A stretch of DNA of 64,000 nucleotides from Amycolatopsis orientalis DSM 40040 = KCTC 9412. Its GTDB lineage: Bacteria > Actinomycetota > Actinomycetes > Mycobacteriales > Pseudonocardiaceae. The number at the start of each line of letters is the position of its first letter. Position 1 is the first letter of the stretch. A program made the translations under genes and the position numbers. Location: contig NZ_ASJB01000099.1 of the NCBI RefSeq assembly GCF_000478275.1, positions 186,001 through 250,000 on the forward strand, written 5' to 3'. The notes beneath the pieces were generated by a model. It was not told where the DNA came from. It was given only the letters and a program-made list of their open reading frames with translations, and made no database searches. This document shows, in pieces, positions 1 through 64,000 of this stretch.

Positions 1-1
1 C

Positions 2-583
2 GAGCGGCTGCTGGACCCGCGGCCGGTCCGGCATCTGTGGGTGGTCGCGGCGGCGGGGGTCATCGGCTTCGCGGGGAACGAACTCGTGGCCAGGTACCGG
101 ATCACGGTCGGCCGGGAGATCGGGTCCGCCGCGCTGGTCGCCGACGGGCTGCACGCGCGGACGGACGGGTTCACGTCGCTCGCGGTGGTACTCGGGGCCG
201 CCGGCGTCGCGTTCGGGTTCCCGCAGGCCGACCCGATCATCGGCCTCGCCATCACGGTCGCGATCCTGTTCGTCCTGCGCGACGCCGCCAAGGAGGTCTT
301 CCGCCGCCTGATGGACGCGGTGGACCCGGCCGACGTCGATCGCGCCGAGCGCGCGGCCGCCGAAGTCCCTGGAGTACTCGGCACGCGGGATCTGCGGATG
401 CGCTGGATCGGCCACAGCCAGCGCGCGGAGCTGGCGGTTTCGGTCGAGCCCGGACTGACCGTCACGGAGGCGCACCATCTGGCCCACGAAGTCGAACAGC
501 GGCTGCGCCAGGTCCTGCCGCGGCTCGCGGAAGCGGTCGTGCACACGGAACCCGTGCACGCCCATGAGATCGTCAACGGGTGA
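2..583 (+). CDS. Cation diffusion facilitator (CDF) transporter, C-terminal part
   Basis: C-terminal part of a CDF family divalent-metal/proton antiporter of the cytoplasmic membrane. The frame is already open at base 2 (ERLLDPRPVRHLW...), so the N-terminus lies outside the window. The visible part has a membrane helix, the family metal-site motif H-x3-D (DGLHARTDGFTSL), one more helix pair, and a soluble ferredoxin-like C-terminal domain ending near HTEP. The metal cannot be told from this fragment; Zn, Mn, Fe and Co are the usual CDF substrates. Its TGA stop overlaps the GTG start of the next gene by 4 bp, suggesting translational coupling. Confidence 0.85.
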   Translation, partial: ERLLDPRPVRHLWVVAAAGVIGFAGNELVARYRITVGREIGSAALVADGLHARTDGFTSLAVVLGAAGVAFGFPQADPIIGLAITVAILFVLRDAAKEVFRRLMDAVDPADVDRAERAAAEVPGVLGTRDLRMRWIGHSQRAELAVSVEPGLTVTEAHHLAHEVEQRLRQVLPRLAEAVVHTEPVHAHEIVNG

Positions 584-1626
584 CGCTGTCCGACGACGAC
601 ATCCGGGCGATCCGCGCCCGCGCTCAACTGCTCTCCGCCCCCGCCCCGGACGTACTCTCCGTGACCAGGGCGGTCGCCGCGATCCAGGCACAGTCGAGTC
701 CCGCGGCGAGGCTCGCGGTCCGGGTCCGCGGCCGGGGCCTGACCCCGCAGGACGTCGACACCTCCCGTGAGGTGGCCCGCACCTGGCTGATGCGCAAGAC
801 GCTCCATCTGGTGCCGACAGCGGATCTCCGCTGGTTGAACCGGCTGTTCGGCCCACGTAACGCCCAGGCGGGCAAGGGACGGCGCAGACAACTCGACCTC
901 ACCGACGAACTCTGCGAACGCGCGCTGAAGCACCTCCAGGATCTCTTGCCCGGCAAGGCACTCACCCGGCAAGAGATCCTGAAAGGCTTGGCGGCCGCCG
1001 GGATCGTGCTCGACGCGACGTCACAGGCGCCGCCTCATCTGCTGGCGTACGCGGCCAATCGCGGTTTGCTCTGCCGAGGCCCGGACGACGGGGCGGAGCC
1101 GACGTACGTCCTCCTCGACGAGTGGACCACCGAGGGAAACGATCCGCCCGACCCTCACGCGGAACTGGCCCACCGCTATCTGACCGCGTATGGCATCGCG
1201 ACGGCCGGAGACTTCGCTACCTGGTCCGGGCTCCCGCTCGGTCTCTGCCGCAAGGCCTTCGACGTACTGGATCTCGTGCCCGCCGGCGTCGGCTTCGCAC
1301 TCCGGGAAACCGATCTCTCCGCTCCCCGCTGTCCCCCTCGCCTGCTCGGCGCTTTCGACCCGTACCTGCTGGGCTACACCGACCGCGATCTGCTTCTCGA
1401 CCCGGCACACGCGAAACGCGTCAACTCCGGCGGCGGGATGATCGCGCCCACCGTACTGGTGGACGGCCGGATCGCCGGAACCTGGCGTGTCAAGCGAGCC
1501 GCGAAGCAAACGAAGGTCGTCGTCGAACCCTTCGCCGCGCTTTCGCGGTCCACTATCTCCGGGCTCGAGTCCGAAGTGGACGATTACGGCCGCTTCCTCG
1601 GGGAAGCGGCCGTCCTCGTCATTTGA
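580..1626 (+). CDS. AlkZ-like winged-helix DNA glycosylase family protein (HTH_42)
   Basis: 348-aa protein of the winged-helix DNA-binding family (PF06224, formerly DUF1006), to which the DNA-crosslink glycosylases AlkZ and YcaQ belong. These enzymes excise alkylated bases or unhook interstrand crosslinks. The catalytic Q-x-Q motif of the AlkZ branch is visible as QAQ at residues 36-38 (AAIQAQSS), close to where AlkZ carries it; E. coli YcaQ has Q-x-D instead. An [12 protein letters not shown] segment typical of the family follows near residue 65. The GTG start overlaps the transporter stop by 4 bp. The 3' end overlaps the convergent epoxide hydrolase gene by 8 bp. Family membership is clear; repair activity is inferred. 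Confidence 0.8.
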
Positions 1627-2776
1627 GGGACCGGAAGAACTCTCGCACATCATTGACCAGGATCTCGGGCTCTTCCAGAGCCGCGAAGTGCCCGCCACGG
1701 TCGACGTCGGTCCACCGCACGATGGTGTGCGCGGCTTCCGAATACCGCCGGATCCCGACGTCGTGCGCGAAGATCAGCGCCGCCGTCGGCACGCCTGAGT
1801 TCTTCTCGACGGCTCCCCAGGTTTCCGCCTGCGCGTAGCCGACGTACGCGGACGAAGCCGCCGTGCCGGTGAGCCAGGTGAACATGACGTTGGTCAGCAA
1901 CCGGTCACGGTCGATGATCTCTTCCGGCAGCGTCGGGCGCGGATGCGTCCACTCGCGGAACTTGTCCATGATCCAGGCCAGCTGAGCCACCGGCGAGTCC
2001 ACGAGCCCGTAGCCGAGGGTCTGCGGCCGCGTCGACTGGATGGCGATGTATCCGGCCTCTTCCCGCATGAAGGCCGCGATCCGCCGGATGCGATCACGTT
2101 CGATGTCGGTCAGCGACGCGAGTTCCTCCTCGGGCAGCGACATCGGCGGCATCGGCGTCAGGCCGCCGTTGACGTGTACCCCGATCACCTTGTCCGGCTC
2201 GGCGCGGCCGACCTCCGGCGACACGGAAGCACCGAGGTCACCGCCCTGCACGCCGTAGCGTTCGTAACCGAGCCGGCGCATCAGCTCCGCCCAGGCACGG
2301 CCGATCCTCGGCATCGTCCAGCCGGAATCCGAGACGGGGCCCGAGAAACCGAACCCCGGCAGCGACGGGATCACCAGATGGAACGCGTCCCGGGGGTCGC
2401 CGCCGTGCGCCTTCGGGTCCGTGAGCGGGCCGATGACGTCGAGGAATTCCACCACCGAACCCGGCCAGCCGTGCGTGAGGATCAGCGGTGTCGCGTCGGC
2501 TTCGGGCGAGCGGACGTGCAGGAAGTGGATGCGCTGCCCGTCGATCTCCGTGGTGTACTGCGGAAAACCGTTGATCTCGCGTTCGGCGGCGCGCCAGTCG
2601 TAGCCGTCGCGCCAGTATTCGGCGAGTCCGCGCAGCCAGGCCACCGGCACCCCGGCGTCCCAGCCGTCGCCGGGGAGCGGGGCGGGCCAGCGCACGCTGT
2701 CGAGCTTCGCGTGCAGTTCGTCCAGCTGGTCCTGGGGGATGTCGAGGCGGAAGGGGCGGATCTCCGTGTTGTCCAT
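1619..2776 (-). CDS. Epoxide hydrolase (EHN-type alpha/beta hydrolase)
   Basis: 385-aa alpha/beta hydrolase of the microsomal/juvenile-hormone epoxide hydrolase type, opening epoxides to diols by a covalent ester intermediate. An N-terminal EHN domain ([20 protein letters not shown]) precedes the hydrolase core. The oxyanion-hole motif HGWPGS, the nucleophile elbow GGDLGA (Asp) and the catalytic His in RGGHFAALE are all visible. The ATG at 2776 (MDNTEIRPF) was chosen because the EHN domain begins directly after it; an in-frame ATG 21 bp upstream is possible. It is divergent from the Nudix gene, with about 80 bp between them. Confidence 0.88.
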
Positions 2777-2854
2777 GACGCTTACGCTACGAGCCATTGC
2801 GGACAGGTTCGGTCCTCGATCGGAAAAGTCCTCCGGATACGGGAAGATGCGCTG

Positions 2855-3247
2855 GTGACGGACAAGTACTTGGCCTACGGCAGGCTCATCCGCGGTGGGA
2901 AGATCCTGTTCCTCCGGCGACGGCCGGGCTCCTTCCTCGGCGGCCACTGGGAACTGCCGGGAGGGACCGTCGAGCCGGGCGAGCCGCCACCGGAAACCGC
3001 GGTCCGCGAGTTCGCCGAGGAGACCGGGCTGACCGTGCGGATCACCGGCGAACGCGGTGCCCACAGCTGGGACGACGTCGAGGGCAGGCCGATGCGGATC
3101 CACGCGAGGGTCTACGCGCTCGCCGAGGACGAGCCGGGCGAAGTCGTGCTCAATCCCGAAGAACACGACGCCTTCGCCTGGTACACCCCGGAAGAGGCCG
3201 CGGTACTCGACCTCGCCTCCCATTTCCGGCAGTCACTCGAGGACTGA
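2855..3247 (+). CDS. Nudix hydrolase
   Basis: 130-aa single-domain Nudix hydrolase that would cleave a nucleoside diphosphate linked to another moiety, such as an oxidised nucleotide or ADP-ribose. The complete Nudix box G-x5-E-x7-REVxEExGU is present as [24 protein letters not shown], here given as two halves GGTVEPGE and REFAEETGL. The GTG at 2855 gives the normal start of the fold ([11 protein letters not shown]). The substrate cannot be read from sequence. Its last 136 bp are overlapped on the opposite strand by the 3' end of the MFS gene. Confidence 0.85.
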
Positions 3248-4425
3248 CCCGGCCTGGTCCGTTCGGCCCAGCGGACGACAGGGCCGATGAGCGCGCCTGC
3301 CAGCAGGAACAGCCCGCCCAGCACAACCCAGCCCAGCGCCCCGCCGACCAGGATCAGGCTGGTCAGCAGCACCGGGCCGAGCATCCGGGCGATGGCCGTC
3401 CCGGCCCCGAAAAGTCCTTGGTACTGGCCCTGCCTGCCCTCGGGCGCGAGACCGAAGCCGATCTCCCACGAGCCCGCCGCCTGGGCCATCTCCCCCACCA
3501 CCTGCAACGCGGCCCCCGCGAGCAGGACCAGCGCCGCCGTCCATGCCGAACTGCTCATGGCGGAGAACGAGAAGACGAGACAGGAGACGAAAAGCAGCGC
3601 TCCGGCGTGCCGGGCGTAGCGGGAAGCGCTGCGCAGACCGGTCACCCCCCGTGCCACCCGGACCTGGAAGACCACGACACTGGCGGTGTTCAGCACCAGC
3701 ATCGCCGAAACCAGCCAGCTCGGGGCAGCCGTGCGGGTCGAGATCCACAGCGGCAGGACGAGGCTGAACAGCGGCATGTACAGCAACATGATCATGTTGA
3801 GCAGGGCCAACAGCGCGTACGGACGATCGCGGAGCACGGCCACGGACGGCTCGCCGGTCCGCACGGGCGCCGGTGCCACCGAAGGCACCTCGCGGAGGAT
3901 GAGGGCCGCCGCGACGAAACTGAGCGCGTCGATGACGAAGACGGTCAGGAATGCCTCCCGCGTACCGATGGCCAGCGCGATCCCGCCGAGGGCCGCGCCG
4001 GTCGCGATCCCCGCGTTGGACATCGCCTGCAGCCGGGCGCGGAACGTCGTGCGCCCGGCCGGGTCGACCAGCCCGGCGAGCAGCGCCTGCCGCGCCGCGC
4101 CGAGTCCGCATTGGAAGCAGGCGTAGACGCAGGCCGCGAGCACGAAGGCGACGGCCGAACCGACGAAGAGGAACGCGGTGACGGACGCCGCCGTCCCCAG
4201 GCCCAGCAGCACGGCGGTCCCCCTCGGCCCGCGCCGGTCGGCCAGATGCCCCAGCGCCACCCCGGCCACCGAGCCGATCGCCCAGCCCACGGTGAGCCCG
4301 AGGCCGACCTGCGCGGGCGACAACCCGACGATCAGCGTGAAGTACAGGGCTGAGCTGACGTAGTAGGCGCCGTCGCCGACGGAGCTGATCAGCTGGGCCA
4401 GTGCCAGTCGTTTCGTGGACTCCAT
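3112..4425 (-). CDS. MFS transporter
   Basis: Major facilitator superfamily permease of about 12 helices, 437 aa. The cytoplasmic loop 2-3 motif is present as [11 protein letters not shown], and hydrophobic segments run through to [18 protein letters not shown]. The last ~45 residues (after RPGQSSSDC) are Ser/Ala-rich, look unlike a transporter tail and are encoded antisense to the Nudix gene. This suggests the original stop was lost and translation now reads on to TAG at 3112. It is divergent from a MocR regulator across an 80-bp gap holding an inverted repeat, so it is a plausible MocR target. The substrate is unknown. Confidence 0.8.
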
Positions 4426-4444
4426 GGTCTCAAGTTAGGCACCG

Positions 4445-4493
4445 CATTGGCCACATCCCAGCTCCATTACACGACACTTTGATTGGGCCAATG
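4445..4493. promoter_or_regulatory. MocR/MFS divergent promoter with inverted repeat CATTGGCC / GGCCAATG
   Basis: A perfect 8-bp inverted repeat, CATTGGCC at 4445-4452 and GGCCAATG at 4486-4493, lies between the divergent MFS and MocR genes. A TAGGCT -10-like hexamer at 4494-4499 sits 6 bases before the MocR GTG, consistent with a leaderless mRNA. The widely spaced arms would suit a MocR dimer regulating both genes. Binding is inferred, not shown. Confidence 0.5.
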
Positions 4494-4505
4494 TAGGCTC
4501 GCGGC

Positions 4506-5933
4506 GTGCCGTTCCACATCAGCCTCGACGGTCACACCGACCTGGCGGCGCGGATCTACCGGCAGCTCCGCGACGGCATCCTCGACGGACGCCTGCGCGC
4601 CGGGGAACGCCTGCCGCCGACCAGGGAACTGGCCCGCGAACTCGACGTCTCACGCAACACCGTCGCGGTCGCGTACGAGCGGCTCACCGCGGAGGGTTTC
4701 CTCAGCGGGCACGTCGGGCGGGGGACGTTCGTCAGCGCCGATCCCGTGGCGCGGGCGGATCGTGCCGCCCCCGCGGGTGCCGGGGTCCGGCCCGTGGCGC
4801 GGTGGCGTTCGCTCCCGCCCCCGCTCGGCGCCGACCGGTCCGTGCCCGCCTTCGACTTCCGCGTCGGCGTCCCGGATCCGGCCCTGTTCCCGCTGCGGAC
4901 CTGGCGACGGCTGGTGAGCCAAGCGCTGCGGCCCTCGTTGCCGCCGCGGTCGGGCTACGCCGATCCGGCCGGGCTCGAAACGCTGCGGGTGGCGATCGCC
5001 CGGCACATCGGCGCCGCGCGGTCGGTGCGGGCGAGCGGAGAGGACGTCCTGGTCACGCAAGGGGCGCAGCAGGCTCTCGACCTGATCGGCCGGGTCCTGA
5101 TCGAGCCCGGTACACCCGTCGCCGTCGAAGACCCCGGCTATCCGCCCGCCGCGCGGCTGTTCGCCTCGCTCGGCGCCCGGGTCGTGAAGGTCCCCGTGGA
5201 CGCCGAGGGACTCGACGTCACCGCGCTCCCCAAGGGCACCCGGCTGATCTACACGACACCGTCGCACCAGTTCCCGCTCGGCACGGCGATGTCCCTCGCC
5301 AGGAGGACGGCGTTGCTGGCGTGGGCCGAGCGGAACGACGCGGTGATCGTCGAGGACGATTACGACAGCGAGTACCGGTTCTCGGATCGCCCGCTCGAGC
5401 CGCTCCAAAGCCTGGACCACCACGGGCGGGTGCTCTACGTCGGCTCCTTCTCGAAGACCCTGCTTCCCTTGTTGCGTCTCGGTTTCCTGGTCGCCCCCGC
5501 CTCACTGCGCCCGGCCCTGCGGCAGGCGAAACAGCTGATGGACTGGCACGGTGACCTCGTCACCCAGTCGGCGATGGCGAGTTTCATCGACGAGGGCCTC
5601 CTGGCCCGCCACGTACGCAAGGCCACCCGGGAGTACGCGGTGCGGCGCGACCGGATCCTGGCCTTCGTTCGCGACGAGCTGCGGGACGTGCTGGAAATCG
5701 TTCCTTCCAGTGCCGGACTTCATCTGTGCGCGCCGGTCACTCCACACGCGACGGTCACTGTGGACGGTGTGATCGCGGCGGCGGCGCGCGCCGGGGTGGC
5801 CGTCGAAAGCCTTTCCACGTATGGGGGAACGCGAGGCGGGCTGGTGATCGGTTACGGGCTGGTCGGCCCCGATCGGCTCGACGAAGGGCTCGCCCGGCTC
5901 GGCGCGAGCGTCTCGGCCGCACAGGAGTCGTGA
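4506..5933 (+). CDS. MocR/PdxR-type GntR regulator with aminotransferase-like domain
   Basis: 475-aa transcription factor combining an N-terminal GntR winged helix (residues ~10-75, [20 protein letters not shown] ... [17 protein letters not shown]) with a PLP-binding class I/II aminotransferase-like domain (~110-470). The PLP Asp region ([13 protein letters not shown]) and the Schiff-base lysine ([11 protein letters not shown]) are intact, so it should bind PLP or a PLP-amino acid adduct as effector. Such proteins often control PLP synthesis or a neighbouring transporter; here the divergent MFS gene is the obvious candidate. The GTG start lies 6 bases after a -10-like TAGGCT. The stop codon is inside the stem of the following palindrome. 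Confidence 0.87.
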
Positions 5934-5979
5934 GAGGGAACTTCACGGCACTTTCCGGCTTGAACCTCCCTCTCACGAC
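5927..5979. terminator. Palindromic 3'-end hairpin, stop codon in stem
   Basis: 13-bp perfect arms GTCGTGAGAGGGA (5927-5939) and TCCCTCTCACGAC (5967-5979) enclose a 27-nt loop. The TGA of the MocR gene is part of the left arm. No U-tract follows, as is common for actinobacterial terminators. It shares the stem base TCGTGAG with other gene-end palindromes in this window. Confidence 0.55.
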
Positions 5980-6088
5980 GTCCGAGCGCCGCGGGGCGTG
6001 GAGAAACTGTCGTACCCCGGTGGTCTCCTCTTCCCAGGCGACAGCGGGCCCGTCCGGGGCCCGCGCGCGGAAGCGAGGAGGAAGTCCC

Positions 6089-6532
6089 ATGGCCGGAGAA
6101 ACGGTGCTCACGGTGATCGGCAACCTGACGACCGATCCCGAGTTGAGGTTCACCCCGTCAGGTGCGGCGGTCGCGAACTTCACCGTCGCGTCGACACCGC
6201 GAGTGCTGGACCGCGCGAGCGGGGAATGGCGTGACGGCGACCCGCTGTTCCTGCGCTGCACGCTGTGGAAACAGGCCGCGGAGAACCTGACCGAATCACT
6301 CACCCGGGGCACCAGGGTGATCGTTCAGGGCAGGCTGAAGCAGCGATCGTTCGAAACCAAGGAAGGCGAGAAACGGACGGTGGTGGAACTCGACGTCGAC
6401 GAGATCGGCCCCTCACTGCGCTATGCCACGGCGAAGGTGAACAAAGCGGGCCGAAGTTCGGGCGGCACGCCGTCGGACGGCGCGTGGGAGCGAACACCGG
6501 TGGCGGCCGGGAGCCCGGAACCGCCCTTCTGA
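6089..6532 (+). CDS. Single-stranded DNA-binding protein, accessory SSB paralogue
   Basis: 147-aa protein with one OB-fold SSB domain (residues ~1-112: [20 protein letters not shown], then [20 protein letters not shown] and [17 protein letters not shown]). A strong ribosome binding site AGGAGG at 6076-6081 lies 7 bases before the ATG. The C-terminus is short and ends SPEPPF, lacking the acidic DDDIPF-type tip by which housekeeping SSB recruits replication proteins. It is also not next to rpsF/rpsR/rplI, where actinobacterial ssbA normally sits. It is therefore most likely the second, SsbB-like paralogue, which in Streptomyces has a role in sporulation or recombination. Confidence 0.87.
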
Positions 6533-6559
6533 CCCCGGTGCCGGGGTTAAGGTGGCCGG

Positions 6560-6868
6560 ATGAGTACCGAAACCCTGGAAAACGTCGAAGGCCGCGACAT
6601 CGGCTCCGGGATCTCGATCATCCGCGAGCGGACCGACGTCGACGGTTCCGGACCGAGGCTGCACAAGCATCCGTACGGCGAAACGTTCGTCATCATCCAC
6701 GGCCGGGCCAGGTTCACCATCGGAGCCGTCGAACGCGAAGGCTCGGCGGGCGACGTCCTGGTCGTGCCCGCGGACACCCCGCACAAGTTCGCCGTGATCG
6801 GACCGGAAGTCTACGAAGCCGTCCACATCCACGAAAGCGACCATTTCATCACCGAGTGGCTCGAATAA
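6560..6868 (+). CDS. Small cupin-domain protein
   Basis: 102-aa single cupin fold. The two conserved cupin motifs are visible: motif 1 as PRLHKHPYGETFVIIHG (metal-type His and Glu) and motif 2 as GDVLVVPADTPHKFAVIG. Metal-binding residues are therefore retained and a small-molecule binding or dioxygenase/isomerase role is possible, but no substrate can be named. It lies 27 bp after the ssb gene on the same strand, so they may be cotranscribed. Confidence 0.8.
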   Translation: MSTETLENVEGRDIGSGISIIRERTDVDGSGPRLHKHPYGETFVIIHGRARFTIGAVEREGSAGDVLVVPADTPHKFAVIGPEVYEAVHIHESDHFITEWLE

Positions 6869-6961
6869 ATTCTGTCGTACGCAAGAAAACCCTTTCCCGG
6901 GCTAGAATCCCACGACGTGCCGGCGGCGGGCGGGCACTCTAGGCGACGGGACCGGGGAACT

Positions 6962-7588
6962 GTGACCGACGTGGCGGACCGCAGCGGTGACCAAACCCGA
7001 CAGGTGGACAGGTTCGACCAACGACGGGCGCAGCTGGCGAGATCCGCGCTGGTCACGTTGTCGGAACTGGGCTATGCCAGGACGAGTCTGCGGGAGATCG
7101 CGCAGAACTCCGAGTTCTCCCATGGGGTACTGCACTATTACTTCCGTGACAAGGTCGAGCTGATCACCTATTGCGTCAAGCAGTACAAGACCGAATGCGT
7201 CACCCGGTACGACCGGATAGCCGAAACCGCGAAAACGGCGGAAGAACTGAAGCTGGCCTTCGGTGCCGCGATGGCCACCACGTTGTGCGAAGACGCTCCG
7301 CTGCACCGGCTCTGGTACGACCTTCGTAATCAGAGCCTGTTCGAAAAGGTGTTCCGGGCCGACGTCCTCGCCATCGACGAGACACTCGAACGGATGATCT
7401 GGCGGATCGTCTCCCGGTACGCGGAACTGCTCGGCCGTCCGCTGGATCTCGCTCCGTCGACGGCGTACGCGCTTTTCGACGGCCTGTTCCAGCAAGGCCT
7501 GCTGAAACACCTCGCCGGCCGGGAAGACGCGGCGAGGTGCCTTCGGCATTCGGTCGAGCAGGTCCTGGAGCGGATCTTCACCACTTGA
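6962..7588 (+). CDS. TetR family regulator
   Basis: 208-aa TetR-type repressor. The helix-turn-helix lies at about residues 20-65 (ARSALVTLSELGYARTSLRE ... SHGVLHYYFRDKVELI), followed by an all-helical ligand domain of unknown specificity. GTG 6962 was chosen because a purine-rich GGGG lies just upstream. A -10-like TAGAAT at 6903-6908 followed by an in-frame GTG at 6917 would give a leaderless product 15 residues longer. The 3' end overlaps the convergent membrane-protein gene by 11 bp. Confidence 0.83.
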   Translation: MTDVADRSGDQTRQVDRFDQRRAQLARSALVTLSELGYARTSLREIAQNSEFSHGVLHYYFRDKVELITYCVKQYKTECVTRYDRIAETAKTAEELKLAFGAAMATTLCEDAPLHRLWYDLRNQSLFEKVFRADVLAIDETLERMIWRIVSRYAELLGRPLDLAPSTAYALFDGLFQQGLLKHLAGREDAARCLRHSVEQVLERIFTT

Positions 7589-8528
7589 TGGTCGGATACC
7601 AGATGACGCCGGTGCGGCCCAGCACCCGGAGATCCCAGTACAGCAACGTGAAGGTGCCGGCGACGAGCAGCGCGGCGCCGGTCACCACGGCGATCCTGGC
7701 CGGCTTCGCGAGCATCCACCGCTGCAGCCGTCCGCCCGTGCCATGCGTGAGCAAGAGGAACAACAACGCCATCACCAGGATGTTGCCGACAGACTGCAGG
7801 GCGAACGCGGCGGCGCCGTAGAAGACATTGTGGCTTTCGGCCGCACTGCGGAACATGATCCGGAACAGGGGGAACGGACGGCCGATGAGGAACCCGCCGA
7901 TGAGCGCGCCCATCAGGACGAGCGGGGCGGGCGGGAAGCGGCGCGCGAGCCCGGCGATCGGATTGCGCACGATACCGACGGAAGCGAGGCCCAGCACGAT
8001 GAACACGATCCCGATCACGCCGTAGACGATCATCGACTGGATGTTGCGCGGGGTGAGCCCGCCCGGTGAGGACACGGTCGAGAACTGGGGCATCCGCGTG
8101 CCGACGAGCGCGACGATGACGCCGTACACCACGGAAACGGTCAGCATGCCCGCCGCGATCCAGCCGAGCGGCTTCAGCGTGTTGACGAATTTCGGCCGTC
8201 CGGCGGTTTCGCCTCCGACGAGCGGGGCGACGGCGCCGAAGGCGGCGATGTTGCACGCGGTGAAGGTTCCGGCGAGTCCCGAAACGAACGCGAAGAACGT
8301 CCCGGCGAGTACACCGCCGATCGGGGTCTCCTTGGCGTTGTGCCCCAGGAGGGTGTTGGCCACGCTGTCGCCGATCACACTGTCCACAAAGGGCGCGGAC
8401 CAGATCACCGTCAGTGCGAAACCGGCGAGGACGGACCAGAGGACCACCCGCCAGCGGTGCTCCGGATAGGGTCCGGAACCGAGGAAATTCGCTTGCGCGG
8501 TAACGGGAACGCGTTCGGTGACGGACAT
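7578..8528 (-). CDS. Polytopic membrane protein of unknown function
   Basis: 316-aa protein with about eight predicted membrane helices. A helix near residue 90 contains GTFTACNIAAFGAVAPL, a Cys/Pro-containing intramembrane motif loosely like the CcdA/DsbD and TauE/SafE folds that move electrons or small anions, but the match is too weak for a name. It overlaps the convergent TetR gene tail by 11 bp. About 190 bp with no evident gene follow upstream (8529-8722). Confidence 0.7.
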   Translation of the reverse strand: MSVTERVPVTAQANFLGSGPYPEHRWRVVLWSVLAGFALTVIWSAPFVDSVIGDSVANTLLGHNAKETPIGGVLAGTFFAFVSGLAGTFTACNIAAFGAVAPLVGGETAGRPKFVNTLKPLGWIAAGMLTVSVVYGVIVALVGTRMPQFSTVSSPGGLTPRNIQSMIVYGVIGIVFIVLGLASVGIVRNPIAGLARRFPPAPLVLMGALIGGFLIGRPFPLFRIMFRSAAESHNVFYGAAAFALQSVGNILVMALLFLLLTHGTGGRLQRWMLAKPARIAVVTGAALLVAGTFTLLYWDLRVLGRTGVIWYPTIKW

Positions 8529-8722
8529 TCGGACCTCCAGCGGCAGATGACTTCCCCCGGGATCCGGGATCCCTCGTGCTCATCGTCGTTCCGCCACCGG
8601 GGGCGCGCCACCTCCAAAGTGCCGATCCTCGTTTGGTCCGACCGGCTCCGGGTAATCAAGATTCACCGGTCCGGCGGGTGCCACCGAGCGACTCGATCCG
8701 CTACGGCGGCCCCCGCGTGGCG

Positions 8723-9592
8723 TTAGGTCGTGTCGACCGTGGCGTGGAACGGATACTCGCCTTCGAGCCGCTGCAGTTGCGCCGTCAGCTCGCCGATGCG
8801 GACCTCGTACTCGCGGCGCAGCGATTCGCAGCGCATGATCATCGCGCTGTAGCACCGGAGATCGTCCTGTTCGAGCGAGCCGTCGCGGAACGCGGTCCAG
8901 AACACCAGCGCGGCCGAAATGAGCATCACGAAGGCGACGAGGACCGCCAGCAGGAAGGCGAGACTGTCGAGCCCGCTCAGCTCCCCTTCGGTGTAGACCC
9001 GGACGAACATCACCGCCGCGATCAGCCCCACCAGCGTCACCGCGGCCAGCATGCTCAGCTTCGAGCCGCGGGACAGCGTGCGCCAGGTGAGCCGTCGCCG
9101 GTCGTCCTTGTTCTCCCGCTGGTTGTGCCCGAGGTGATACAGCGCCGTCGCCGCGCCGCCGGTGGCCAGCACCGAGATCACGAAGCTGATCACCAGTTGC
9201 AGGCCGAGCGGATTCGTCCAGTCGACGTTGAACACCGAACTCGCCAGCCAGAGCATCACCGGGAAGTCGACGACCACCAGTCCGAAGAGGGTGAGCACCT
9301 TCGCCGACCGCGACACCCGGTAGTGCCGCAGGCTGCCGCGCAGTTCGTCGGTGTCGATCTGCTCGGTCAGCATCTCCGCGCGGTGCTTGGCCTCGTGCAC
9401 GGTCATGAACTGTCCGCGGGGCCCGATCACCGGGGTGCGCAGGACACGGTCGGCGGCGAGCTTCAGCTCCGTGATCCGCGCGCCCAGCCTTCCCCGGGTC
9501 CCGGCGGCCGCCCGCTGGTAGTCGTCGTGGTACTCCTCCGCCGCCGCCCGTGGCAGGGGCAGACGGGGCGTGATCCGGTCCAAGCCGTCCAT
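8723..9592 (-). CDS. Four-helix membrane protein, partner of OmpA-like lipoprotein
   Basis: 289-aa protein of no recognised family. Four hydrophobic helices are clear (VLTLFGLVVVDFPVMLWLA; LQLVISFVISVLATGGAAT; LSMLAAVTLVGLIAAVMFV; LAFLLAVLVAFVMLISAAL). They are framed by a ~110-residue charged N-terminal region and a short coiled C-terminal tail (SLRREYEVRIGELTAQLQRL). A GGGAGG ribosome binding site precedes the ATG at 9592. It starts 20 bp after the stop of the lipoprotein gene, so the two form an operon and probably act together at the membrane. Confidence 0.75.
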   Translation of the reverse strand: MDGLDRITPRLPLPRAAAEEYHDDYQRAAAGTRGRLGARITELKLAADRVLRTPVIGPRGQFMTVHEAKHRAEMLTEQIDTDELRGSLRHYRVSRSAKVLTLFGLVVVDFPVMLWLASSVFNVDWTNPLGLQLVISFVISVLATGGAATALYHLGHNQRENKDDRRRLTWRTLSRGSKLSMLAAVTLVGLIAAVMFVRVYTEGELSGLDSLAFLLAVLVAFVMLISAALVFWTAFRDGSLEQDDLRCYSAMIMRCESLRREYEVRIGELTAQLQRLEGEYPFHATVDTT

Positions 9593-9612
9593 GACTGTGC
9601 CTCCCTCTTTTC

Positions 9613-10800
9613 TCAGTACGTGATGTCGACCCGGCGCATCTTCACGGCGGCACCCTCGTCGAAGACGCCGCCGGACATCGCCGTCATCCCTGGCGCGGTC
9701 CCCCCTCCACTCGCTTCGATCGGACCGTCCACCCCGGCCGCCCGCAGCGCGCCTGCCACCGCGTTCGCCCGCGCGGCGGACAGTTCGGCCCTGCCCTGTT
9801 CGGTCGAGCCCGGCGGATCCGCCGTGAACCCGCGGACGACGATCTTCGCCGCGGTCCGGCCCTCCCGTTCCGCGTCGATCCTCGACGCCAGCTCCGTCAG
9901 AACTCCTTGTGCCGCAGGGGAAAGAGCGGCGGAGTCCCCGGCGAAACCGAGCACGTCGTTGGACAACGTCGTCTTCGTCGTCCCGTCCGGTCCGCTGACC
10001 GAGATGATCCCGGGTACCGGGACCTCCGGGGTGGGGACGTTCCCGTTCGGCGGCCGGAGGTCGGGCCTCGCGTCGTCGATGAGACATTCGGCGGCGCCCG
10101 CCGCACGGCAGATCTCGCGCCAGTACGCGACAAGCCGTTCCCTGGTCGGCAAGGAGAGTGGCGCCTGAAGGCCCGCGGTGGCACCGATCCCGGTCATCAC
10201 GAACCGGCGGCCGTCCAGTCGCGGCAGGAGACCGCGCGACTTCAGTTCGGCCGCCAGCGCGCCAGGTTCGAGCTGCCATCCGGTGCGCCGCAGGTCGAAA
10301 CCGCCCGCGGTCGACAACCCGCTGCTGAGCACGACCAGCGTGCCGGGGCCGACGCCGCGGACGGCGTTGTCGATACCCGCCAGGAGGTCGAGGCCGGGCT
10401 TGGTGGCGGCCAGTCCGGCGACGGCCTCGGTGACCCGCCGGACGTTGCCCTCGATCAGGTTTTCGCGCTGCAACCCGTGCTCGACGGCGCCATTGGCCCG
10501 GCGAGGGGTCAGCGGCAACGTCCGCGCGCTGTCGCCGTCGGCCGTGGTCACGATGGCGAGGGCGCCCTTGCCGTTCTTCCCGTCCGTGGCGTCCCGGCTG
10601 TTCGCGGTCTCCGCGAGCAGGCTTTCGATCGCCGAGGGCAGCGACGGGCGAGGTTCGTTCGAGGTCGCCGAGGCGAGGATGACGATCCGATCGCCGTCGC
10701 CAGCGGCCGCTCCCGCCCGGTGTCCGCAGGCGCTGACCAGCGACGTCACCAGCGCGGCGAGGAGCAAAAAGATCGGTGGTGCGGCTTGCGAACGCTTCAT
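9613..10800 (-). CDS. OmpA-domain lipoprotein
   Basis: 395-aa exported lipoprotein. The N-terminus is a lipoprotein signal peptide with lipobox LVSAC, Cys being the lipidation site. A central region resembles a VWA-like fold (GTLVVLSSGLSTAGGFDLR). The C-terminal ~120 residues form an OmpA-like peptidoglycan-binding domain (AAKIVVRGFTADPPG ... LSAARANAVAGALRAAGV). A GGGGAGG ribosome binding site precedes the ATG at 10800. OmpA domains in Gram-positive actinobacteria usually tether envelope complexes to the wall. Its operon partner is a four-helix membrane protein. Confidence 0.78.
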   Translation of the reverse strand: MKRSQAAPPIFLLLAALVTSLVSACGHRAGAAAGDGDRIVILASATSNEPRPSLPSAIESLLAETANSRDATDGKNGKGALAIVTTADGDSARTLPLTPRRANGAVEHGLQRENLIEGNVRRVTEAVAGLAATKPGLDLLAGIDNAVRGVGPGTLVVLSSGLSTAGGFDLRRTGWQLEPGALAAELKSRGLLPRLDGRRFVMTGIGATAGLQAPLSLPTRERLVAYWREICRAAGAAECLIDDARPDLRPPNGNVPTPEVPVPGIISVSGPDGTTKTTLSNDVLGFAGDSAALSPAAQGVLTELASRIDAEREGRTAAKIVVRGFTADPPGSTEQGRAELSAARANAVAGALRAAGVDGPIEASGGGTAPGMTAMSGGVFDEGAAVKMRRVDITY

Positions 10801-10861
10801 GACGACCTCCCCGACTTTGAAGGCAAGCCCAGTGTGGCAGTTGCCGGTAACAAGCGTCAAT

Positions 10862-10886
10862 TGCCAATCGATATAGGCAGTTGGCA
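10862..10886. promoter_or_regulatory. Inverted repeat TGCCAA / TTGGCA in lipoprotein-PfkB divergent region
   Basis: TGCCAA (10862-10867) and TTGGCA (10881-10886) form an inverted repeat in the 293-bp gap between the divergent lipoprotein and PfkB-like genes. On the minus strand a TTGACG hexamer reads toward the lipoprotein gene nearby. On the plus strand TAATCT at 11082-11087 sits 6 bases before the PfkB-like ATG and may be a leaderless -10 box. The rest of the gap shows no gene. Confidence 0.3.
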
Positions 10887-11093
10887 GATACGAACTTGAG
10901 AGATACCCAGCCCATCCCCGAGTCACACTGGTTCGAATGAGTGAATGACCCGTGCAGGGAGTCGCGACCGGTCCACCAGGGCGCGGCGGTATGCTCCCCG
11001 CGCAGTAGCTACAAGGAGTAACGTGGCGGCAATAGCCACGGAACAGACCCAGCGCGATGGCAACTGCCGATGCGAACGGAGTAATCTATTCCG

Positions 11094-12581
11094 ATGAGTG
11101 GTCCGGTGCCCGGCGTGGACGGCGTCCGCAGTGCTCTGGTGAGACTGCGCACGCGGACCGGATTGAGCGCCGAAAGGCTGCGCTCCACCGAAGTCGGGGT
11201 CCGGCCGATCCTGGATCTCCCGGTGGTCCGGCAGATCGTCAGCACCACGGACAAAGCGGCCCCCGAGGCCGCGCTGGAAGCGGTGCGGCGGATCGCCGGC
11301 CAGCTCCCGACCGAAGACCTCGTGATCGTCGACATGGCGCTCTCCCTCGGCCTGCTCGCGCAGCGGTTCCCCGACGAGCCCGAGATCGAGACCCTGTACG
11401 CGGCCGATGTCGGCGAACGCCGTGAGCGTCTCGTGGAGCTGTGGGAACCGATTCACCGGCTACTCGGCGTGAGCCTTCCGGAGCGGCATCTGACCGTACG
11501 GGCGCTCCGGTCCACTTTGGAAAGCTCCGCACTCGCCAAGCTGGCCGAACTCTGTGTCAGCAGTTCCGTTCTCGACGTCGCCCTCCCCGAACCCAGCACC
11601 ACGACGGACCCGGCGACCCGCGCCGCGACCGTGAGCGTGATCGGCTCGGCCGTGGTCGACCACATCTACGTTGTCGACCACATCCCCTCCCCCGGATCGT
11701 CGACCCCGCTGATCTCCTACGAGACCCATCCCGGCGGGAAGGGCCTCAACCACGCGGTGGCGAACGCGCGTCTCGGCATGGACGTGCACATGGTCACCGC
11801 GGTCGGCGACGACCAGCCCGGGCAGATGTTGCTGGACTACATGGCTTCCGAGGGGCTCCGGCTGAACCTGGTCAAGGTGGTGCCGAACGCCAAGACACCG
11901 GTGGTCGGGGTGTTCATGACCCGCAACGGCGGTGCGGTCCTGCTGCCGTGGATGAACGAAGGCGAGATCCGGCTCGACCCGGCCGACTTCCACACCCATT
12001 CCCTGCGCAGCGTGCTCGAATCGTCCGACGCCGTCGTGATCACCTTCGAGCAGCCCATGGTGGCCACCCGTGAGGTGCTGCGCGTGGTGAGCACGCTGGA
12101 GAAGAAGCCGCTGGTCGTGGTCCGGCCCTCGCCACCGATCGCAAGTCCTCAGTTCCTGTACGAGCACTTCGCCGACATCGACTACCTCGTCGGTACGCAG
12201 TGGGAGCTCCGGGAACTGCTGTCGGGTGCGACCGACGAGATCACCATGGAAGCACTGGCGTCGAGCCTTCTCCTGCTCGGCGTGCACGGCGTCTGCATCA
12301 CCGAGGAGTTCGGCTGCATGGTGCGGTCCGAGCACACACGGGTGGACATCGCCCGCTTCCCGACCGCCTTGCGGGACACCCCGGGCGCGCGCGAAGCGTT
12401 CAGCGCCGCCCTGATCCACCGTCTCCTGTTGAAGGACAGGAAGATCGACCGGTCCGACCTCGAATGGGCGACCGCCGCGATGACCGCAGCGCAATCCTTC
12501 GGCGGCGTCGCCGACTCCATGCCGGTCGCCCAGCAGGTCGACCGCGTTCTCAAGGTCACCCCGGAGCAAGACCATGACTGA
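11094..12581 (+). CDS. PfkB-like carbohydrate kinase homologue with altered GAGD motif
   Basis: 495-aa protein with an unassigned, mostly helical N-terminal domain (~1-175) and a ribokinase/PfkB fold (~180-490). The first PfkB signature is present (HPGGKGLNHAVANARLG). In the second signature the normal D-T-T-G-A-G-D reads DTPGARE, so the catalytic Asp is Glu434 and the anion-hole Gly is Arg433. Phosphotransfer may thus be lost or changed; it could be a sensor or regulatory subunit. Its stop overlaps the GTP cyclohydrolase II-like gene by 8 bp, so the two are coupled. A -10-like TAATCT 6 bases before the ATG suggests a leaderless transcript. Confidence 0.8.
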   Translation: MSGPVPGVDGVRSALVRLRTRTGLSAERLRSTEVGVRPILDLPVVRQIVSTTDKAAPEAALEAVRRIAGQLPTEDLVIVDMALSLGLLAQRFPDEPEIETLYAADVGERRERLVELWEPIHRLLGVSLPERHLTVRALRSTLESSALAKLAELCVSSSVLDVALPEPSTTTDPATRAATVSVIGSAVVDHIYVVDHIPSPGSSTPLISYETHPGGKGLNHAVANARLGMDVHMVTAVGDDQPGQMLLDYMASEGLRLNLVKVVPNAKTPVVGVFMTRNGGAVLLPWMNEGEIRLDPADFHTHSLRSVLESSDAVVITFEQPMVATREVLRVVSTLEKKPLVVVRPSPPIASPQFLYEHFADIDYLVGTQWELRELLSGATDEITMEALASSLLLLGVHGVCITEEFGCMVRSEHTRVDIARFPTALRDTPGAREAFSAALIHRLLLKDRKIDRSDLEWATAAMTAAQSFGGVADSMPVAQQVDRVLKVTPEQDHD

Positions 12582-13170
12582 ACAGCTTTTCGTCGAACAT
12601 TCGCTTCGCCGGATCGAGGGTGCCTTCCGTGTCCGCGTCCTCGACGACGCGCTGGCCACCGGCAACCCCCCGGTGGCCGCGATCTACGGCGAGCCGGTGA
12701 ACGACTGCCTGGTGCGGATCCATTCGCGCTGCGTCTACTCCGAGATCCTCGGCTCGGTCGACTGCGACTGCCACGACCAGGTGCAGCAGGCGAAAGCGAT
12801 GATCACCGCCGAAGGCTCCGGCGTGATCGTCTACCTCGACCAGGAGGGCCGCGGCTCCGGACTGCTCGCCAAGGCACGCGGGTACGAATACAGCCAGCTG
12901 CACCAGGCGGACACTTTCACCAGCTACCGCGCGCTGCACCTCCCCGACGACTCCCGCGACTACGCCGCCGCCGCCGATCTGCTGGAAAGCCTGGGCCTGA
13001 GCAGGGTCAAGCTGCTGACCAACAACCCCGAAAAGGTGAACGCGCTGGAGTCCCGTGGGATCATCGTCAAACGCGAGCCGTCGATCGTGCCGGTGAGTGA
13101 CGCGGCTCGCGAATACCTGGAGGCCAAACGCGAGCACGGCCACCTGATCCCGAGCCTGACCGACAGCTGA
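12574..13170 (+). CDS. GTP cyclohydrolase II-like protein (RibA family)
   Basis: 198-aa stand-alone GTP cyclohydrolase II-type enzyme, the family that opens the imidazole ring of GTP with loss of formate and pyrophosphate, first step of riboflavin and some deazaflavin/antibiotic routes. The zinc Cys set (HSRCVYSEILGSVDCDCHDQ), the Q-E-G-R-G substrate loop (DQEGRGSGLLAKA) and LLTNNPEKVNALESRGI are conserved. No DHBP synthase (RibB) domain is fused and no other rib genes are near, so it is probably not the housekeeping riboflavin enzyme. It is translationally coupled to the PfkB-like gene. Confidence 0.83.
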   Translation: MTEQLFVEHSLRRIEGAFRVRVLDDALATGNPPVAAIYGEPVNDCLVRIHSRCVYSEILGSVDCDCHDQVQQAKAMITAEGSGVIVYLDQEGRGSGLLAKARGYEYSQLHQADTFTSYRALHLPDDSRDYAAAADLLESLGLSRVKLLTNNPEKVNALESRGIIVKREPSIVPVSDAAREYLEAKREHGHLIPSLTDS

Positions 13171-13191
13171 GCACCGGATCCGCGGAGGACG

Positions 13192-14073
13192 ATGGACTTC
13201 GACGAGGTCGCGGACGAGCTCTACGCCGGTGATCCGGCGGAGTTCGTCGCGGTGCGCAACCAGCGGGCGAAAGAGGCCAAGGCGGCGGGTGACGCCGCCT
13301 TGGCCGAACGTATCCGCGCGCTCCGGAAACCCACGCTCGCGGCCACGATCCTCAACCGCCGGGCCGGTTCCCCCGAACTGGAGGAACTGGCCAGGCTGGG
13401 CGAAGACCTGCGGAAGGCGCATTCGGCGCTGGCCGGTGCGGACCTGCGCAAGCTCACCCGGCGACGACAGGAACTGGTGAACCAGGTCCTGCAGGCCGAA
13501 CGCTCCATGAGCGAGCCGGTCGCCCGAGAGGTCGAGGCGACCCTCGAAGCCATCGTGGCCGATCCCGAGGTGGCGGCGCTGGCCTTGGCCGGACGCCTGA
13601 GCACCGGCGCGGACAGCGCGGGCGACCAGTGGCTGACGAGCGGATTCATTCCGCGCCCGAAGCGGGAACCCGCCCCGGAACGGGAGAAACCCGCCACCGT
13701 GTCGCATTTGGACGATCGGCGGAAGGCGAAGCGGGAAGCCGCCGACGCCGCCGCGTCGAAGGCCGAGCAGGAGCGGATCGCGAAGGCCCGCGAGGAAGCC
13801 GAGCGCGAGCACAAGCGGGTGGCGGAGTTCAACCGGCTCCGGCGTGAGGCCGCCGATCTCGCGAAAGCCTGCAAGCAGGCCGAAATCGATCTCGCCCGTG
13901 CCGAACGCCGCGCCGAGAAGAGCACGGAGAAGGCGAACGAACTCCGGCGGCGGCTCGCCGACGCCGAACTCGAGGAAGAGGCGGCGAACGGTGAGACCAC
14001 CGCCGCCCAAGCCACCCTGGACGATCTGCGTTCCGAAGCGAAGCGGATCGACGAGGCCCTCGAAGAGTTCTAG
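13192..14073 (+). CDS. Coiled-coil protein of unknown function
   Basis: 293-aa soluble protein, Ala/Glu/Arg-rich, with no signal peptide or membrane helix. Residues ~1-130 look globular and helical (PAEFVAVRNQRAKEAKAAGD; then RKLTRRRQELVNQVLQAERS). Residues ~165-290 are a long heptad-type coiled coil rich in AEREHKR and RRAEKS blocks. A short proline-rich hinge (PRPKREPAPEREKP) joins them. It begins 21 bp after the GTP cyclohydrolase-like gene and may be in the same operon. No family recognised. Confidence 0.72.
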   Translation: MDFDEVADELYAGDPAEFVAVRNQRAKEAKAAGDAALAERIRALRKPTLAATILNRRAGSPELEELARLGEDLRKAHSALAGADLRKLTRRRQELVNQVLQAERSMSEPVAREVEATLEAIVADPEVAALALAGRLSTGADSAGDQWLTSGFIPRPKREPAPEREKPATVSHLDDRRKAKREAADAAASKAEQERIAKAREEAEREHKRVAEFNRLRREAADLAKACKQAEIDLARAERRAEKSTEKANELRRRLADAELEEEAANGETTAAQATLDDLRSEAKRIDEALEEF

Positions 14074-14633
14074 GACGCGACCGGTTCACGGACCCGCGCG
14101 GCGGTCATCCGCCGGCCGTACGGTGTCTTCCCGCCCGGCTTGTACACCGACAGCACGGTCATGGTCAGGTACATCGTCGTGGACACGATGATCGGGTAGA
14201 ACCCGTCCGGGCGTCGCCCGGCCTCGACGAACACTCCGTCCACAGTGGACACGGTGAGCGCGGCCAGCTCCCGGAGACCCGGCAACAGCGAGAACAGGGT
14301 CAGCCCCGTCGCGATCAGCGTCAGCACCAGTTTGATCGCGACCCAGTGGTACCGGATCAGCCCCCATTTCGTGCCGACGCTGAGCACGATCCCGCTGACC
14401 AGGGCGACCAGGCTCACCGGCAGCAGCAGGGAACCGCCGATCTGGTCCATCATCAGGATGGCCGCGTGCTGGCGCCGGGGGTCGTCGGTGAACACTGAGG
14501 TGAAGGTCAGTACCGCGTTCACCAGCGTGATCCCGAGCCAGCCGAGGGACGAGACGACGTGCACGACGAGGACGGGCTTCCGCCACCGCGGGGTGAGCGT
14601 CTTCGGCCGTCGCCGCACTGCGGGAGTACTCAT
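14070..14633 (-). CDS. DUF2269-like small membrane protein
   Basis: 187-aa integral membrane protein with four hydrophobic helices (VLVVHVVSSLGWLGITLVNA; SLLLPVSLVALVSGIVLSV; VAIKLVLTLIATGLTLFSLL; IIVSTTMYLTMTVLSVY). The first helix has the H-x-x-S-S-x-x-W-x-G pattern of the DUF2269 group, whose function is unknown. It overlaps the end of the convergent coiled-coil gene by 4 bp. Confidence 0.7.
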   Translation of the reverse strand: MSTPAVRRRPKTLTPRWRKPVLVVHVVSSLGWLGITLVNAVLTFTSVFTDDPRRQHAAILMMDQIGGSLLLPVSLVALVSGIVLSVGTKWGLIRYHWVAIKLVLTLIATGLTLFSLLPGLRELAALTVSTVDGVFVEAGRRPDGFYPIIVSTTMYLTMTVLSVYKPGGKTPYGRRMTAARVREPVAS

Positions 14634-14690
14634 GCGACCAGTGTTTCCGCGCGCCGAGCCCCCGTCGTCCGTCGTGGAGCGGCACCTGCC

Positions 14691-15203
14691 CTACGTAGCG
14701 CGGAGTACGAGTCCCCGGACGAACGCGGCCTGCCCGGCGTGCTGGAGATCGTCGGAAAGCACGCTGACCAGGCGTACCCCGAGGGTGACGGGCGGATCCC
14801 ACGCGTCGTCGACGATACGGTCGAGAGCGGCTTCGTCCAGACCCGCGATCCAGGCCGTCGTCGCCTCGTGCACCGCGTCGTAGTACCCCGTCAGCAGGTC
14901 GGCGGAGTCGACACGCACCGCTTCGACGTCCTCCGGCCGGTGCCCGTACCCGATGTCGGCCGCCGGGAACGGCAGCTCGAACCGGTCCAGCCAGCCTCCC
15001 GAGGTCCAGATCTGCTCGGTACCCATGAGGTCGGCGACGTGATCGTCCTGGACCCTGGTCAGATGCCAGACCAGCCAGGCGATCGTGTTCGCACCAGGCC
15101 CCGGGCTCTCGGTCAGCTGCTCGGCGCTCAACTCCTTGACGGCCTCGTGCACGACCTCCTGGACACGGCCGAACCCGTCGGCCAGCACCTCGGCGAGTTT
15201 CAT
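14691..15203 (-). CDS. DinB/DUF664-type four-helix metal protein
   Basis: 170-aa DinB-superfamily protein. Actinobacterial members include mycothiol-dependent S-transferases and isomerases. The metal-ligand histidines expected for the bundle are visible: WHLTRVQDDH in the second helix region and SDDLQHAGQAAFVRG near the C-terminus. The C-terminal QHxGQAxxxRG signature is typical of the DUF664 subset. Start ATG at 15203 gives a full-length domain (MKLAEVLADGFGRVQEVVHE). No partner gene is evident. Confidence 0.75.
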   Translation of the reverse strand: MKLAEVLADGFGRVQEVVHEAVKELSAEQLTESPGPGANTIAWLVWHLTRVQDDHVADLMGTEQIWTSGGWLDRFELPFPAADIGYGHRPEDVEAVRVDSADLLTGYYDAVHEATTAWIAGLDEAALDRIVDDAWDPPVTLGVRLVSVLSDDLQHAGQAAFVRGLVLRAT

Positions 15204-15297
15204 CGCTTCCCCTTCCGGCGTTTCCCGGTGCGGACTACCCGCACGCCGTCCACCGGAAACGATGCCACCACAAGGTGACCAAGACCTGGCAACCTTG

Positions 15298-15309
15298 ACT
15301 TATATAAGT
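15298..15309. promoter_or_regulatory. Palindrome ACTTATATAAGT upstream of ArsR gene
   Basis: A perfect 12-bp AT-rich palindrome ACTTATATAAGT ends 21 bases before the ATG of the ArsR-family gene. It stands out in high-GC DNA and includes a -10-like TATAAG. ArsR proteins bind such dyads over their own promoters, so autoregulation is likely; the divergent DinB gene could share the site. Confidence 0.5.
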
Positions 15310-15330
15310 TCGGGCCGTGATAGTTGCCGG

Positions 15331-15681
15331 ATGCACGCGTTCGACGTCCTCGGGGATCCGGTGCGCCGCCGGATCCTGGAACTGCTGGTGGACGGGGAAC
15401 AGAGTTCCGGCGACGTGACCGCGGTGGTCCGCGCCGAGTTCGGGATCTCGCAGCCCGCCGTCTCGCAGCATCTGCGTGTCCTGCGCGAGAACGGTTTCAC
15501 CACCGTCCGGGCCGAAGGCGCGCGCCGGCTGTACTCGGTGGATCCCGGCCCGCTCAAGGAGATCGACGGCTGGCTCGACCAGTACCGCCGGTTCTGGACG
15601 GGGCCGCTCGACGCGCTCGCCACCGAGATCGCGCGCGGCCGCCGCGATGTCGCCGGAAAACGTGTCGGACCCCGCCCCTAG
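15331..15681 (+). CDS. ArsR-type winged-helix regulator
   Basis: 116-aa winged-helix repressor ([20 protein letters not shown], then [20 protein letters not shown] as recognition helix and [16 protein letters not shown] as wing). It lacks the Cys/His metal sites of classical ArsR/SmtB sensors and has the FWTGPLDAL tail seen in members that control SRPBCC or toxin-like genes, though no such gene is adjacent. It ends 10 bp before the recQ start. A palindrome at 15298-15309 is the likely operator. Confidence 0.82.
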
Positions 15682-15691
15682 AATCCTCCGG

Positions 15692-17527
15692 GTGGCAGCC
15701 CCCGACATCGGTACCTCGGAAGCCCTCGAAACGCTGAACCGCGTCTTCGGCTACGACAGCTTCCGCGGTGACCAGCAGGCCATCGTCGAACACGTCATCG
15801 CAGGTGGTGACGCGCTCGTCCTCATGCCCACCGGCGGCGGGAAATCGCTGTGCTACCAGATCCCGGCGCTGGTCCGGCCGGGTGTCGGGGTGGTGATCTC
15901 GCCGCTGATCGCGTTGATGCAGGACCAGGTCGACGCGCTGCGCAACCTCGGCGTGCGCGCGGGTTTCCTCAACTCGACGCAGGACTACACCGAGCGCAAC
16001 CGGGTCGAAGCCGCGTTCCTCTCCGGTGATCTCGATCTGCTGTACCTGGCGCCGGAACGGCTGTCGGTCGAATCGACGGTACGGCTGCTCGACCGCGGCA
16101 AGATCTCGCTGTTCGCGATCGACGAGGCGCACTGCGTCTCCCAGTGGGGGCACGACTTCCGGCCCGACTACCTGATGCTGTCCGCGGTGCACGAACGCTG
16201 GCCGGACGTGCCGAGGATCGCGCTCACCGCCACCGCCACGAAGACGACGCACGCCGAGATCGCGTCCCGGCTCAACCTCGAGGACGCGCGGCACTTCGTC
16301 GCGAGCTTCGACCGGCCGAACATCCAGTACCGGATCGTCGGCAAGAACTCACCGCAGCGCCAGTTGCTGGAACTGCTGCGCACCGAGCACAAGGGTGACG
16401 CGGGGATCGTCTACTGCCTGTCGCGGAACTCGGTGGAGAAGACCGCGGACTTCCTGGTGGAGAACGGGATTCCGGCGGTGCCCTATCACGCGGGGCTGGA
16501 CGCGCGGACGAGGGCGAAGCACCAGTCGCGGTTCCTGCGCGAGGACGGACTGATCGTCGTCGCGACGATCGCGTTCGGTATGGGCATCGACAAGCCGGAC
16601 GTGCGGTTCGTCGCGCATCTGGACCTGCCGAAGTCCGTCGAGGGCTACTACCAGGAGACAGGGCGCGCGGGCCGGGACGGGCTGCCGTCGACGGCGTGGC
16701 TGGCGTACGGCCTCCAGGACGTCGTGCAGCAGCGCAAGATGATCGACATGTCGGAGGGCTCCGAGGCGCACAAGCGGCAGCAGAGTGCCCACCTCAACGC
16801 GATGCTCGCGCTGTGTGAGACGGTCGAATGCCGTCGGGTGCAGGTGCTGACCTACTTCGGGCAGCGCAGTGAGCCGTGCGGGAACTGCGATACCTGCCTC
16901 GCGCCGCCGGAGACCTGGGACGGCACGATCCCGGCGCAGAAACTCCTCTCCACCATCGTCCGGCTGCAGAACGAGCGGCGGCAGAAGTTCGGCGCGGGGC
17001 AGATCATCGACATCCTGCTCGGCAAGTCGACACCGAAGGTGACCCAGCACCGCCACGATTCGCTGAAGGTCTTCGGGATCGGCACGGAGCTGAAGGAGCA
17101 GGAGTGGCGGGCCGTCGTCCGGCAGCTGCTGGCGCAGGGGCTCGCCGCGGTCGAGGGTGACTACGGCTCGCTCGTGCTCACGGAGGGCAGCGCCGAGGTC
17201 CTGAACGGCCAGCGGAAGGTCCAGCTGCGGCGTGAGCCGGAGCGGGCGGCCAAGGCGGCGGCCCGGTCCAGCGCGAAGAAGGCGGCGGCCGCCGACATGC
17301 CGGCCGAGGCGGCGCCGGTGTTCGAGCTGCTGCGTTCGTGGCGAGCCGCGGCGGCGAAGGAGCAGGGGGTGCCCGCGTACGTGATCTTCCACGACGCGAC
17401 CCTGCGCCAGATCGCCACCAAACGGCCCGCCACGCTGCAGGAGCTGGGTACGGTCAGCGGCGTCGGTGAGAACAAGCTCGCGAAGTACGGCGAGCAGATC
17501 CTCGAGACGCTTTCAGCTCAGAGCTAG
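15692..17527 (+). CDS. recQ: ATP-dependent DNA helicase RecQ
   Basis: 611-aa 3'-5' DNA helicase, almost the same length as E. coli RecQ (609 aa). Motifs in order: I ([16 protein letters not shown]), Ia ([15 protein letters not shown]), II DEAH ([19 protein letters not shown]), III (ALTATAT), V ([20 protein letters not shown]), VI ([12 protein letters not shown]). A RecQ-Ct zinc site follows (C-R...CGNCDTC), then a winged helix and a C-terminal HRDC domain ([20 protein letters not shown]). Start GTG 15692 precedes the first conserved block ([18 protein letters not shown]). Confidence 0.96.
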
Positions 17528-17550
17528 CTCAGAAGCCGGTTCAGAGCGGC

Positions 17551-17769
17551 TCAGTGCTCGTAGGGGCGACGGGGCGGCCGTCCGGTCATCCCGTCGACTT
17601 TGCGCACCGCGCCGTCGATCTGGCTGTGGTACTTGCCCTTCGTCTTGTGGTCGACGAAGGTCGCGGCCTTGTTCACGACCTTGGAAACCTTCTCAGGGTT
17701 CTTCCGCACGTAGGCGCGCACGGCCCCGGCGGTGCCGGCCAGGGCGGTCAACTTCCGCAGTAGAGGCAC
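17551..17769 (-). CDS. MT0933-like antitoxin family protein
   Basis: 72-aa basic protein resembling the MT0933 (Rv0909) antitoxin family. The characteristic block KNPEKVSKVVNKAATFVDHK followed by TKGKYHSQIDGAVRKVDG is present. In M. tuberculosis the partner toxin gene is adjacent, but none is found here: recQ lies convergent on one side and an adenosine deaminase gene divergent on the other. It may be a solitary member with another role. The family match is by eye. Confidence 0.7.
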   Translation of the reverse strand: MPLLRKLTALAGTAGAVRAYVRKNPEKVSKVVNKAATFVDHKTKGKYHSQIDGAVRKVDGMTGRPPRRPYEH

Positions 17770-17931
17770 TGTGGTCCCTTTCCTCGGGGTCGTCTGGTGT
17801 CCTGCTCAACGACCGGTAGTGGTCATCGGGTTCCCCGTAGCGCGCCAAATCACTCATTTCGGGTGGCGACACCGGTCAGGCCCCCGGAAAACGGGGCGCG
17901 CCAGGGGGCCGGTGGCACTAAGTTCGGGCCC

Positions 17932-18906
17932 ATGCGGGATCTTTCGCTGCTGCCCAAGGCGCATCTGCACGTCCATCTCGAAAGCACCATCCGGCCGGAC
18001 ACGCTCCGTGACCTCGGCGAGGCCAACGGCGTCGCCGTCCCGGCCGAACAACCCGTTTTCGACGGATTCCGCGCGTTCGGTGACTACAACGGACTGCTCC
18101 GCTCCTGTCTGCGGCGGCCGGAGGACTTCGAACGGGTGGCGCGCGAGTTCTGCGAGGACCAGGTCGCGGACGGCGTCCGCTACGCCGAGGTCACCTTCAC
18201 GGCGGCGGCACACGGCGAACGGCTCGGCGAGCCGGACATGCCGCTCGCGTCCGTCCTCAAAGGACTCTCGACGGGCGCGGCCGAATACGGGCTCGTCACC
18301 CGGGTGATCCTGGACCACTCGCGCCGCCGACCGGTCGACCGCGCCCGGCTCACCCTCGACCTCGCGCGCCGGTACGCGCCGGACGGGGTGATCGCCATCG
18401 GACTGGCGGGCGAGGAGAAGTACCCGCTCGCACCTTTCGCGGAGATCTGCGACGAGGCCGACGAGGCCGGGCTGCACCTGATCCACCACGCCGGGGAGGA
18501 CGCGGGCCCGGACAGCATCCGCGAAGCGCTCGACCTCGGGCACAGCGAACGGATCGGCCACGGCATCCGGATCCTGGAGGACGTCGCGCTGGTCGCCGAG
18601 GTGCGGGAACGCGGTATCGCGCTGGAGGTCTGCCCGTCGTCGAACGTGACGCTCGGGCTCGTGCCGTCGTTCGAGGAGCACCCGCTCCCCCGGCTGGTCG
18701 ACGCCGGGCTCGTGGTCACCCTCAGCACCGACGTCCCGTCGGTCACCGGGACCACGCTGACCGACGAGTTCCTGCGCACCCGGGAGGCGTTCGCCTACGA
18801 CGATCTCGCGCTCGCCGGCCTCGCGAGGGCGTCCGTCGACGCGTCCTTCGCGCCCCCGGACCTCAAGCGTTCGATCCACGCCGGCATCGACGCCTGGCTC
18901 ACCTGA
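17932..18906 (+). CDS. Adenosine deaminase-like metal hydrolase, atypical
   Basis: 324-aa TIM-barrel deaminase of the adenosine/AMP deaminase superfamily. The first metal motif H-x-H is present (PKAHLHVHLEST), as are the catalytic His-Ala-Gly-Glu (HHAGED) and SERIGHGIRI. In the last metal motif the usual S-T-D-D-P reads STDVP: the zinc Asp is kept but the following Asp, which contacts substrate, is Val. The usual Gly after HLE is Ser. It may act on another purine or pterin substrate, or on adenosine with altered kinetics. The start ATG 17932 was taken just before MRDLSLLPKAHLH. Confidence 0.82.
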   Translation: MRDLSLLPKAHLHVHLESTIRPDTLRDLGEANGVAVPAEQPVFDGFRAFGDYNGLLRSCLRRPEDFERVAREFCEDQVADGVRYAEVTFTAAAHGERLGEPDMPLASVLKGLSTGAAEYGLVTRVILDHSRRRPVDRARLTLDLARRYAPDGVIAIGLAGEEKYPLAPFAEICDEADEAGLHLIHHAGEDAGPDSIREALDLGHSERIGHGIRILEDVALVAEVRERGIALEVCPSSNVTLGLVPSFEEHPLPRLVDAGLVVTLSTDVPSVTGTTLTDEFLRTREAFAYDDLALAGLARASVDASFAPPDLKRSIHAGIDAWLT

Positions 18907-18907
18907 C

Positions 18908-18969
18908 GCATTTCGTCCTCTGCTTGCGGTAGTTGCACACGCAAGGACCGCAAGCAGAGGACGAAACGC
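18908..18969. terminator. Long hairpin between convergent genes (TTTCGTCCTCT family)
   Basis: 20-bp perfect arms, TTTCGTCCTCTGCTTGCGGT (18911-18930) and its complement (18947-18966), plus outer GC pairs, sit between the convergent deaminase and glycanase genes. The position suits a bidirectional terminator. A related 29-bp hairpin occurs at 20561-20622 and a solo arm at 33690-33705. Confidence 0.65.
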
Positions 18970-18975
18970 AAGGGA

Positions 18976-20403
18976 TCAGCCGGTCGGGAAGTCGTCCGGC
19001 GTGCGGATGCGGTCCCGCACCCAGACACCGGCGGGCTTCAGCATCGACGTGCCGGTGAACGAACTCCCGGCACAGGTCCCGCTCTTGAACACCGCGCCGG
19101 AGCGGAAGTCGTCGGAGAAGTTCCAGTTGGTCCAGCCGATCTTCTTGGCGGCCAGCAGATCGAGGTACTTCTGCGAGTAGGTGAAGTCGTTCCCGCCGTC
19201 ACCCGTGTAGGTCTGGGTGCCGAATTCCGTGATGAACACCGGGATCCGGTCGGCGGTCCGCGCCAGCGCGTCGTAGTGCTCGTCCTGGTGCGACGCCGCG
19301 TAGAAGTGGAAGGTGTACATGATGTTGGTGGCGTTGACCGGGTTGTTCAGGATGTCGGTCTCGTCGCGCCCGTCGGAGATGCCGAACGTCGACCAGCCAT
19401 GGGTACCGAGGAAGACGACGCTGTCGGGGTCCTGCGCGCGGATCACCGGGATGATCTGCTCGGCGTAGCTCTTCACCCGTGCCCACGTGACGTTGTTCGG
19501 CTCGTTGGCGACGTCGTAGATGATGTTGACCTTGTCCTTGTGCCGCTGGGCGATCTCGGTGAAGAACGTCTTGGCGAGACTCAGGTTCGCGTTGGGGTCG
19601 CCCGGGTCGAGCTGATGCCAGTCGACGAGGACGTACATCCCGCGTTTCGTGGCCTCTTCGATGTAGTTGTGCATCATGTCGGTGTACTTGCGCGGATCGC
19701 TCTCGTAGCCGCCTTCCTGGATGTACATGGCGACCCGCAGGATGTCGGCCTTCCAGTCGGTGGCCAGCGCGTCCAGCGAAGCGGTCTTGACGCATTGGCT
19801 GTACCACTGGATCCCGTGCGTGCTCATCCCGCGCAGCTGGATGGGCTTGCCGTACTGATTGCACAGTTTGACGCCGCAGACGTGGAGCTTTCCGTTGATC
19901 TCCACCGGGGTCCCGGCGATCGGGCCGCCACCGCCGCCGTCGACGGACAGGGAGTCGGCGTTGGGCCCGCCGTTCACCGTGACGGCGGTGGTGCGGATCT
20001 TGTTGGTGCCCGCGGCGAGGTTCACCGTCGCGGCGACGGTGCGCCAGGTCGTCCACGCGCCGGTGCCCGCGAACGCGAGGTCGTCGACAGCCAGTGTTCC
20101 GTTGACGGTGACGTCGAGCGGGCGGTTGGCCGTGGTTCCGTTCGCGTAGCGGAAGGTCAGCGTGTGCTGTCCCGCCTGCGCGGCGGTGACGGTGTATTCG
20201 ACGTAGCTGCCGGTGACGTTGTCGTAGTTGACGAAACCGCTGCCGGTGAATCCCGCGTGGTTCGCTTCGACCACACCTTGCGAGATCAGCGCGTTCTCGG
20301 CTTCGTACTGGACGGGAGCCGCGGGAGCGGACTGGGCGGAGAGCGGGAGCGAGGCGGCCGCGAGGACCGTGACCAGCGCCGCGCGCCATCTTGGGCGTAC
20401 CAC
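18976..20403 (-). CDS. Secreted CBM-GH5 glycoside hydrolase (endoglucanase/mannanase type)
   Basis: 475-aa exported enzyme. A Sec signal peptide (MVRPRWRAALVTVLAAASLP ... SAQSAPAAP) precedes a beta-sandwich carbohydrate-binding module of CBM6/35 type (~30-155, YEAENALISQGV ... VDDLAFAGTG). A Gly-rich linker leads to a GH5 barrel (~165-470). The acid/base Glu is in YDVANEPNN and the nucleophile Glu in VFITEFGTQ. It would cut beta-1,4-linked plant polysaccharides, cellulose or mannan, outside the cell. It is convergent with the deaminase gene. Confidence 0.88.
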   Translation of the reverse strand: MVRPRWRAALVTVLAAASLPLSAQSAPAAPVQYEAENALISQGVVEANHAGFTGSGFVNYDNVTGSYVEYTVTAAQAGQHTLTFRYANGTTANRPLDVTVNGTLAVDDLAFAGTGAWTTWRTVAATVNLAAGTNKIRTTAVTVNGGPNADSLSVDGGGGGPIAGTPVEINGKLHVCGVKLCNQYGKPIQLRGMSTHGIQWYSQCVKTASLDALATDWKADILRVAMYIQEGGYESDPRKYTDMMHNYIEEATKRGMYVLVDWHQLDPGDPNANLSLAKTFFTEIAQRHKDKVNIIYDVANEPNNVTWARVKSYAEQIIPVIRAQDPDSVVFLGTHGWSTFGISDGRDETDILNNPVNATNIMYTFHFYAASHQDEHYDALARTADRIPVFITEFGTQTYTGDGGNDFTYSQKYLDLLAAKKIGWTNWNFSDDFRSGAVFKSGTCAGSSFTGTSMLKPAGVWVRDRIRTPDDFPTG

Positions 20404-20560
20404 TTTGTGCCTCCTTCAGATGCTGCGATGCATTCCGTGGAGCCGGGCGCGGCGAGCCCTCGTTAAGAAACCTTCCTAACGCGGACTAGTGTCACCATCC
20501 GGCCGAACCGCTGTCAACCGGGTGAACGGCGTGAACTGGGCGCTTCGGGCGTCGAGCCCC

Positions 20561-20622
20561 GCGTTTCGTCCTCTGGATGCGGTAGTTGCGCGTGCAACTA
20601 CCGCATCCAGAGGACGAAACGC
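20561..20622. repeat. 29-bp-arm perfect hairpin in a divergent intergenic region
   Basis: Arms 20561-20589 (begins GCGTTTCGTCCTCTGGATGC, then GGTAGTTGC) and 20594-20622 are perfectly complementary around a 4-nt loop. It shares the outer GCGTTTCGTCCTCT and GCGGTAGTTGC blocks with the hairpin at 18908. Unlike the others it lies between divergent genes (glycanase start 20403, transglycosylase start 20669), so it cannot terminate either. Confidence 0.7.
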
Positions 20623-20668
20623 AGAGCGGACGGCGGGCTTCACAACTTCTCCACAAGCGTCACGTACC

Positions 20669-21499
20669 GTGGAACCGGTGACCGCTTCGTCCCCTTCGAC
20701 CCTGGACCTCGTGGGCCAGTGGCAACCGCCGCCCCGGAAACGTGGTCCTCGTGGCTGCGTGATGCTCACGCTGCTGGTGGTGGGCGCCTTGATGGCCGGA
20801 GTCGTGTGGGTGGCGGTCAGCCTCGGCGACCGCGAGCCGGTGCCGGTCAAACCGGAGTTCGTCGTCCCCGCGCTTCAGCCCGCCCCGCGTTCCGCGATCC
20901 CCGGTGACGCCGGACCGCTGCCCGCGGAGGCCACGAAGGACGCCTGGATCGCGAAGGTGTCGGAGAACACGGATATCCCTTCACGCACGCTTCGGGCGTA
21001 CGTGAACGCGGCCGAGAAGACCGCGAAGGCCACTCCGCGTTGCGAGATCACCTGGGCGACCATCGCCGGGATCGGCCGGACCGAATCCCAGCACGCCCGG
21101 CACGACGGTTCCCGCGCCGGCGAGGACGGCGTCGTGACGCCGCCGATCATCGGCATCCCGCTCGATGGCTCCCCCGGGGTGCTCGCGGTGGTCGACACCG
21201 ACAAGGGTGCCCTCGACGGCGACCCGAAATGGGATCGCGCGGTCGGGCCGATGCAGTTCCTGCCCGCCACCTGGAAGCGGTACGGCGTCCGCGCGAACGG
21301 TGACGGCGCCGCGCCGGATCCGCAGAACATCGACGACGCCGCGCTGACGACAGCGCGGTACATGTGCGCGCGGGGCGGCGACCTCGGCAAGCCCGCCGGC
21401 TGGTGGAGCGCGGTGCTGACCTACAACAACTCCACCCAGTACGGGCAGGAAGTGTTCAGCAACGCCGACGCCTACGGGAAAGCCGCACTCAAGCCCTGA
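20669..21499 (+). CDS. Membrane-anchored lytic murein transglycosylase
   Basis: 276-aa wall-degrading enzyme with one N-terminal membrane anchor (CVMLTLLVVGALMAGVVWVA) and an extracytoplasmic SLT_2/lysozyme-like domain. The catalytic Glu is in AGIGRTESQHARHDG, with AVGPMQFLPATWKRYG and a Tyr-Asn-rich LTYNNSTQYGQEV block. It would cleave the MurNAc-GlcNAc bond during wall remodelling. Two GTG codons, 20669 and 20678, are possible starts; no clear ribosome binding site decides between them. Confidence 0.85.
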   Translation: MEPVTASSPSTLDLVGQWQPPPRKRGPRGCVMLTLLVVGALMAGVVWVAVSLGDREPVPVKPEFVVPALQPAPRSAIPGDAGPLPAEATKDAWIAKVSENTDIPSRTLRAYVNAAEKTAKATPRCEITWATIAGIGRTESQHARHDGSRAGEDGVVTPPIIGIPLDGSPGVLAVVDTDKGALDGDPKWDRAVGPMQFLPATWKRYGVRANGDGAAPDPQNIDDAALTTARYMCARGGDLGKPAGWWSAVLTYNNSTQYGQEVFSNADAYGKAALKP

Positions 21500-21500
21500 A

Positions 21501-21550
21501 GTCTCGTGAGTGGTGATGACGGTTCTAACCGTCATCACCACTCACGAGAC
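21501..21550. terminator. 24-bp-arm palindrome between convergent genes
   Basis: Arms 21501-21524 (GTCTCGTGAGTGGTGATGAC, GGTT) and 21527-21550 pair perfectly around a 2-nt centre CT. The stop of the convergent VWA gene (21542-21544) is inside the right arm; the transglycosylase stop ends one base before the left arm. A near-identical element with compensatory changes lies at 28544-28589. Confidence 0.75.
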
Positions 21551-22891
21551 CAACCTGGTCACCAGCCGGGTCAGCTGGTGCACGTTCCGGCATTCGTGCA
21601 TTTCGACGACCTCCGCGTAGGCGTGCGCCTCGGAGTCCCCGGTGGACCACAGCGCGGTCCGCTCGGGATTGAGCCAGTACGTATGCCTCGCCGCGGCGGC
21701 GATTCCGCGCACGGCGTCGAGGTTCGGGTCTCCGCCGTTGGTCCTGGCGTCGCCGAGGATGAGCATGGATGTCCTGGGGCCCACGGCGTCCGCGTAGCGC
21801 TCGGCGAATTCCCCCAGCGCGTGCCCGTAATCGCTGTGCCCGTCCCACCTGGTCAGCTCGGCGTCAGCGAGGATGCGCGCGCCCAGATCCTCCGGATCCG
21901 CGGCGCCGGTGTCGACGAGGTGGGTGATCTCGTCGCACGCGTCGATGAACGCGAACACCCGCACCTTGCTGAACTGATCGCGCAGTGCCTGGACGAGCAG
22001 CATGGTGAAGTTGGCGAAGCCGGCCACCGAACCCGACATGTCGCACAGCAGCACGATTTCCGGCCTTCCCGGCCGGTGCCGCCGGTACGACGGCCGCATC
22101 GGGACGCCGCCGGTGGACAGCGAACGCCGCAGCGTCCGGCGAAGGTCGATCTGCCCGCGCGCGTGACGGCGGCGCCGGGCGGCCAGCCGGGTGGCGAGCT
22201 TGCGCGACAAGGGCTGCACGACGCGGCGGAGTTCGGCGAGCTGCGCGCGGCTGGCGAGCAGGAAGTCGACGCGGTCGGCGGAGGGCGGGACGGCGTGCCG
22301 CGAAACCCTTTCCCGGCCACGGACTTCCGCGACCCGGCGGCGGGCCTCGGTCCGGACGAGGCCGCGGAACCCTTCGACCCGGCGGCGGACGTCGTCCCGG
22401 TCCAATCTGTCGGTGAAGTCGTCCGAAGTTCCCGCGCGGATCGCTTCGAGCACCCGGACGACGAGCGTCTGCGGCTGAAGCCGTTCCAGCGTCTGGTGTG
22501 CAGACCAGCCGCCGGTCCCCGCCGTGCCGCTGCCGTACTCCCCCAGCATGTCGACGGCGAGCCCGGCCAATTGAGTCAGTTCGGTCTGGTCGTTGTCGGC
22601 CAGCGCGGTGGCGAGGCGATCGCGCAACGAGGCCAGGTCGTCGACAGGGTCCTGCGACGGCGCGCCGACGCCGAGCGGGAAGTAGAGGTCGAACGTCGCG
22701 TCGAACACCGCGCGCTGACCGCCGCGCCGGACCAGTGCCGCCGCGAGCCCCTCCCGCATCTGCTCGCGTGAGGCGAGGCCCAGCACTTCGAGTGCCGCGG
22801 CGGCGTCGACCGTCTCACTGGGACCCGCCGGGATCCCGTGTTCCCGCAACGCTTCCACGAATTCGACGAGCCTGCCCGGCACGCCGCTCAC
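21542..22891 (-). CDS. VWA domain protein, CoxE-like partner of MoxR ATPase
   Basis: 449-aa protein. The C-terminal half is a von Willebrand A domain with an intact MIDAS motif (DMSGSVAGF, D-x-S-x-S) and conserved LILGDARTN. The N-terminal half is of the CoxE/YehP type (VEFVEALREHGIPAGPSETV). CoxE-like VWA proteins work with MoxR AAA+ ATPases as cofactor-insertion or enzyme-activation chaperones. The MoxR gene is directly upstream with a 4-bp overlap. The client enzyme is not adjacent; the molybdenum hydroxylase at 31-33 kb is a conceivable but distant client. Confidence 0.85.
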   Translation of the reverse strand: MSGVPGRLVEFVEALREHGIPAGPSETVDAAAALEVLGLASREQMREGLAAALVRRGGQRAVFDATFDLYFPLGVGAPSQDPVDDLASLRDRLATALADNDQTELTQLAGLAVDMLGEYGSGTAGTGGWSAHQTLERLQPQTLVVRVLEAIRAGTSDDFTDRLDRDDVRRRVEGFRGLVRTEARRRVAEVRGRERVSRHAVPPSADRVDFLLASRAQLAELRRVVQPLSRKLATRLAARRRRHARGQIDLRRTLRRSLSTGGVPMRPSYRRHRPGRPEIVLLCDMSGSVAGFANFTMLLVQALRDQFSKVRVFAFIDACDEITHLVDTGAADPEDLGARILADAELTRWDGHSDYGHALGEFAERYADAVGPRTSMLILGDARTNGGDPNLDAVRGIAAAARHTYWLNPERTALWSTGDSEAHAYAEVVEMHECRNVHQLTRLVTRLVS

Positions 22892-23769
22892 GAGTCGAGG
22901 ACCTTGCCGAGTTCCAGCCGCGCGTCCGCCTTCACGACGTCGTCCTGATGTTTGAGGATGACGCCGAGGCTCGCGCGGACGACGTCCTCGCCGAGGGTGT
23001 CGGCGCCGAGGGCGAGCAGCGTCCTGGCCCAGTCGATGGTCTCCGCGACCGACGGCGCCTTCCGCAGTTCCATCGCCCGCAGCGCGGTGATCACCTTGAT
23101 CACCGACGCCGCGAGCGCGTCGTCGACGCCGGGCACCTTGAGCCGCACGATGCGCTGCTCCAGTGCCGCGTCGGGGAAATCGATGTGCAGGAACAGGCAG
23201 CGCCGCCGCAGCGCCTCGGAAAGCTCCCGCGTCGCGTTCGAGGTCAGCACCACGAACGGTTTGCGCCCGGCGGTGATCGTGCCGAGTTCCGGGACGGTGA
23301 TCTGGAAGTCGCCGAGGACCTCCAGCAGCAGGCCCTCGATCTCGACGTCGGCCTTGTCGGTCTCGTCGATGAGCAGGACCGTCGGCTCGTCGCCCTTGAT
23401 GGCCGTCAGCAGCGGCCGGGCCAGCAGGAACTCCTCACCGAAGATGTCGTTGCGGGCTTCGTCCCATGTCTCGTCCTTGCCCGCGGTGATCCGGAGAAGC
23501 TGCTTCGCGTGGTTCCACTCGTACAGCGCGCGGGACTCGTCGACGCCTTCGTAGCACTGCAGCCGCACGAGCCGGGAGCCGCTGGCCTGCGCGACCGCCT
23601 TCGCCAGCTCGGTCTTGCCGACCCCCGCGGGGCCCTCGATCAGCAACGGCTTGCCGAGGGCGTCCGCGAGGAACACCGTGGTGGCGACGGCCGCCGAAGC
23701 CAGGTACCCGGTGTCGGCGAGCTTCGCCGTGACGTCTTCGACGGAAGTGAAGTACCCGGTCCCAGCCAC
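22888..23769 (-). CDS. MoxR-family AAA+ ATPase
   Basis: 293-aa AAA+ chaperone of the MoxR/CoxD class. Walker A (GPAGVGKTELAKAVA), Walker B (VLLIDETDKAD), sensor 1 (VVLTSNATRELSEALRRR) and the arginine-finger region are intact. The ATPase precedes and overlaps the VWA gene by 4 bp, the standard MoxR-VWA arrangement in which the ATPase remodels a metalloenzyme while the VWA protein docks the client. Confidence 0.9.
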   Translation of the reverse strand: MAGTGYFTSVEDVTAKLADTGYLASAAVATTVFLADALGKPLLIEGPAGVGKTELAKAVAQASGSRLVRLQCYEGVDESRALYEWNHAKQLLRITAGKDETWDEARNDIFGEEFLLARPLLTAIKGDEPTVLLIDETDKADVEIEGLLLEVLGDFQITVPELGTITAGRKPFVVLTSNATRELSEALRRRCLFLHIDFPDAALEQRIVRLKVPGVDDALAASVIKVITALRAMELRKAPSVAETIDWARTLLALGADTLGEDVVRASLGVILKHQDDVVKADARLELGKVLDS

Positions 23770-23790
23770 GCGGCCTCCCAGCTCGATCGC

Positions 23791-25236
23791 CTACCCGGCC
23801 GACTCTACGTCGCGGATCCGCTTGGGCAGCAGGAAACCGACCGCGAAGGTGAGCATCACCATCACCGCGACCACCCAGAACGTTCGCTGGGCGGCGGCCG
23901 TGGGATCGGCGGTCCCGGCGTCGAAGAACACCGTGCCCAGCAGCGCGAGCCCCAGCGCGCCGCCGACCTGCTGGAGCGAGGTCAGCGCGCCGGACGCCGA
24001 TCCGGCCTCGGCAGGTTCCACCCCGGACAGGGCGATCTCGAAGTACGGACCCATGATCAGCCCCGAGCCGATCCCGACCACCAGCAACGCGGGCGCGATC
24101 TGCCACGGGCCGGTCTCCGGGCCGAGGAGCAGCAGCAACGCGACCACCCCGGCGGTCATGATCAGCGCGCCGGTGTGCAGCACCTTGCGCCCGTGCTTGC
24201 GCACCGCCTGCACCAGGCCCATCCCGACGATCATCCCCAGCGACATCGGCACCCCGGTCAGCCCGGCCTTGAGCGGCGAGAAACCGAGCCCGAGCTGCAG
24301 GTACAGCGTGAAGACCAGACCGAAACCGGAGAACGCCGCGAAGTAGATCGTCCCGGTCGCCATCCCGGCGAGGAAGCTGCGCTTGCGGAACAGGCTCGGT
24401 TCGACCAGCGGGGCACCGCCGCGGCGGCTCTTGCGCTTCTCGAACCAGGCGAAGACCGCGAAGACCGCGACCGAGGCGGCCATCATCGCGAACGTCCACA
24501 GCGGCCAGCCGTATTCACGGCCCTGCACCAGCGGGAAGACGATCAGCAGCGCTCCGGTCGTGGCGAGCAGCGCACCGGGGATGTCGAGGGTGAGCGAACC
24601 GCCGGTCCGGGACGCGGGCAGGAACTTCAGCGCGGCCAGCACGGCCAGCGCGCCGATCGGGAGGTTGATCAGGAAGATCATCCGCCAGCCGGTGCCGAAG
24701 AGGTCGGCGTCGACCAGCCAGCCGGCGAGGATCGGGCCGCCGATCGCGGCCAGCCCCATGACCGGGCCGAACATGCCGAACGCGGACTGCAGTTCCTTGC
24801 CGGTGAACATCTCCTTCATCATGCCGAGGCCCTGCGGGACCATCGCGGCGCCGAAGAGGCCTTGCACCACCCGCGCGGTGATGATCATTTCGGGGCTCAC
24901 GGCGATCGCGCAGAACAGCGAACCGACGACGAAGCCGATCGCGCCGATCAGGAACATGCGCTTGCGGCCGAAGATGTCGCCGAGCCGTCCGCCGGTGAGC
25001 AGACCGGACACCATCGCGAGGGTGTAGGCCACGCCGAGCCACTGGATCATCGCCGTCCCGCCGCCGAGCGAGGCGCGCATGACCGGCCCGGCGATGCTCG
25101 TGACCGTCATGTCGAGCAGCTCCATGATCGAACCGGTCAGGATCACGAACAGGGCGGGCCAGCGCCAGCGGTACGGCGTCTCCGCGAGGGTGTTTTCCGA
25201 GGTCACGACGCTCGGGGTGTCCACTGTCATCGTCAT
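23791..25236 (-). CDS. MFS drug transporter, DHA2 (14-helix) type
   Basis: 481-aa drug:H+ antiporter-2 family exporter of about 14 helices. Motif A of the family is GGRLGDIFGRKRMFLIG and motif C-like glycine-rich segments lie in MGLAAIGGPILAGWLV. The N-terminal ELLDMTVTSIAGPVM contains the membrane Asp of DHA2 pumps. ATG 25236 (MTMTVDTP) was chosen; 25230 is also possible. It is divergent from a WYL regulator with an inverted repeat between the two, so drug- or metabolite-inducible export is likely. Confidence 0.86.
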   Translation of the reverse strand: MTMTVDTPSVVTSENTLAETPYRWRWPALFVILTGSIMELLDMTVTSIAGPVMRASLGGGTAMIQWLGVAYTLAMVSGLLTGGRLGDIFGRKRMFLIGAIGFVVGSLFCAIAVSPEMIITARVVQGLFGAAMVPQGLGMMKEMFTGKELQSAFGMFGPVMGLAAIGGPILAGWLVDADLFGTGWRMIFLINLPIGALAVLAALKFLPASRTGGSLTLDIPGALLATTGALLIVFPLVQGREYGWPLWTFAMMAASVAVFAVFAWFEKRKSRRGGAPLVEPSLFRKRSFLAGMATGTIYFAAFSGFGLVFTLYLQLGLGFSPLKAGLTGVPMSLGMIVGMGLVQAVRKHGRKVLHTGALIMTAGVVALLLLLGPETGPWQIAPALLVVGIGSGLIMGPYFEIALSGVEPAEAGSASGALTSLQQVGGALGLALLGTVFFDAGTADPTAAAQRTFWVVAVMVMLTFAVGFLLPKRIRDVESAG

Positions 25237-25253
25237 GGGACCAACGCTAAAGT

Positions 25254-25282
25254 CGATTCCGGCCACTTTCTGACCGGAATCG
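25254..25282. promoter_or_regulatory. Operator-like dyad CGATTCCGG / CCGGAATCG
   Basis: Perfect 9-bp inverted repeat, CGATTCCGG (25254-25262) and CCGGAATCG (25274-25282), lies in the 62-bp gap between the divergent DHA2 pump and WYL regulator genes. The position suits binding by the regulator and control of both genes. Confidence 0.55.
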
Positions 25283-25298
25283 GAGCGAATCTGGATTC

Positions 25299-26270
25299 AT
25301 GGCGAACACGAGTGCGCGGATGCTGCGGTTGCTGTCCCTGCTGCAGACACACCGCTTCTGGTCGGGAACGGAACTGAGCGACAAACTCGAGGTGAGCGAG
25401 CGGACGCTGAGACGCGACGTCGAACGGCTCCGCGAGCTGGGCTATCCGGTCAACGCGAGCCGCGGCGTCGCGGGCGGCTACCAGCTGCGGTCGGGCACGG
25501 TCATGCCGCCGCTGCTGCTGGACGACGAGGAGGCCGTGGCGATCGCGGTCGGCCTGCGGACGGCGGCGAGCGGCTCGGTCGAGGGTATCGAGGAGACTTC
25601 GGTCCGGGCGCTGACGAAGGTCGTCCAGGTGATGCCGCCACGGCTGCGCAGACGCGTCGACGCGCTCCAGGCGTACACGACGCCGGCTGCCGTCACGGGG
25701 CCGCGGGTCAACGCGGCCAGCCTGACGGTGATCGCGCAGGCCTGCCGGGACGACGAGCGGCTGAAGTTCGACTACGCGGCACGCGGTGGTGAGGAGTCCG
25801 CGCGGCTGGTCGAACCGCACCGGCTCGTCTCGCTCGGCCGCCGGTGGTACCTGGTGGCGTGGGACCTCGACCGGGTCGACTGGCGCACCTTCCGCGTCGA
25901 CAGGCTCACCGATCCGCGCACCACCGGCGCCCGCTACCGGCCGAGGGAGATCCCGGGCGGGGACGCGGTCAAGTTCGTCGAGGCCCAGATCAAGGCCAGG
26001 CCGACCACGCATACCCTGGTCGTCCGGGTCGACGCGCCGAAAGCGCGGGTCGAGGCGGCGGTGCGGTATCTCGGCGGCGCGCTCGAAGCGATCGACGAGC
26101 GGAGCTGCCGTCTGACGATGAACGTCGACACCTTCGACTGGCCCGTGCTGATCCTGGCCGCCATCGGCGCGCCCTTCGAGGTCGAGCGGCCGTCGGCCTT
26201 CAAGGATCACCTCGGCTCTGTCGCCGCGCTCTTCGCGCAGGCGTCCGGACAGCTAGCATCGGGCGCGTGA
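25299..26270 (+). CDS. YafY-type HTH-WYL transcriptional regulator
   Basis: 323-aa regulator with an N-terminal DeoR-like winged helix (residues ~5-60, RMLRLLSLLQTHRFWSGTEL; SERTLRRDVERLRELGY) and a WYL domain (~140-215). The W-Y-L signature is seen in RRWYLVAWDLDRVDWRTFRVD. A WCX C-terminal extension follows. WYL domains sense nucleic acids or nucleotides and often control stress or efflux genes. The divergent pump and an intervening dyad make a simple regulatory unit. Its stop overlaps the next gene start (GTGA). Confidence 0.87.
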   Translation: MANTSARMLRLLSLLQTHRFWSGTELSDKLEVSERTLRRDVERLRELGYPVNASRGVAGGYQLRSGTVMPPLLLDDEEAVAIAVGLRTAASGSVEGIEETSVRALTKVVQVMPPRLRRRVDALQAYTTPAAVTGPRVNAASLTVIAQACRDDERLKFDYAARGGEESARLVEPHRLVSLGRRWYLVAWDLDRVDWRTFRVDRLTDPRTTGARYRPREIPGGDAVKFVEAQIKARPTTHTLVVRVDAPKARVEAAVRYLGGALEAIDERSCRLTMNVDTFDWPVLILAAIGAPFEVERPSAFKDHLGSVAALFAQASGQLASGA

Positions 26271-27298
26271 GCACCTATGTCGCGGCCGAGGGCCGATACG
26301 AGAGCATCCCCTACCGCCGCACCGGGCGCAGTGGCCTGAAGCTGCCCGCGATCTCGCTGGGCCTGTGGCACAACTTCGGGCACGACAAACCGCTGGGCAC
26401 GCAACGGGCCATCGCGCGGCGGGCGTTCGATCTGGGCATCACCCATTTCGACCTCGCCAACAACTACGGCCCGCCCTACGGCTCGGCCGAGGAGAACTTC
26501 GGCAGGCTGCTGGCGTCGGATTTCAAGCCGTACCGCGACGAACTCGTCGTTTCGACCAAGGCGGGCTACGACATGTGGCCCGGCCCGTACGGCGAATGGG
26601 GCTCACGCAAGTACCTCCTGTCCTCTTTGGACCAATCGCTCGCGCGGATGGGCCTGGACTACGTCGACATCTTCTACTCACACCGGTTCGACCCGGAGAC
26701 GCCGCTCGAAGAGACCGTCGGCGCGCTGGACACCGCCGTCCGTTCGGGGCGTGCGCTGTACGTCGGCATCTCGTCGTACTCGTCGGAGAAGACCGCCGAA
26801 GCCGCGCGGCTCCTGCGGGAACTGGGTACGCCGCTGTTGATCCACCAGCCGTCGTACTCGATGTTCAACCGGTGGCTCGAAGGCGACAAGCTGCTCGACA
26901 CCCTCGAAGCCGAGGGTGCGGGTTGCATCGCGTTCTCGCCCCTGGCACAAGGCATGCTGACCAGCCGTTATCTCGACGGGATCCCGGAGGATTCCCGTGC
27001 CGCGCAAGGCAAATCGCTGAACCCGGACACGATCACCGAGAGCACCCTCGGCAAGATCCGGGCATTGAACGAGATCGCCGGGCGGCGCGGCCAGACGCTG
27101 GCGCAGCTCGCGCTCGCGTGGGGCCTGCGTGACCCGCGGATGACGTCGGTACTGATCGGTGCGAGCAGTGTCGCGCAACTGGAGGACAACGTCGGCGCCT
27201 TGAAGAACCTGCATTTCACCAACGAAGAACTGGCCGAGATCGACCGCTACGCCACCGAGGCCGACATCAACCTGTGGAAGCGGTCCACGGACGCGTGA
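26267..27298 (+). CDS. Aldo-keto reductase, YghZ/GAP-reductase type
   Basis: 343-aa NADPH-dependent aldo-keto reductase of the AKR14 (E. coli YghZ, L-glyceraldehyde-3-phosphate reductase) type. The catalytic Asp-Tyr pair is in FDLANNYGPPYGSAEENFG, Lys in VVSTKAGYDMWPGPYGEWGS, and His in IFYSHRFDPETPLEET. GSRKYLLSSLDQSLARMG and the C-terminal VLIGASSVAQLEDN match the family closely. The GTG start overlaps the WYL regulator stop by 4 bp. It may detoxify methylglyoxal or related aldehydes. Confidence 0.88.
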   Translation: MSTYVAAEGRYESIPYRRTGRSGLKLPAISLGLWHNFGHDKPLGTQRAIARRAFDLGITHFDLANNYGPPYGSAEENFGRLLASDFKPYRDELVVSTKAGYDMWPGPYGEWGSRKYLLSSLDQSLARMGLDYVDIFYSHRFDPETPLEETVGALDTAVRSGRALYVGISSYSSEKTAEAARLLRELGTPLLIHQPSYSMFNRWLEGDKLLDTLEAEGAGCIAFSPLAQGMLTSRYLDGIPEDSRAAQGKSLNPDTITESTLGKIRALNEIAGRRGQTLAQLALAWGLRDPRMTSVLIGASSVAQLEDNVGALKNLHFTNEELAEIDRYATEADINLWKRSTDA

Positions 27299-27345
27299 TC
27301 GGCTCGCTGCTGTGAAGGTCACCTTGATGGCAGGCCCTGAAGGGG

Positions 27346-27618
27346 GTCGTGAGTGATAAAGAGCGTTATTGAGGGGTAGGGGCAAATGTGTCCCCAATGT
27401 GGCACTGGAGACGTTCAAGGTCTCCAATGCCACATTGGGGACACCGGCTCCGAAACACGGGCCCGGATCCCGTTCTGAAGGGAACCTTCGAGACGTTCCA
27501 CGTCCGAAAGGGGGCCTTCAGGACACCCCAGGCCACGAAAACCCCACCAGGCCCAGGGCGCACCACCCAGCCATGTTCGCCTTACCTCTCAAATAGAACG
27601 CTACTTATCACTCACGAC
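27346..27618. repeat. Outer inverted repeat of a nested hairpin cluster
   Basis: GTCGTGAGTGATAA at 27346 onward and its complement TTATCACTCACGAC ending at 27618 mark imperfect ~28-30-bp arms (27346-27373 and 27588-27618). They enclose a further hairpin (27388-27444) and shorter inverted CTGAAGG/CCTTCAG segments (27475-27513). The outer arms share TCGTGAGTG with the gene-end palindromes at 21501 and 28544. The 505-bp gap 27299-27803 otherwise holds no gene; near the methyltransferase start TGGACACCTG is repeated at 27650-27659 and 27681-27690. Confidence 0.6.
27388..27444. repeat. Inner 25-bp-arm hairpin
   Basis: Arms 27388-27412 (GTGTCCCCAATGTGGCACTG, GAGAC) and 27420-27444 pair at 24 of 25 positions around a 7-nt loop GTTCAAG. 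It sits inside the larger inverted repeat, as if one repeat had been inserted into another. Confidence 0.65.
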
Positions 27619-27803
27619 CACATCCCGAAGCCACGCAAACGGCTTAAGTTGGACACCTGTATCCGAAAAGGTGTCTCTTGTGGACACCTGGAGTCGCGGC
27701 CGGCTTCCGTCAGCCAGTCCGGACCCGCGCCGGGGTACGCCATATTTGTCAGACCACCCGAAATCGCGTTGCCCCACCCGGCCGTAGCGCCGAGACTGCG
27801 GAC

Positions 27804-28550
27804 ATGACGTTCGAAGAGCTGCTCGCCGAAGGGGAGGCCGTCCCGGTCGAAGGCTGGGACTTCTCCTGGTTCGAAGGCCGGGCCACGGAGGAACGGCCGC
27901 CGTGGGGTTACTCGCGGCTGCTCGGCGAGCGGATGGCGACCGCGGAAGCCGGTCTCGACCTGCAGACCGGCGGCGGCGAGGTGCTCGCGGGCATCCCGAA
28001 GCCGCCGCCGGTCCTCGCCGCGACCGAAGGCTGGCCGCCGAACGTCGAGGTCGCCCGGAAGACCCTCGCGCCCCTCGGCGGTGAGGTGGTCGAGGCGGCC
28101 TACGACGCGCCGCTGCCGTTTCCCGACGAATCCTTCGACGTGGTGAGCAGCCGTCATCCGATCGAGAATCCGTGGCGAGAGATCGCGCGTGTCCTGAGGC
28201 CGGGCGGAATCTTTCTCTCGCAACAGATCGGCGCCGGGACCGTCCGGGAACTGAAGGAGTTCTTCCTCGGCCCGCAGGACTACGGCGGCTGGACTCCCGA
28301 GGTGCTGCGGGACGAGGCGGAAGCCGTCGGGCTGCGGGTCGAACGGCTGGAACCGGCGAAACTGCGGATGGAGTTCTTCGACCTTGCCGCGGTCGTGCAT
28401 TTCCTGCGAAAGGTGATCTGGATCGTCCCCGGGTTCACTGTGGACGGTCATCGCGACGAACTCGCGGAACTCCACCGGATCATCGAGACCGACGGGAAGT
28501 TCGTCGCGCACTCGCGGCGGGTGCTGGTGGAAGCCACCAAAGCCTCGTGA
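27804..28550 (+). CDS. SAM-dependent methyltransferase (type 11-like)
   Basis: 248-aa class I methyltransferase-like protein. Motif I is divergent (GLDLQTGGGEVLAGIPK), followed by the motif II/III region (LPFPDESFDVVSSRHPIENP) and the post-core RVLRPGGIFLSQQIGAGT typical of UbiE/type 11 enzymes. The substrate is unknown. Its TGA stop lies inside the left arm of the palindrome at 28544-28589, which also contains the stop of the convergent aldo-keto reductase. Confidence 0.8.
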   Translation: MTFEELLAEGEAVPVEGWDFSWFEGRATEERPPWGYSRLLGERMATAEAGLDLQTGGGEVLAGIPKPPPVLAATEGWPPNVEVARKTLAPLGGEVVEAAYDAPLPFPDESFDVVSSRHPIENPWREIARVLRPGGIFLSQQIGAGTVRELKEFFLGPQDYGGWTPEVLRDEAEAVGLRVERLEPAKLRMEFFDLAAVVHFLRKVIWIVPGFTVDGHRDELAELHRIIETDGKFVAHSRRVLVEATKAS

Positions 28551-28589
28551 GTGGTAATGACGGTTAGAACCGTCATTACCACTCACGAG
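28544..28589. terminator. 22-bp-arm palindrome containing both convergent stop codons
   Basis: Arms 28544-28565 (CTCGTGAGTGGTAATGACGG, TT) and 28568-28589 pair perfectly around AG. The methyltransferase TGA (28548-28550) and the aldo-keto reductase stop (28583-28585) are both within the stem. Compared with the element at 21501, one stem pair has changed from G-C to A-T on both sides. Confidence 0.78.
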
Positions 28590-29395
28590 TCCAGGCGCTC
28601 CAGCTGCTCCGCCGTCAGCTTGATCTCCGCGGCGGCGAAGTTCTCCTCCAGGTGCGCGATCTTCGTCGTACCCGGGATCGGCAGGATCACCGGCGACCGC
28701 GCGAGCAGCCACGCGAGCCCGACCTGCGCCGTGGTCACGCCGAGTTCCTTCGCGACGGAGGCGATCCCGGCGGTGGCCTCCGACGCGGCGCCGAGCACGG
28801 GACGCCAAGGCAGGAAAGCGATCCCCGCCGCCTCGCACGCGTCCACCACCGCCTCGTACGAGCGGTCGAAGAGGCTGTAGCGGTTCTGGACACTCGCGAT
28901 GTCCACGATCTCGCGGGCCCGCGCGAGTTCGTCCACGGTGACTTCGGACAGCCCGATCCGGCCGATCTTGCCCTCGTCACGCAGGTCCCGCAGCGCGCCG
29001 AGCTGATCGGCCAGCGGAGTCTCCGGATCGACGCGGTGCAGCTGCAGCAGTTCGATCCGCTCCACCCGCAGCCGCCGCAGCCCCTCGTCGACCTGCACCC
29101 GCAGCGATTCCGGCCGTGCGTCGTACTTCCAGTCGTCCCCGGTCCGCACGACGCCGACCTTGGTGGTGACCACCAGGTCGTCCGGATACGGATGGAGTGC
29201 TTCGGCGAGCAGTTCCTCGTTGGCGCCACCGCCGTACAGGTGCGCGGTGTCGATCAGCGTGATGCCCAGTTCGACGGCACGCCGTGCGAGGGCGATCGAG
29301 GCCTCTCGTCCGGGACCGGGTTCGGTCGGCAAACGCATGGCGCCGAAGCCGAGACGGTGCACGGTCAGATCTCCGCCGATCGCGAATTCGTTCAT
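28583..29395 (-). CDS. Aldo-keto reductase
   Basis: 270-aa NADPH-dependent aldo-keto reductase. The catalytic tetrad is visible: Asp and Tyr in IDTAHLYGGGANEELLAEAL, Lys in LVVTTKVGVVR, His in LLQLHRVDPETPLADQLG. The C-terminal NADPH motif reads VILPIPGTTKIAHLEEN. It is of the short bacterial oxidoreductase type acting on sugar or xenobiotic carbonyls; the substrate is not predictable. The gene ends inside the shared palindrome. Confidence 0.87.
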   Translation of the reverse strand: MNEFAIGGDLTVHRLGFGAMRLPTEPGPGREASIALARRAVELGITLIDTAHLYGGGANEELLAEALHPYPDDLVVTTKVGVVRTGDDWKYDARPESLRVQVDEGLRRLRVERIELLQLHRVDPETPLADQLGALRDLRDEGKIGRIGLSEVTVDELARAREIVDIASVQNRYSLFDRSYEAVVDACEAAGIAFLPWRPVLGAASEATAGIASVAKELGVTTAQVGLAWLLARSPVILPIPGTTKIAHLEENFAAAEIKLTAEQLERLDS

Positions 29396-29404
29396 GGAGG
29401 AAAC

Positions 29405-30646
29405 CTAGCGCAGCGGATCCCGCGGCGAAGGCAGATGCGAGGTGTCGGGGAACATGTGGAGCGCGCGCAGGGCGGCGCCGAGTTCGGCGATGTCGGCCGG
29501 ATCGGTCAGCGAACGGCCGAGTTCCTCGGTGATCCGCTTCAGGCGGTGCCGGATCGTGTTGGGGTGACAGAACATCCGCTCCGACGTCAGTTTCGTGGAG
29601 CCCTGGCATTCGAACCACGCCCGCAACGTCAGCAGCAGCACGTTGCGGTCGTCGCCGGGCAGGTCGAGGATCGGCCGCAGCACGTGGTGCGCGAGCTGCA
29701 CCGACGCCTCCGGCGCGCTGGCGACCAGACCGGCGAGCGGGGATTCGTTGAACTGCACCATTCCCGTCGTCCCCTGCAGCATGCTGGAGAGCGCGACCCG
29801 CGCCAGGTGCAGCGCGCGGGAGGTGTTCCCGAGGCCGGTGAACACCGGGCTGACCCCGATGCGGCCGCTCGAATTGTCCCGCAGCAGCTCGATGATCACC
29901 TGTGAAGCCGACGGATCCCGCATCGACACGACACCGACCTGCAGGTCCGGGGTGAGCCGCCAGGCGGACGCGTGATGCCGGTCGCGGAGCCGGTTTTCGA
30001 TCTGTGGCAAAGGTTCGTGACCGACACGCGGGGTTTCCGCGGCGACCACCACGTACGTCCCGTCGAGCGCGAGTTCGAGCACCCGCGCGATGTCCCACAA
30101 CGTCCCCTCGGTGGCGGCGCCACCGGCGAACAGCGCTTCGACCAACGCGGACCGTCTGCTTTGGTGCGCCAGCATGACTTCGGCGGTGGTGTCGCGATAG
30201 CTCGTCGTCAGCGCCTCGGCGTAGTCGTCGATCAGCGCCCAGATCGCCGCCGTCGCGGCGACGAGCCCGCGAAGGTCCTGATGCTCTTCCGAAGCGGTCA
30301 GTTCGACGAACCGGTTCCACACCTCGGTGAGCCCGATCCGGTACGCGCGCAACAGTTCCGGGAGTGGAGCGCCCTGCAGGGCCCGCGCCCGTCCGGTCGC
30401 CCGCGCCTGCGCGAGGTCTGGCTCCTCCGTACCGCGCAGGGTCCGCATGACGTACTCGAGGTTGTCCCGCACCGACTTCCGCAGTTCGGCGAGCGAGACG
30501 AACTGCGCGTCGCGGTACACCGGCATCTCGGCACGGATCTGCTCGACAGTGCTGTCGATGAGCCCGGGAAGCTGCTTCTCGACCTCGACGGCCAGTTCGG
30601 CGACGACGGCGGGCGAGCCTTCGCGGAGCACAGTTCGATAGTGCAT
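29405..30646 (-). CDS. PucR/CdaR family transcriptional regulator
   Basis: 413-aa regulator with a helical RsbRD-like N-terminal region (~1-165), a degenerate GGDEF-like middle domain, and a C-terminal PucR-type HTH_30 (~350-395, LLLTLRAWFECQGSTKLTSE; CHPNTIRHRLKRITEELG). Such proteins control purine or aromatic catabolism. It lies directly downstream of a molybdenum hydroxylase operon on the same strand, separated by a terminator hairpin, and so is a candidate regulator of it. Confidence 0.85.
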   Translation of the reverse strand: MHYRTVLREGSPAVVAELAVEVEKQLPGLIDSTVEQIRAEMPVYRDAQFVSLAELRKSVRDNLEYVMRTLRGTEEPDLAQARATGRARALQGAPLPELLRAYRIGLTEVWNRFVELTASEEHQDLRGLVAATAAIWALIDDYAEALTTSYRDTTAEVMLAHQSRRSALVEALFAGGAATEGTLWDIARVLELALDGTYVVVAAETPRVGHEPLPQIENRLRDRHHASAWRLTPDLQVGVVSMRDPSASQVIIELLRDNSSGRIGVSPVFTGLGNTSRALHLARVALSSMLQGTTGMVQFNESPLAGLVASAPEASVQLAHHVLRPILDLPGDDRNVLLLTLRAWFECQGSTKLTSERMFCHPNTIRHRLKRITEELGRSLTDPADIAELGAALRALHMFPDTSHLPSPRDPLR

Positions 30647-30739
30647 GGACGTCCTCCGGGGCAGGGACTCCTCGTCGAGTCCCTGGGGACGTCATCTAAC
30701 ACGACTTCCCCGAACGTGGCCCGTCGAAGCCGAAAGGCT

Positions 30740-30782
30740 CCGCCGGTGCGGCGAAAACGCGAGTTTTTCACCGCACCGGCGG
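30740..30782 (-). terminator. Hairpin terminator after the molybdenum hydroxylase operon
   Basis: 12-bp GC-rich arms CCGCCGGTGCGG (30740-30751) and CCGCACCGGCGG (30771-30782), with inner GAAAA/TTTTTC pairing, begin 4 bases beyond the stop codon of the [2Fe-2S] subunit gene on the minus strand. Confidence 0.75.
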
Positions 30783-30786
30783 GGTT

Positions 30787-31242
30787 TCACATCTTCGCGG
30801 CCGCGCTCTTGATGGCCTCGCGGATCCGGAAATAGGTACCGCACCGGCAGACGTTCTGGATCGCGTCGATCTCGGCGTCCGTCGGGTTCTTCGTCTTCTT
30901 CAGCAAGGCCACCGCGGCCATGATCTGCCCGGGCTGGCAGTAGCCGCACTGCGCGACGTCCTGTTCCAGCCAGGCCTCCTGCACCGGGTGCAGATCCTCA
31001 CCGTCGGCGAGACCTTCGATCGTGGTGACCTCCTTGCCGGAACAGTCGGACACCGGCGTCACGCACGGGTTGAACGCCTCGCCGTCGAGGTGACTGGTGC
31101 AGGCCTTGCAGACGTTGATCCCGCAGCCGTATTTCGGGCCGCGGACGCCGAGCTTGTCCCGCAGCGCCCACAGCATGGGCAGATCCGCGGGCGCGTCGAC
31201 GGTGACGGTCTTCCCGTTCACCGTGAAGGTGTAGTTGGGCAT
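30787..31242 (-). CDS. [2Fe-2S] small subunit of a molybdenum hydroxylase (IorA-like)
   Basis: 151-aa iron-sulfur subunit of a xanthine-oxidase-family hydroxylase. The plant-type ferredoxin ligands (GCGINVCKACTSHLDG and a downstream Cys) and the second cluster set (CGYCQPGQ ... CRCGTY) are complete. It passes electrons from the molybdenum site to an external acceptor. It is 26 bp downstream of the large-subunit gene. Two-subunit enzymes without a FAD subunit are of the isoquinoline 1-oxidoreductase/aldehyde dehydrogenase type. Confidence 0.88.
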   Translation of the reverse strand: MPNYTFTVNGKTVTVDAPADLPMLWALRDKLGVRGPKYGCGINVCKACTSHLDGEAFNPCVTPVSDCSGKEVTTIEGLADGEDLHPVQEAWLEQDVAQCGYCQPGQIMAAVALLKKTKNPTDAEIDAIQNVCRCGTYFRIREAIKSAAAKM

Positions 31243-31268
31243 CGGAACTCCTTGGCGGGGAAGGAAAG

Positions 31269-33515
31269 TCAGCGGGGGAACGGCTCGAAGTCGACGGGGA
31301 AGTTGATCGGGAAACTACGCGGCTTGATGCCGGTTGCCCGCGCGTATGCGTTTGCGATCGCGCCGACCGGCGCCGGTACACCGAGTTCGCCGGCCCCACC
31401 GATCTCGCCCGTCTCCGGCATCACGAACACCTTGACGTCCATCGGCGAGTTCTTCTGACGCGCGTAATGGAACTGCGAGTAGCTGCCCTCCAGCGGCAGG
31501 CCCTTGTCGATGTGCAGCCCGGCGGTCAGCGTCGTGGAGATGCCGTCGGTCAGACCGCCGAGCATCTGCGCCTCGATCCCGCGCGGGTTGATCGGCTTGC
31601 CGACGTCCACCGCGATGGTCGCCTTGGTGACGCGCGGTTTCTTCGGGTCGCGGGCGTCCATTTCGACGAGGCAGGCCGTGTAGGACTTGTACTCGCCGTG
31701 CACGGCGACGCCCTGCGCGAAACCCCTGGGCATCTTCTTGCCCCATTCGCCGAGTTCGGCGACCTTGTCCAGCACGGCGCGCTGCCGCTCGTTCTTGATG
31801 AACTCGCGCCGGAACGCCACCGGATCCTTCCCGAGCTTCGCGGCGATCTCGTCGACCATGATCTCTTCCGCCCCGCGCGTGCTCGACGAGTACACCGATC
31901 GCCAGGCGCCGGTGTGGAAATCCACCGGGACCTCGTTGAGCAGCTGCGTGGTGACACCGAAGTTGTACGGCGACTTCACGGTCAGGAGGAACACCGTCTG
32001 CGCGAAGCTCAGGTTGCCGCCGACCGGCAGCTCCGCGGCGAAGGCGGTGAGGACCTCGCCGAGCCCGTGGCCCCAGTCGGTCTCCACGCTGGCGACCCGG
32101 TGCTCGAAGCTGAGGACCTGGCCGAGCGCGAAGGTGGCGCGGATCTTGTGGTGGCTCGCGGCGCGGGCGCGGCCGTGGCGCATGTCGTCGATCCGGCTCC
32201 ACATCAGCCGCACCGGCCGCTTCATCGCCTTCGAGATACGCGCGGCCTCGATCGCGCCGTCGGAGAAGAGCCTGCGCCCGAACGAACCGCCCGCCTGCTG
32301 GACGTGCACGGTGACCTTGTTCTCCGGCAGGCCGAGTTCCCGCGCGATGTTCTGCTTCGCGAGGATCGGCACCTTCATCCCGGACCAGATGGTCGCGCTG
32401 TCCTCCCGGACGTCGGCGACTGCGGAGTTGGTCTCCAGCGGCGCGTGGCTGGCGAAGGCGAAGTCGAATTCGCCGTCGACGTACTGGGTCAGCAGCGGCG
32501 GTACGGCGAACGGCAGCGCCGCGGCCCGCAGCTTCTTCTTGATCGTCGCGTTGTTCTCGCCGTCGACGGTGCCGGCGTTCCAGGTGACGTCGAGCGCGTT
32601 CTTGCCGTCGAGCGCCTGGCCGAAGGTCTCCGCCATCACCGCGACCCCGGTCTGGATCACGGCGATGTCGATGATGCCGGGCATCGCGCGCACGGCGGCC
32701 TCGTTGTTGACCTTCCCGACCGTGCCGTTGATCGTCGGCGGACGGCGGACCATCACCGGTTTCGCACCGGGGATGTCCAGGTCGAGGGTGTACTTGAGCT
32801 GCCCGGTGACCATCGCGCGGGCGTCCTTGCGCGACTGCGGCGTGCCGACCAGCTTGTGCTCGGACTCCGCCTTCGGGGTCACCGTGAGCTTGCCCAGATC
32901 GGCGCGGGCGGCGGGCTTGGACAGCGCGCCGTAGCTCATCCGCCGTCCGTCCGGCGCGAGCACCGCACCATCCCTTGTGGACAGACGTTCGGCGTTGACG
33001 CCCCATTCGCGCGCGGCCGTCGCGACCAGGCGGGTACGAGCGGCGGCGGCCGCGGTCCGCACCGGCGTGTAGAGCGAGCGCATCGTGTTGGAGCCGCCGG
33101 TCAGCTGGTTGAACAGCAGTTCGGCGCGGGCGTCGGAGAGCACGACGTCGACGCGGTCGAGCGGCAGGTCCAGCTCCTCGGCGACCAGCATCGCGTTCGC
33201 CGTCGTGATGCCCTGGCCGACCTCGGTCCGCGGAAGTTCCAGCCGTACGCGGCCGTCTTCGCGGACTTCGAGCACGAGCAGGTTGGCGGTGGGGGCGTTC
33301 GAGAGGATCAGGACGTCACCGAGGTCGAGGATCTCGGCCGGACCGGGCAGGGTCGGGATGACGGCTTCGGCTTCTTCGGGAGCGAAGCCGTCGATACCGA
33401 GCTTCGTCGCGATCGTGAGGGTGGGCGCGGCGACGAGGAAGCTCAGGAACCGGCGACGGCCGAGGCCGCCGGAATCCGGAGCCTCGCCTTGGGTTCCAGT
33501 GGTGGGACTGGCCAT
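31269..33515 (-). CDS. Molybdopterin-binding large subunit, IorB/aldehyde dehydrogenase type
   Basis: 748-aa catalytic subunit of a xanthine-oxidase-family molybdenum hydroxylase. The N-terminus carries a twin-arginine motif (GRRRFLSFLVAAPTL), so the complex is probably exported folded by Tat. The pterin-binding region (RTEVGQGITTANAMLVAEEL), QQAGGSFGRRL and the C-terminal GGAGELGVPAP loop with the catalytic Glu are present. Length and order match isoquinoline 1-oxidoreductase beta-like proteins. The substrate may be an aldehyde or N-heterocycle. With the [2Fe-2S] subunit it forms a two-gene operon. Confidence 0.88.
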   Translation of the reverse strand: MASPTTGTQGEAPDSGGLGRRRFLSFLVAAPTLTIATKLGIDGFAPEEAEAVIPTLPGPAEILDLGDVLILSNAPTANLLVLEVREDGRVRLELPRTEVGQGITTANAMLVAEELDLPLDRVDVVLSDARAELLFNQLTGGSNTMRSLYTPVRTAAAAARTRLVATAAREWGVNAERLSTRDGAVLAPDGRRMSYGALSKPAARADLGKLTVTPKAESEHKLVGTPQSRKDARAMVTGQLKYTLDLDIPGAKPVMVRRPPTINGTVGKVNNEAAVRAMPGIIDIAVIQTGVAVMAETFGQALDGKNALDVTWNAGTVDGENNATIKKKLRAAALPFAVPPLLTQYVDGEFDFAFASHAPLETNSAVADVREDSATIWSGMKVPILAKQNIARELGLPENKVTVHVQQAGGSFGRRLFSDGAIEAARISKAMKRPVRLMWSRIDDMRHGRARAASHHKIRATFALGQVLSFEHRVASVETDWGHGLGEVLTAFAAELPVGGNLSFAQTVFLLTVKSPYNFGVTTQLLNEVPVDFHTGAWRSVYSSSTRGAEEIMVDEIAAKLGKDPVAFRREFIKNERQRAVLDKVAELGEWGKKMPRGFAQGVAVHGEYKSYTACLVEMDARDPKKPRVTKATIAVDVGKPINPRGIEAQMLGGLTDGISTTLTAGLHIDKGLPLEGSYSQFHYARQKNSPMDVKVFVMPETGEIGGAGELGVPAPVGAIANAYARATGIKPRSFPINFPVDFEPFPR

Positions 33516-33689
33516 CGGGAAGATCCCTTCGAGAGCGCGCGGAGAAGGCGGGGACCCTCGCGCGGCCTGGGGTTGGATGGCGACACGCTAGGCAGCGGCA
33601 TTCGGCCTAGTCAACGCGGAGTAGTCGTGTCGGCTCATCTGTGTGACGAGGTGACAGCGAAAGGCCTCATTTGTGTGCCGCGCCACACT

Positions 33690-33705
33690 CCAGAGGACGA
33701 AACGC
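33690..33705. repeat. Solo arm of the GCGTTTCGTCCTCTGG hairpin family
   Basis: CCAGAGGACGAAACGC at 33690-33705 is identical to the distal arm end of the hairpin at 20561-20622, but no complementary arm is nearby. It lies directly after the sigC stop, so it looks like a decayed 3'-end element. Confidence 0.5.
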
Positions 33706-33708
33706 GTT

Positions 33709-34278
33709 CTAGATGGAGTCGCGCTCCCGGCCGGCTTCGAGCAGGTCTTCACGGGCGCGGGCGATCCGCGAGCGCACGGTGCCGACCGGGCAGCCGCAGA
33801 TCTCGGCGGCCTCGGCGTACGAAAGCCCCAGCACCTGGGTGAGGACGAGGACCTCGCGGCGTTCCGGATCGAGCCCGTCGAGCAGCATCCGCAGCTCCAC
33901 CAGGTCTTCGAACCCCGCGACACCCTCCGCCTGACGGGCACCGCGGCGTTCGGCGGTGGCTTCCCAGTCGACGTCGGCGAGTTTCGGGCGCGCCGAAGCC
34001 GCCCGGATGCGGTCGACGACCACGCGCCGGGCGATGGACAACAGCCAGGTCCGCGACGACGACCGGCCGGCGAACCGGCGCAGGCTGCCGAACGCGCGCA
34101 GGTACGTCTCCTGGGTGAGATCGTCGGCGGCGCCGACGTCGGCGAGGTGCGCGACGAAGCGCCAGACGTCGGCCTGGGTGGCCCGCACCCAGTCCTCGAG
34201 CGCCCGCCGGTCACCGCGGGCGGCGGCGAGAGCGAGCGCGGTCACCCGCTCGTCGTCGTGGTTGCGCGGCCCGGCCAT
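33709..34278 (-). CDS. sigC: ECF RNA polymerase sigma factor, SigC-like
   Basis: 189-aa two-domain ECF sigma factor. Region 2 reads [20 protein letters not shown] then [20 protein letters not shown]. Region 4 reads [20 protein letters not shown] and [18 protein letters not shown]. Recalled from memory, M. tuberculosis SigC has the same start pattern (VTALALSAAKG...) and the same [20 protein letters not shown] and CGCPVGT blocks, so orthology is likely. A zinc-finger membrane protein is divergent 58 bp away and is a likely anti-sigma factor. SigC has been linked to copper acquisition in mycobacteria. Confidence 0.85.
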
Positions 34279-34336
34279 ACGAGAAACGTAGCAGCGCCCC
34301 GGGAACCGGGGCAGGCCCGCGCCCGACAAGTGAGAC

Positions 34337-35065
34337 GTGAAGTGCGAGACCTGCCGCGAGGCCCTGTCGGCCCGGCTCGACGGCGAAACCGAACCCGCCC
34401 CGCCCGAGGCGGTCGACCGGCATGTGACCGGCTGCACCGCCTGCCGTTCCTGGCTCGCCCGTGCCGAACGGCTGCACCGGACGATCCTCCTGCGCCCCGC
34501 GCCGCCGGTCCCGGACCTCACCGCCGTCATCCTGGAACGCACCCCGGCCCCGCCCCGCGACGGCTGGCCTGCCCGGATCGCGCTCGCCATGGTCGCGATC
34601 GCCCAGCTCGGCCTCGCCTTCGCCCAGCTGCTGGGCGTCGAGGACCACGCCGCGGGCCACGGCGCGGAATCCCTGGTCGGGCACCTTTCGCACGAGAGCA
34701 GCGCGTGGAATCTCGCGGTCGGCGTCGGACTCGGCTGGGCGGCCGTGCGCACGAAGGCGGCGGCGGGACAGCTCCCGGCGCTGACCGGGTTCGTCGCGCT
34801 GCTCCTGGCGTTGTCCGCGGGCGACCTCGTCGCGGGACAGGTCACCGCCGGGCGGGTGCTCACCCACGGCCTGGTCGTGGCGGGCCTGGTCCTGCTGTTC
34901 GTGGTCAACCGCCAGCACCGCCTGCGCAACCGCCCCAGCCCGGCGACGACGGCCGACACCGCGGACTTCACCGGCACGGAAACGGACCACGAAACCGGCG
35001 AAACCCCCCAACGCCCCCGCCAGCACAGGGGATTCCGGCGACCGGCGAGCCGCCACGCCGCCTGA
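34337..35065 (+). CDS. Putative zinc-finger membrane anti-sigma factor for SigC
   Basis: 242-aa protein. The N-terminus is a ZAS zinc-binding anti-sigma domain (C3, C6; then H29-x3-C33-x2-C36 in [10 protein letters not shown]). Four to five membrane helices follow from residue ~78. Between the first two helices lies a His-rich segment, H104, H108, H116, H119 ([20 protein letters not shown]), that could bind a metal outside the membrane. A polar cytoplasmic tail ends the protein. Divergent placement beside sigC supports an anti-sigma role; most ECF anti-sigma genes are instead downstream and co-directional. A small hairpin (34296-34312) sits between the two genes. Confidence 0.75.
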
Positions 35066-35080
35066 TCCACAGCGGAACCA

Positions 35081-35096
35081 CTTGGTCTAGACCACT
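35081..35096. promoter_or_regulatory. DasR-responsive element (dre)-like operator
   Basis: CTTGGTCTAGACCACT contains the perfect 12-bp dyad TGGTCTAGACCA (35083-35094), the core of the dre bound by the N-acetylglucosamine regulator DasR in Streptomyces (A-C-TGGTCTAGACCA-C-T). It is 190 bp before the ROK gene start and 16 bp after the anti-sigma candidate gene. A small hairpin CTCCC/GGGAG directly follows (35095-35111). Confidence 0.65.
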
Positions 35097-35285
35097 CCCG
35101 GTCACTGGGAGCTTCCGTCCGGACACCGGGTGAATCACCGGGTTTTCGCGCGCGGCGTGCGCGATTCGCGGCGCGGACACGTTTATCGTCACCGGGAACC
35201 ACCGAATGTAAACCTTCTTGCCCATTTCGGGCCGGACCCGGATAACTTTGGTGGGAACACCTTGGTTCGACAGGAGGCGAAGCTC

Positions 35286-36488
35286 GTGGTTGGCGCAAAA
35301 AGTCCGCCCGTCGGCACCCCCGCCGGGATGCGGAAGATCAATCAGCGCGCCGTGCTGGACCTCCTGCGCCGCAGCGGCCCCGCCACCCGGCCGCAGGTCG
35401 CCAAGGACACCGGTCTTTCGAAACCCACGGTGAGCCAAGCGTTACTGGCCCTCGAAGCGGCCGGTCTCGCCAGGGCGACCGGGCACACCTCGACCGGGAC
35501 CGGCCGGTCCGCCGTCCTCTACGAAGCGGATCCCACGGCCGGTTACGTCCTCGGTGTCGACATCGGACGCGAGCACCTCCGCGTCGCCGTTTCGGACCTC
35601 GGCCACACCGTCGTCGCCCGCCGTGACGAGCGGAACACCTCGCGTTCGGGCACCGCGCTCGTCAGCGCCGTGGGCGCGCTCGCCGCGGCGACGGTCCGCG
35701 AAGCGGGGCTGAGCCAGGCGGACATCGTCGTGCGCGTCCTCGGCTCGCCCGGGGTCGCCGACCCGGCCAAACGCTGCTTCCGGCACGCGCCGAACCTGCC
35801 CGGCTGGGGCAAGGCGGGCCTGCTCGACGAACTCGAAGCCGTCCTCGGCCCGGACCTCATGGTGGAGAACGACGCGAACCTCACCGCCGTCGGCGAATGG
35901 GAACGCGGTGCCGCGCGCGGCGCGTCCGTGTTCGGCTGCATCACCATCGGCACCGGTGTCGGCATGGGCGTGATGGTCAACGGCGAGGTCTTCCGCGGCG
36001 CGACGGGCGCGGCGGGCGAAATCGGCTACCTCCCGTACGGCCAGTCGCACGCGGGAAGCGACGGCGAGGACGCTCCCCCGGTCCGCGGCCATCTCGAAGA
36101 GGCGACGGCGGCGCAGTCCGTGGTCCGCGGCGCCCGCGAACTCGGCCTGGGCACGGCGAAATCGGCCCGCGAAGTGTTCCGCCTCGCCCGCGACGGCGAC
36201 GAACTCGCCCTGCGCGCGGTCGAAGCCGAAGCGGACAGGCTGGCCTACACCGTGGCGTCGGTGGCCGCGGTGATCGACCCCGAACTGATCGTGCTCGGCG
36301 GCGGTATCGGCACCGCGGCCGATCTGCTGCTCGACCCGATCGACCGCGCGCTGCGCTCGTTCACCCCGCTCGTCCCCTCCGTCGTCCAGGGCGAACTGGG
36401 CGACGACGGGGTGCTGACCGGCGCGATCAGCGTCGGGCTGCGCGCCGCCGAGGGCTTGGTCTTCGAACGGAAGGTCGGCGCGGCCTAG
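35286..36488 (+). CDS. ROK-family transcriptional regulator
   Basis: 400-aa ROK protein with an N-terminal MarR-like winged helix ([40 protein letters not shown]) and a sugar kinase-like ROK domain ([51 protein letters not shown]). The CxCGxxGCxE zinc motif of active ROK kinases/NagC is absent. AGGAGG at 35272-35277, 8 bases before GTG 35286, fixes the start. A dre-like site upstream suggests control by aminosugar supply. It overlaps the convergent FMN-protein gene by 4 bp. Confidence 0.87.
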
Positions 36489-36952
36489 CGGTCAGGCCGC
36501 CGCCACGCCCTGCCGCCGGCACTGATCCGCCACGGCGTCAGCCTCAGCACGGTGATGTCCGGATCCAGTGGATCTTCGCCGCCCATGATCCTCGGGTCGA
36601 AACCCAGCGGCTCCGGTGTTTCCTCGGCCAACCGCCACAGATGCCGCCGCGTTTCCTCGTCGTCGGCGTAACCGGCACCGCATTCGGCGACGGCGACCTC
36701 GTGCGCCGGGTCCCAGTACGAACACGAGGCGAACGGCGTCCGCGCGAGATGCGCCTTCTTCAGCGGCGTCGGCCGGGTGAACAGGTGCCCGACGAGGTCG
36801 CCGTCCCGCTGTTCCCAGATCGGGTGCACCACCCTCGACCTCGGCCGCCCTCGCCGGTCGACCGTCGCGAGCGTGCACCAGACGACGCGATGCGCGACGC
36901 GGACGAACTCCGCCATCAGCTCCACCGGCGGCGTGCTAGATTCCACAACCAT
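36485..36952 (-). CDS. Pyridoxamine 5'-phosphate oxidase-like FMN/F420-binding protein
   Basis: 155-aa split-barrel protein of the PNPOx-like flavin/F420-binding superfamily (FVRVAHRVVWCTLATVDRRG; RSRVVHPIWEQRDGDLVGHL; SYWDPAHEVAVAEC). Activity may be an F420H2- or FMN-dependent reductase or a flavin sensor. The ATG at 36952 was chosen because a -10-like TAGGAT (36966-36961 on the minus strand) lies 8 bases upstream, giving a leaderless mRNA. A shorter form could start at 36916. Its start codon is inside the palindrome shared with the divergent MarR gene. Confidence 0.8.
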   Translation of the reverse strand: MVVESSTPPVELMAEFVRVAHRVVWCTLATVDRRGRPRSRVVHPIWEQRDGDLVGHLFTRPTPLKKAHLARTPFASCSYWDPAHEVAVAECGAGYADDEETRRHLWRLAEETPEPLGFDPRIMGGEDPLDPDITVLRLTPWRISAGGRAWRRPDR

Positions 36953-36960
36953 GGTTGTGG
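36943..36960. promoter_or_regulatory. 18-bp MarR operator spanning both divergent start codons
   Basis: CCACAACCATGGTTGTGG is a perfect 18-bp palindrome whose centre contains the ATG codons of both divergent genes (36951-36953 plus, 36952-36950 minus). -10-like hexamers lie symmetrically outside it: TAGATT 36937-36942 for the plus gene and TAGGAT 36966-36961 for the minus gene. Both transcripts would be leaderless and both blocked by one bound MarR dimer. Confidence 0.7.
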
Positions 36961-37433
36961 ATCCTACGCCGTCGAGTCTCGACCTGTCACTGGTCTCGCT
37001 GTTCGCCGGCTGGGCGATGAGCGGGGAGATCCAGCGGCGCCTGACCGCCGACGGACTCGGCGGGACCCGGTTCAACGACGGTGTCGTGTTCCAGCATGTG
37101 CTCGCGGGACCGCTCTCGATCTCCGCACTGGCCGAACGGATGGGCGTGACCCAGCAGGCGGCGTCGAAGGCGGTCGCCGATCTGGAAGGCCGGGGACTGC
37201 TGCGGCGCGAGCCGGACCCCGCCGACGCGCGGACCCGGCTGCTGCACCTGACCGAAACGGCCGAACGGGCCGTCAAGGCGGCACGAAAGCACCGAACGGC
37301 GCTGGAAAAGGAACTCATCACGGAATTCGGCGCGGAACGCGTCGCGGACGCGAAAGCGTTGCTGGCCGGGATCATCGGCCGCTATGGCGACACGGAGGCG
37401 ATCCGCGGCCGCCGGATCCGCCCGCCGGTATGA
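36951..37433 (+). CDS. MarR family regulator
   Basis: 160-aa MarR-type winged-helix regulator. The recognition helix region is GPLSISALAERMGVTQQAAS followed by KAVADLEGRGLLRREPDPAD and the basic wing DARTRLLHLTE. ATG 36951 lies within the 18-bp operator palindrome and 8 bases after TAGATT, so the mRNA is probably leaderless and autorepressed. The divergent PNPOx-like gene is the likely target. Confidence 0.86.
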   Translation: MVVDPTPSSLDLSLVSLFAGWAMSGEIQRRLTADGLGGTRFNDGVVFQHVLAGPLSISALAERMGVTQQAASKAVADLEGRGLLRREPDPADARTRLLHLTETAERAVKAARKHRTALEKELITEFGAERVADAKALLAGIIGRYGDTEAIRGRRIRPPV

Positions 37434-37464
37434 CGCGTCACCTCCGGCCGCTTCGAGAACGCGG

Positions 37465-37971
37465 TCAGGGCGCGATGATCAGGCAGGTGCTCGACGCGGT
37501 CGCGAGCACCTTGCCGTCCGCGTCGCGGATGTCCCCCTCGGCGAACGCCACGCGCGAACCGGCCTTGACCACCCAGCCGTGGGCGCGGATCTCCCCCACC
37601 GAGCCGGAAATGGCCCGCAGGAAGTTCACCTTCAGCTCGACAGAGGTGTAGCCGACCCCGGCGGGCAGGGTCGAATGCACCGCGCACGCCACCGCCGAGT
37701 CCAGCAGGGTCGCCGCGACGCCGCCATGCACCGTGCCGATGGGGTTGTAGAGCGACTCGTCCGGCGTCGCGGCGAGTACGACGTCGCCGTCGGCCACGCT
37801 GACCCAGCGCATCCCGAAATGCGCCGAGATCGGCGGCGGCGGGATCCGCCCTTCCGCGATCCCGGTCAGGTACTCCCGGCCGGACAGCTCCCGGCCGAGC
37901 CGGGCGGTGGGCAGCGGATCCTGCCAGGTCACGGTCTTCTGCCGGGTCTGGCCGGTGACATCGACGGTCAT
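37465..37971 (-). CDS. PaaI-type hotdog thioesterase
   Basis: 168-aa hotdog-fold acyl-CoA thioesterase of the PaaI/uncharacterised domain 1 type. The family signature is NPIGTVHGGVAATLLDSAVA with catalytic Asp, followed by YTSVELKVNFLRAISG and the strand GEIRAHGWVVKAGSRVAFAE. Start ATG 37971 follows a GGAGG at 5 bases. It is divergent from a TetR regulator, and two GACGATCGTC operators lie in the promoter region between them. Confidence 0.85.
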   Translation of the reverse strand: MTVDVTGQTRQKTVTWQDPLPTARLGRELSGREYLTGIAEGRIPPPPISAHFGMRWVSVADGDVVLAATPDESLYNPIGTVHGGVAATLLDSAVACAVHSTLPAGVGYTSVELKVNFLRAISGSVGEIRAHGWVVKAGSRVAFAEGDIRDADGKVLATASSTCLIIAP

Positions 37972-37983
37972 GCTGCCTCCTAA

Positions 37984-38017
37984 GACGATCGTCCTAGAGT
38001 TGTCCAGGACGATCGTC
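37984..38017. promoter_or_regulatory. Tandem TetR operators GACGATCGTC
   Basis: Two copies of the palindrome GACGATCGTC, 37984-37993 and 38008-38017, with centres 24 bp apart, lie between the divergent thioesterase and TetR genes. The right copy is extended to AGGACGATCGTCCT (38006-38019). The ~2-turn spacing suits cooperative binding of two TetR dimers. Confidence 0.7.
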
Positions 38018-38042
38018 CTAGTCAAGGGCTATGCTCGGGGAC

Positions 38043-38606
38043 GTGTCCGATGCCACCACACGCGAGCGCATGATCTCGACGGCGATGCGGCTCTTCCGTC
38101 GCGAGGGCTACCAGGCGACCTCGTGGCGGCGGCTGGTGGAGGAGGCCGGGACGCCATGGGGCTCGGCGTACCACCATTTCCCCGGCGGCAAGGAACAGCT
38201 CGCGGTCGCCGCGATCGAACTCGGCACCGCCGTCGTGGCGAAGACGGTCAGGCGCGCTTTCGAGCGCAACGAGACCGTCGAGGACGCGGTGAGCTGGTGG
38301 TATCGCAAGGCTGGCGAGGCACTGGCCGCCGACGACTACCGCGGCGGCTGCCCGCTCGCCACGATCACCCTGGAGATGGCGCACGCCTCCCCCGCGATCA
38401 CCAAGGCGTGCCAGGACGCCTTCGCCACCTGGCACGCGCTGCTGGTGGAACTGCTTGGCGGCCACGGCGTCGAGGACACCGAAGACGTCGCCATCGCCAT
38501 CATGACCAACCTCGAAGGCGCCTTGCTGGTCAGCCGGGTCCGCCGATCGCCCGATCCGCTCGACCGCGCCGCGCGGCACGTCGCACTCGTGGCCCGCGCG
38601 GCCTAA
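38043..38606 (+). CDS. TetR family regulator (LmrA/YxaF-like C-terminal domain)
   Basis: 187-aa TetR repressor. The helix-turn-helix is RERMISTAMRLFRREGYQAT then WRRLVEEAGTPWGSAYHHFP. The C-terminal half (YRGGCPLATITLEMAHASPA) matches the LmrA/YxaF-like TetR_C group. GTG 38043 is favoured because TATGCT at 38030-38035 looks like a -10 box 7 bases upstream; an in-frame ATG at 38031 would add 4 residues. Two palindromic operators directly upstream suggest autoregulation and control of the divergent thioesterase. Confidence 0.84.
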   Translation: MSDATTRERMISTAMRLFRREGYQATSWRRLVEEAGTPWGSAYHHFPGGKEQLAVAAIELGTAVVAKTVRRAFERNETVEDAVSWWYRKAGEALAADDYRGGCPLATITLEMAHASPAITKACQDAFATWHALLVELLGGHGVEDTEDVAIAIMTNLEGALLVSRVRRSPDPLDRAARHVALVARAA

Positions 38607-38615
38607 CATCGGCGG

Positions 38616-38969
38616 GTGAGCATCGAGCCGGACCGGGTGGACGCCGCCGTCGCCGGGATGGGTGACCGCGACGCGATCACCGAATGGGCGCAACGGTTCT
38701 CGCTCGTCGCGGATCCGTCGCGGCTCGCGCTGCTCGTCTCGATCCACTACGCCCGCGAGATCAGCGTCACCGATCTCGCCGCGGCCACGGGGATGACCGA
38801 CACCGCGGTCTCCCAGGCGTTGCGGCTCCTGCGCGCGCACAGCCTGGTGACGGCGCGGCGCGAAGGCCGGATCGTCCGCTACAGCCTGGCCGACACGACC
38901 GTCCACGAACTGATCCACCTGGTGCGGCCGCATCCCGAAAGCCGAGCGGGCACCGGCGAGCGCGGGTAG
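38616..38969 (+). CDS. ArsR/SmtB family regulator with partial alpha-5 metal site
   Basis: 117-aa ArsR-type repressor (RFSLVADPSRLALLVSIHYA; GMTDTAVSQALRLLRAHSLV; REGRIVRYSLADTTVHELIH). In the alpha-5 metal site, where SmtB/CzrA/NmtR have D-x-H and H-x2-H/E, the Asp of SLAD is kept but the next His is Thr, and extra His residues follow (HELIHLVRPHPE). A Ni or Zn sensor role is possible but the site is incomplete. It lies 9 bp after the TetR gene. Confidence 0.8.
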   Translation: MSIEPDRVDAAVAGMGDRDAITEWAQRFSLVADPSRLALLVSIHYAREISVTDLAAATGMTDTAVSQALRLLRAHSLVTARREGRIVRYSLADTTVHELIHLVRPHPESRAGTGERG

Positions 38970-38980
38970 CGTGCGGAGAC

Positions 38981-39712
38981 ATGATCGGTCTGCCCGACAC
39001 CATCACGGCCTGTCTCTTCGACCTCGACGGCGTGCTGACCGGAACCGCCGCCCAGCACCGCGAAGCGTGGAAACGCACGTTCGACGAGTTCCTGCGCGCC
39101 CGCGACGGTGACGCGTTCTCTCCGTTCACCGACGCCGATTACGCGGCCTACGTCGACGGAAGGCCGAGGGCCGACGGCGTCCGCACCTTCCTCACCTCGC
39201 GCGGGATCGAGCTCCCCGAGGGCGGTCCGGACGACGACATCGACGCCGCCACCGTCAACGGCATCGGGAACCGCAAGAACCAGCTGGTCTTGAAGATCAT
39301 CGACGAAGAAGGCGTCACGCCGTACCCGGGATCCGTGCGCTATCTGGAGGCGGCGAAGGCGGCGGGCCTGCGCATCGGCGTGGTCACCTCGTCCGCGAAC
39401 GGCGCGAAAGTGCTCGACGCCGCCGACCTGACCAGGTTCGTCGAAGCGCGGATCGACGGGATCGTGATCACCGAAAAGGGCCTGCGCGGCAAGCCCGCCC
39501 CCGATTCGTTCCTCGCCGGTGCCGAGGCCTTCGGCGTTCCCCCGGAACACGCGGCCGTGTTCGAGGACGCGCTCGCGGGTGTGCAGGCCGGGAAGGAAGG
39601 CAGTTTCGGTTACGTGGTCGGGGTGAACCGCGCGCATCAGGCGGGCGAACTGCTCGAGCACGGTGCCGATGTCGTGGTGGACGACCTCGCCGAACTGCTG
39701 GAGGACAAGTGA
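38981..39712 (+). CDS. HAD-family beta-phosphoglucomutase-like phosphatase
   Basis: 243-aa HAD subfamily I hydrolase. Motif I is CLFDLDGVLTGTAAQH (Asp nucleophile), motif II VVTSSANGAKVL, motif III Lys in GLRGKPAPDSFLAG, motif IV VFEDALAGVQAGKEG. The cap domain and the DGVLTGTAAQHREAWK pattern match the beta-phosphoglucomutase-like proteins paired with GH65 phosphorylases. Its stop overlaps the GH65 gene start by 4 bp. It probably converts the beta-glucose-1-phosphate released by the phosphorylase to glucose-6-phosphate. Confidence 0.87.
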   Translation: MIGLPDTITACLFDLDGVLTGTAAQHREAWKRTFDEFLRARDGDAFSPFTDADYAAYVDGRPRADGVRTFLTSRGIELPEGGPDDDIDAATVNGIGNRKNQLVLKIIDEEGVTPYPGSVRYLEAAKAAGLRIGVVTSSANGAKVLDAADLTRFVEARIDGIVITEKGLRGKPAPDSFLAGAEAFGVPPEHAAVFEDALAGVQAGKEGSFGYVVGVNRAHQAGELLEHGADVVVDDLAELLEDK

Positions 39713-42069
39713 CCGATCCGCTTTTCCGCGGCTACGAGGTCGCGCCATGGGAGCTGCGCTGGCGCGGGATGGACGTCGATGCCCTGCAGCGGACGGAATC
39801 GGCGTTCGCGGTGTCCAACGGGCACATCGGCCTGCGCGGCACCCTGGAGGAGGCCGAACCCCGCGGCCTGCCGGGCACCTATCTGAACGGCTTCTACGAA
39901 CAGCACGACCTTCCTTACGCGGAAACCGGTTACGGCTACCCGGAAGAAGGCCAGACCGTCGTCAACGTGACCGACGGCAAGATCATCCGGCTGCTGGTCG
40001 AGGACGAACCACTCGACATGCGCTACGGCCAGGCGACCGACCACGACCGCGTCCTCGACTTCCGCAAGGGCACGCTCGCCCGCGACACCGTGTGGTCCTC
40101 GCCGACCGGGCGCCGGGTGCGGGTGAAGACCGAACGCCTGGTCTCCTTCACCCAGCGCGCCGTCGCCGCGATCCGGTACGAGGTCGAACCGCTCGACGAC
40201 GAACTTCAGCTGGTGGTGCAGTCGGATCTGCTGGCCAACGAGCCGATCGAATCCGACACCCGCGATCCCCGCGTCGCGGCGGCACTGGAGTCCCCACTGG
40301 TCGCGGAGTTCCAGCACGCCGAGGGCTATCACGCGGTACTCGTGCACCAGACCCGCCGGTCCGGGCTGCGGATGGCGGCGGCGATGGACCACAAGATCGA
40401 CGTCACCGACGGTGTCCGCACGCACATCGAGGCCGAAGAGGACCTGGCGCGGCTCACCATCGCCGTCGACGTGCCGAAGGGCGGACGGCTGCGGATCACC
40501 AAGTACCTCGCCTACGGCTGGTCCGCGCAGCGTTCGCTGCCCGCCGTGCGCGCACAGGTCGAGGCCGCGCTCGCCGGCGCGCGGCAGACCGGCTGGAAAG
40601 GACTGCTCGCCGAGCAGAAGGAGTTCCTCGACGACTTCTGGGAGACCTCGGACATCGAGATCGAGGGCGACCCGGAACTGCAGCAGGCGGTGCGGTTCGC
40701 GCTCTTCCATCTGCTGCAGGCCGGTGCCCGCGGCGAGACGAGGGCCTTGGCGGGCAAGGGATTGACCGGCCCCGGTTACGACGGGCACGCGTTCTGGGAC
40801 ACCGAGACCTTCGTGCTGCCCGTGCTCACCTACAGCATCCCGGACGCCGCCCGCGACGCCCTGCGCTGGCGTCACTCCACTTTGGACAAAGCGAGGGAAA
40901 GGGCGGCACAGCTGGGATTACGCGGCGCGGCGTTCCCCTGGCGGTCCATCAACGGCGCGGAATGTTCGGCGTACTGGCCGGCGGGCACGGCGGCGTTCCA
41001 CGTCAGCGCGGACATCTCCGACGCCGTCGTGCGCTACCTCAACGCCACCGGCGACGACGAGTTCATGCGGACCTGCGGCGCGGAACTGCTCCTCGAAACA
41101 GCCCGGATGTGGTTGTCGCTGGGGCATTTCGACCGGCGGGGCCGGTTCCGGATCGACGGTGTCACCGGACCGGACGAGTACTCCGCGGTGGCGGACAACA
41201 ACGTCTACACGAACCTCATGGCACGACGGAACCTGTTCTACGCCGCCGAAATCTGCGGACAGCACGCGGACGTGGCCGAAGCCTTCGACGTCGGCGCGGA
41301 CGAGGTCGCGTCGTGGCGCAAGGCGGCCGAGTCGATGCTGATCCCCTACGACGAAGAACTCGGCGTCCATCCGCAGTCCGAAGGATTCCTGGAGCACGCC
41401 GACTGGGATTTCGAGGCCACCAAGCAGGATTTCTACCCGCTGCTGCTGAACTTCCCGTACTTCGACCTGTACCGCAAGCAGGTGGTCAAGCAGGCGGACC
41501 TGGTGCTGGCGCTGCATCTGTGCGGGGATTCCTTCACTCCGGAGGAGAAGGCGCGCGATTTCGCCTACTACGAGGCACGGACGGTACGCGATTCCTCGCT
41601 TTCGGCGGGAACGCAGGCCGTGATGGCGGCCGAAGTCGGGCATCTGGAACTGGCCTACGACTACCTCGCCGAAGCGGCTCTCACCGACCTGCACGACGTG
41701 CACAACAACGTCCGCAACGGCTTGCACCTGGCTTCGCTGGCGGGTGCCTGGCAGGGCACCGTCGCCGGGTTCGGCGGGCTGCGCGACCACGGCGGGCGGC
41801 TGACCTTCGCACCGCGGCTACCGCCGCAGCTCCGGCGGATCGCGTTCCGGCTGACCTTCCGGGGCACCCGGTTCCAGGTCGAGATCGGCCACGAGAGCGC
41901 GACGTATCACGTGATCACCGGGGATCCGCTGGAACTGGCGCACCACGGCGAGACGTTCACGGTCACGACCGAGCCGGTGCGGCTGCCGATCCCCGCCATC
42001 GATCCGGGTCCGGCGCCGGTGCAGCCCGCAGGCCGCGCTCCGGCGCGACGGCAGCCGAAGGACGGGTGA
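39709..42069 (+). CDS. GH65 disaccharide phosphorylase (maltose/trehalose/kojibiose type)
   Basis: 786-aa inverting glycoside phosphorylase. N-terminal beta-sandwich (~1-280, NGHIGLRGTLEEAEPRGLPG), linker, (alpha/alpha)6 barrel (~320-690) and C-terminal beta-domain are all recognisable. The catalytic acid Glu is in GVTGPDEYSAVADNN; KQADLVLALHLCGDSFTPEE carries the phosphate-site region. It would phosphorolyse an alpha-linked disaccharide to beta-glucose-1-phosphate and glucose, supplying the HAD mutase encoded just upstream with a 4-bp overlap. The linkage specificity cannot be set by eye. Confidence 0.9.
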   Translation: MTDPLFRGYEVAPWELRWRGMDVDALQRTESAFAVSNGHIGLRGTLEEAEPRGLPGTYLNGFYEQHDLPYAETGYGYPEEGQTVVNVTDGKIIRLLVEDEPLDMRYGQATDHDRVLDFRKGTLARDTVWSSPTGRRVRVKTERLVSFTQRAVAAIRYEVEPLDDELQLVVQSDLLANEPIESDTRDPRVAAALESPLVAEFQHAEGYHAVLVHQTRRSGLRMAAAMDHKIDVTDGVRTHIEAEEDLARLTIAVDVPKGGRLRITKYLAYGWSAQRSLPAVRAQVEAALAGARQTGWKGLLAEQKEFLDDFWETSDIEIEGDPELQQAVRFALFHLLQAGARGETRALAGKGLTGPGYDGHAFWDTETFVLPVLTYSIPDAARDALRWRHSTLDKARERAAQLGLRGAAFPWRSINGAECSAYWPAGTAAFHVSADISDAVVRYLNATGDDEFMRTCGAELLLETARMWLSLGHFDRRGRFRIDGVTGPDEYSAVADNNVYTNLMARRNLFYAAEICGQHADVAEAFDVGADEVASWRKAAESMLIPYDEELGVHPQSEGFLEHADWDFEATKQDFYPLLLNFPYFDLYRKQVVKQADLVLALHLCGDSFTPEEKARDFAYYEARTVRDSSLSAGTQAVMAAEVGHLELAYDYLAEAALTDLHDVHNNVRNGLHLASLAGAWQGTVAGFGGLRDHGGRLTFAPRLPPQLRRIAFRLTFRGTRFQVEIGHESATYHVITGDPLELAHHGETFTVTTEPVRLPIPAIDPGPAPVQPAGRAPARRQPKDG

Positions 42070-42085
42070 CGCGGGTCGGCCCGAC

Positions 42086-42144
42086 CGTGTTATGAACGGG
42101 ACTTTCATTACAAATTTTGTAATGAAAGTCCCGTTCATAACACG
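42086..42144. terminator. 29-bp-arm AT-rich palindrome between convergent genes
   Basis: Arms 42086-42114 and 42116-42144 are perfectly complementary (core AACGGGACTTTCATTACAAA and its complement) around a single T. It lies between the GH65 stop (42069) and the stop of a convergent 58-aa gene (42154). It is strikingly AT-rich at its centre for this genome. Confidence 0.72.
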
Positions 42145-42153
42145 TCGGGGCGC

Positions 42154-42330
42154 TCAGTCCGGCGGTTCGACCGGCACCTCACCGCTGCCGGGGACCCCGT
42201 CGATGTCGTCGGTCCCGTGGGGCCCGATGTCACGGTTGGGCGCGCTCGGCACGTCGGTCTTCGGCTGGGTCTTGCGAAGGTCGTCGAGGTCTTCTTCGTC
42301 TTGCCCGAAGTTCTTCTTGCTTTCCCTCAT
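42154..42330 (-). CDS. Small acidic protein, 58 aa, unknown
   Basis: 58-aa hydrophilic, Asp/Pro-rich protein beginning MRESKKNFGQDEEDLDDLRK and ending GEVPVEPPD. It has no membrane segment and is likely disordered. It starts 39 bp after the Ppx/GppA gene on the same strand and ends near the palindromic terminator, so it is probably the last gene of that transcript. Codon third positions are strongly G/C, supporting coding. No family recognised. Confidence 0.6.
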   Translation of the reverse strand: MRESKKNFGQDEEDLDDLRKTQPKTDVPSAPNRDIGPHGTDDIDGVPGSGEVPVEPPD

Positions 42331-42369
42331 GTGTCCGGGGTACCCCCTCGCGCCCGGATACGCCAGTTT

Positions 42370-43326
42370 TCAGGCGGCTTTCGCCGGTTTACCGTCGAGA
42401 CCGACCAGGCCGTCGAGCATGTTCAGCAGCAGGCCGTCCCTGGTCGACCAGGGGCAGATGGCGACCTGGCCACCGGCAAGGGTCAACAGCGCCTCGGCGA
42501 CGATCGCGCCTGCCAGTGCCTGGTGGGAGCGCTGCCGCGAGATGCCCGGCAGTTCGGCGCGGCGTTTCGCGGGCAGCTTCGCGAGCCGCGGGATCCACGC
42601 GCGGAGGTCGTCGAGGTGCAGTTCGCGAGAGCGGGACGGCCGGTCGCCGGCGAGCCGCGCGAGTTGCCGCAGCACCTTGGAGCAGCCGACGGCGCGGTGA
42701 TCCCGGATCTCCGGCAGCACGTCCTGCATCGCGTCGCGGACCTCGTCGAGGACGTGTTCCCGCATGGCCCGCACGACCTTGGGCGACGGACATTCGGTGG
42801 ACATCCAGTCGCGCGTCAGCGATCGGGCACCGAGTGGCAGCGAATGCGCGAACCCGGCCTCTTCCGCCTTGCCCGCGGCGAGTTCGACGGTCCCGCCGCC
42901 GATGTCGAGTACCAGCAATCCGCCGGCGGAAGCGCCGTACCACCGGCGCGCGCCGACGTAGGCCAGTTCCGCCTCGCGGCGCCCGGTGAGGAACTGCAGT
43001 TTGACGCCGGTGGCCTTGGCGACGTCACCGACGACCTGCTTCACGTTGGCCGCGTCGCGGATCGAGGATGTCGCAAGCGGGTACACGTTCTCGACGCCGT
43101 GCTTGGCCGCCGTCGTCACCCCGGCCTCGACGGCGGACGCGACGGCGTCGATACCCCGCCGGGTCAGCTTCCCGTCGTCGTCCAGTTCCCTGTCGAGCCG
43201 CAGCCGCGTTTGGTGGCTCAGCACCGGCTCGAGCGGCGTTCCGCCCCTGGCGAGCACCACCAGCCGCGCACTGAACGACCCGACGTCCAGGACGGCGGCC
43301 GTCGGTTCCCCGATCTTTCCGCGCAC
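42370..43326 (-). CDS. Ppx/GppA family phosphatase
   Basis: 318-aa exopolyphosphatase/guanosine pentaphosphate phosphohydrolase-like protein with the ASKHA fold (TAAVLDVGSFSARLVVLARG; ATSSIRDAANVKQVVGDVAK; LLVLDIGGGTVELAAG). It lacks the C-terminal HD domain of E. coli Ppx, as do actinobacterial Ppx1-like proteins, so polyphosphate or (p)ppGpp is the likely substrate. GTG 43326 follows a GGTGAGG; an ATG at 43380 would add 18 poorly conserved residues. Confidence 0.85.
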   Translation of the reverse strand: MRGKIGEPTAAVLDVGSFSARLVVLARGGTPLEPVLSHQTRLRLDRELDDDGKLTRRGIDAVASAVEAGVTTAAKHGVENVYPLATSSIRDAANVKQVVGDVAKATGVKLQFLTGRREAELAYVGARRWYGASAGGLLVLDIGGGTVELAAGKAEEAGFAHSLPLGARSLTRDWMSTECPSPKVVRAMREHVLDEVRDAMQDVLPEIRDHRAVGCSKVLRQLARLAGDRPSRSRELHLDDLRAWIPRLAKLPAKRRAELPGISRQRSHQALAGAIVAEALLTLAGGQVAICPWSTRDGLLLNMLDGLVGLDGKPAKAA

Positions 43327-43471
43327 GCGAGGACACCTCACCTTCGTCGCGAACGTATTCCCCCGAGCTTTCGGTTTCACTCCTGATAATGGCCGATTTT
43401 CCGGCCGTTCAGGCGCGCTTTACGTTCTCTTCCCACCGCGAGGCCACTTTTTGACCTCGCCGGGGGCGCGT

Positions 43472-43532
43472 CGACGCAGGTAGACACTACCGCATCGATC
43501 CAGGTGAGAGGTTCGACTCCCTCAGTGCGTCG
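43472..43532 (+). other. Degenerate tRNA-like structure
   Basis: CGACGCA (43472-43478) pairs with TGCGTCG (43526-43532) like a 7-bp acceptor stem. GGTAG-ACA-CTACC forms a D-arm-sized hairpin, and GAGAGGTTCGACTCCCTC resembles a T-arm with TTCGA loop but one mismatch. No anticodon arm fits in the 61 nt. It may be a tRNA remnant or an attachment-site relic. Confidence 0.25.
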
Positions 43533-43548
43533 GAAAACTTCGAACGAA

Positions 43549-44589
43549 CTAGCCGACGAGTTCGCGCAACTTCGACACCTGGGCGACCCGGGCTTCGCGG
43601 CCGGGGAGCAGCGGATTGACCACCAGCGTGGTCGCGCCCGCCTCCCGGAAGGCGGCCAGCCGCTCCTTGACGTAGCCCTCGGGGCCGACCAGCGAGATCG
43701 CCCTGATCAGCTCCTTCGGCACCGCCGCGGCGGCCTCGTCCTTCTTGCCGTCCAGGTACAGGTCCTGGATGAGCTTGGCTTCGGCCTCGTAGCCGTAGCG
43801 CTGCGCGAGGCTGTTGTAGAAGTTCTTGCCGCGCGCGCCCATCCCGCCGATGTAGAGCGCCAGCATGCCGCGCAGGTGGTCAAGCAGCCCGTCGACGTCG
43901 TCGCCGATCGCCAGCGCGGTCCCGACGAAGGTGTCCAGCTCCCCCAGCGACGGGTCGCGCTTCGCCTTGCCCTCGGCCAGCGACGCGCCCCAGACCTCGG
44001 CGGCCTTCTCGGGATGGAAGAAGATCGGCTCCCAGCCCTCGGCGAGTTCGGCGGTGAGCGCGACGTTCTTCGGGCCGATCGAGGCGAGCAGGATCGGGAT
44101 CCGCTCGCGCACCGGGTGATTGATCAGCTTCAGCGGCTTGCCGAGGCCCGTGCCCTGCTCGGGCGGCAACGGGATCGTGTAGTGGGTGCCCGAATGCACG
44201 ACCTTCTCCCGCCGCCACACCTGACGGCAGATGTCGATGATCTCGCGGGTGCGGCCGAGGGGCGCGTCGTACTTCACGCCGTGGAAACCCTCGATGACCT
44301 GCGGTCCCGACGCGCCGATACCGAGGGTGAACCGGCCGTCGGAGACGAAGTCGAGCCCGGCGGCGGTCATCGCGGTCAGCGTCGGCGTGCGCGTGTAGAT
44401 CTGGAAGATGCCGGAGGCGATCTGGACCCGCTCGGTCTTCGCGGCGACGTAGCCGAGCTGGCTGACCGCGTCGAACGAGTAGGCCTCGGGGACGAAGACG
44501 ATGTCCAGTCCGGCCTTCTCCAGCTCGACGATGTCCGCCACGCTCTCGGCGAAGCCACCCGCGTAGTTGATCGCGGTCCCGATCCTCAT
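43549..44589 (-). CDS. LLM-class F420-dependent oxidoreductase
   Basis: 346-aa bacterial luciferase-like monooxygenase family enzyme of the actinobacterial F420-dependent type (MRIGTAINYAGGFAESVADI; VFVPEAYSFDAVSQLGYVAA; SDGRFTLGIGASGPQVIEGF; ILLASIGPKNVALTAELAEG). It would use F420 or FMN to oxidise or reduce an unknown substrate. No F420-synthesis or partner gene is adjacent. The start ATG 44589 gives the typical N-terminus. Confidence 0.87.
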   Translation of the reverse strand: MRIGTAINYAGGFAESVADIVELEKAGLDIVFVPEAYSFDAVSQLGYVAAKTERVQIASGIFQIYTRTPTLTAMTAAGLDFVSDGRFTLGIGASGPQVIEGFHGVKYDAPLGRTREIIDICRQVWRREKVVHSGTHYTIPLPPEQGTGLGKPLKLINHPVRERIPILLASIGPKNVALTAELAEGWEPIFFHPEKAAEVWGASLAEGKAKRDPSLGELDTFVGTALAIGDDVDGLLDHLRGMLALYIGGMGARGKNFYNSLAQRYGYEAEAKLIQDLYLDGKKDEAAAAVPKELIRAISLVGPEGYVKERLAAFREAGATTLVVNPLLPGREARVAQVSKLRELVG

Positions 44590-45071
44590 CCGAACTCCTC
44601 ACAAACTACTGAGCGGTCGCTTACTCCATCGCTTGACGCAGTCTCGCGGGATCCCGCTCGCGACGCTAACGACTTGTGAACCTAAACACACCGGCGCGCC
44701 CGCGGCCGGACGACCACCGGACGCCGCCCGGCGGGACGGCGGCGGTCACCAACGCCGAATGGGGATTCACGGAAAATCCCAATATCGGAATTCCCGCGGA
44801 GGAAATTCACCTACAGCAGAACTACGCCGATCGGCCTAGTTACAAGAATGACAAGCACTTCACTCGATCGCGTGATACTCATGGCGCTCGGGCGGTATCG
44901 ATAGAGTCGCGGACGCACAAGTGCTAGCTTTCCTCGAATTCAAAACCCGATCGGGTGATCATTTCGCCCCTTTTCCGGCGCCCCGCGAGATCACCGAATC
45001 GGGCCGACGCGTGAATGCGCCGCCGCCACCCCCGGCCGCCCGCTCACGCCCCTGAACAGGAAGTAAGAGCA
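44590..45071. other. 482-bp intergenic region before the roadblock genes
   Basis: No convincing gene. A GTG-started 83-codon frame (44676-44927) exists; its first third has normal G/C third positions but the rest (from about 44760) does not, so coding is doubtful. The part from about 44760 to 44960 is lower in G+C than the surroundings and may hold promoter DNA for the roadblock genes. Confidence 0.4.
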
Positions 45072-45440
45072 GTGGATTTCGAAGCACTCGCCGCCGAGTT
45101 GCGGAACCTTCGAGAGAACGTCACGGGGGTGTCCGACACGGTGATAGCCGCGGTGGACGGGATCCCCATCATCGCGGACGCGGCGGCGGACATCGACCCC
45201 GCGAAGATCTCCGCGCTCGCCGCCGCCAATCTGGGGATCGCCCGCCAGGCGGCCGAGATCACCGGCAAAGGCACGCTCAACCAGACGGTGGTGTTCAGCA
45301 GTGAGGGCTACATGGCCGTGTACGCCATCGGCCGCATGTCCTTGATGGTCATCATGGGAGACAAGAATTTGAACGTCGGGCGCCTTCTCTTCGAATGCCG
45401 TCCCGTCATCGAGCGGATCAGCTCGATCTTGAACGCCTGA
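45072..45440 (+). CDS. Roadblock/LC7 domain protein
   Basis: 122-aa MglB-like roadblock protein (MDFEALAAELRNLRENVTGV; IAAVDGIPIIADAAADIDPA; FSSEGYMAVYAIGRMSLMVI). Such proteins bind small Ras-like GTPases; in actinobacterial conservons they are encoded with a histidine kinase, a DUF742 protein and a GTPase. None of those is adjacent here. AGGAAG at 45058-45063, 8 bases before GTG 45072, sets the start. A second roadblock-like gene follows 49 bp downstream. Confidence 0.85.
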   Translation: MDFEALAAELRNLRENVTGVSDTVIAAVDGIPIIADAAADIDPAKISALAAANLGIARQAAEITGKGTLNQTVVFSSEGYMAVYAIGRMSLMVIMGDKNLNVGRLLFECRPVIERISSILNA

Positions 45441-45489
45441 ACCGGTCGTTTCGCCCGATCTACACCCGAACCGAAGAAGTGGAGTTTTC

Positions 45490-45861
45490 ATGAACATCGA
45501 AAACGCTTTGAAAGAATCCATGTCGATCGCCGGGGCCCTCGGTGTCGCGCTGGTCGACTACGAGAGCGGGATGTCGCTCGGTACCAGCGGCGGCGGAGAC
45601 TGGCTCAATCTGGAGGTCGCGGCGGCGGGCAACACCGACGTCATCAGATCGAAGCTCCGGGTCATGTCCGCCCTCGCGCTCAACGACAGCATCGAAGACA
45701 TCCTCATCACGCTGCACCGCCAATATCATCTGATCCGCCTGCTGGGATCCGTGAACAGCAGGAGCTCGCTGTTCCTCTACCTGGTGCTGGACCGGGAGCA
45801 GGCGAACCTCGCGCTGGCCCGGCACTACCTCAAGCGCATCGAATCCGATCTGCAGGTCTAG
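45490..45861 (+). CDS. Roadblock-like protein, second copy
   Basis: 123-aa protein of roadblock-like length and pattern (MNIENALKESMSIAGALGVA; VDYESGMSLGTSGGGDWLNL; HLIRLLGSVNSRSSLFLYLV), diverged from the upstream roadblock protein. The two probably form a heteromeric complex. The stop TAG is the first part of the inserted MITE-like element (CTAG at 45858), so the native C-terminus may have been longer. Confidence 0.75.
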   Translation: MNIENALKESMSIAGALGVALVDYESGMSLGTSGGGDWLNLEVAAAGNTDVIRSKLRVMSALALNDSIEDILITLHRQYHLIRLLGSVNSRSSLFLYLVLDREQANLALARHYLKRIESDLQV

Positions 45862-46023
45862 GCCGTGTCCTGCAAGTCTTGTTCGCGGTCTTCGCGCCCA
45901 GGCGGCCCCTGACGGCACGGGCGGATGCGGCCGAGTACGACCCGGTACGAGGCCGATCCGCCCGCACCGCCAGGAACCACCTGGATCACGAAGCCCATCG
46001 AACAAACTGACCGGACACCGCCT
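45858..46023 (+). mobile_element. MITE-like hairpin element, copy 1
   Basis: ~166-bp non-coding element starting CTAG-GCCGTGTCCTGCAAGTC and ending in a decayed right terminus (CCGGACACCGCCT). It is about 90% identical to the copy at 60949-61116 in the same orientation. The whole element folds on itself: the left half (CCAGGCGGCCCCTGACGGCA) pairs with the right half (CCGCCAGGAACCACCTGG). It encodes nothing and supplies the stop codon of the roadblock-like gene. Confidence 0.7.
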
Positions 46024-46097
46024 GGTCGTCCGGTGAGTCCGCTCGATGGATCCTCGTGTCGCAGAAGACGTCACATCGTGGCAGAGAGGAGCCGTCG

Positions 46098-46865
46098 ATG
46101 ACCCCAGGCGGGTCCAGCGGCGAGGCGCTCGTCGTCGGCTCGGCGTTCCTGACCGACCTCGGATCCCTCTTCCCGGTACGGCTCAAGCTCGTCGGCGAGG
46201 AGCTGGAGTTCGTGTTCGTGCTGCCGGACGACCGGACCGGCGGCCGGGCCTCTCGGTCGGAGACGACCGATCACCCGTTCATCGAGCTGAAGGAGCGGAT
46301 CCGGCTGCGGTTCGGCGCCGGGACGGTCGGTCCTGTGCCGCGCTTCTTCGTCGACGCGGGCGGCCGCTGGGCGCGGCTTCGGGTCGAACTCGCCGGAACC
46401 GCGGTCCGGGCCGTGATCGTCATGCCGGAGGAAGTGACGGCGGAGTCGCTGAACGCGCCGTTTCTCGGGCGATGGCAGGAGCATATTCCCAGCACGGTGA
46501 AGCTGGCCGTCGACGAGATCGCCCGGATGCTCTCGCGGTGCCGCCATCGGGCCGGCGGGACCGAACCGCTGATAGACCTGGAGCTGGGCTACCTACCCGA
46601 TCCCGGATACCAGGCAAGATTCGCCCGGGCCCACGAACCGGTGCGGGCCTTCGTCGCGCCGATCCGGCCGGTGCTCAGGATGCGCTGGATCTCGATGACC
46701 TCGGCGCAACGCAGAGTCTTCCTCGACGAGCTGACGAACGTCGGCACCATCGGCAGATGGCCCCGCCGCAGACTGACCACCCGGATCATGGGTCTCGAGG
46801 TGGAACTGCCGCACTGGGCCGCCCCGAAGGTTCGTGCCGTCCCGGGACCTCAAGCCCGAGGCTGA
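46098..46865 (+). CDS. Unknown 255-aa protein
   Basis: 255-aa soluble protein of no recognised family. It has a central region of alternating strands (LVGEELEFVFVLPDDRTGGR; PRFFVDAGGRWARLRVELAG; AVRAVIVMPEEVTAESLNAP) and an Arg-rich C-terminus. AGAGGAG at 46084-46090 precedes ATG 46098. It lies between a MITE copy and a perfect terminator hairpin that contains its own stop codon. Neighbouring roadblock and anti-sigma-like genes hint at a signalling role, without direct evidence. Confidence 0.65.
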   Translation: MTPGGSSGEALVVGSAFLTDLGSLFPVRLKLVGEELEFVFVLPDDRTGGRASRSETTDHPFIELKERIRLRFGAGTVGPVPRFFVDAGGRWARLRVELAGTAVRAVIVMPEEVTAESLNAPFLGRWQEHIPSTVKLAVDEIARMLSRCRHRAGGTEPLIDLELGYLPDPGYQARFARAHEPVRAFVAPIRPVLRMRWISMTSAQRRVFLDELTNVGTIGRWPRRRLTTRIMGLEVELPHWAAPKVRAVPGPQARG

Positions 46866-46899
46866 CGGTGTGGCGAGCGAAGATCGCCACACCGTCAGC
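46861..46899 (+). terminator. 16-bp perfect hairpin terminator with stop codon in stem
   Basis: GCTGACGGTGTGGCGA (46861-46876) and TCGCCACACCGTCAGC (46884-46899) pair perfectly around GCGAAGA. The TGA at 46863-46865 of the preceding gene is inside the left arm. Confidence 0.8.
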
Positions 46900-47578
46900 G
46901 CCACGCCCTTGGGAAGAAGCCCGCGATGCGGGCGAAATCACCGTTTGTCCGCCTCGCTCTCCGTGCGGGCCGACCATCTCCGGTGTGCCGAGGAATTCCT
47001 CTCTCCGTCGACGCTGTCCGGAGCCTTCGCCACTCCCGGTCGCACCGCCCTGTCCGTCGCTTCGTTCCCCTCGATGACCGCGATCGAGGGCCGTCCACTG
47101 TCACCGGCCTGACGAACGACCAAGACGCGTGCGAAGTGATTCGCGATCAACCGGAACGCGGAATCGCCCGAGTCCCCAGAGCCGCACGGACAGGGTATTC
47201 GACAGTTCTGGCAATACCGGACACAAGCGGCTCCATAACCTTCCGGGTTATCGAGAACAGAAGTGTCCGTGAGGTTTTCTTTTCCGGACACAACTGGATC
47301 GCGATTTCCGCATGCGGCCGGAGAACACATGCCGACACTGCTCCAGAGCGGCGATAAACAGCGTCCCACCACCGCTGAGCACTGCGTTCAGTACGGGCGA
47401 CCACTCTCGTCACGCGGTGGACATAAATGGGATCTCCTCGTCGCGACACGGATCCGACTAGGTTGAAGTGGATCACCGCAAGAAAACGCACGTCCAAATG
47501 GATGAAATTGATTCCGGTCGCGATATTCACATGGTTAGTCTGCGTTCCTCCCGAAGGAACGACCGAGGACCACCCACC
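46900..47578. other. 679-bp region without a supported gene
   Basis: Frames longer than 100 codons exist on both strands here (e.g. 46926-47357 plus) but their codon third positions and Arg/Ser-rich composition are not gene-like. G+C falls in 47200-47560. The right end should contain the promoter of the MEDS/HATPase gene. No repeat or RNA was recognised. Confidence 0.4.
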
Positions 47579-48694
47579 ATGAGATCACCGTCAACGAGCA
47601 AGTTCATGCCCACTTTCCGTACCCCCGCCATGCCGAGCGGGCCGCTGGACCGACGGGCGGCCCCTGTACCGGCTGGACGAGAGCGGCCGACCGGCGACTG
47701 GACGGGCCTGATGAAGTCAGCTTTTCGGCACCAGGGTTGTATCTACGGCAGCGACGCGGAGTTCCTCGCCATGGCCGTGCAGTTCGCCGAAGAGGGGCTC
47801 CTGCGGGGAGAGCAGGTGCTGGTCGCCACGACCGCCCGCAACCTCGAACTGCTCCATGACGCGCTGGGCGCCGACGCCGACAGGATCGAATACGCCGAGA
47901 CCGCGCCCTTCCGGCGACGGCCGTCACAATGGGCTGAAACGCTCCGCGGCTGGGCACGCCGTCGCCCGGGCGGATCCGAGGGCCGGGGACGGGCCATCGT
48001 CGAGCCGGTCTGGGCGGGCCGATCCCGACGGGAAGTGGCCGCCTGGCAGCGGATGGAGGCACGACTCACCGTGACGCTGGCCGGCACGGGAATCTGGATG
48101 ATCTGCCCCTACGACACCCGGGTCGTCGAAGCGGGCATAGTCGAGGATGCCCGCCGGATCCATCACGAATGCGTGGTAGGGCGCGTAGCCGAGCCATCCG
48201 CGCGGTTCATGGCGCCGGAGGATCTCACCGGAGCCCAGGGAGCACCGCCGTCACCGGACCGGCCCACTGACATGTTCCGGTTCGAAGGCGACTTGGTCGC
48301 CGTGCGGCGCTACGTGCTGGAAAGAGCCACCCCGATACTGCTCGCCGAGGACGCCGTGGCGATGTTCGACGTCGCCGTCGGCTCGGTGCTCGCCAACCTG
48401 CTCAACCACGGGGCCGACCGAGCGGTCGTGTGGGTACGGCCGGTGGACGGCCGGGTGGTGTGCACGATGCACTGTGACCGGCCGCTCGGCATCCCGCGGC
48501 CCGCCGGCTCCGGGTCCCGGAGCCCGAATCGACTGGACAACAGCCTGCGGATGGCCGAACAGATCTGCGAATGGCTCAACGTCAGCTCGGACGTCTCCGG
48601 CTGCACCATCGAACTGGCCATGCCGGGACTGCGTTCGGAGAACACCGGCCGTACCGGGAGCGAGGGCTTGAACTTTTCGAGTCTGAGCCACTGA
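47579..48694 (+). CDS. MEDS-domain anti-sigma/histidine kinase-like protein (RsbA type)
   Basis: 371-aa regulator with an N-terminal MEDS/DcmR-like sensory domain (~40-215, FRHQGCIYGSDAEFLAMAVQ; ARNLELLHDALGADADRIEY) and a C-terminal GHKL ATPase domain as in RsbW-type anti-sigma kinases (VGSVLANLLNHGADRAVVWV; MAEQICEWLNVSSDVSGCTI). No phospho-acceptor His domain is present. It would bind a sigma factor or anti-anti-sigma protein under control of a small-molecule signal. GAGGA at 47565-47569 precedes ATG 47579. It ends 127 bp before hypF. Confidence 0.78.
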   Translation: MRSPSTSKFMPTFRTPAMPSGPLDRRAAPVPAGRERPTGDWTGLMKSAFRHQGCIYGSDAEFLAMAVQFAEEGLLRGEQVLVATTARNLELLHDALGADADRIEYAETAPFRRRPSQWAETLRGWARRRPGGSEGRGRAIVEPVWAGRSRREVAAWQRMEARLTVTLAGTGIWMICPYDTRVVEAGIVEDARRIHHECVVGRVAEPSARFMAPEDLTGAQGAPPSPDRPTDMFRFEGDLVAVRRYVLERATPILLAEDAVAMFDVAVGSVLANLLNHGADRAVVWVRPVDGRVVCTMHCDRPLGIPRPAGSGSRSPNRLDNSLRMAEQICEWLNVSSDVSGCTIELAMPGLRSENTGRTGSEGLNFSSLSH

Positions 48695-48821
48695 TGTCCG
48701 GTTCGGTGGACAGTTCTGTCCGGTTTCCCCGGCCCGGGAGGACAGTCCGTTCACGCGGCCGTCGAGGCACCCGGGTGACGACAGCTGCGGCTCATCCGCC
48801 CCGGGGGGAACACTGATCGGC

Positions 48822-51116
48822 GTGGAGACGCGAACACGACGTGCCGTGCGGATCAAAGGGATCGTTCAAGGGGTCGGATTCCGGCCCTTCGTCTACGGTC
48901 TCGCCACGCGACTCGGCCTGGCCGGTCACGTCGGCAACGACGTCGAAGGCGTGTTCGTCGAGGTGGAGGGGCCGGTCGCGGATGTAGAGGCATTCCTGGT
49001 CGCCGTGCGCCGTGAAGCGCCTCCGCTCGCCGAGGTCGAGCGAGTGATCACGGCCGAGACGGAGCCGAACGGCATCCCCGGATTCAGCATCGTGCCCAGC
49101 GATCCCCGCGGTGGCAAGCGGACGCTCGTCTCCGCGGACAGCGCCGTCTGCGGAGACTGCCTCCGTGAGCTGGGCGATCCGGCGGACCGCCGTTTCGGCT
49201 ATCCCTTCATCAACTGCACCAACTGCGGCCCGCGTTTCACGATCGTGCGAGACGTGCCCTACGACCGGTCCCTGACCACGATGGCGGGTTTTCCCCTGTG
49301 CGTGGCGTGCGCCGCGGAGTACCACGACCCGGCGGACCGGCGCTTCCACGCCCAGCCGACCTGTTGCCCGGACTGTGGCCCGCGAATGCGGCTGCTGGAC
49401 ACGACCGGGCGCGAGTTGTCCGGAGACCCGATCGCCGAGACGGCCGCGCTGCTGCGAGAGGGCCGGGTGCCGGCGATCAAAGGGATCGGCGGCTATCACC
49501 TTGCCGTCCTCGCATCGGATGAGCAGGCGGCGGCCGTCCTGCGGCGACGCAAACATCGCGAGGACAAGCCTTTCGCCGTGATGGTCTCCGATGTGGACGC
49601 TGCTGCCGAGCTGTGCGAACTGGACGCCACAGGACGTGAAGCGCTGCTGAGCAGACGTCGCCCGATCGTGCTGCTCCCCCGGCTCACGGACGCGCCGGTC
49701 GCGGCGGCGGTCGCCCCGGGAGCCCGGCAGCTCGGTCTGATGCTGCCCTATACCCCGTTGCACCATCTGCTGCTCGCGGCGGTCGCCGCGCCGATCGTGC
49801 TCACCAGCGGCAACGTCTCGGACGAACCGATCGCCTACACCGACACCGACGCTTTCGAACGACTCGGCGGGATCGCCGACGCGTTCCTGACCCATGACCG
49901 GCCGATCCATATCCGCACCGACGATTCGGTGGTGCGGCCATGGCGGGGGCGTGAATCGGTGCTGCGCCGGTCCCGCGGGTTCGTCCCGGAACCCGTGACG
50001 TTGCCCTGGACCGCGCCGCGTCCCCTGCTCGCCTGTGGCGCGGAACTGAAGAACACATTCTGCCTCGCCAAAGACCGGCACGCCTTCATCTCCCACCATA
50101 TCGGCGACCTGGAGAACTTCGAGACACTGCGGTCGTTCACCGACGGGATAGTCCACTTCGGACGATTGTTCGGCGTCGAGCCGGCTCTGGTCGCGCACGA
50201 CCTGCACCCGGAATACCTGTCCACCAAGCACGCGTCGGAGCTGGCGGGGCGGGCAGGCGTCGAACTGGTCGGGGTACAGCATCACCACGCGCACATCGCG
50301 TCTTGCCTCGCCGACAACGGCGAAGCGGGGCCGGTTCTCGGCGTCGCCTTCGACGGCACCGGGTTCGGAGAGGACGGGACCATCTGGGGTGGGGAGTTCC
50401 TGCTAGCGGACCTGACGACGTACGAGCGGGTCGGCCATCTGGCACCGCTCCCCATGCCCGGAGGCGCGGCCGCGATCAGGCAGCCATGGCGGATGGCCGC
50501 CGCGTATCTCGACAAGGCTTTCGACGGTTCTCCGCCGGAAGAACTCCTCGTCTTGAGCCGTAACGCGTCCACGTGGGCCACCGTGGCCCAGCTCGCCAGA
50601 CGCGGGGTGGCCTCACCACTCACTTCCAGCGCGGGGAGGCTGTTCGACGCGGTATCGGCCATGCTCGTTCCGCGCGACGCCATCCACTACGAAGGACAGG
50701 CCGCGATCGAGCTGGAACGACTGGCGGATCCCGCCGAACGAGGCGCCTACCCGGTGACCGTGTCCGGTACCGGACCGTTGGTGGTCGCCGGGACGGACCT
50801 GGTGCGCGCGGTCGCCGAGGAGGTGGTCAGGGGCGTCGCCCCGCCGGTCGTCGCCGCGCGGTTCCACAACGGGTTGGCCAGGGTGATCACGCGCTGCTGC
50901 GTCTCGCTGCGCGAAGCGACAGGGGTGGGCACGGTGGCCGTCTCCGGCGGCGTCTTCCAGAACCTGCTGCTTCTCGACCGGACGGTGGACCTGTTGCACC
51001 AGAACGGTTTCCGTGTACTCACCCACGCGGGCGTGCCGGCGAACGACGGCGGCATCAGCCTCGGCCAGGCAGCTGTCGCCGCCGCCAGGGATCGCGCGGG
51101 AGTCACATCCTCCTGA
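48822..51116 (+). CDS. hypF: Carbamoyltransferase HypF, hydrogenase maturation
   Basis: 764-aa full-length HypF, which makes the thiocyanate on HypE from carbamoyl phosphate for the Fe(CN)2CO centre. Domains in order: acylphosphatase (~5-90, GIVQGVGFRPFVYGLATRL), two zinc fingers (CGDC..CTNC and CVAC..CPDC, ~109-185), YrdC-like (AIKGIGGYHLAVLASDEQAA) and Kae1-like nucleotide-binding (GVQHHHAHIASCLADNG; GVAFDGTGFGEDGTIWGGEF; AVSGGVFQNLLLL). It is convergent with, and overlaps by 14 bp, a small membrane peptide gene at the end of the structural operon. It is split from the other hyp genes by that operon. Confidence 0.95.
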   Translation: METRTRRAVRIKGIVQGVGFRPFVYGLATRLGLAGHVGNDVEGVFVEVEGPVADVEAFLVAVRREAPPLAEVERVITAETEPNGIPGFSIVPSDPRGGKRTLVSADSAVCGDCLRELGDPADRRFGYPFINCTNCGPRFTIVRDVPYDRSLTTMAGFPLCVACAAEYHDPADRRFHAQPTCCPDCGPRMRLLDTTGRELSGDPIAETAALLREGRVPAIKGIGGYHLAVLASDEQAAAVLRRRKHREDKPFAVMVSDVDAAAELCELDATGREALLSRRRPIVLLPRLTDAPVAAAVAPGARQLGLMLPYTPLHHLLLAAVAAPIVLTSGNVSDEPIAYTDTDAFERLGGIADAFLTHDRPIHIRTDDSVVRPWRGRESVLRRSRGFVPEPVTLPWTAPRPLLACGAELKNTFCLAKDRHAFISHHIGDLENFETLRSFTDGIVHFGRLFGVEPALVAHDLHPEYLSTKHASELAGRAGVELVGVQHHHAHIASCLADNGEAGPVLGVAFDGTGFGEDGTIWGGEFLLADLTTYERVGHLAPLPMPGGAAAIRQPWRMAAAYLDKAFDGSPPEELLVLSRNASTWATVAQLARRGVASPLTSSAGRLFDAVSAMLVPRDAIHYEGQAAIELERLADPAERGAYPVTVSGTGPLVVAGTDLVRAVAEEVVRGVAPPVVAARFHNGLARVITRCCVSLREATGVGTVAVSGGVFQNLLLLDRTVDLLHQNGFRVLTHAGVPANDGGISLGQAAVAAARDRAGVTSS

Positions 51117-51222
51117 TCGTCAGGTACCGCCGGATGTCCGGCAGGAAGAGCACCAGGAGGATCAGGCCCGCGACGCCCGCCACCGCCAGTATCGCCACGA
51201 AGATGTAGCCGAGCACAGTCAT
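51103..51222 (-). CDS. 39-aa membrane peptide, DUF6893-like
   Basis: 39-aa protein MTVLGYIFVAILAVAGVAGL followed by ILLVLFLPDIRRYLTIRRM: one membrane helix and a basic tail. The LPDIRRYLxIRRM ending is the hallmark of the DUF6893 small-protein family of actinobacteria (recalled from memory). An in-frame ATG at 51270 with GGGAGG upstream would give a 55-aa form. It is the last gene of the hydrogenase structural operon and overlaps the convergent hypF end by 14 bp. It could anchor the otherwise soluble hydrogenase to the membrane. Confidence 0.68.
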   Translation of the reverse strand: MTVLGYIFVAILAVAGVAGLILLVLFLPDIRRYLTIRRM

Positions 51223-51291
51223 GTCCGCCGCCCTTTCTTTGCCTCCAGGCAGTCCGGTGAGCGTTCTCATGTCCCTCCCGCGATCATTCGG

Positions 51292-51936
51292 CTACCTCTC
51301 GGTACCGGGTGCCGCGTTCTCCAGCAGTGCGGCCACCGTGGCGTTCCAGGTGGGCAGCGCGTGCCGCGATTTGTAGCGCTGCAGCGCGGAAAGTGTCTCC
51401 CTGTCGACACACACCCAGGCGCTGCCGGGAAAATGCAGGTCGACGGTCTCCCGCCACACCTTCACCGGCAGTCCGTAGGACGCCTCCTTGCTCCATGGCA
51501 CCTGCCGCACCGACAGCCGGCCGTCTTGGGTACTGAAGATGGTGCCACTGAACAACAACAGCAGGGGGATCACGCCGTCGGTGACCGAGGTGAAGTACTT
51601 GGTCGACGCGATCTCCAGGTCGTAGGTGACCGGCACCGGCAGATCGATGGTCGTGTTCCCGGTGAATCCCGGCACCATGGCGGACACCGTGATGAACTGC
51701 ATCGGCTTGACGGTGTCCGCCCACCGGCCGGTGTCGCCGAACAGGTCGTGCAGCTGCTCGGCCTCCTCCGCCGAATAGCGCCGCCGGTGCGGTTCGATCC
51801 GGATCTGGCAGCGCAGTGCGATCGCTTCCACCCGCTCGCCGCCGGTCTCGGTGATCCGCAGCCGCAGGGTCAAGCTCGGCACGACGCCGTAGCGCTCAGG
51901 CTCGGCGCCGACACAGTCGAAGTCCAGCTCAGTCAC
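51292..51936 (-). CDS. DUF6084-like hydrogenase-cluster protein
   Basis: 214-aa protein without signal or membrane helix, matching the pattern of the DUF6084 proteins found in actinobacterial hydrogenase loci (MTELDFDCVGAEPERYGVVP; ALRCQIRIEPHRRRYSAEEA; TYDLEIASTKYFTSVTDGVI; KEASYGLPVKVWRETVDLHF). Function unknown. The beta-rich sequence and EPHRRRY block resemble a structural or scaffold protein rather than an enzyme. It starts 3 bp before the stop of the DUF5947-like gene in the direction of transcription and so is tightly linked. Confidence 0.72.
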   Translation of the reverse strand: MTELDFDCVGAEPERYGVVPSLTLRLRITETGGERVEAIALRCQIRIEPHRRRYSAEEAEQLHDLFGDTGRWADTVKPMQFITVSAMVPGFTGNTTIDLPVPVTYDLEIASTKYFTSVTDGVIPLLLLFSGTIFSTQDGRLSVRQVPWSKEASYGLPVKVWRETVDLHFPGSAWVCVDRETLSALQRYKSRHALPTWNATVAALLENAAPGTER

Positions 51937-51939
51937 GTC

Positions 51940-52587
51940 TCACTCCTGTTCGCCGAACGGCCGGGTCGCGGACCGGACATCGGCGAAGAACTCCTCGATG
52001 TGGTCGCGTGCCTCCTGGCCTCCGTCGAATCCCTTCCAATACCTCCGCACCGTGCCGACCAGCCGATAGCAGACGTCGATCGGGACGAGGTACGCCTCGA
52101 CCCGATCGTCCGTGGTGTGGATCAGGATGGCCTCGACCTCGGGTTCGGCCGCGGCCAGCAAGGGATGGGTCACCGCCAGATCGGCAAGGGCGTCCAGGTT
52201 CAGCAGGCATTCGGTGGCACCCGCCGGACTGGGGTAGAACGCCGCCGTGCCCCCGCCACCACGCAACAGGAAGGCCGCTCCCACCGGGATGCCGAGGCCG
52301 TCCCACTCGGCTTTGACCAGCGGGTGCTCGTCGTCGCGCAGATAGCGGTCCGGCACCGCCCGGTACCTGCCACCGCCCGCCTCCGGACTGGTGAACAGCA
52401 GGAAACAAGCACGGCAGGTGCACAGTATCGAGCGATGCTCGGTGTCGACGACGTGGCCGTGCCAATGCCCGGTCGGCTTGACGCACAACTCGCACTTCTC
52501 CTCGGCCGGATGCGACGACGGCCGTGGAGGCGCCGGTGCGGGTTCGGCGGGGCCGACGAAGCGCCGCAGACCGGCTCGTCGGATCAC
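51940..52587 (-). CDS. DUF5947-like Cys-rich hydrogenase-cluster protein
   Basis: 215-aa protein with an N-terminal Cys/His-rich segment (KCELCVKPTGHWHGHVVDTE then ILCTCRACFLLF) that could bind zinc or iron, followed by an alpha/beta domain (FYPSPAGATECLLNLDALAD; EAILIHTTDDRVEAYLVPID; WKGFDGGQEARDHIEEFFAD). It resembles the DUF5947 proteins of group 1h hydrogenase loci. GTG 52587 overlaps the NifU-like stop by 4 bp. A rubredoxin-like electron carrier or assembly role is possible. Confidence 0.72.
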   Translation of the reverse strand: MIRRAGLRRFVGPAEPAPAPPRPSSHPAEEKCELCVKPTGHWHGHVVDTEHRSILCTCRACFLLFTSPEAGGGRYRAVPDRYLRDDEHPLVKAEWDGLGIPVGAAFLLRGGGGTAAFYPSPAGATECLLNLDALADLAVTHPLLAAAEPEVEAILIHTTDDRVEAYLVPIDVCYRLVGTVRRYWKGFDGGQEARDHIEEFFADVRSATRPFGEQE

Positions 52588-53201
52588 GACGGCACCGCCT
52601 TCGGCACCTCGGGCGAGGCGCTCCAGCCATGTCCCGCGCCACCAGCGGACGGCTCGGGAGCATGCCAGCCGTCGGGCGGTCCCATACCGACCTGGAACAC
52701 CGGGAGGGTCTCCGGCTCCCGGGCACTGACACCGTCGACCTCGACTCCGGCGATCTCGGGTGCGGCCCGCTCGATCGCGCCTTCGATGGTCATCTTGACC
52801 GTCATGGCCGAAGACGGGCACCCCTCACAGTTGCCTTCGAGACGCAGCCGGGCGATCCCGTCGCCGTCGACTCCGAGGTATTCGACCCCGCCCGCGTGTG
52901 AACCGAGATACGGCCGGACCTGGTCCAGCGCCTGCTGGATCCTGGTGTCGACGTCGACCGGATGCAGGTCGTGCAAGAGCAGCAGGCTGCCGACCAGGTC
53001 GTCGTCGGCCAACCGGAGCAGGACGGCCCGATCGTGCTCGGCCAGCAGGACGGCGACTCGCTCGAGTCCTTCGCCGTACATGCCGACCACCAGCCGGATC
53101 AGCTCCTCCGTGACCTGTTTGCCGCGGCCGTCCGGCAGCTCGCGAAGCAGGTTTTCCATCCGCTCGCCGATCATGTCGGCCGTCCTCGACATCCGGGCCA
53201 T
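52584..53201 (-). CDS. NifU-like Fe-S scaffold domain protein
   Basis: 205-aa protein. A helical N-terminal half (ERMENLLRELPDGRGKQVTE; ERVAVLLAEHDRAVLLRLAD) is followed by a NifU C-terminal domain with the C-x-x-C scaffold motif (GNCEGCPSSAMTVKMTIEGA). It probably inserts or repairs the Fe-S clusters of the hydrogenase small subunit. ATG 53201 shares one base with the large-subunit stop (TGATG); ATG 53192 has better spacing to AGGAG and is an alternative start. Confidence 0.83.
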   Translation of the reverse strand: MARMSRTADMIGERMENLLRELPDGRGKQVTEELIRLVVGMYGEGLERVAVLLAEHDRAVLLRLADDDLVGSLLLLHDLHPVDVDTRIQQALDQVRPYLGSHAGGVEYLGVDGDGIARLRLEGNCEGCPSSAMTVKMTIEGAIERAAPEIAGVEVDGVSAREPETLPVFQVGMGPPDGWHAPEPSAGGAGHGWSASPEVPKAVPS

Positions 53202-54973
53202 CACTCCTGGTACTCGGCGTTGAACGCGTGGGGCGTGTGGTACTTCGTGATCTCCTTGCCCGCTCCCACCGACATGTGAACCCCACACGGCAGACACGGA
53301 TCGAAGCTGCGCACCGCGCGCATGATGTCGATACCCTTGAAGTTCTCCGGCGGGTTCTCCTCGAAGATCGGGGTGTTCTGCACAGCGTCCTCGTACGGGC
53401 CAGGGGTGCCGTAGGTATCACGCACGCTTCCGTTCCACGGTGTCGGCGGATACGGGTGATAGTTGGCGATCTTGCCGCCCTTGATGACCATGTGGTGCGA
53501 GAGCGCGCCGCGCACGGCTTCGGTGAACCCGCAGCTGGCGGCCTCATCGGGGACGGTGAACTTCTCCCAGGTACTGGTGTTCCCGCCCCGGATCTCCGCC
53601 AGCGCCTTCTCCGCGAAATGCAGGGCCATGCCCGCGGCGTAGGCCTGGAAATAGCTTCGCGCGCGGTTGCGCTCCAGCGCGTTGCTCCATTGTGGAATCT
53701 TCCATTCGAAGCTCACCGCGGGCTTGAGCGCCGTCCGCGGCAGGTCGATCCGCACGCTGTGCCCGGTCGACTTGACGTAGTCGGTGTCGACCAGTCCGGC
53801 GAGGGCGGTCACCCACAGTCTCGCGAGCGGTCCGCCGCCGGTGTCCAGCGCCAGGTGATCGGTGCCGTCGAACCACCGCGGCGACATGGTCCACGAATAC
53901 TTGTCGTCGAAGTCGCGCTTGGCCGGCCGCGGAATGGTGTGCTGGTTCCACGGATGGCGCCGGTCGACCGGATTGCCGAGCGGATCGCGCCGCACGAACA
54001 TCTCCCGGTCCTCCCAGTCCTCGTAGAACGAGTGACCGAGCAGGATACGGATGCCGAGGTTGATGTCGACCAGACTGGTGGTGACGAGCTTGCCGTCCAC
54101 CACGACGCCCGGCGTGACGAACATCTTACGGCCCCAGTGCTCCATGTTCTCGTAGGTGAAGTCGCAGTGGGCGGGATCGTTGAGGCTGCCCCAGCAACCG
54201 AGGAGGACGCGCCGCCTGCCGACCTGTTCGTAGCCGGGCAAGGCCTCGTAGAAGAAGTCGAACAGGTCGTCGTGCATCGGCACGACCTTCTTCATGAACT
54301 CGACATAGCGCATCAAGCGGGTCAGGTAGTCGGTGAACAGCTGCACCGTCGCCACCGTGCCGACCCCGCCGGGGTACAACGTGGACGGGTGAACATGCCG
54401 CCCCTCCATCAGGCAGAACATCTCCCTGGTGTACCGGGAGACATGCAATGCCTCCCGGTAGAACTCGCCCTGCAGAGGATTCAGCGATCGCATGATGTCA
54501 CCGATGGTGCGCATCCCGTGCTCCGCGGCGTGCGGGGATTCGGTGCGGTTGGCCAGTTCCAGTACCCCGGGGTTGGTCTCGGCGACCATCCGCTCGCAGT
54601 AGTCCACGCCGACCAGGTTCTCCTGGAAGATGTTGTGGTCGAACATGTACTCGGCGGCCTCGCCGAGGTTGATGATCCATTCGGCGAGATGCGGCGGGCG
54701 CACGCCGTAGGCCATGTTCTGGGTGTAGACCGAGCAGGTGGCGTGGTTGTCGCCGCATATCCCGCAGATCCTGCTGGTGATGAAGTGCGCGTCGCGCGGA
54801 TCCTTGCCCTTCATGAAGATGCTGTAACCCCGGAAGATCGACGAAGTGCTGTGACACTCGACGACCTCCTTCTTGGCGAAGTCGATCTTCGTGTAGATGC
54901 CGAGGCTGCCGACGATCCGGGTGATCGGATCCCACGCCATCTCCACCAAGCCGGGGTTCCGCGTGTCTGTCAT
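53201..54973 (-). CDS. hhyL: [NiFe]-hydrogenase large subunit, group 1h
   Basis: 590-aa catalytic subunit. The L1 motif (RICGICGDNHATC, C70 and C73) and L2 motif (FDPCLPCGVHM, C560 and C563) give the four Ni ligands. Twenty-four residues follow His566 (MSVGAGKEITKYHTPHAFNA...), the extension normally removed by a maturation endopeptidase, one of which is encoded at 60162. YTQNMAYGVRPPHLAEW and the long insert WNQHTIPRPAKRDFDDKYSW are typical of the actinobacterial high-affinity enzymes that oxidise atmospheric H2. It is preceded by hhyS with a 19-bp gap. Confidence 0.95.
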   Translation of the reverse strand: MTDTRNPGLVEMAWDPITRIVGSLGIYTKIDFAKKEVVECHSTSSIFRGYSIFMKGKDPRDAHFITSRICGICGDNHATCSVYTQNMAYGVRPPHLAEWIINLGEAAEYMFDHNIFQENLVGVDYCERMVAETNPGVLELANRTESPHAAEHGMRTIGDIMRSLNPLQGEFYREALHVSRYTREMFCLMEGRHVHPSTLYPGGVGTVATVQLFTDYLTRLMRYVEFMKKVVPMHDDLFDFFYEALPGYEQVGRRRVLLGCWGSLNDPAHCDFTYENMEHWGRKMFVTPGVVVDGKLVTTSLVDINLGIRILLGHSFYEDWEDREMFVRRDPLGNPVDRRHPWNQHTIPRPAKRDFDDKYSWTMSPRWFDGTDHLALDTGGGPLARLWVTALAGLVDTDYVKSTGHSVRIDLPRTALKPAVSFEWKIPQWSNALERNRARSYFQAYAAGMALHFAEKALAEIRGGNTSTWEKFTVPDEAASCGFTEAVRGALSHHMVIKGGKIANYHPYPPTPWNGSVRDTYGTPGPYEDAVQNTPIFEENPPENFKGIDIMRAVRSFDPCLPCGVHMSVGAGKEITKYHTPHAFNAEYQE

Positions 54974-54992
54974 CGATGGATCCTCGCTCCGT

Positions 54993-56069
54993 TCACCAGT
55001 TGGATTTGTAGCCGGTCGTCAAGGAATTGCCCTTGTGCCGCCATTTCGGCTCTTCGTCGGCCGTCCTCATCGTGAAGCCGCGTAGCGCGCGGATGACCGT
55101 CCCGTAGGCGGTGGTCGCCGCGGCGGACACCTTCGACCCGGGCGGTTCGTCCATGAAGGGCATGAACTTGTCCGGGAAACCCGGCATGGTGCAGGCGATG
55201 CAGATGCCACCGACATTCGGACAGCCACCGACGCCGTTGATCCAGCCACGTTTGGGGACGTTGCACTTGACCACGGGCCCCCAGCAGCCGAGCTTCACAA
55301 GGCACTTCGACGAGCCGTACTCGGTGGCGAATTCCCCCTGCTCGTAGTAACCCGCCCTGTCACAGCCTTCGTGCACGGTGGCGCCGAAGAGCCACTGGGG
55401 GCGCAATGCCTCGTCGAGCGGGATCATCGGAGCCTGCCCGGCCGCCTGGAACAGCAGGTAGAGGATGGTCTCCGAGAGGTTGTCCGGATGAGTCGGGCAA
55501 CCGGGAACGCACACGATCGGGATCCCCGCCTTGGACCGCCATTCCCACCCGAGGTAGTCCGGCACGCCCATCGCGCCGGTGGGGTTGCCCGCCATCGCGT
55601 GAATACCGCCGTAGGTGGCGCAGGTACCCACGGCGAGGACCACCAATGCCTTGGGGGCGAGGCGGTCCAGCCATTCGCTCGTGGTCATCGGCTGGCCGGT
55701 CGCCGGGTCGTTGCCGAACCCGCACCAGTAGCCCTCGGTCTTGATCGCTTCGTTCGGGATGGATCCCTCGACGACCAGCACGAAGGGATCGAGTTCACCG
55801 CGGTCGGCTTTGTGCCACCACTCGATGAACGTGTCGGCGCCCGTTTCCGGACCGCATTCGAAATCGATCAGCGGCCAGTGCACCTCGACCTTCGGCAGAC
55901 CGGGTAACGCGCCGAGGACGATGTCCTCGACACTCGGTTGGGTCGCGGCCGTCAACGCGACGGAGTCGCCGTCACAACCGAGACCGCCGTTCATCCACAG
56001 GATATGCACGACCAGCTCGTCTGCCGACTCCGGTTTCGAGGCTTCCACTGCCCTATCGGCCGTGGCCAT
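54993..56069 (-). CDS. hhyS: [NiFe]-hydrogenase small subunit, group 1h
   Basis: 358-aa Fe-S subunit carrying three clusters. At the proximal cluster the usual C-x-x-C reads LGCDGD, so Cys32 is followed by Asp35, the 3Cys-1Asp ligation described for the O2-tolerant actinobacterial-type enzyme. Other ligands lie in VGTCATYGG, VPGCPTHP, HEGCDRAG, LGCWGPVVKC and GGCPNVGGICIACTMPGFP. There is no Tat signal peptide and no C-terminal anchor. AGGAGGT lies upstream of ATG 56069. It is the first gene of the leftward structural operon. Confidence 0.94.
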   Translation of the reverse strand: MATADRAVEASKPESADELVVHILWMNGGLGCDGDSVALTAATQPSVEDIVLGALPGLPKVEVHWPLIDFECGPETGADTFIEWWHKADRGELDPFVLVVEGSIPNEAIKTEGYWCGFGNDPATGQPMTTSEWLDRLAPKALVVLAVGTCATYGGIHAMAGNPTGAMGVPDYLGWEWRSKAGIPIVCVPGCPTHPDNLSETILYLLFQAAGQAPMIPLDEALRPQWLFGATVHEGCDRAGYYEQGEFATEYGSSKCLVKLGCWGPVVKCNVPKRGWINGVGGCPNVGGICIACTMPGFPDKFMPFMDEPPGSKVSAAATTAYGTVIRALRGFTMRTADEEPKWRHKGNSLTTGYKSNW

Positions 56070-56364
56070 CGATGACTACCTCCTAGAGAGCGGTTCGAAC
56101 CGCAATCGAAATGAACGAGCACACGGCGGGATCGGTGAAAGATCGACCTGTCTGCTCGCGAAACGGTGAAGAAGACGACCTTCGAAAGATCGGCGCTTCC
56201 GGTTTCCGGCCAGCATCACGGTAGACCTCGTCCGTGTGCGGCGGCAAGGACACCCGGCACCTGGACGGGATACATAATCATGTACTCCGGTTGCCCGCTC
56301 CACCTTGGGGCGCGTAGATGTACACCTGTACGCTGGTCGGACTCGGCAGACGGGCGGGGTTCAC
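56070..56364. promoter_or_regulatory. Divergent promoter region of the hydrogenase locus
   Basis: 295-bp gap between hhyS (leftward) and the regulator gene (rightward). It holds the likely promoters of both. Visible features are a direct repeat GAAAGATCG (about 56139 and 56178), a low-GC stretch TACATAATCATGTAC near 56270, and TGTACACCTGTACG near 56320, all candidate regulator sites. No known box was matched. Confidence 0.4.
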
Positions 56365-56922
56365 GTGGGAGTTTCGGATTTCTCAGAACTGAAGACGCCC
56401 ATTGAGCTACTTCCTGTCGTCGTCCTTTCCAAGATCTTTCCGGCCCGCCCGTCGTCGATTCCGGACATCCGTGAATTTGTCCGGCATTCCCTGGCGGAGT
56501 CGCCACTCACCGACGAAGACAACCGCGAGGTGAGCCAGACTGTCTTCCGGGCACTGCTCGACGCGGCCGGCCCGACCGGGACGATCCAGATCTCGTTCCG
56601 GATCTTCCCGGAACACGTCGAGGTCGACGTCCTGCATTCGCATTCCGGGCAACCGGGCGAGCCCACTCTCGCGCAGGTGGCCGAACTGGAGGCCACGATG
56701 CCGCCACCGCAGGCCCAGTCGGCGCATCCCGGGCAGGCGGCGACCTTTTCCGAGTGGATGGCCGACGTGCTGCGACGGGAAGGACTCACGCAGGAGGCGG
56801 CGGCCAGGCAGCTCGGCGTTTCGGTGAAGACCGTCGGGCGATGGGTGGGTGGCGAGACCGAGCCGAGGATGCGTGACCTGCGCCGCCTGCAAGAACGTTT
56901 CGGCCAGCCACCACTGACCTGA
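56365..56922 (+). CDS. XRE-type regulator with degenerate N-terminal domain
   Basis: 185-aa protein. The C-terminal ~65 residues are a clear XRE/Cro helix-turn-helix (EWMADVLRREGLTQEAAARQ, LGVSVKTVGRWVGGETEPRM). The N-terminal ~110 residues (TGTIQISFRIFPEHVEVDVL) look like part of a GHKL ATPase/anti-sigma fold or a new sensor domain. A Pro/Gln-rich linker (TMPPPQAQSAHPGQ) joins them. It is divergent from hhyS and is the likely regulator of hydrogenase expression, which in related bacteria rises on carbon starvation. GTG 56365 is assumed as start; an upstream ATG frame is open too. Confidence 0.72.
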   Translation: MGVSDFSELKTPIELLPVVVLSKIFPARPSSIPDIREFVRHSLAESPLTDEDNREVSQTVFRALLDAAGPTGTIQISFRIFPEHVEVDVLHSHSGQPGEPTLAQVAELEATMPPPQAQSAHPGQAATFSEWMADVLRREGLTQEAAARQLGVSVKTVGRWVGGETEPRMRDLRRLQERFGQPPLT

Positions 56923-57279
56923 TCCGGCGATCGAAAGAACCCCATCCGGGGACTCCTGTCACCGAAATGCACGATTGACGGGTCAGCGAAGCCGGCGAAC
57001 ACTGATGCCTCGTTCCTGCCGGACAAAGGTGTCCGAAGCAATTCGATGACGCAAGGACCCCGCGCACGAACGTCGGCCCGCGCGGGATTATCCGAGTGCG
57101 AAGTTTGTAGCGCGTCTTCAACGACACGATGACCGGGCGCTCGGCGCCATCGAGGACGACAGGGGCACACAGCTGCCCGGAAAGAATGGATCTTCGGCGC
57201 GAAGCACACTTTGATCAACGGTGAATTCCACACCACGCATGCCCGACTGTCTGTCCTAAACCCCATAAGGAATCCGATC
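56923..57279. other. 357-bp region upstream of the SIS/hyp operon
   Basis: No gene supported. It should contain the promoter of the maturation operon, since the next gene has a good AAGGAA ribosome binding site (57267-57272) at its right end. A short in-frame upstream extension of the SIS gene (from 57211) exists but has poor codon use. Confidence 0.4.
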
Positions 57280-57906
57280 GTGACAGAATTGTCGCGTTCC
57301 GGCGATGCCAATGTTCTCGACGCATTGGTCGATCGTCGTATCCGACCCTTGCATGACCTTGCCGAACACGCCGGCGACATCGCCCGCGCCTGCCACAGCA
57401 TGGCGACCCGGTTCCGGCGAGGGGGAAAACTCCTGGTATTCGGCAACGGTGGCCCGAGTACTGATGCCCAGCATGTCGCGGTCGAGTTCGTACACCCGGT
57501 CATAGTCGGGAAACGGGCCCTACCCGCCCTTTCCCTGACGTCGGACGTCGCCACACTCACCGGGATCGCCAACCGGGAAGGGCTGGCCGAGGCCTTCGCC
57601 CACCAGATCCGTTTCCTGTCCGAACCGCGAGACATCGCGCTCGGCCTGTCCACCGACGGCGACTGCGTCAACGTGCTGCGCGGACTCGAAAAGGCGCGCG
57701 ACCTCGGCATGCTGACCGTCGCGCTGACCGGTGGCCACGGTGGCGCCATCGCCGCCCGCGGCGCCGCCGACCATGTGCTGATCGCCGCGTCGGCGGATCC
57801 CAGGGTGGTCAAAGAGGTACACGTGACGATGTACCACATTCTCTGGGAGCTGGTTCACGTCTTCTTCGAACATCCTGGGGCGCTGGAGAGGGACACGACT
57901 GCATGA
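57280..57906 (+). CDS. SIS-domain protein (GmhA-like), hydrogenase cluster, first copy
   Basis: 208-aa sugar-isomerase (SIS) fold protein of the phosphoheptose isomerase type. The phosphosugar-binding loop GNGGPSTDAQHVAVEF and the second loop LGLSTDGDCVNVLRGLEKAR are present; in GmhA the first reads GNGGSAADAQH. Lipopolysaccharide heptose is not expected in this bacterium, so the substrate is something else. It is first in the maturation operon, with ATGA overlap to the HypC-like gene. A homologue follows two genes later. Confidence 0.82.
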   Translation: MTELSRSGDANVLDALVDRRIRPLHDLAEHAGDIARACHSMATRFRRGGKLLVFGNGGPSTDAQHVAVEFVHPVIVGKRALPALSLTSDVATLTGIANREGLAEAFAHQIRFLSEPRDIALGLSTDGDCVNVLRGLEKARDLGMLTVALTGGHGGAIAARGAADHVLIAASADPRVVKEVHVTMYHILWELVHVFFEHPGALERDTTA

Positions 57907-58124
57907 AGATTCCTGAATGTCGTGACGACGTCTGCCTGACCTGCTCCGACTCCGCGGTCTCCGTCGCCGTTCTCCGCCTGCTGGACGATCGGTTCGCCAT
58001 CGTGCGCACGGCATCCGGCGGCGAAGACCGAGTGAGCGTCGCGCTGGTCACCGCTCAGGTCGGCGACACCATCCTGGTGCACGCCGGCGAAGCCATCGCG
58101 GTCGTGGGGGCGGGCGGCAGATGA
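57903..58124 (+). CDS. HypC/HupF-like chaperone, atypical N-terminus
   Basis: 73-aa HypC-family beta-barrel protein (AVLRLLDDRFAIVRTASGGE; VSVALVTAQVGDTILVHAGE; AIAVV). True HypC begins Met-Cys, and the exposed Cys2 carries the Fe(CN)2CO unit to the large subunit. Here the Cys cluster is internal (ECRDDVCLTCSDSA), so cofactor handling must differ. It overlaps both flanking SIS genes by 4 bp, forming a tight SIS-HypC-like-SIS unit. A canonical hypC lies further down the operon. Confidence 0.78.
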   Translation: MKIPECRDDVCLTCSDSAVSVAVLRLLDDRFAIVRTASGGEDRVSVALVTAQVGDTILVHAGEAIAVVGAGGR

Positions 58125-58822
58125 ACGGGACCGACGACACCTACTCGCCGCCCGCCGAGGATGTCCGCTCGCTCTATCCGTTCCTCTACCGGGATCCATC
58201 CGACGTCGACTCCGTACTGGAACAGGCCCGTCAGTCCATAGTGGACAAGGCACGGCTGATCATCGAACTGCGGGAGTCCGTATTCGCCCGGAACGGGGGA
58301 CGGATGCTGGAATGCGCCGAAGCGATGGCGCGCCGCTTCACCGACGGCGGACGGCTGCTGGCGTTCGGCAACGGTGGCAGCTCGACCGACGCGCAGGACC
58401 TGGCCAGTCTCTTCCTCAGTCCGGCGGACGGACCCGGCGGCGCCTCGCCTGCCCTGCCCGCCTTCGGCCTGACCAACGATATCGCGGTGATCACCGCGCT
58501 GAGCAACGACATCGGCTTCGATGTGGTGTTCGCCCGGCAGATCGCCGCCTTCGCGAAGTCGTGCGACATCGCGGTCGGCCTGTCCACCAGCGGTAACTCC
58601 GCCAACCTGCTACAGGGCTTCGACGAAGCAGGCAAACGAGGCCTGCTCACGGTCGGGATCACCGGCTACGACGGCGGCAAGATGGCCGAGCTGGACAGCA
58701 TCGACTACCTGTTCGTGGTCCCGTCTCCGTCGGTGCACCGCGTCCAAGAAGCGCAGACCACGCTCTACCACGCGTTGTGGGAACTGGTCGTCGACAACCT
58801 CGCGAAGCGGGTGAGACCGTGA
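58121..58822 (+). CDS. SIS-domain protein, hydrogenase cluster, second copy
   Basis: 233-aa SIS-fold protein related to the first copy but with an N-terminal extension (SLYPFLYRDPSDVDSVLEQA). The phosphosugar loop is GNGGSSTDAQDLASLF and the second loop VGLSTSGNSANLLQGFDEAG, closer to GmhA/DiaA than in the first copy. SIS proteins act as dimers or tetramers, so a mixed complex of the two copies is possible. It overlaps the unknown 448-aa gene by 4 bp (GTGA). Confidence 0.82.
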   Translation: MNGTDDTYSPPAEDVRSLYPFLYRDPSDVDSVLEQARQSIVDKARLIIELRESVFARNGGRMLECAEAMARRFTDGGRLLAFGNGGSSTDAQDLASLFLSPADGPGGASPALPAFGLTNDIAVITALSNDIGFDVVFARQIAAFAKSCDIAVGLSTSGNSANLLQGFDEAGKRGLLTVGITGYDGGKMAELDSIDYLFVVPSPSVHRVQEAQTTLYHALWELVVDNLAKRVRP

Positions 58823-60165
58823 CGAACGCTCTGCACCGGGCCAAGGCCGTTGCCGACGCCGTGCTCTACGAAGGCTATCTGCTGTACCCGTATCGGGCGT
58901 CTGCCGCGAAGAACAAGGCGCGCTGGCAATGGGGTGTGCTGGTCCCGGCGGCCTACGCGGCCGCGGGGACCGGCGAGCATCACTGGTCGCAAGCGGAACT
59001 GATCGCCGAGCCACCGGACGATGGAGTTCTCCAGGTGCGGCTCCGGTTTCTTCAGGTGCAGAAACGCGTGGTCGAGGTGGCCGGTGCGGCGGTTCCGGCG
59101 CTGACCGTCGACGGCACCGAATACCTCACCTGGGAGGAGTCCGTCGAGCGCGAGATCGCGGCCACCATTCCCTTCTCCGCCCTGGGTAAGGGAACCAGCG
59201 TCCCATTCCACGTCGATGGTGGCGAGGACGTCGAGCCGATCATCGGCGCCGACGCGCGGCTGGTACGCCGTCGTGCCGGCCTGCACGGTGAACTGCTGCT
59301 CCGCGGTGACGCGTTGCCGGGGCCGTTCGGCGGCGTGAAACTGCGGGTACGGGTATGCAACAAGTCCCTGTGGGATGAGCCGGGAGCGACCCGGGAGCAG
59401 GCGCTGGCCCATTCGATGATCGCCACGCACACGCTGCTCTCCGTCCCGGGTGGCGCTTTCCTCTCGCTGATCGACCCGCCGCGATGGGCTTCGGTGGTCG
59501 CCGAGGAGTGCGTCAACGAACGCACCTGGCCGGTCCTGGTCGGAGCACCCGGCCGGTGCGACACCGTTCTGTGTTCTCCGATCATCCTCTACGACCACCC
59601 GGAAATCGCCGAGGAGAGCCAAGGCCCGCTGTACGACGGCCTGGAGATCGACGAGATCCTGACCCTGCGCACGATGACACTGACCGATGAGGAGAAGCGT
59701 CAGGCACGCGCCACCGACACCCGGGCGGCGGAACTCATCGACCGGGTCGAGAACATGCCCCCGGAACTGCTGGAGCGACTGCACGGCACGATCCGCTACC
59801 TGCGCGCCGCCACCGGTGAGGCGGAGGAACCGAGTGACGTCACCGCGCGGCCGGAAGCGCCGTGGTGGGATCCGGAAGCGGACGCGTCGCTGTCGCCGGA
59901 AACCGACACCGTGAACGTCGGCGGCGTCGCGATCGGCAAAGGCAGCCGGGTACGCCTGCGGCCTGCCAAGCGGGCCGACGCGCACGACATGTTCCTGGCC
60001 GGGCGGGCAGCGGTCGTGCAGGCGGTGTTGCTCGACGTCGACGGCGTATGGCATGTCGCGGTCACCCTCGAAGACGACCTCGGCTCGGAGTTCTACGCCC
60101 AGCATGGCCGGTACCGCTATTTCGGCACCGACGAGATCGAGCCGATGACCGTGGACGAGTCGTGA
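58819..60165 (+). CDS. Unknown 448-aa hydrogenase-cluster protein
   Basis: 448-aa soluble protein of no named family. The N-terminus reads AVADAVLYEGYLLYPYRASA, and a central conserved-looking stretch reads REQALAHSMIATHTLLSVPG then FLSLIDPPRWASVVAEECVN and LCSPIILYDHPEIAEESQGP. The region VNVGGVAIGKGSRVRLRP with EDDLGSEFYAQHGRYRYFGT looks like a small beta-barrel of KOW/SH3 type. It is coupled by GTGA overlaps to the second SIS gene and to the endopeptidase gene, so it is almost certainly part of hydrogenase biogenesis. Confidence 0.78.
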   Translation: MTNALHRAKAVADAVLYEGYLLYPYRASAAKNKARWQWGVLVPAAYAAAGTGEHHWSQAELIAEPPDDGVLQVRLRFLQVQKRVVEVAGAAVPALTVDGTEYLTWEESVEREIAATIPFSALGKGTSVPFHVDGGEDVEPIIGADARLVRRRAGLHGELLLRGDALPGPFGGVKLRVRVCNKSLWDEPGATREQALAHSMIATHTLLSVPGGAFLSLIDPPRWASVVAEECVNERTWPVLVGAPGRCDTVLCSPIILYDHPEIAEESQGPLYDGLEIDEILTLRTMTLTDEEKRQARATDTRAAELIDRVENMPPELLERLHGTIRYLRAATGEAEEPSDVTARPEAPWWDPEADASLSPETDTVNVGGVAIGKGSRVRLRPAKRADAHDMFLAGRAAVVQAVLLDVDGVWHVAVTLEDDLGSEFYAQHGRYRYFGTDEIEPMTVDES

Positions 60166-60707
60166 CTCCCCGGGTGCTGATCGCCGGCATCGGCAACATA
60201 TTCCTCGGCGACGACGGTTTCGGTGTCGAGGTTGCCCGTCGGTTGTCCGCAGAGGTCTTCCCCGGCCGGGTCCGGGTGGCCGACTACGGCATTCGCGGGA
60301 TGCATCTGGCCTATGACCTGGTCTCCGGGGAGTACGACCTGACAGTGATGGTGGATGCCACCCAACGGGGCGACGCTCCCGGCACGGTCTACGTCGTCGA
60401 ACTGGATCCGCCGGACGGGCCGCCCCGGCCGACGGCCGAAGCGCTCGACGCGCATGGGATGCAGCCCGACGTCGTGCTGAACCTGGTCGCTCTGCTCGGC
60501 GGGAACCCAGGCCGGGTGCTCCTCGTCGGCTGCGAGCCGGCGGTGCTCGACCATCGCATGGAACTCAGCCCTCCGGTGGTGGCGGCGGTGGACACGGCCG
60601 TGGGCGCGGTCGCCGACATCATCGGCGCATGCCAGTCACCTGACCAGACCGTCACGATCGGAAGGAATCGGGTGCCGGTATGTGCCTTGGTATCCCCGGC
60701 GAGGTGA
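60162..60707 (+). CDS. Hydrogenase maturation endopeptidase (M52, HyaD/HupD type)
   Basis: 181-aa peptidase that removes the C-terminal extension of the large subunit after nickel insertion. The family start IAGIGNIFLGDDGFGVEVAR is clear; the first metal ligand, Glu in E. coli HybD (GDEG), is Asp here (GDDG). The second Asp lies in VMVDATQRGDAPGTVYVVEL and the His in ALDAHGMQPDVVLNLV. GTG 60162 overlaps the upstream stop by 4 bp. The probable substrate is HhyL, with 24 residues after its last Ni-motif His. Confidence 0.88.
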   Translation: MTPRVLIAGIGNIFLGDDGFGVEVARRLSAEVFPGRVRVADYGIRGMHLAYDLVSGEYDLTVMVDATQRGDAPGTVYVVELDPPDGPPRPTAEALDAHGMQPDVVLNLVALLGGNPGRVLLVGCEPAVLDHRMELSPPVVAAVDTAVGAVADIIGACQSPDQTVTIGRNRVPVCALVSPAR

Positions 60708-60952
60708 TCGAGCTCCTCACCGACCGCCCTGATCTGGCGAAGGTCGATGTGGGCGGGGTCAAACGGGCCATCAACATCGCTCTGGTCGCCGAGGAGGGGA
60801 TCGGGCCGGGCGACTGGGTGCTGATCCATGTCGGCTTCGCCCTGTCCAAGATCGACGAAGCGGAAGCGAAAGCGGCGATGGACTTCCTCGAGAGCATCGG
60901 AAAAGCCTATGACGACGAGATCGCGGCCCTGCGCGATTCGCGGATCATCTAG
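60680..60952 (+). CDS. hypC: Hydrogenase maturation chaperone HypC
   Basis: 90-aa canonical HypC beginning MCLGIPGEVIELL; Cys2 is the residue that carries the iron-cyanide-CO unit. The core AKVDVGGVKRAINIALVAEE and GPGDWVLIHVGFALSKIDEA match the family, and a helical tail follows. The start lies 28 bp inside the endopeptidase gene. The stop TAG is provided by the CTAG end of the MITE-like element, so the native C-terminus may have been different by a few residues. Confidence 0.93.
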   Translation: MCLGIPGEVIELLTDRPDLAKVDVGGVKRAINIALVAEEGIGPGDWVLIHVGFALSKIDEAEAKAAMDFLESIGKAYDDEIAALRDSRII

Positions 60953-61116
60953 GCCGTGTCCTGCAAGTCGTGTTCGCGGTCTCCGCGCCCAGGTGATCCC
61001 TGACGGCACGGGCGGACGCGGCCGAGTACGACCCGGTACGAGGCCGATCCGCTCGCACCGTCAGGAACCACCTGGATCACGAAGCCCATCGAACAGACTT
61101 ACAGGACACGGCCTAG
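60949..61116 (+). mobile_element. MITE-like hairpin element, copy 2, between hypC and hypD
   Basis: 168-bp element with intact termini: left CTAG-GCCGTGTCCTGCAAGTC, right GACTTACAGGACACGGC-CTAG, i.e. ~20-bp terminal inverted repeats with one mismatch between CTAG sequences. Internally CCAGGTGATCCCTGACGG pairs with CCGTCAGGAACCACCTGG, so the whole element forms one long hairpin centred near GTACGACCCGGTAC. CTAG target duplication is typical of IS5-type transposons. It is transcribed within the hyp operon; the AGGAG ribosome binding site of hypD starts inside its right CTAG. Confidence 0.78.
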
Positions 61117-61127
61117 GAGCTGAAAGC

Positions 61128-62312
61128 ATGCGTTTCGTCGACGAGTTCCGCGACGCCGAGAAGGCCAAGGTTCTCTCCGCGAAGATCGCCGGCCTGTGCG
61201 AGCCCGGCCGCGAGTACAAGTTCATGGAGGTCTGCGGCGGTCATACGCACACGATTTACAAGCACGGCCTCGAGGATTACCTCCCGGAGGCCATCACCCT
61301 GGTGCACGGCCCTGGCTGCCCGGTCTGTGTCATCCCGATGGGCCGGATCGACGACGCGATCCACATCGCCCGGCGTCCGGAGGTGCTCATGACTTCGTTC
61401 GGCGACATGATGCGGGTGCCCGGCAGCGGCGGGAACTTCTTCGACTCCAACGCCGAAGACACCGACATCCGGATGGTCTACTCGCCGCTGGACTCGCTCA
61501 AGATCGCCAGGCAGAACCCGGACCGGCAGGTCGTGTTCATGGCGATCGGCTTCGAGACGACCACACCGTCCACCGCGATGACGATCCTGCGAGCGGCCGA
61601 AGAGGGCATCGAGAACTTCTCGGTCTTCTGCAACCACATCACCATCATCCCCGCCATCAAGGCCATCCTCGACTCCCCGGACCTGCGTCTCGACGGCTTC
61701 ATCGGGCCGGGGCACGTTTCGACGGTGATCGGCTGTCGCCCGTACGAATTCATCGCGGGAGGTTACGGGAAGCCCCTTGTGGTGGCCGGATTCGAGCCGC
61801 TCGACATCCTGCGGTCGATCCACATGCTGATGGTGCAGCTGAAGGAGGACCGCTCGGAAGTGGAGAACCAGTACTCGCGTGTCGTGCCGTGGGAGGGCAA
61901 CCTCAAGGCGTTGCGGGTGATCGGCGAGACCATGGAGCTGCGCCCGTACTTCGAATGGCGCGGGCTCGGCTTCATTTCTCACTCGGCACTGCGATTGCGC
62001 GAGCAGTACGCGTCCTTCGACGCCGAGGTGAAGTACGACGTGCCGGGTGTCCGGGTCGCGGATCCGAAGGCGTGCCAATGCGGCGAGGTACTGAAGGGTG
62101 TGCTGAAACCATGGGAATGCAAGGTCTTCGGTACCGCGTGCACTCCGGAGACCCCGATCGGCACCTGCATGGTGTCACCGGAAGGCGCTTGCGCGGCCTA
62201 CCACAACTTCGGCCGGTTCACCCGGACGAGGGTGCGAGAGGCGAGCATCGCCACCGTGGGTGAGCTCACCGCCTCGGCCCGCCGGACCACCGCCGAAGGC
62301 ACCCTCCGATGA
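61128..62312 (+). CDS. hypD: Hydrogenase formation protein HypD
   Basis: 394-aa Fe-S protein that with HypC assembles the Fe(CN)2CO unit. The redox/cyanide Cys motifs are CGGHTH and GPGCPVCVIP, the GFETTTPSTA block is present, and C-terminal [4Fe-4S] ligands lie in CQCGEVLKG, WECKVFGTAC, GTCMVSPEGACAAY. AGGAG at 61115-61119, 8 bases before ATG 61128, is the ribosome binding site, formed at the junction with the MITE-like element. It overlaps hypE by 4 bp. Confidence 0.95.
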   Translation: MRFVDEFRDAEKAKVLSAKIAGLCEPGREYKFMEVCGGHTHTIYKHGLEDYLPEAITLVHGPGCPVCVIPMGRIDDAIHIARRPEVLMTSFGDMMRVPGSGGNFFDSNAEDTDIRMVYSPLDSLKIARQNPDRQVVFMAIGFETTTPSTAMTILRAAEEGIENFSVFCNHITIIPAIKAILDSPDLRLDGFIGPGHVSTVIGCRPYEFIAGGYGKPLVVAGFEPLDILRSIHMLMVQLKEDRSEVENQYSRVVPWEGNLKALRVIGETMELRPYFEWRGLGFISHSALRLREQYASFDAEVKYDVPGVRVADPKACQCGEVLKGVLKPWECKVFGTACTPETPIGTCMVSPEGACAAYHNFGRFTRTRVREASIATVGELTASARRTTAEGTLR

Positions 62313-63403
62313 GCGCCGGACCCGGCACACCGTCCGGCCGTGAGCGCGCGGTGCTCGACCGGATCGACAAGGCTCGTAGGCGACGGGCCAAGGTACGCGA
62401 GGAACGGATCACCCTGGCGCATGGATCCGGAGGCAAGGCCACCCAGACCCTGATCGAGGCCGTATTCCTCGACGCGTTTCGCAATCCGCTGTTGGAGCCA
62501 CTCGAAGACGCGGCGGAACCGACGATCAACGGTTCCCGCCTGGCGCTGACCACCGACTCGTTCGTGGTGTCACCGCTGTTCTTCCCGGGTGGTGACATCG
62601 GCGACCTCGCCGTCAACGGAACGGTCAACGATCTCGCCGTGTCCGGCGCCGAACCGCTGTATCTGACCGCGGGGTTCATCCTGGAGGAGGGCTTCCCGGT
62701 CGCCGCTCTGAGCAGGATCGTGGCTTCGATGAGGTCCGCCGCCGAAGCCGCCGGAGTGTCCATCGTGACCGGTGATACCAAGGTGGTACAGCGCGGGAAG
62801 GCCGACGGCTGCTACATCAACACGGCCGGGATCGGCGTCATCCACCACCCGCACCGACTCGGCCTCGCGACGGTCGAGCCCGGCGACGTCGTCATGGTGT
62901 CCGGCCCGATCGGTGAGCACGGCGTCACCGTGATGCTCGCCCGTGGCGAGCTCGACATCGAGGCGGACCTCGAATCGGACACCGCGCCGGTACACGAGCT
63001 GGTCGCCGGGTTGCTGGCGGAAACCCCAGGCGTACGGGCGATGCGTGACGCGACCCGCGGTGGTGTCGCGACCGTGCTCAACGAGATGGCCAGGGCCGCG
63101 GACGTCGCCGTGGTGATCGACGAGGACCGGATCCCGGTGGGCGATCAGGTGCGCGGGGCGTCGGAACTGCTCGGCATCGATCCGCTGTACGTGGCCTGCG
63201 AGGGCCGGATCGTGGTGGTCGTCGACGGTGCGCAAGCCGACACCGCGCTGGCCGCGATGCGCGCGCACCCGCTGGGCGCACAGGCGGCGATCATCGGCCG
63301 GATCAAGGCCGATCCGCCGGGACTGGTGCTGTTGAACACCGCGTTCGGCGGAACCCGGATCTGCGACCTGCTGGTCGGGGATCCACTGCCGCGAATCTGC
63401 TGA
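62309..63403 (+). CDS. hypE: Hydrogenase expression/formation protein HypE
   Basis: 364-aa PurM-like ATPase that dehydrates the HypF-made thiocarboxamide to thiocyanate. The ATP-binding start ITLAHGSGGKATQTLIEAVF, DIGDLAVNGTVNDLAVSGAE and VTGDTKVVQRGKADGCYINT are conserved. It ends in PRIC, the C-terminal Cys that carries the cyano group. A ~35-residue basic N-terminal extension (RIDKARRRRAKVREER) precedes the domain and is longer than in most HypE. Confidence 0.95.
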   Translation: MSAGPGTPSGRERAVLDRIDKARRRRAKVREERITLAHGSGGKATQTLIEAVFLDAFRNPLLEPLEDAAEPTINGSRLALTTDSFVVSPLFFPGGDIGDLAVNGTVNDLAVSGAEPLYLTAGFILEEGFPVAALSRIVASMRSAAEAAGVSIVTGDTKVVQRGKADGCYINTAGIGVIHHPHRLGLATVEPGDVVMVSGPIGEHGVTVMLARGELDIEADLESDTAPVHELVAGLLAETPGVRAMRDATRGGVATVLNEMARAADVAVVIDEDRIPVGDQVRGASELLGIDPLYVACEGRIVVVVDGAQADTALAAMRAHPLGAQAAIIGRIKADPPGLVLLNTAFGGTRICDLLVGDPLPRIC

Positions 63404-63420
63404 ACGCCGAAGGAACGGGC

Positions 63421-63804
63421 ATGCACGAACTGTCCCTCACCCAGGCGGCGGTCGAGACGATCATCGAACGGATGGGCACCACCCCGATCCGCCGCGTGAC
63501 GCTGGAGATCGGTGTCCTGTCCGGAGTGGTGGTGGACTCGGTGCGGTTCTGCTTCGAGGTGATCGTGGCAGGCACTCCCCTGCGGGACGCTGTCCTGGAC
63601 GTGGTCGAGCCACCGGGCCGGGCTCGCTGCCGCGACTGCGATCTGGAGTTCGTCGTCGAGGATCCGAGGATCTTGCTCTGTCCGGGCTGCGGCACCGCCG
63701 ACGTGCGTGTGCTCTCCGGCCGGGAACTGCGGATCAGATCAGTGGAGGTTAAGGACGAATGTGCGCGACCTGTGGATGCTCGGACGAGGCCGGAGTCCGG
63801 GTGA
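63421..63804 (+). CDS. hypA: Hydrogenase nickel incorporation protein HypA
   Basis: 127-aa nickel chaperone. The N-terminal MHELSLTQ contains the Ni ligand His2. The zinc site has both C-x-x-C pairs (CRDC and CPGC). RVTLEIGVLSGVVVDSVRFC is the conserved core. The C-terminal ~16 residues are translated from DNA that also encodes the start of hypB in another frame, a 46-bp overlap. Confidence 0.93.
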   Translation: MHELSLTQAAVETIIERMGTTPIRRVTLEIGVLSGVVVDSVRFCFEVIVAGTPLRDAVLDVVEPPGRARCRDCDLEFVVEDPRILLCPGCGTADVRVLSGRELRIRSVEVKDECARPVDARTRPESG

Positions 63805-64000
63805 TCGATCCGGAGTCCCACGGGCACGGTCATGGACACGATGACGGCCACCATCACCTGCCCCCGGAGCCCACCCGGACCGTGCTGCTGGAGCGGGACC
63901 TCCTCGCCGCCAACGACCTGCTGGCCGAGGGCAACCGCGGCTGGCTGGCCGAGCGGCGCATCCACGCCGTCAACCTGATGAGCTCACCCGGGTCGGGCAA
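63759..64000 (+). CDS. hypB: Hydrogenase nickel incorporation GTPase HypB, N-terminal part
   Basis: Start of HypB, cut by the window edge. It begins MCATCGCSDEAG, the N-terminal CxxCGC high-affinity nickel motif, followed by a His-rich stretch (SHGHGHGHDDGHHHLPPEP) for nickel storage. The frame reaches NLMSSPGSG, the start of the GTPase P-loop, at base 64000. GGAGG and AAGGA lie upstream of ATG 63759. It overlaps hypA by 46 bp. Confidence 0.92.
   Translation, partial: MCATCGCSDEAGVRVIDPESHGHGHGHDDGHHHLPPEPTRTVLLERDLLAANDLLAEGNRGWLAERRIHAVNLMSSPGSG

Follow-up and report, generated by a model that had tools for sequence, protein, structure and literature searches.

The palindrome at positions 36943 to 36960 of the window (the whole 64-kb stretch of DNA that was analyzed) is very probably an autoregulatory MarR operator placed over the start codons of two leaderless genes that face each other. 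What the sequence itself shows is the anatomy of the site, its conservation, the association between operator and regulator, and the fact that the promoter boxes are under constraint. If this reading is correct, a segment of about 50 bp accommodates a pair of promoters with their transcription starts and start codons, a single operator, and the opening codons of both proteins. The locus would thus be an unusually compact genetic switch, in which a repressor site appears to coincide with the joint start of two opposed genes.

The palindrome, CCACAACCATGGTTGTGG, is perfect over 18 bp and holds an ATG in each direction (36951-36953 on the plus strand and 36952-36950 on the minus strand), which confirms what a sequence-only reading of this DNA had noticed. 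No other match with three or fewer mismatches occurs in the window (shuffle mean, 0.02). The start codons of the two genes, which encode a MarR-family regulator and a PPOX-type protein, have CATG in common and overlap by 2 nt. TAGATT on the plus strand and TAGGAT on the minus strand are each separated from their own ATG by 8 nt, and the coordinates bear out the earlier reading on this point. Its proposal that the operator encodes Met-Val-Val at the head of both proteins also holds, in that both open reading frames (ORFs) are open and begin with M-V-V. With the flanks included, the inverted repeat consists of 15-nt arms (36937-36951 and 36952-36966) that are 87% complementary. Chance is far from accounting for the palindrome: the 9.06-Mb genome contains its exact 14-mer core a single time, and all 48 loci described below have the same 16-bp core.

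The symmetric design that the earlier reading had described survived in part. Its 16-bp core is invariant, but the outer arms are kept as TANNNT boxes and not as a palindrome. A 30-bp operator that includes the outer arms found no support: the 10-bp left and right arms do not covary, and 1,235 of 2,000 random re-pairings matched at least as well. The conserved operator is predicted to be the inner 16 bp, flanked by outer arms that are TANNNT boxes (Table 1).

Table 1. Predicted features of the divergent MarR-PPOX locus, in window coordinates
Feature	Position	Strand	Remarks
Conserved operator core CACAACCATGGTTGTG	36944..36959	none	Centre between 36951 and 36952; identical in 48/48 loci, 0 Fitch changes
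MarR-family regulator MVVDPTPSSLDLSL...	36951..37433	+	160 aa; predicted leaderless; start codon within operator
PPOX / FMN-split-barrel-type protein MVVESSTPPVEL...	36485..36952	-	155 aa; predicted leaderless; start codon within operator
-10 box TAGATT, MarR promoter	36937..36942	+	Within PPOX coding sequence; TANNNT in 42/48 loci
TGC, extended -10 of MarR promoter	36934..36936	+	TGn in 38/48 loci
-10 box TAGGAT, PPOX promoter	36961..36966	-	Within MarR codons 4-6; TANNNT in 48/48 loci
-35 box GTGACA, PPOX promoter	36985..36990	-	From promoter scan; 18-nt spacer; MarR codons 12-14 (Leu-Ser-Leu)

The regulator passes the curated Pfam cutoffs of both MarR_2 (50.2 bits; cutoff, 27) and MarR (42.2 bits; cutoff, 24.6), and it matched no curated NCBIfam model at a score above the cutoff of that model. 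On the evidence of family profile and predicted fold, the product of the divergent gene is a putative PPOX/FMN-binding split-barrel protein. It scored 23.1 bits with PNPOx_N, under the curated cutoff of 28.1; the same profile was matched at an E value of ≤1e-3 by 13 of the 14 aligned members. Its predicted structure (pLDDT, 85.3; pTM, 0.83) gave 132 matches to PDB folds at an E value of ≤0.001, and PPOX-type folds stood at the top among the best 50 listed (best E value, 9.4e-8). In this model, the operator-encoded residues 2 to 4 lie within a strand (mean pLDDT of residues 1 to 10, 92). A search against PDB sequences returned no match at an E value of ≤0.1. Assignment to the F420-dependent Rv1155 subfamily (TIGR03618) was rejected at 29.4 bits, against a curated cutoff of 79.05.

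At its far end, the PPOX ORF on the minus strand meets a convergent ORF on the plus strand, called ROK-like by its look, which ends at 36488. The two stop codons overlap in CTAG (36485-36488), so the PPOX gene overlaps a neighbor by 2 nt at both ends. CTAA or CTAG is found at the end of the PPOX gene in many relatives as well.

Of 80 genomes of the genus (Amycolatopsis, judging from named relatives), 44, counting the source genome, contain a close homologue of the MarR protein (E value of ≤1e-25). Close relatives were also found in Nocardia jejuensis, in three Planobispora species, and in Actinomadura latina. Searching an order-level sample of 397 genomes added 1 further genome outside the genus, and a profile search of a phylum-level sample of 396 genomes yielded 5 beside the source genome, 3 of which (L126 to L128) lack the operator. 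The exact core lies near a MarR homologue at 53 distinct loci. At 48 of these, both frames are open from the palindrome ATGs, and the 5 without both starts on the core were excluded from that set. The 48 loci include our own, were told apart by a 450-nt stretch (duplicates were removed before counting), and have named members in Amycolatopsis, Nocardia, Planobispora, and Actinomadura; since they come mostly from one genus, counts over them are not independent.

Changes were inferred on one tree of both proteins, the Amycolatopsis part of which is shallow, and on this tree only 20 of 151 columns around the centre are changeless. They are the 16 columns of the core, invariant at all 48 loci, and 4 positions of the -10 boxes: the final T on the left and all three fixed letters (T, A, and T) on the right. 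Flanking sites average 5.8 changes on the left and 8.3 on the right, the latter figure being inflated by register indels, and third codon positions average 6.5 changes in MarR and 7.0 in PPOX. Third codon positions with zero changes also occur elsewhere (6 of 40 in MarR and 2 of 32 in PPOX). The invariant core dictates GTT as codon 2 of both genes at every one of the 48 loci; elsewhere in the two genes, GTT makes up 7 of 537 and 7 of 617 Val codons.

Leaderless actinobacterial genes are described as having a TANNNT -10 box close before the start codon, with C preferred before and T after the starting base, in the available portions of studies on Mycobacterium tuberculosis (PMC3898074) and Streptomyces avermitilis (PMC8780764). 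In the source genome, TANNNT before 568 predicted ATG starts peaks at spacings of 6, 7, and 8 nt (35, 10, and 6 genes, respectively) and is found in at most one gene per spacing from 9 to 15 nt. The 8-nt spacing used on both sides of our palindrome is the rarest of the three peaks and falls within the range that leaderless actinobacterial genes use. In the right -10 box, T, A, and T have undergone no change, and the three N positions have changed 5, 5, and 4 times. The six exceptions to TANNNT in the left box are two CAGACT and four loci of a single clade within the same genus (L109, L111, L113, and L114). Scores for a Shine-Dalgarno sequence are low on the MarR side, where the best 6-mer score against AGGAGG is at most 2 of 6 at 41 of the 48 loci, 3 at four loci, and 4 at three.

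The clade of four loci is informative for another reason. There, the left -10 box has been lost, and seven codons downstream MarR has an in-frame ATG that is preceded by TANNNT at a distance of 6 nt; the palindrome ATG itself has stayed in the MarR frame. When we collected in-frame ATG, GTG, and TTG codons over codons 4 to 120 of both genes at the 48 loci, only those 4 of 620 had TANNNT at 5 to 9 nt upstream. It appears that the MarR start and its -10 box shifted together in this clade, a joint shift that matches the expectation for leaderless genes. The earlier reading's claim of two leaderless genes thus draws support from TANNNT at all 48 loci on the right and at 42 on the left and from an apparent joint move of the -10 box and start in 4 of 4 cases. 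On the PPOX side of the four loci, we found neither a strong -35 box nor TGn. Their sequence TACTTTA or TACCTTA can be read as a -10 box on both strands (TACTTT for MarR and TAAAGT for PPOX); in this clade, a common -10 element may have replaced the facing promoters.

The second promoter element on the PPOX side also seems to have left its mark on MarR codons. The Ser codon at the PPOX -35 box is TCA or TCT at 25 of 25 in-register loci; where an indel has shifted this codon out of register, it is TCC or TCG at 23 of 23 loci and TCA or TCT at none. Farther along the MarR gene, TCA and TCT together account for 12 of 175 Ser codons. A register that is 6 nt shorter is present at 19 loci, 18 of which carry the extended -10 motif TGn; none of the other 29 loci carry it. 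Register and codon class each change nine times on the tree, although the nine register switches may be overcounted on a single protein tree with a shallow Amycolatopsis part. Within the limits of this tree, promoters of the -35 type and of the extended -10 type seem to have replaced each other repeatedly. Both types have precedents in the available text of the studies cited above: the extended TGN form is the most active in M. tuberculosis (PMC3898074), and a -35 type, BTGACN, is given for S. avermitilis (PMC8780764).

The palindrome accompanies one type of regulator among the homologues. We compared 101 distinct homologues from the fetched loci, omitting L003, in which the helix is not covered, and sorted them by the presence of Gln-Gln (QQ) at positions 68 and 69 in the region of the recognition helix. 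The core (14-mer, three or fewer mismatches) was found between -160 and +40 relative to the start in all 58 homologues with QQ versus none of the 43 without it, a comparison biased toward association by four loci (L133 to L136) that were found via the operator itself. In distant members, the core is exact or has one to three mismatches, occurs in one or two copies, and is placed upstream of the MarR start instead of covering it (Kribbella L029 and L032, Pseudonocardia L035, and L115, L122, L125, and L134). The sequence is therefore kept where it has no role as a MarR start codon. Among 300 shuffles of each upstream region, none gave an equally good match, except for L034 (three mismatches), for which 2 of 300 did. 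The 16-bp core also fits the 16- to 20-bp palindromic operator next to its own gene that the accessible part of PMC5401885 gives for the MarR family. Together, the association with QQ and its persistence away from the MarR start codon support the earlier interpretation of the palindrome as a putative MarR operator.

Inspection by eye of L029 (Kribbella capetownensis) showed a PPOX frame open from the palindrome ATG (MVVQKEF...) with TAACCT 6 nt before it; the MarR start is farther off, behind a second operator copy with one mismatch. A larger regulon in the source genome was considered and dropped: there is no second exact site, and sites with two mismatches number three, against two for a control pattern. 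Across the class, 11 exact 14-mer sites occur in 9 of 394 genomes (control pattern, 2 genomes). Five of these sites adjoin QQ MarR homologues; near the other six, in four genomes of one family, no MarR homologue was detected by tblastn (E value of ≤1e-3) within the fetched sequence of up to 3 kb. All six (L129, L130, L131, L132, L137, and L138, in genomes G916, G941, G857, and G1002) read ACAACCATGGTTGT and continue with CG each time, and these copies may belong to a short palindromic repeat.

We postulate the following mechanism. Two sigma-70-type promoters would face each other across one operator, with the MarR promoter (extended -10, TGCTAGATT) in the first PPOX codons and the PPOX promoter, with its -35 and -10 boxes, in the first 14 MarR codons. 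Each transcript would begin at the A of its own ATG or no more than about 3 nt from it; if both start at their own ATG, the RNAs lack a leader and overlap by a few bases at most. A MarR dimer bound centrally would span the two start points and extend to both -10 boxes. This position over both start points suggests repression, and autorepression is assumed from it: the bound dimer would switch off both genes together, repressing its own gene along with PPOX, until an effector releases it. The leaderless starts, the repression, and the competition considered next are steps that we infer.

Opening either promoter would largely involve the same base pairs, so that two polymerases should not be able to melt the DNA simultaneously. 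It is possible, if somewhat doubtful, that the locus works as a one-bubble switch, in which the repressor and two opposed polymerases compete for a single site, the central CATG region that both promoters would melt, and each firing yields mRNA for either repressor or enzyme but never for both. If it does, the ratio of PPOX to repressor would reflect a stochastic choice of direction set by the relative strengths of the promoter boxes. Evolution seems to have retuned these strengths several times by means of the 6-nt shift.

Other readings of the palindrome were weighed against this one. The site could be a MarR operator while at least one of the genes is leadered, with transcription starting farther upstream and PPOX using TAGGAT (AGGA) as a Shine-Dalgarno sequence. 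On the PPOX side, the best 6-mer indeed scores 4 or 5 of 6 against AGGAGG at 39 of 48 loci, and AGG falls within the right hexamer at 39 of 48. However, TANNNT is kept in all 9 right hexamers that lack AGG, the scores on the MarR side are low (at most 2 of 6 at 41 of 48 loci), and the exchange between -35 and extended -10 elements on the PPOX side suits a promoter and not a ribosome site. A transcription start well upstream also fits poorly with the TANNNT peak at 6 to 8 nt in the source genome, and we consider a leadered arrangement unlikely.

We give even less credence, as very improbable, to the idea that transcripts start upstream and that the ATG is held in a hairpin loop controlling translation. 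The strand folds into an 8-pair central stem with CATG in the loop (z of -5.0 with single-stranded DNA parameters), but every such palindrome folds; moreover, the sequence itself, beyond its pairing, is invariant at 48 of 48 loci, the core lies upstream of the MarR start and not on it in distant relatives, and the left arm would be missing from a transcript that starts at the ATG. Third codon positions fixed on the rare GTT in both genes, and a palindrome that is retained in relatives without a MarR start on it, argue against a Met-Val-Val start that is important in both proteins with only incidental symmetry. This last explanation, which could appeal to the strand position of PPOX residues 2 to 4, strikes us as scarcely credible. 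A MarR operator on two leaderless starts is the reading that we retain.

Three alternatives to the palindrome ATGs were set aside as start codons. A later PPOX start at 36916, which the earlier reading had raised as an alternative that would count against it, was rejected, as an ATG is present there at 1 of 48 loci, our own only. An upstream in-frame GTG of MarR at 36933 was likewise discarded; an in-frame GTG or ATG occupies that place at only 12 of 48 loci. A GTG start at the third codon is available at 48 of 48 loci on both strands, but it is explained by the palindrome, and it lies 14 nt from the -10 box, a spacing at which none of the 568 ATG-start genes has TANNNT. Speaking against our assignment of the starts, other in-frame ATG, GTG, or TTG codons occur in PPOX codons 4 to 16 at 29 of 48 loci, in varying places (none at 19 of 48), and in MarR codons 4 to 13 at 13 of 48.

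The arrangement appears to be rare in the source genome. With our own simple gene caller, we found 263 divergent neighbor pairs in 1.6 of the 9.06 Mb. Both sides show a leaderless-type start no farther than 90 nt from the called start in 14 of the 263 pairs, and at this locus alone do two such starts lie within 10 nt of each other. Without the promoter condition, called starts lie no more than 10 nt apart in 14 pairs, and some in-frame start pair is that close in 40. The 16 other candidate places inspected lack the symmetry, with at most 9 of 15 symmetric positions versus 13 of 15 here.

Each ingredient is already known: MarR autorepressors that are encoded divergently, leaderless genes, and promoters that exclude each other. 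In Corynebacterium glutamicum, the MarR gene crtR is divergent from its target, CrtR binding between both genes represses both, and the crtR transcript is said to have been reported as leaderless (PMC5401885, available part). Our MarR gene is likewise divergent from its neighbor. Unlike our locus, where the operator encloses two overlapping start codons, the CrtR system has an intergenic region, and crtE transcription starts 114 nt before its start codon, according to the same text. Bidirectional promoters of Escherichia coli have one common -10 element, with starts most commonly 18 bp and also 10 or 23 bp apart (PMC12825309, in the portion available); in contrast, two separate -10 boxes with 18 bp between them face each other here over one start point. 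Membership in this class, defined by one -10 element read on both strands, was therefore rejected for our locus, while the L109-type clade, with TACTTTA readable on both strands, may have moved toward such a shared -10 element. A divergent leaderless pair that includes a regulator, Rv1129c/prpD, has been shown (PMC3898074; PMC8780764); the available text of these two papers contains no case of two leaderless start codons overlapping inside one operator. A fusion of these elements on two overlapping start codons, constant over several genera, was not found among the titles and abstract openings that our searches of open-licence papers listed.

If our reading is right, the locus offers a natural minimal system in which to study how repressor and polymerase, or two polymerases, exclude each other, how leaderless mRNAs are translated, and how overlapping codes evolve. 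Relatives whose elements have drifted apart would serve as ready-made variants. It also yields a testable operator and specificity motif for a MarR subfamily.

Elsewhere in the window, GACGATCGTCCTAG occurs in two copies at 37984-38021, with starts 24 nt apart. The pair sits between a thioesterase-like ORF on the minus strand and a TetR-like ORF on the plus strand (from 38031), both named by look, and is reminiscent of a standard two-operator TetR divergon.
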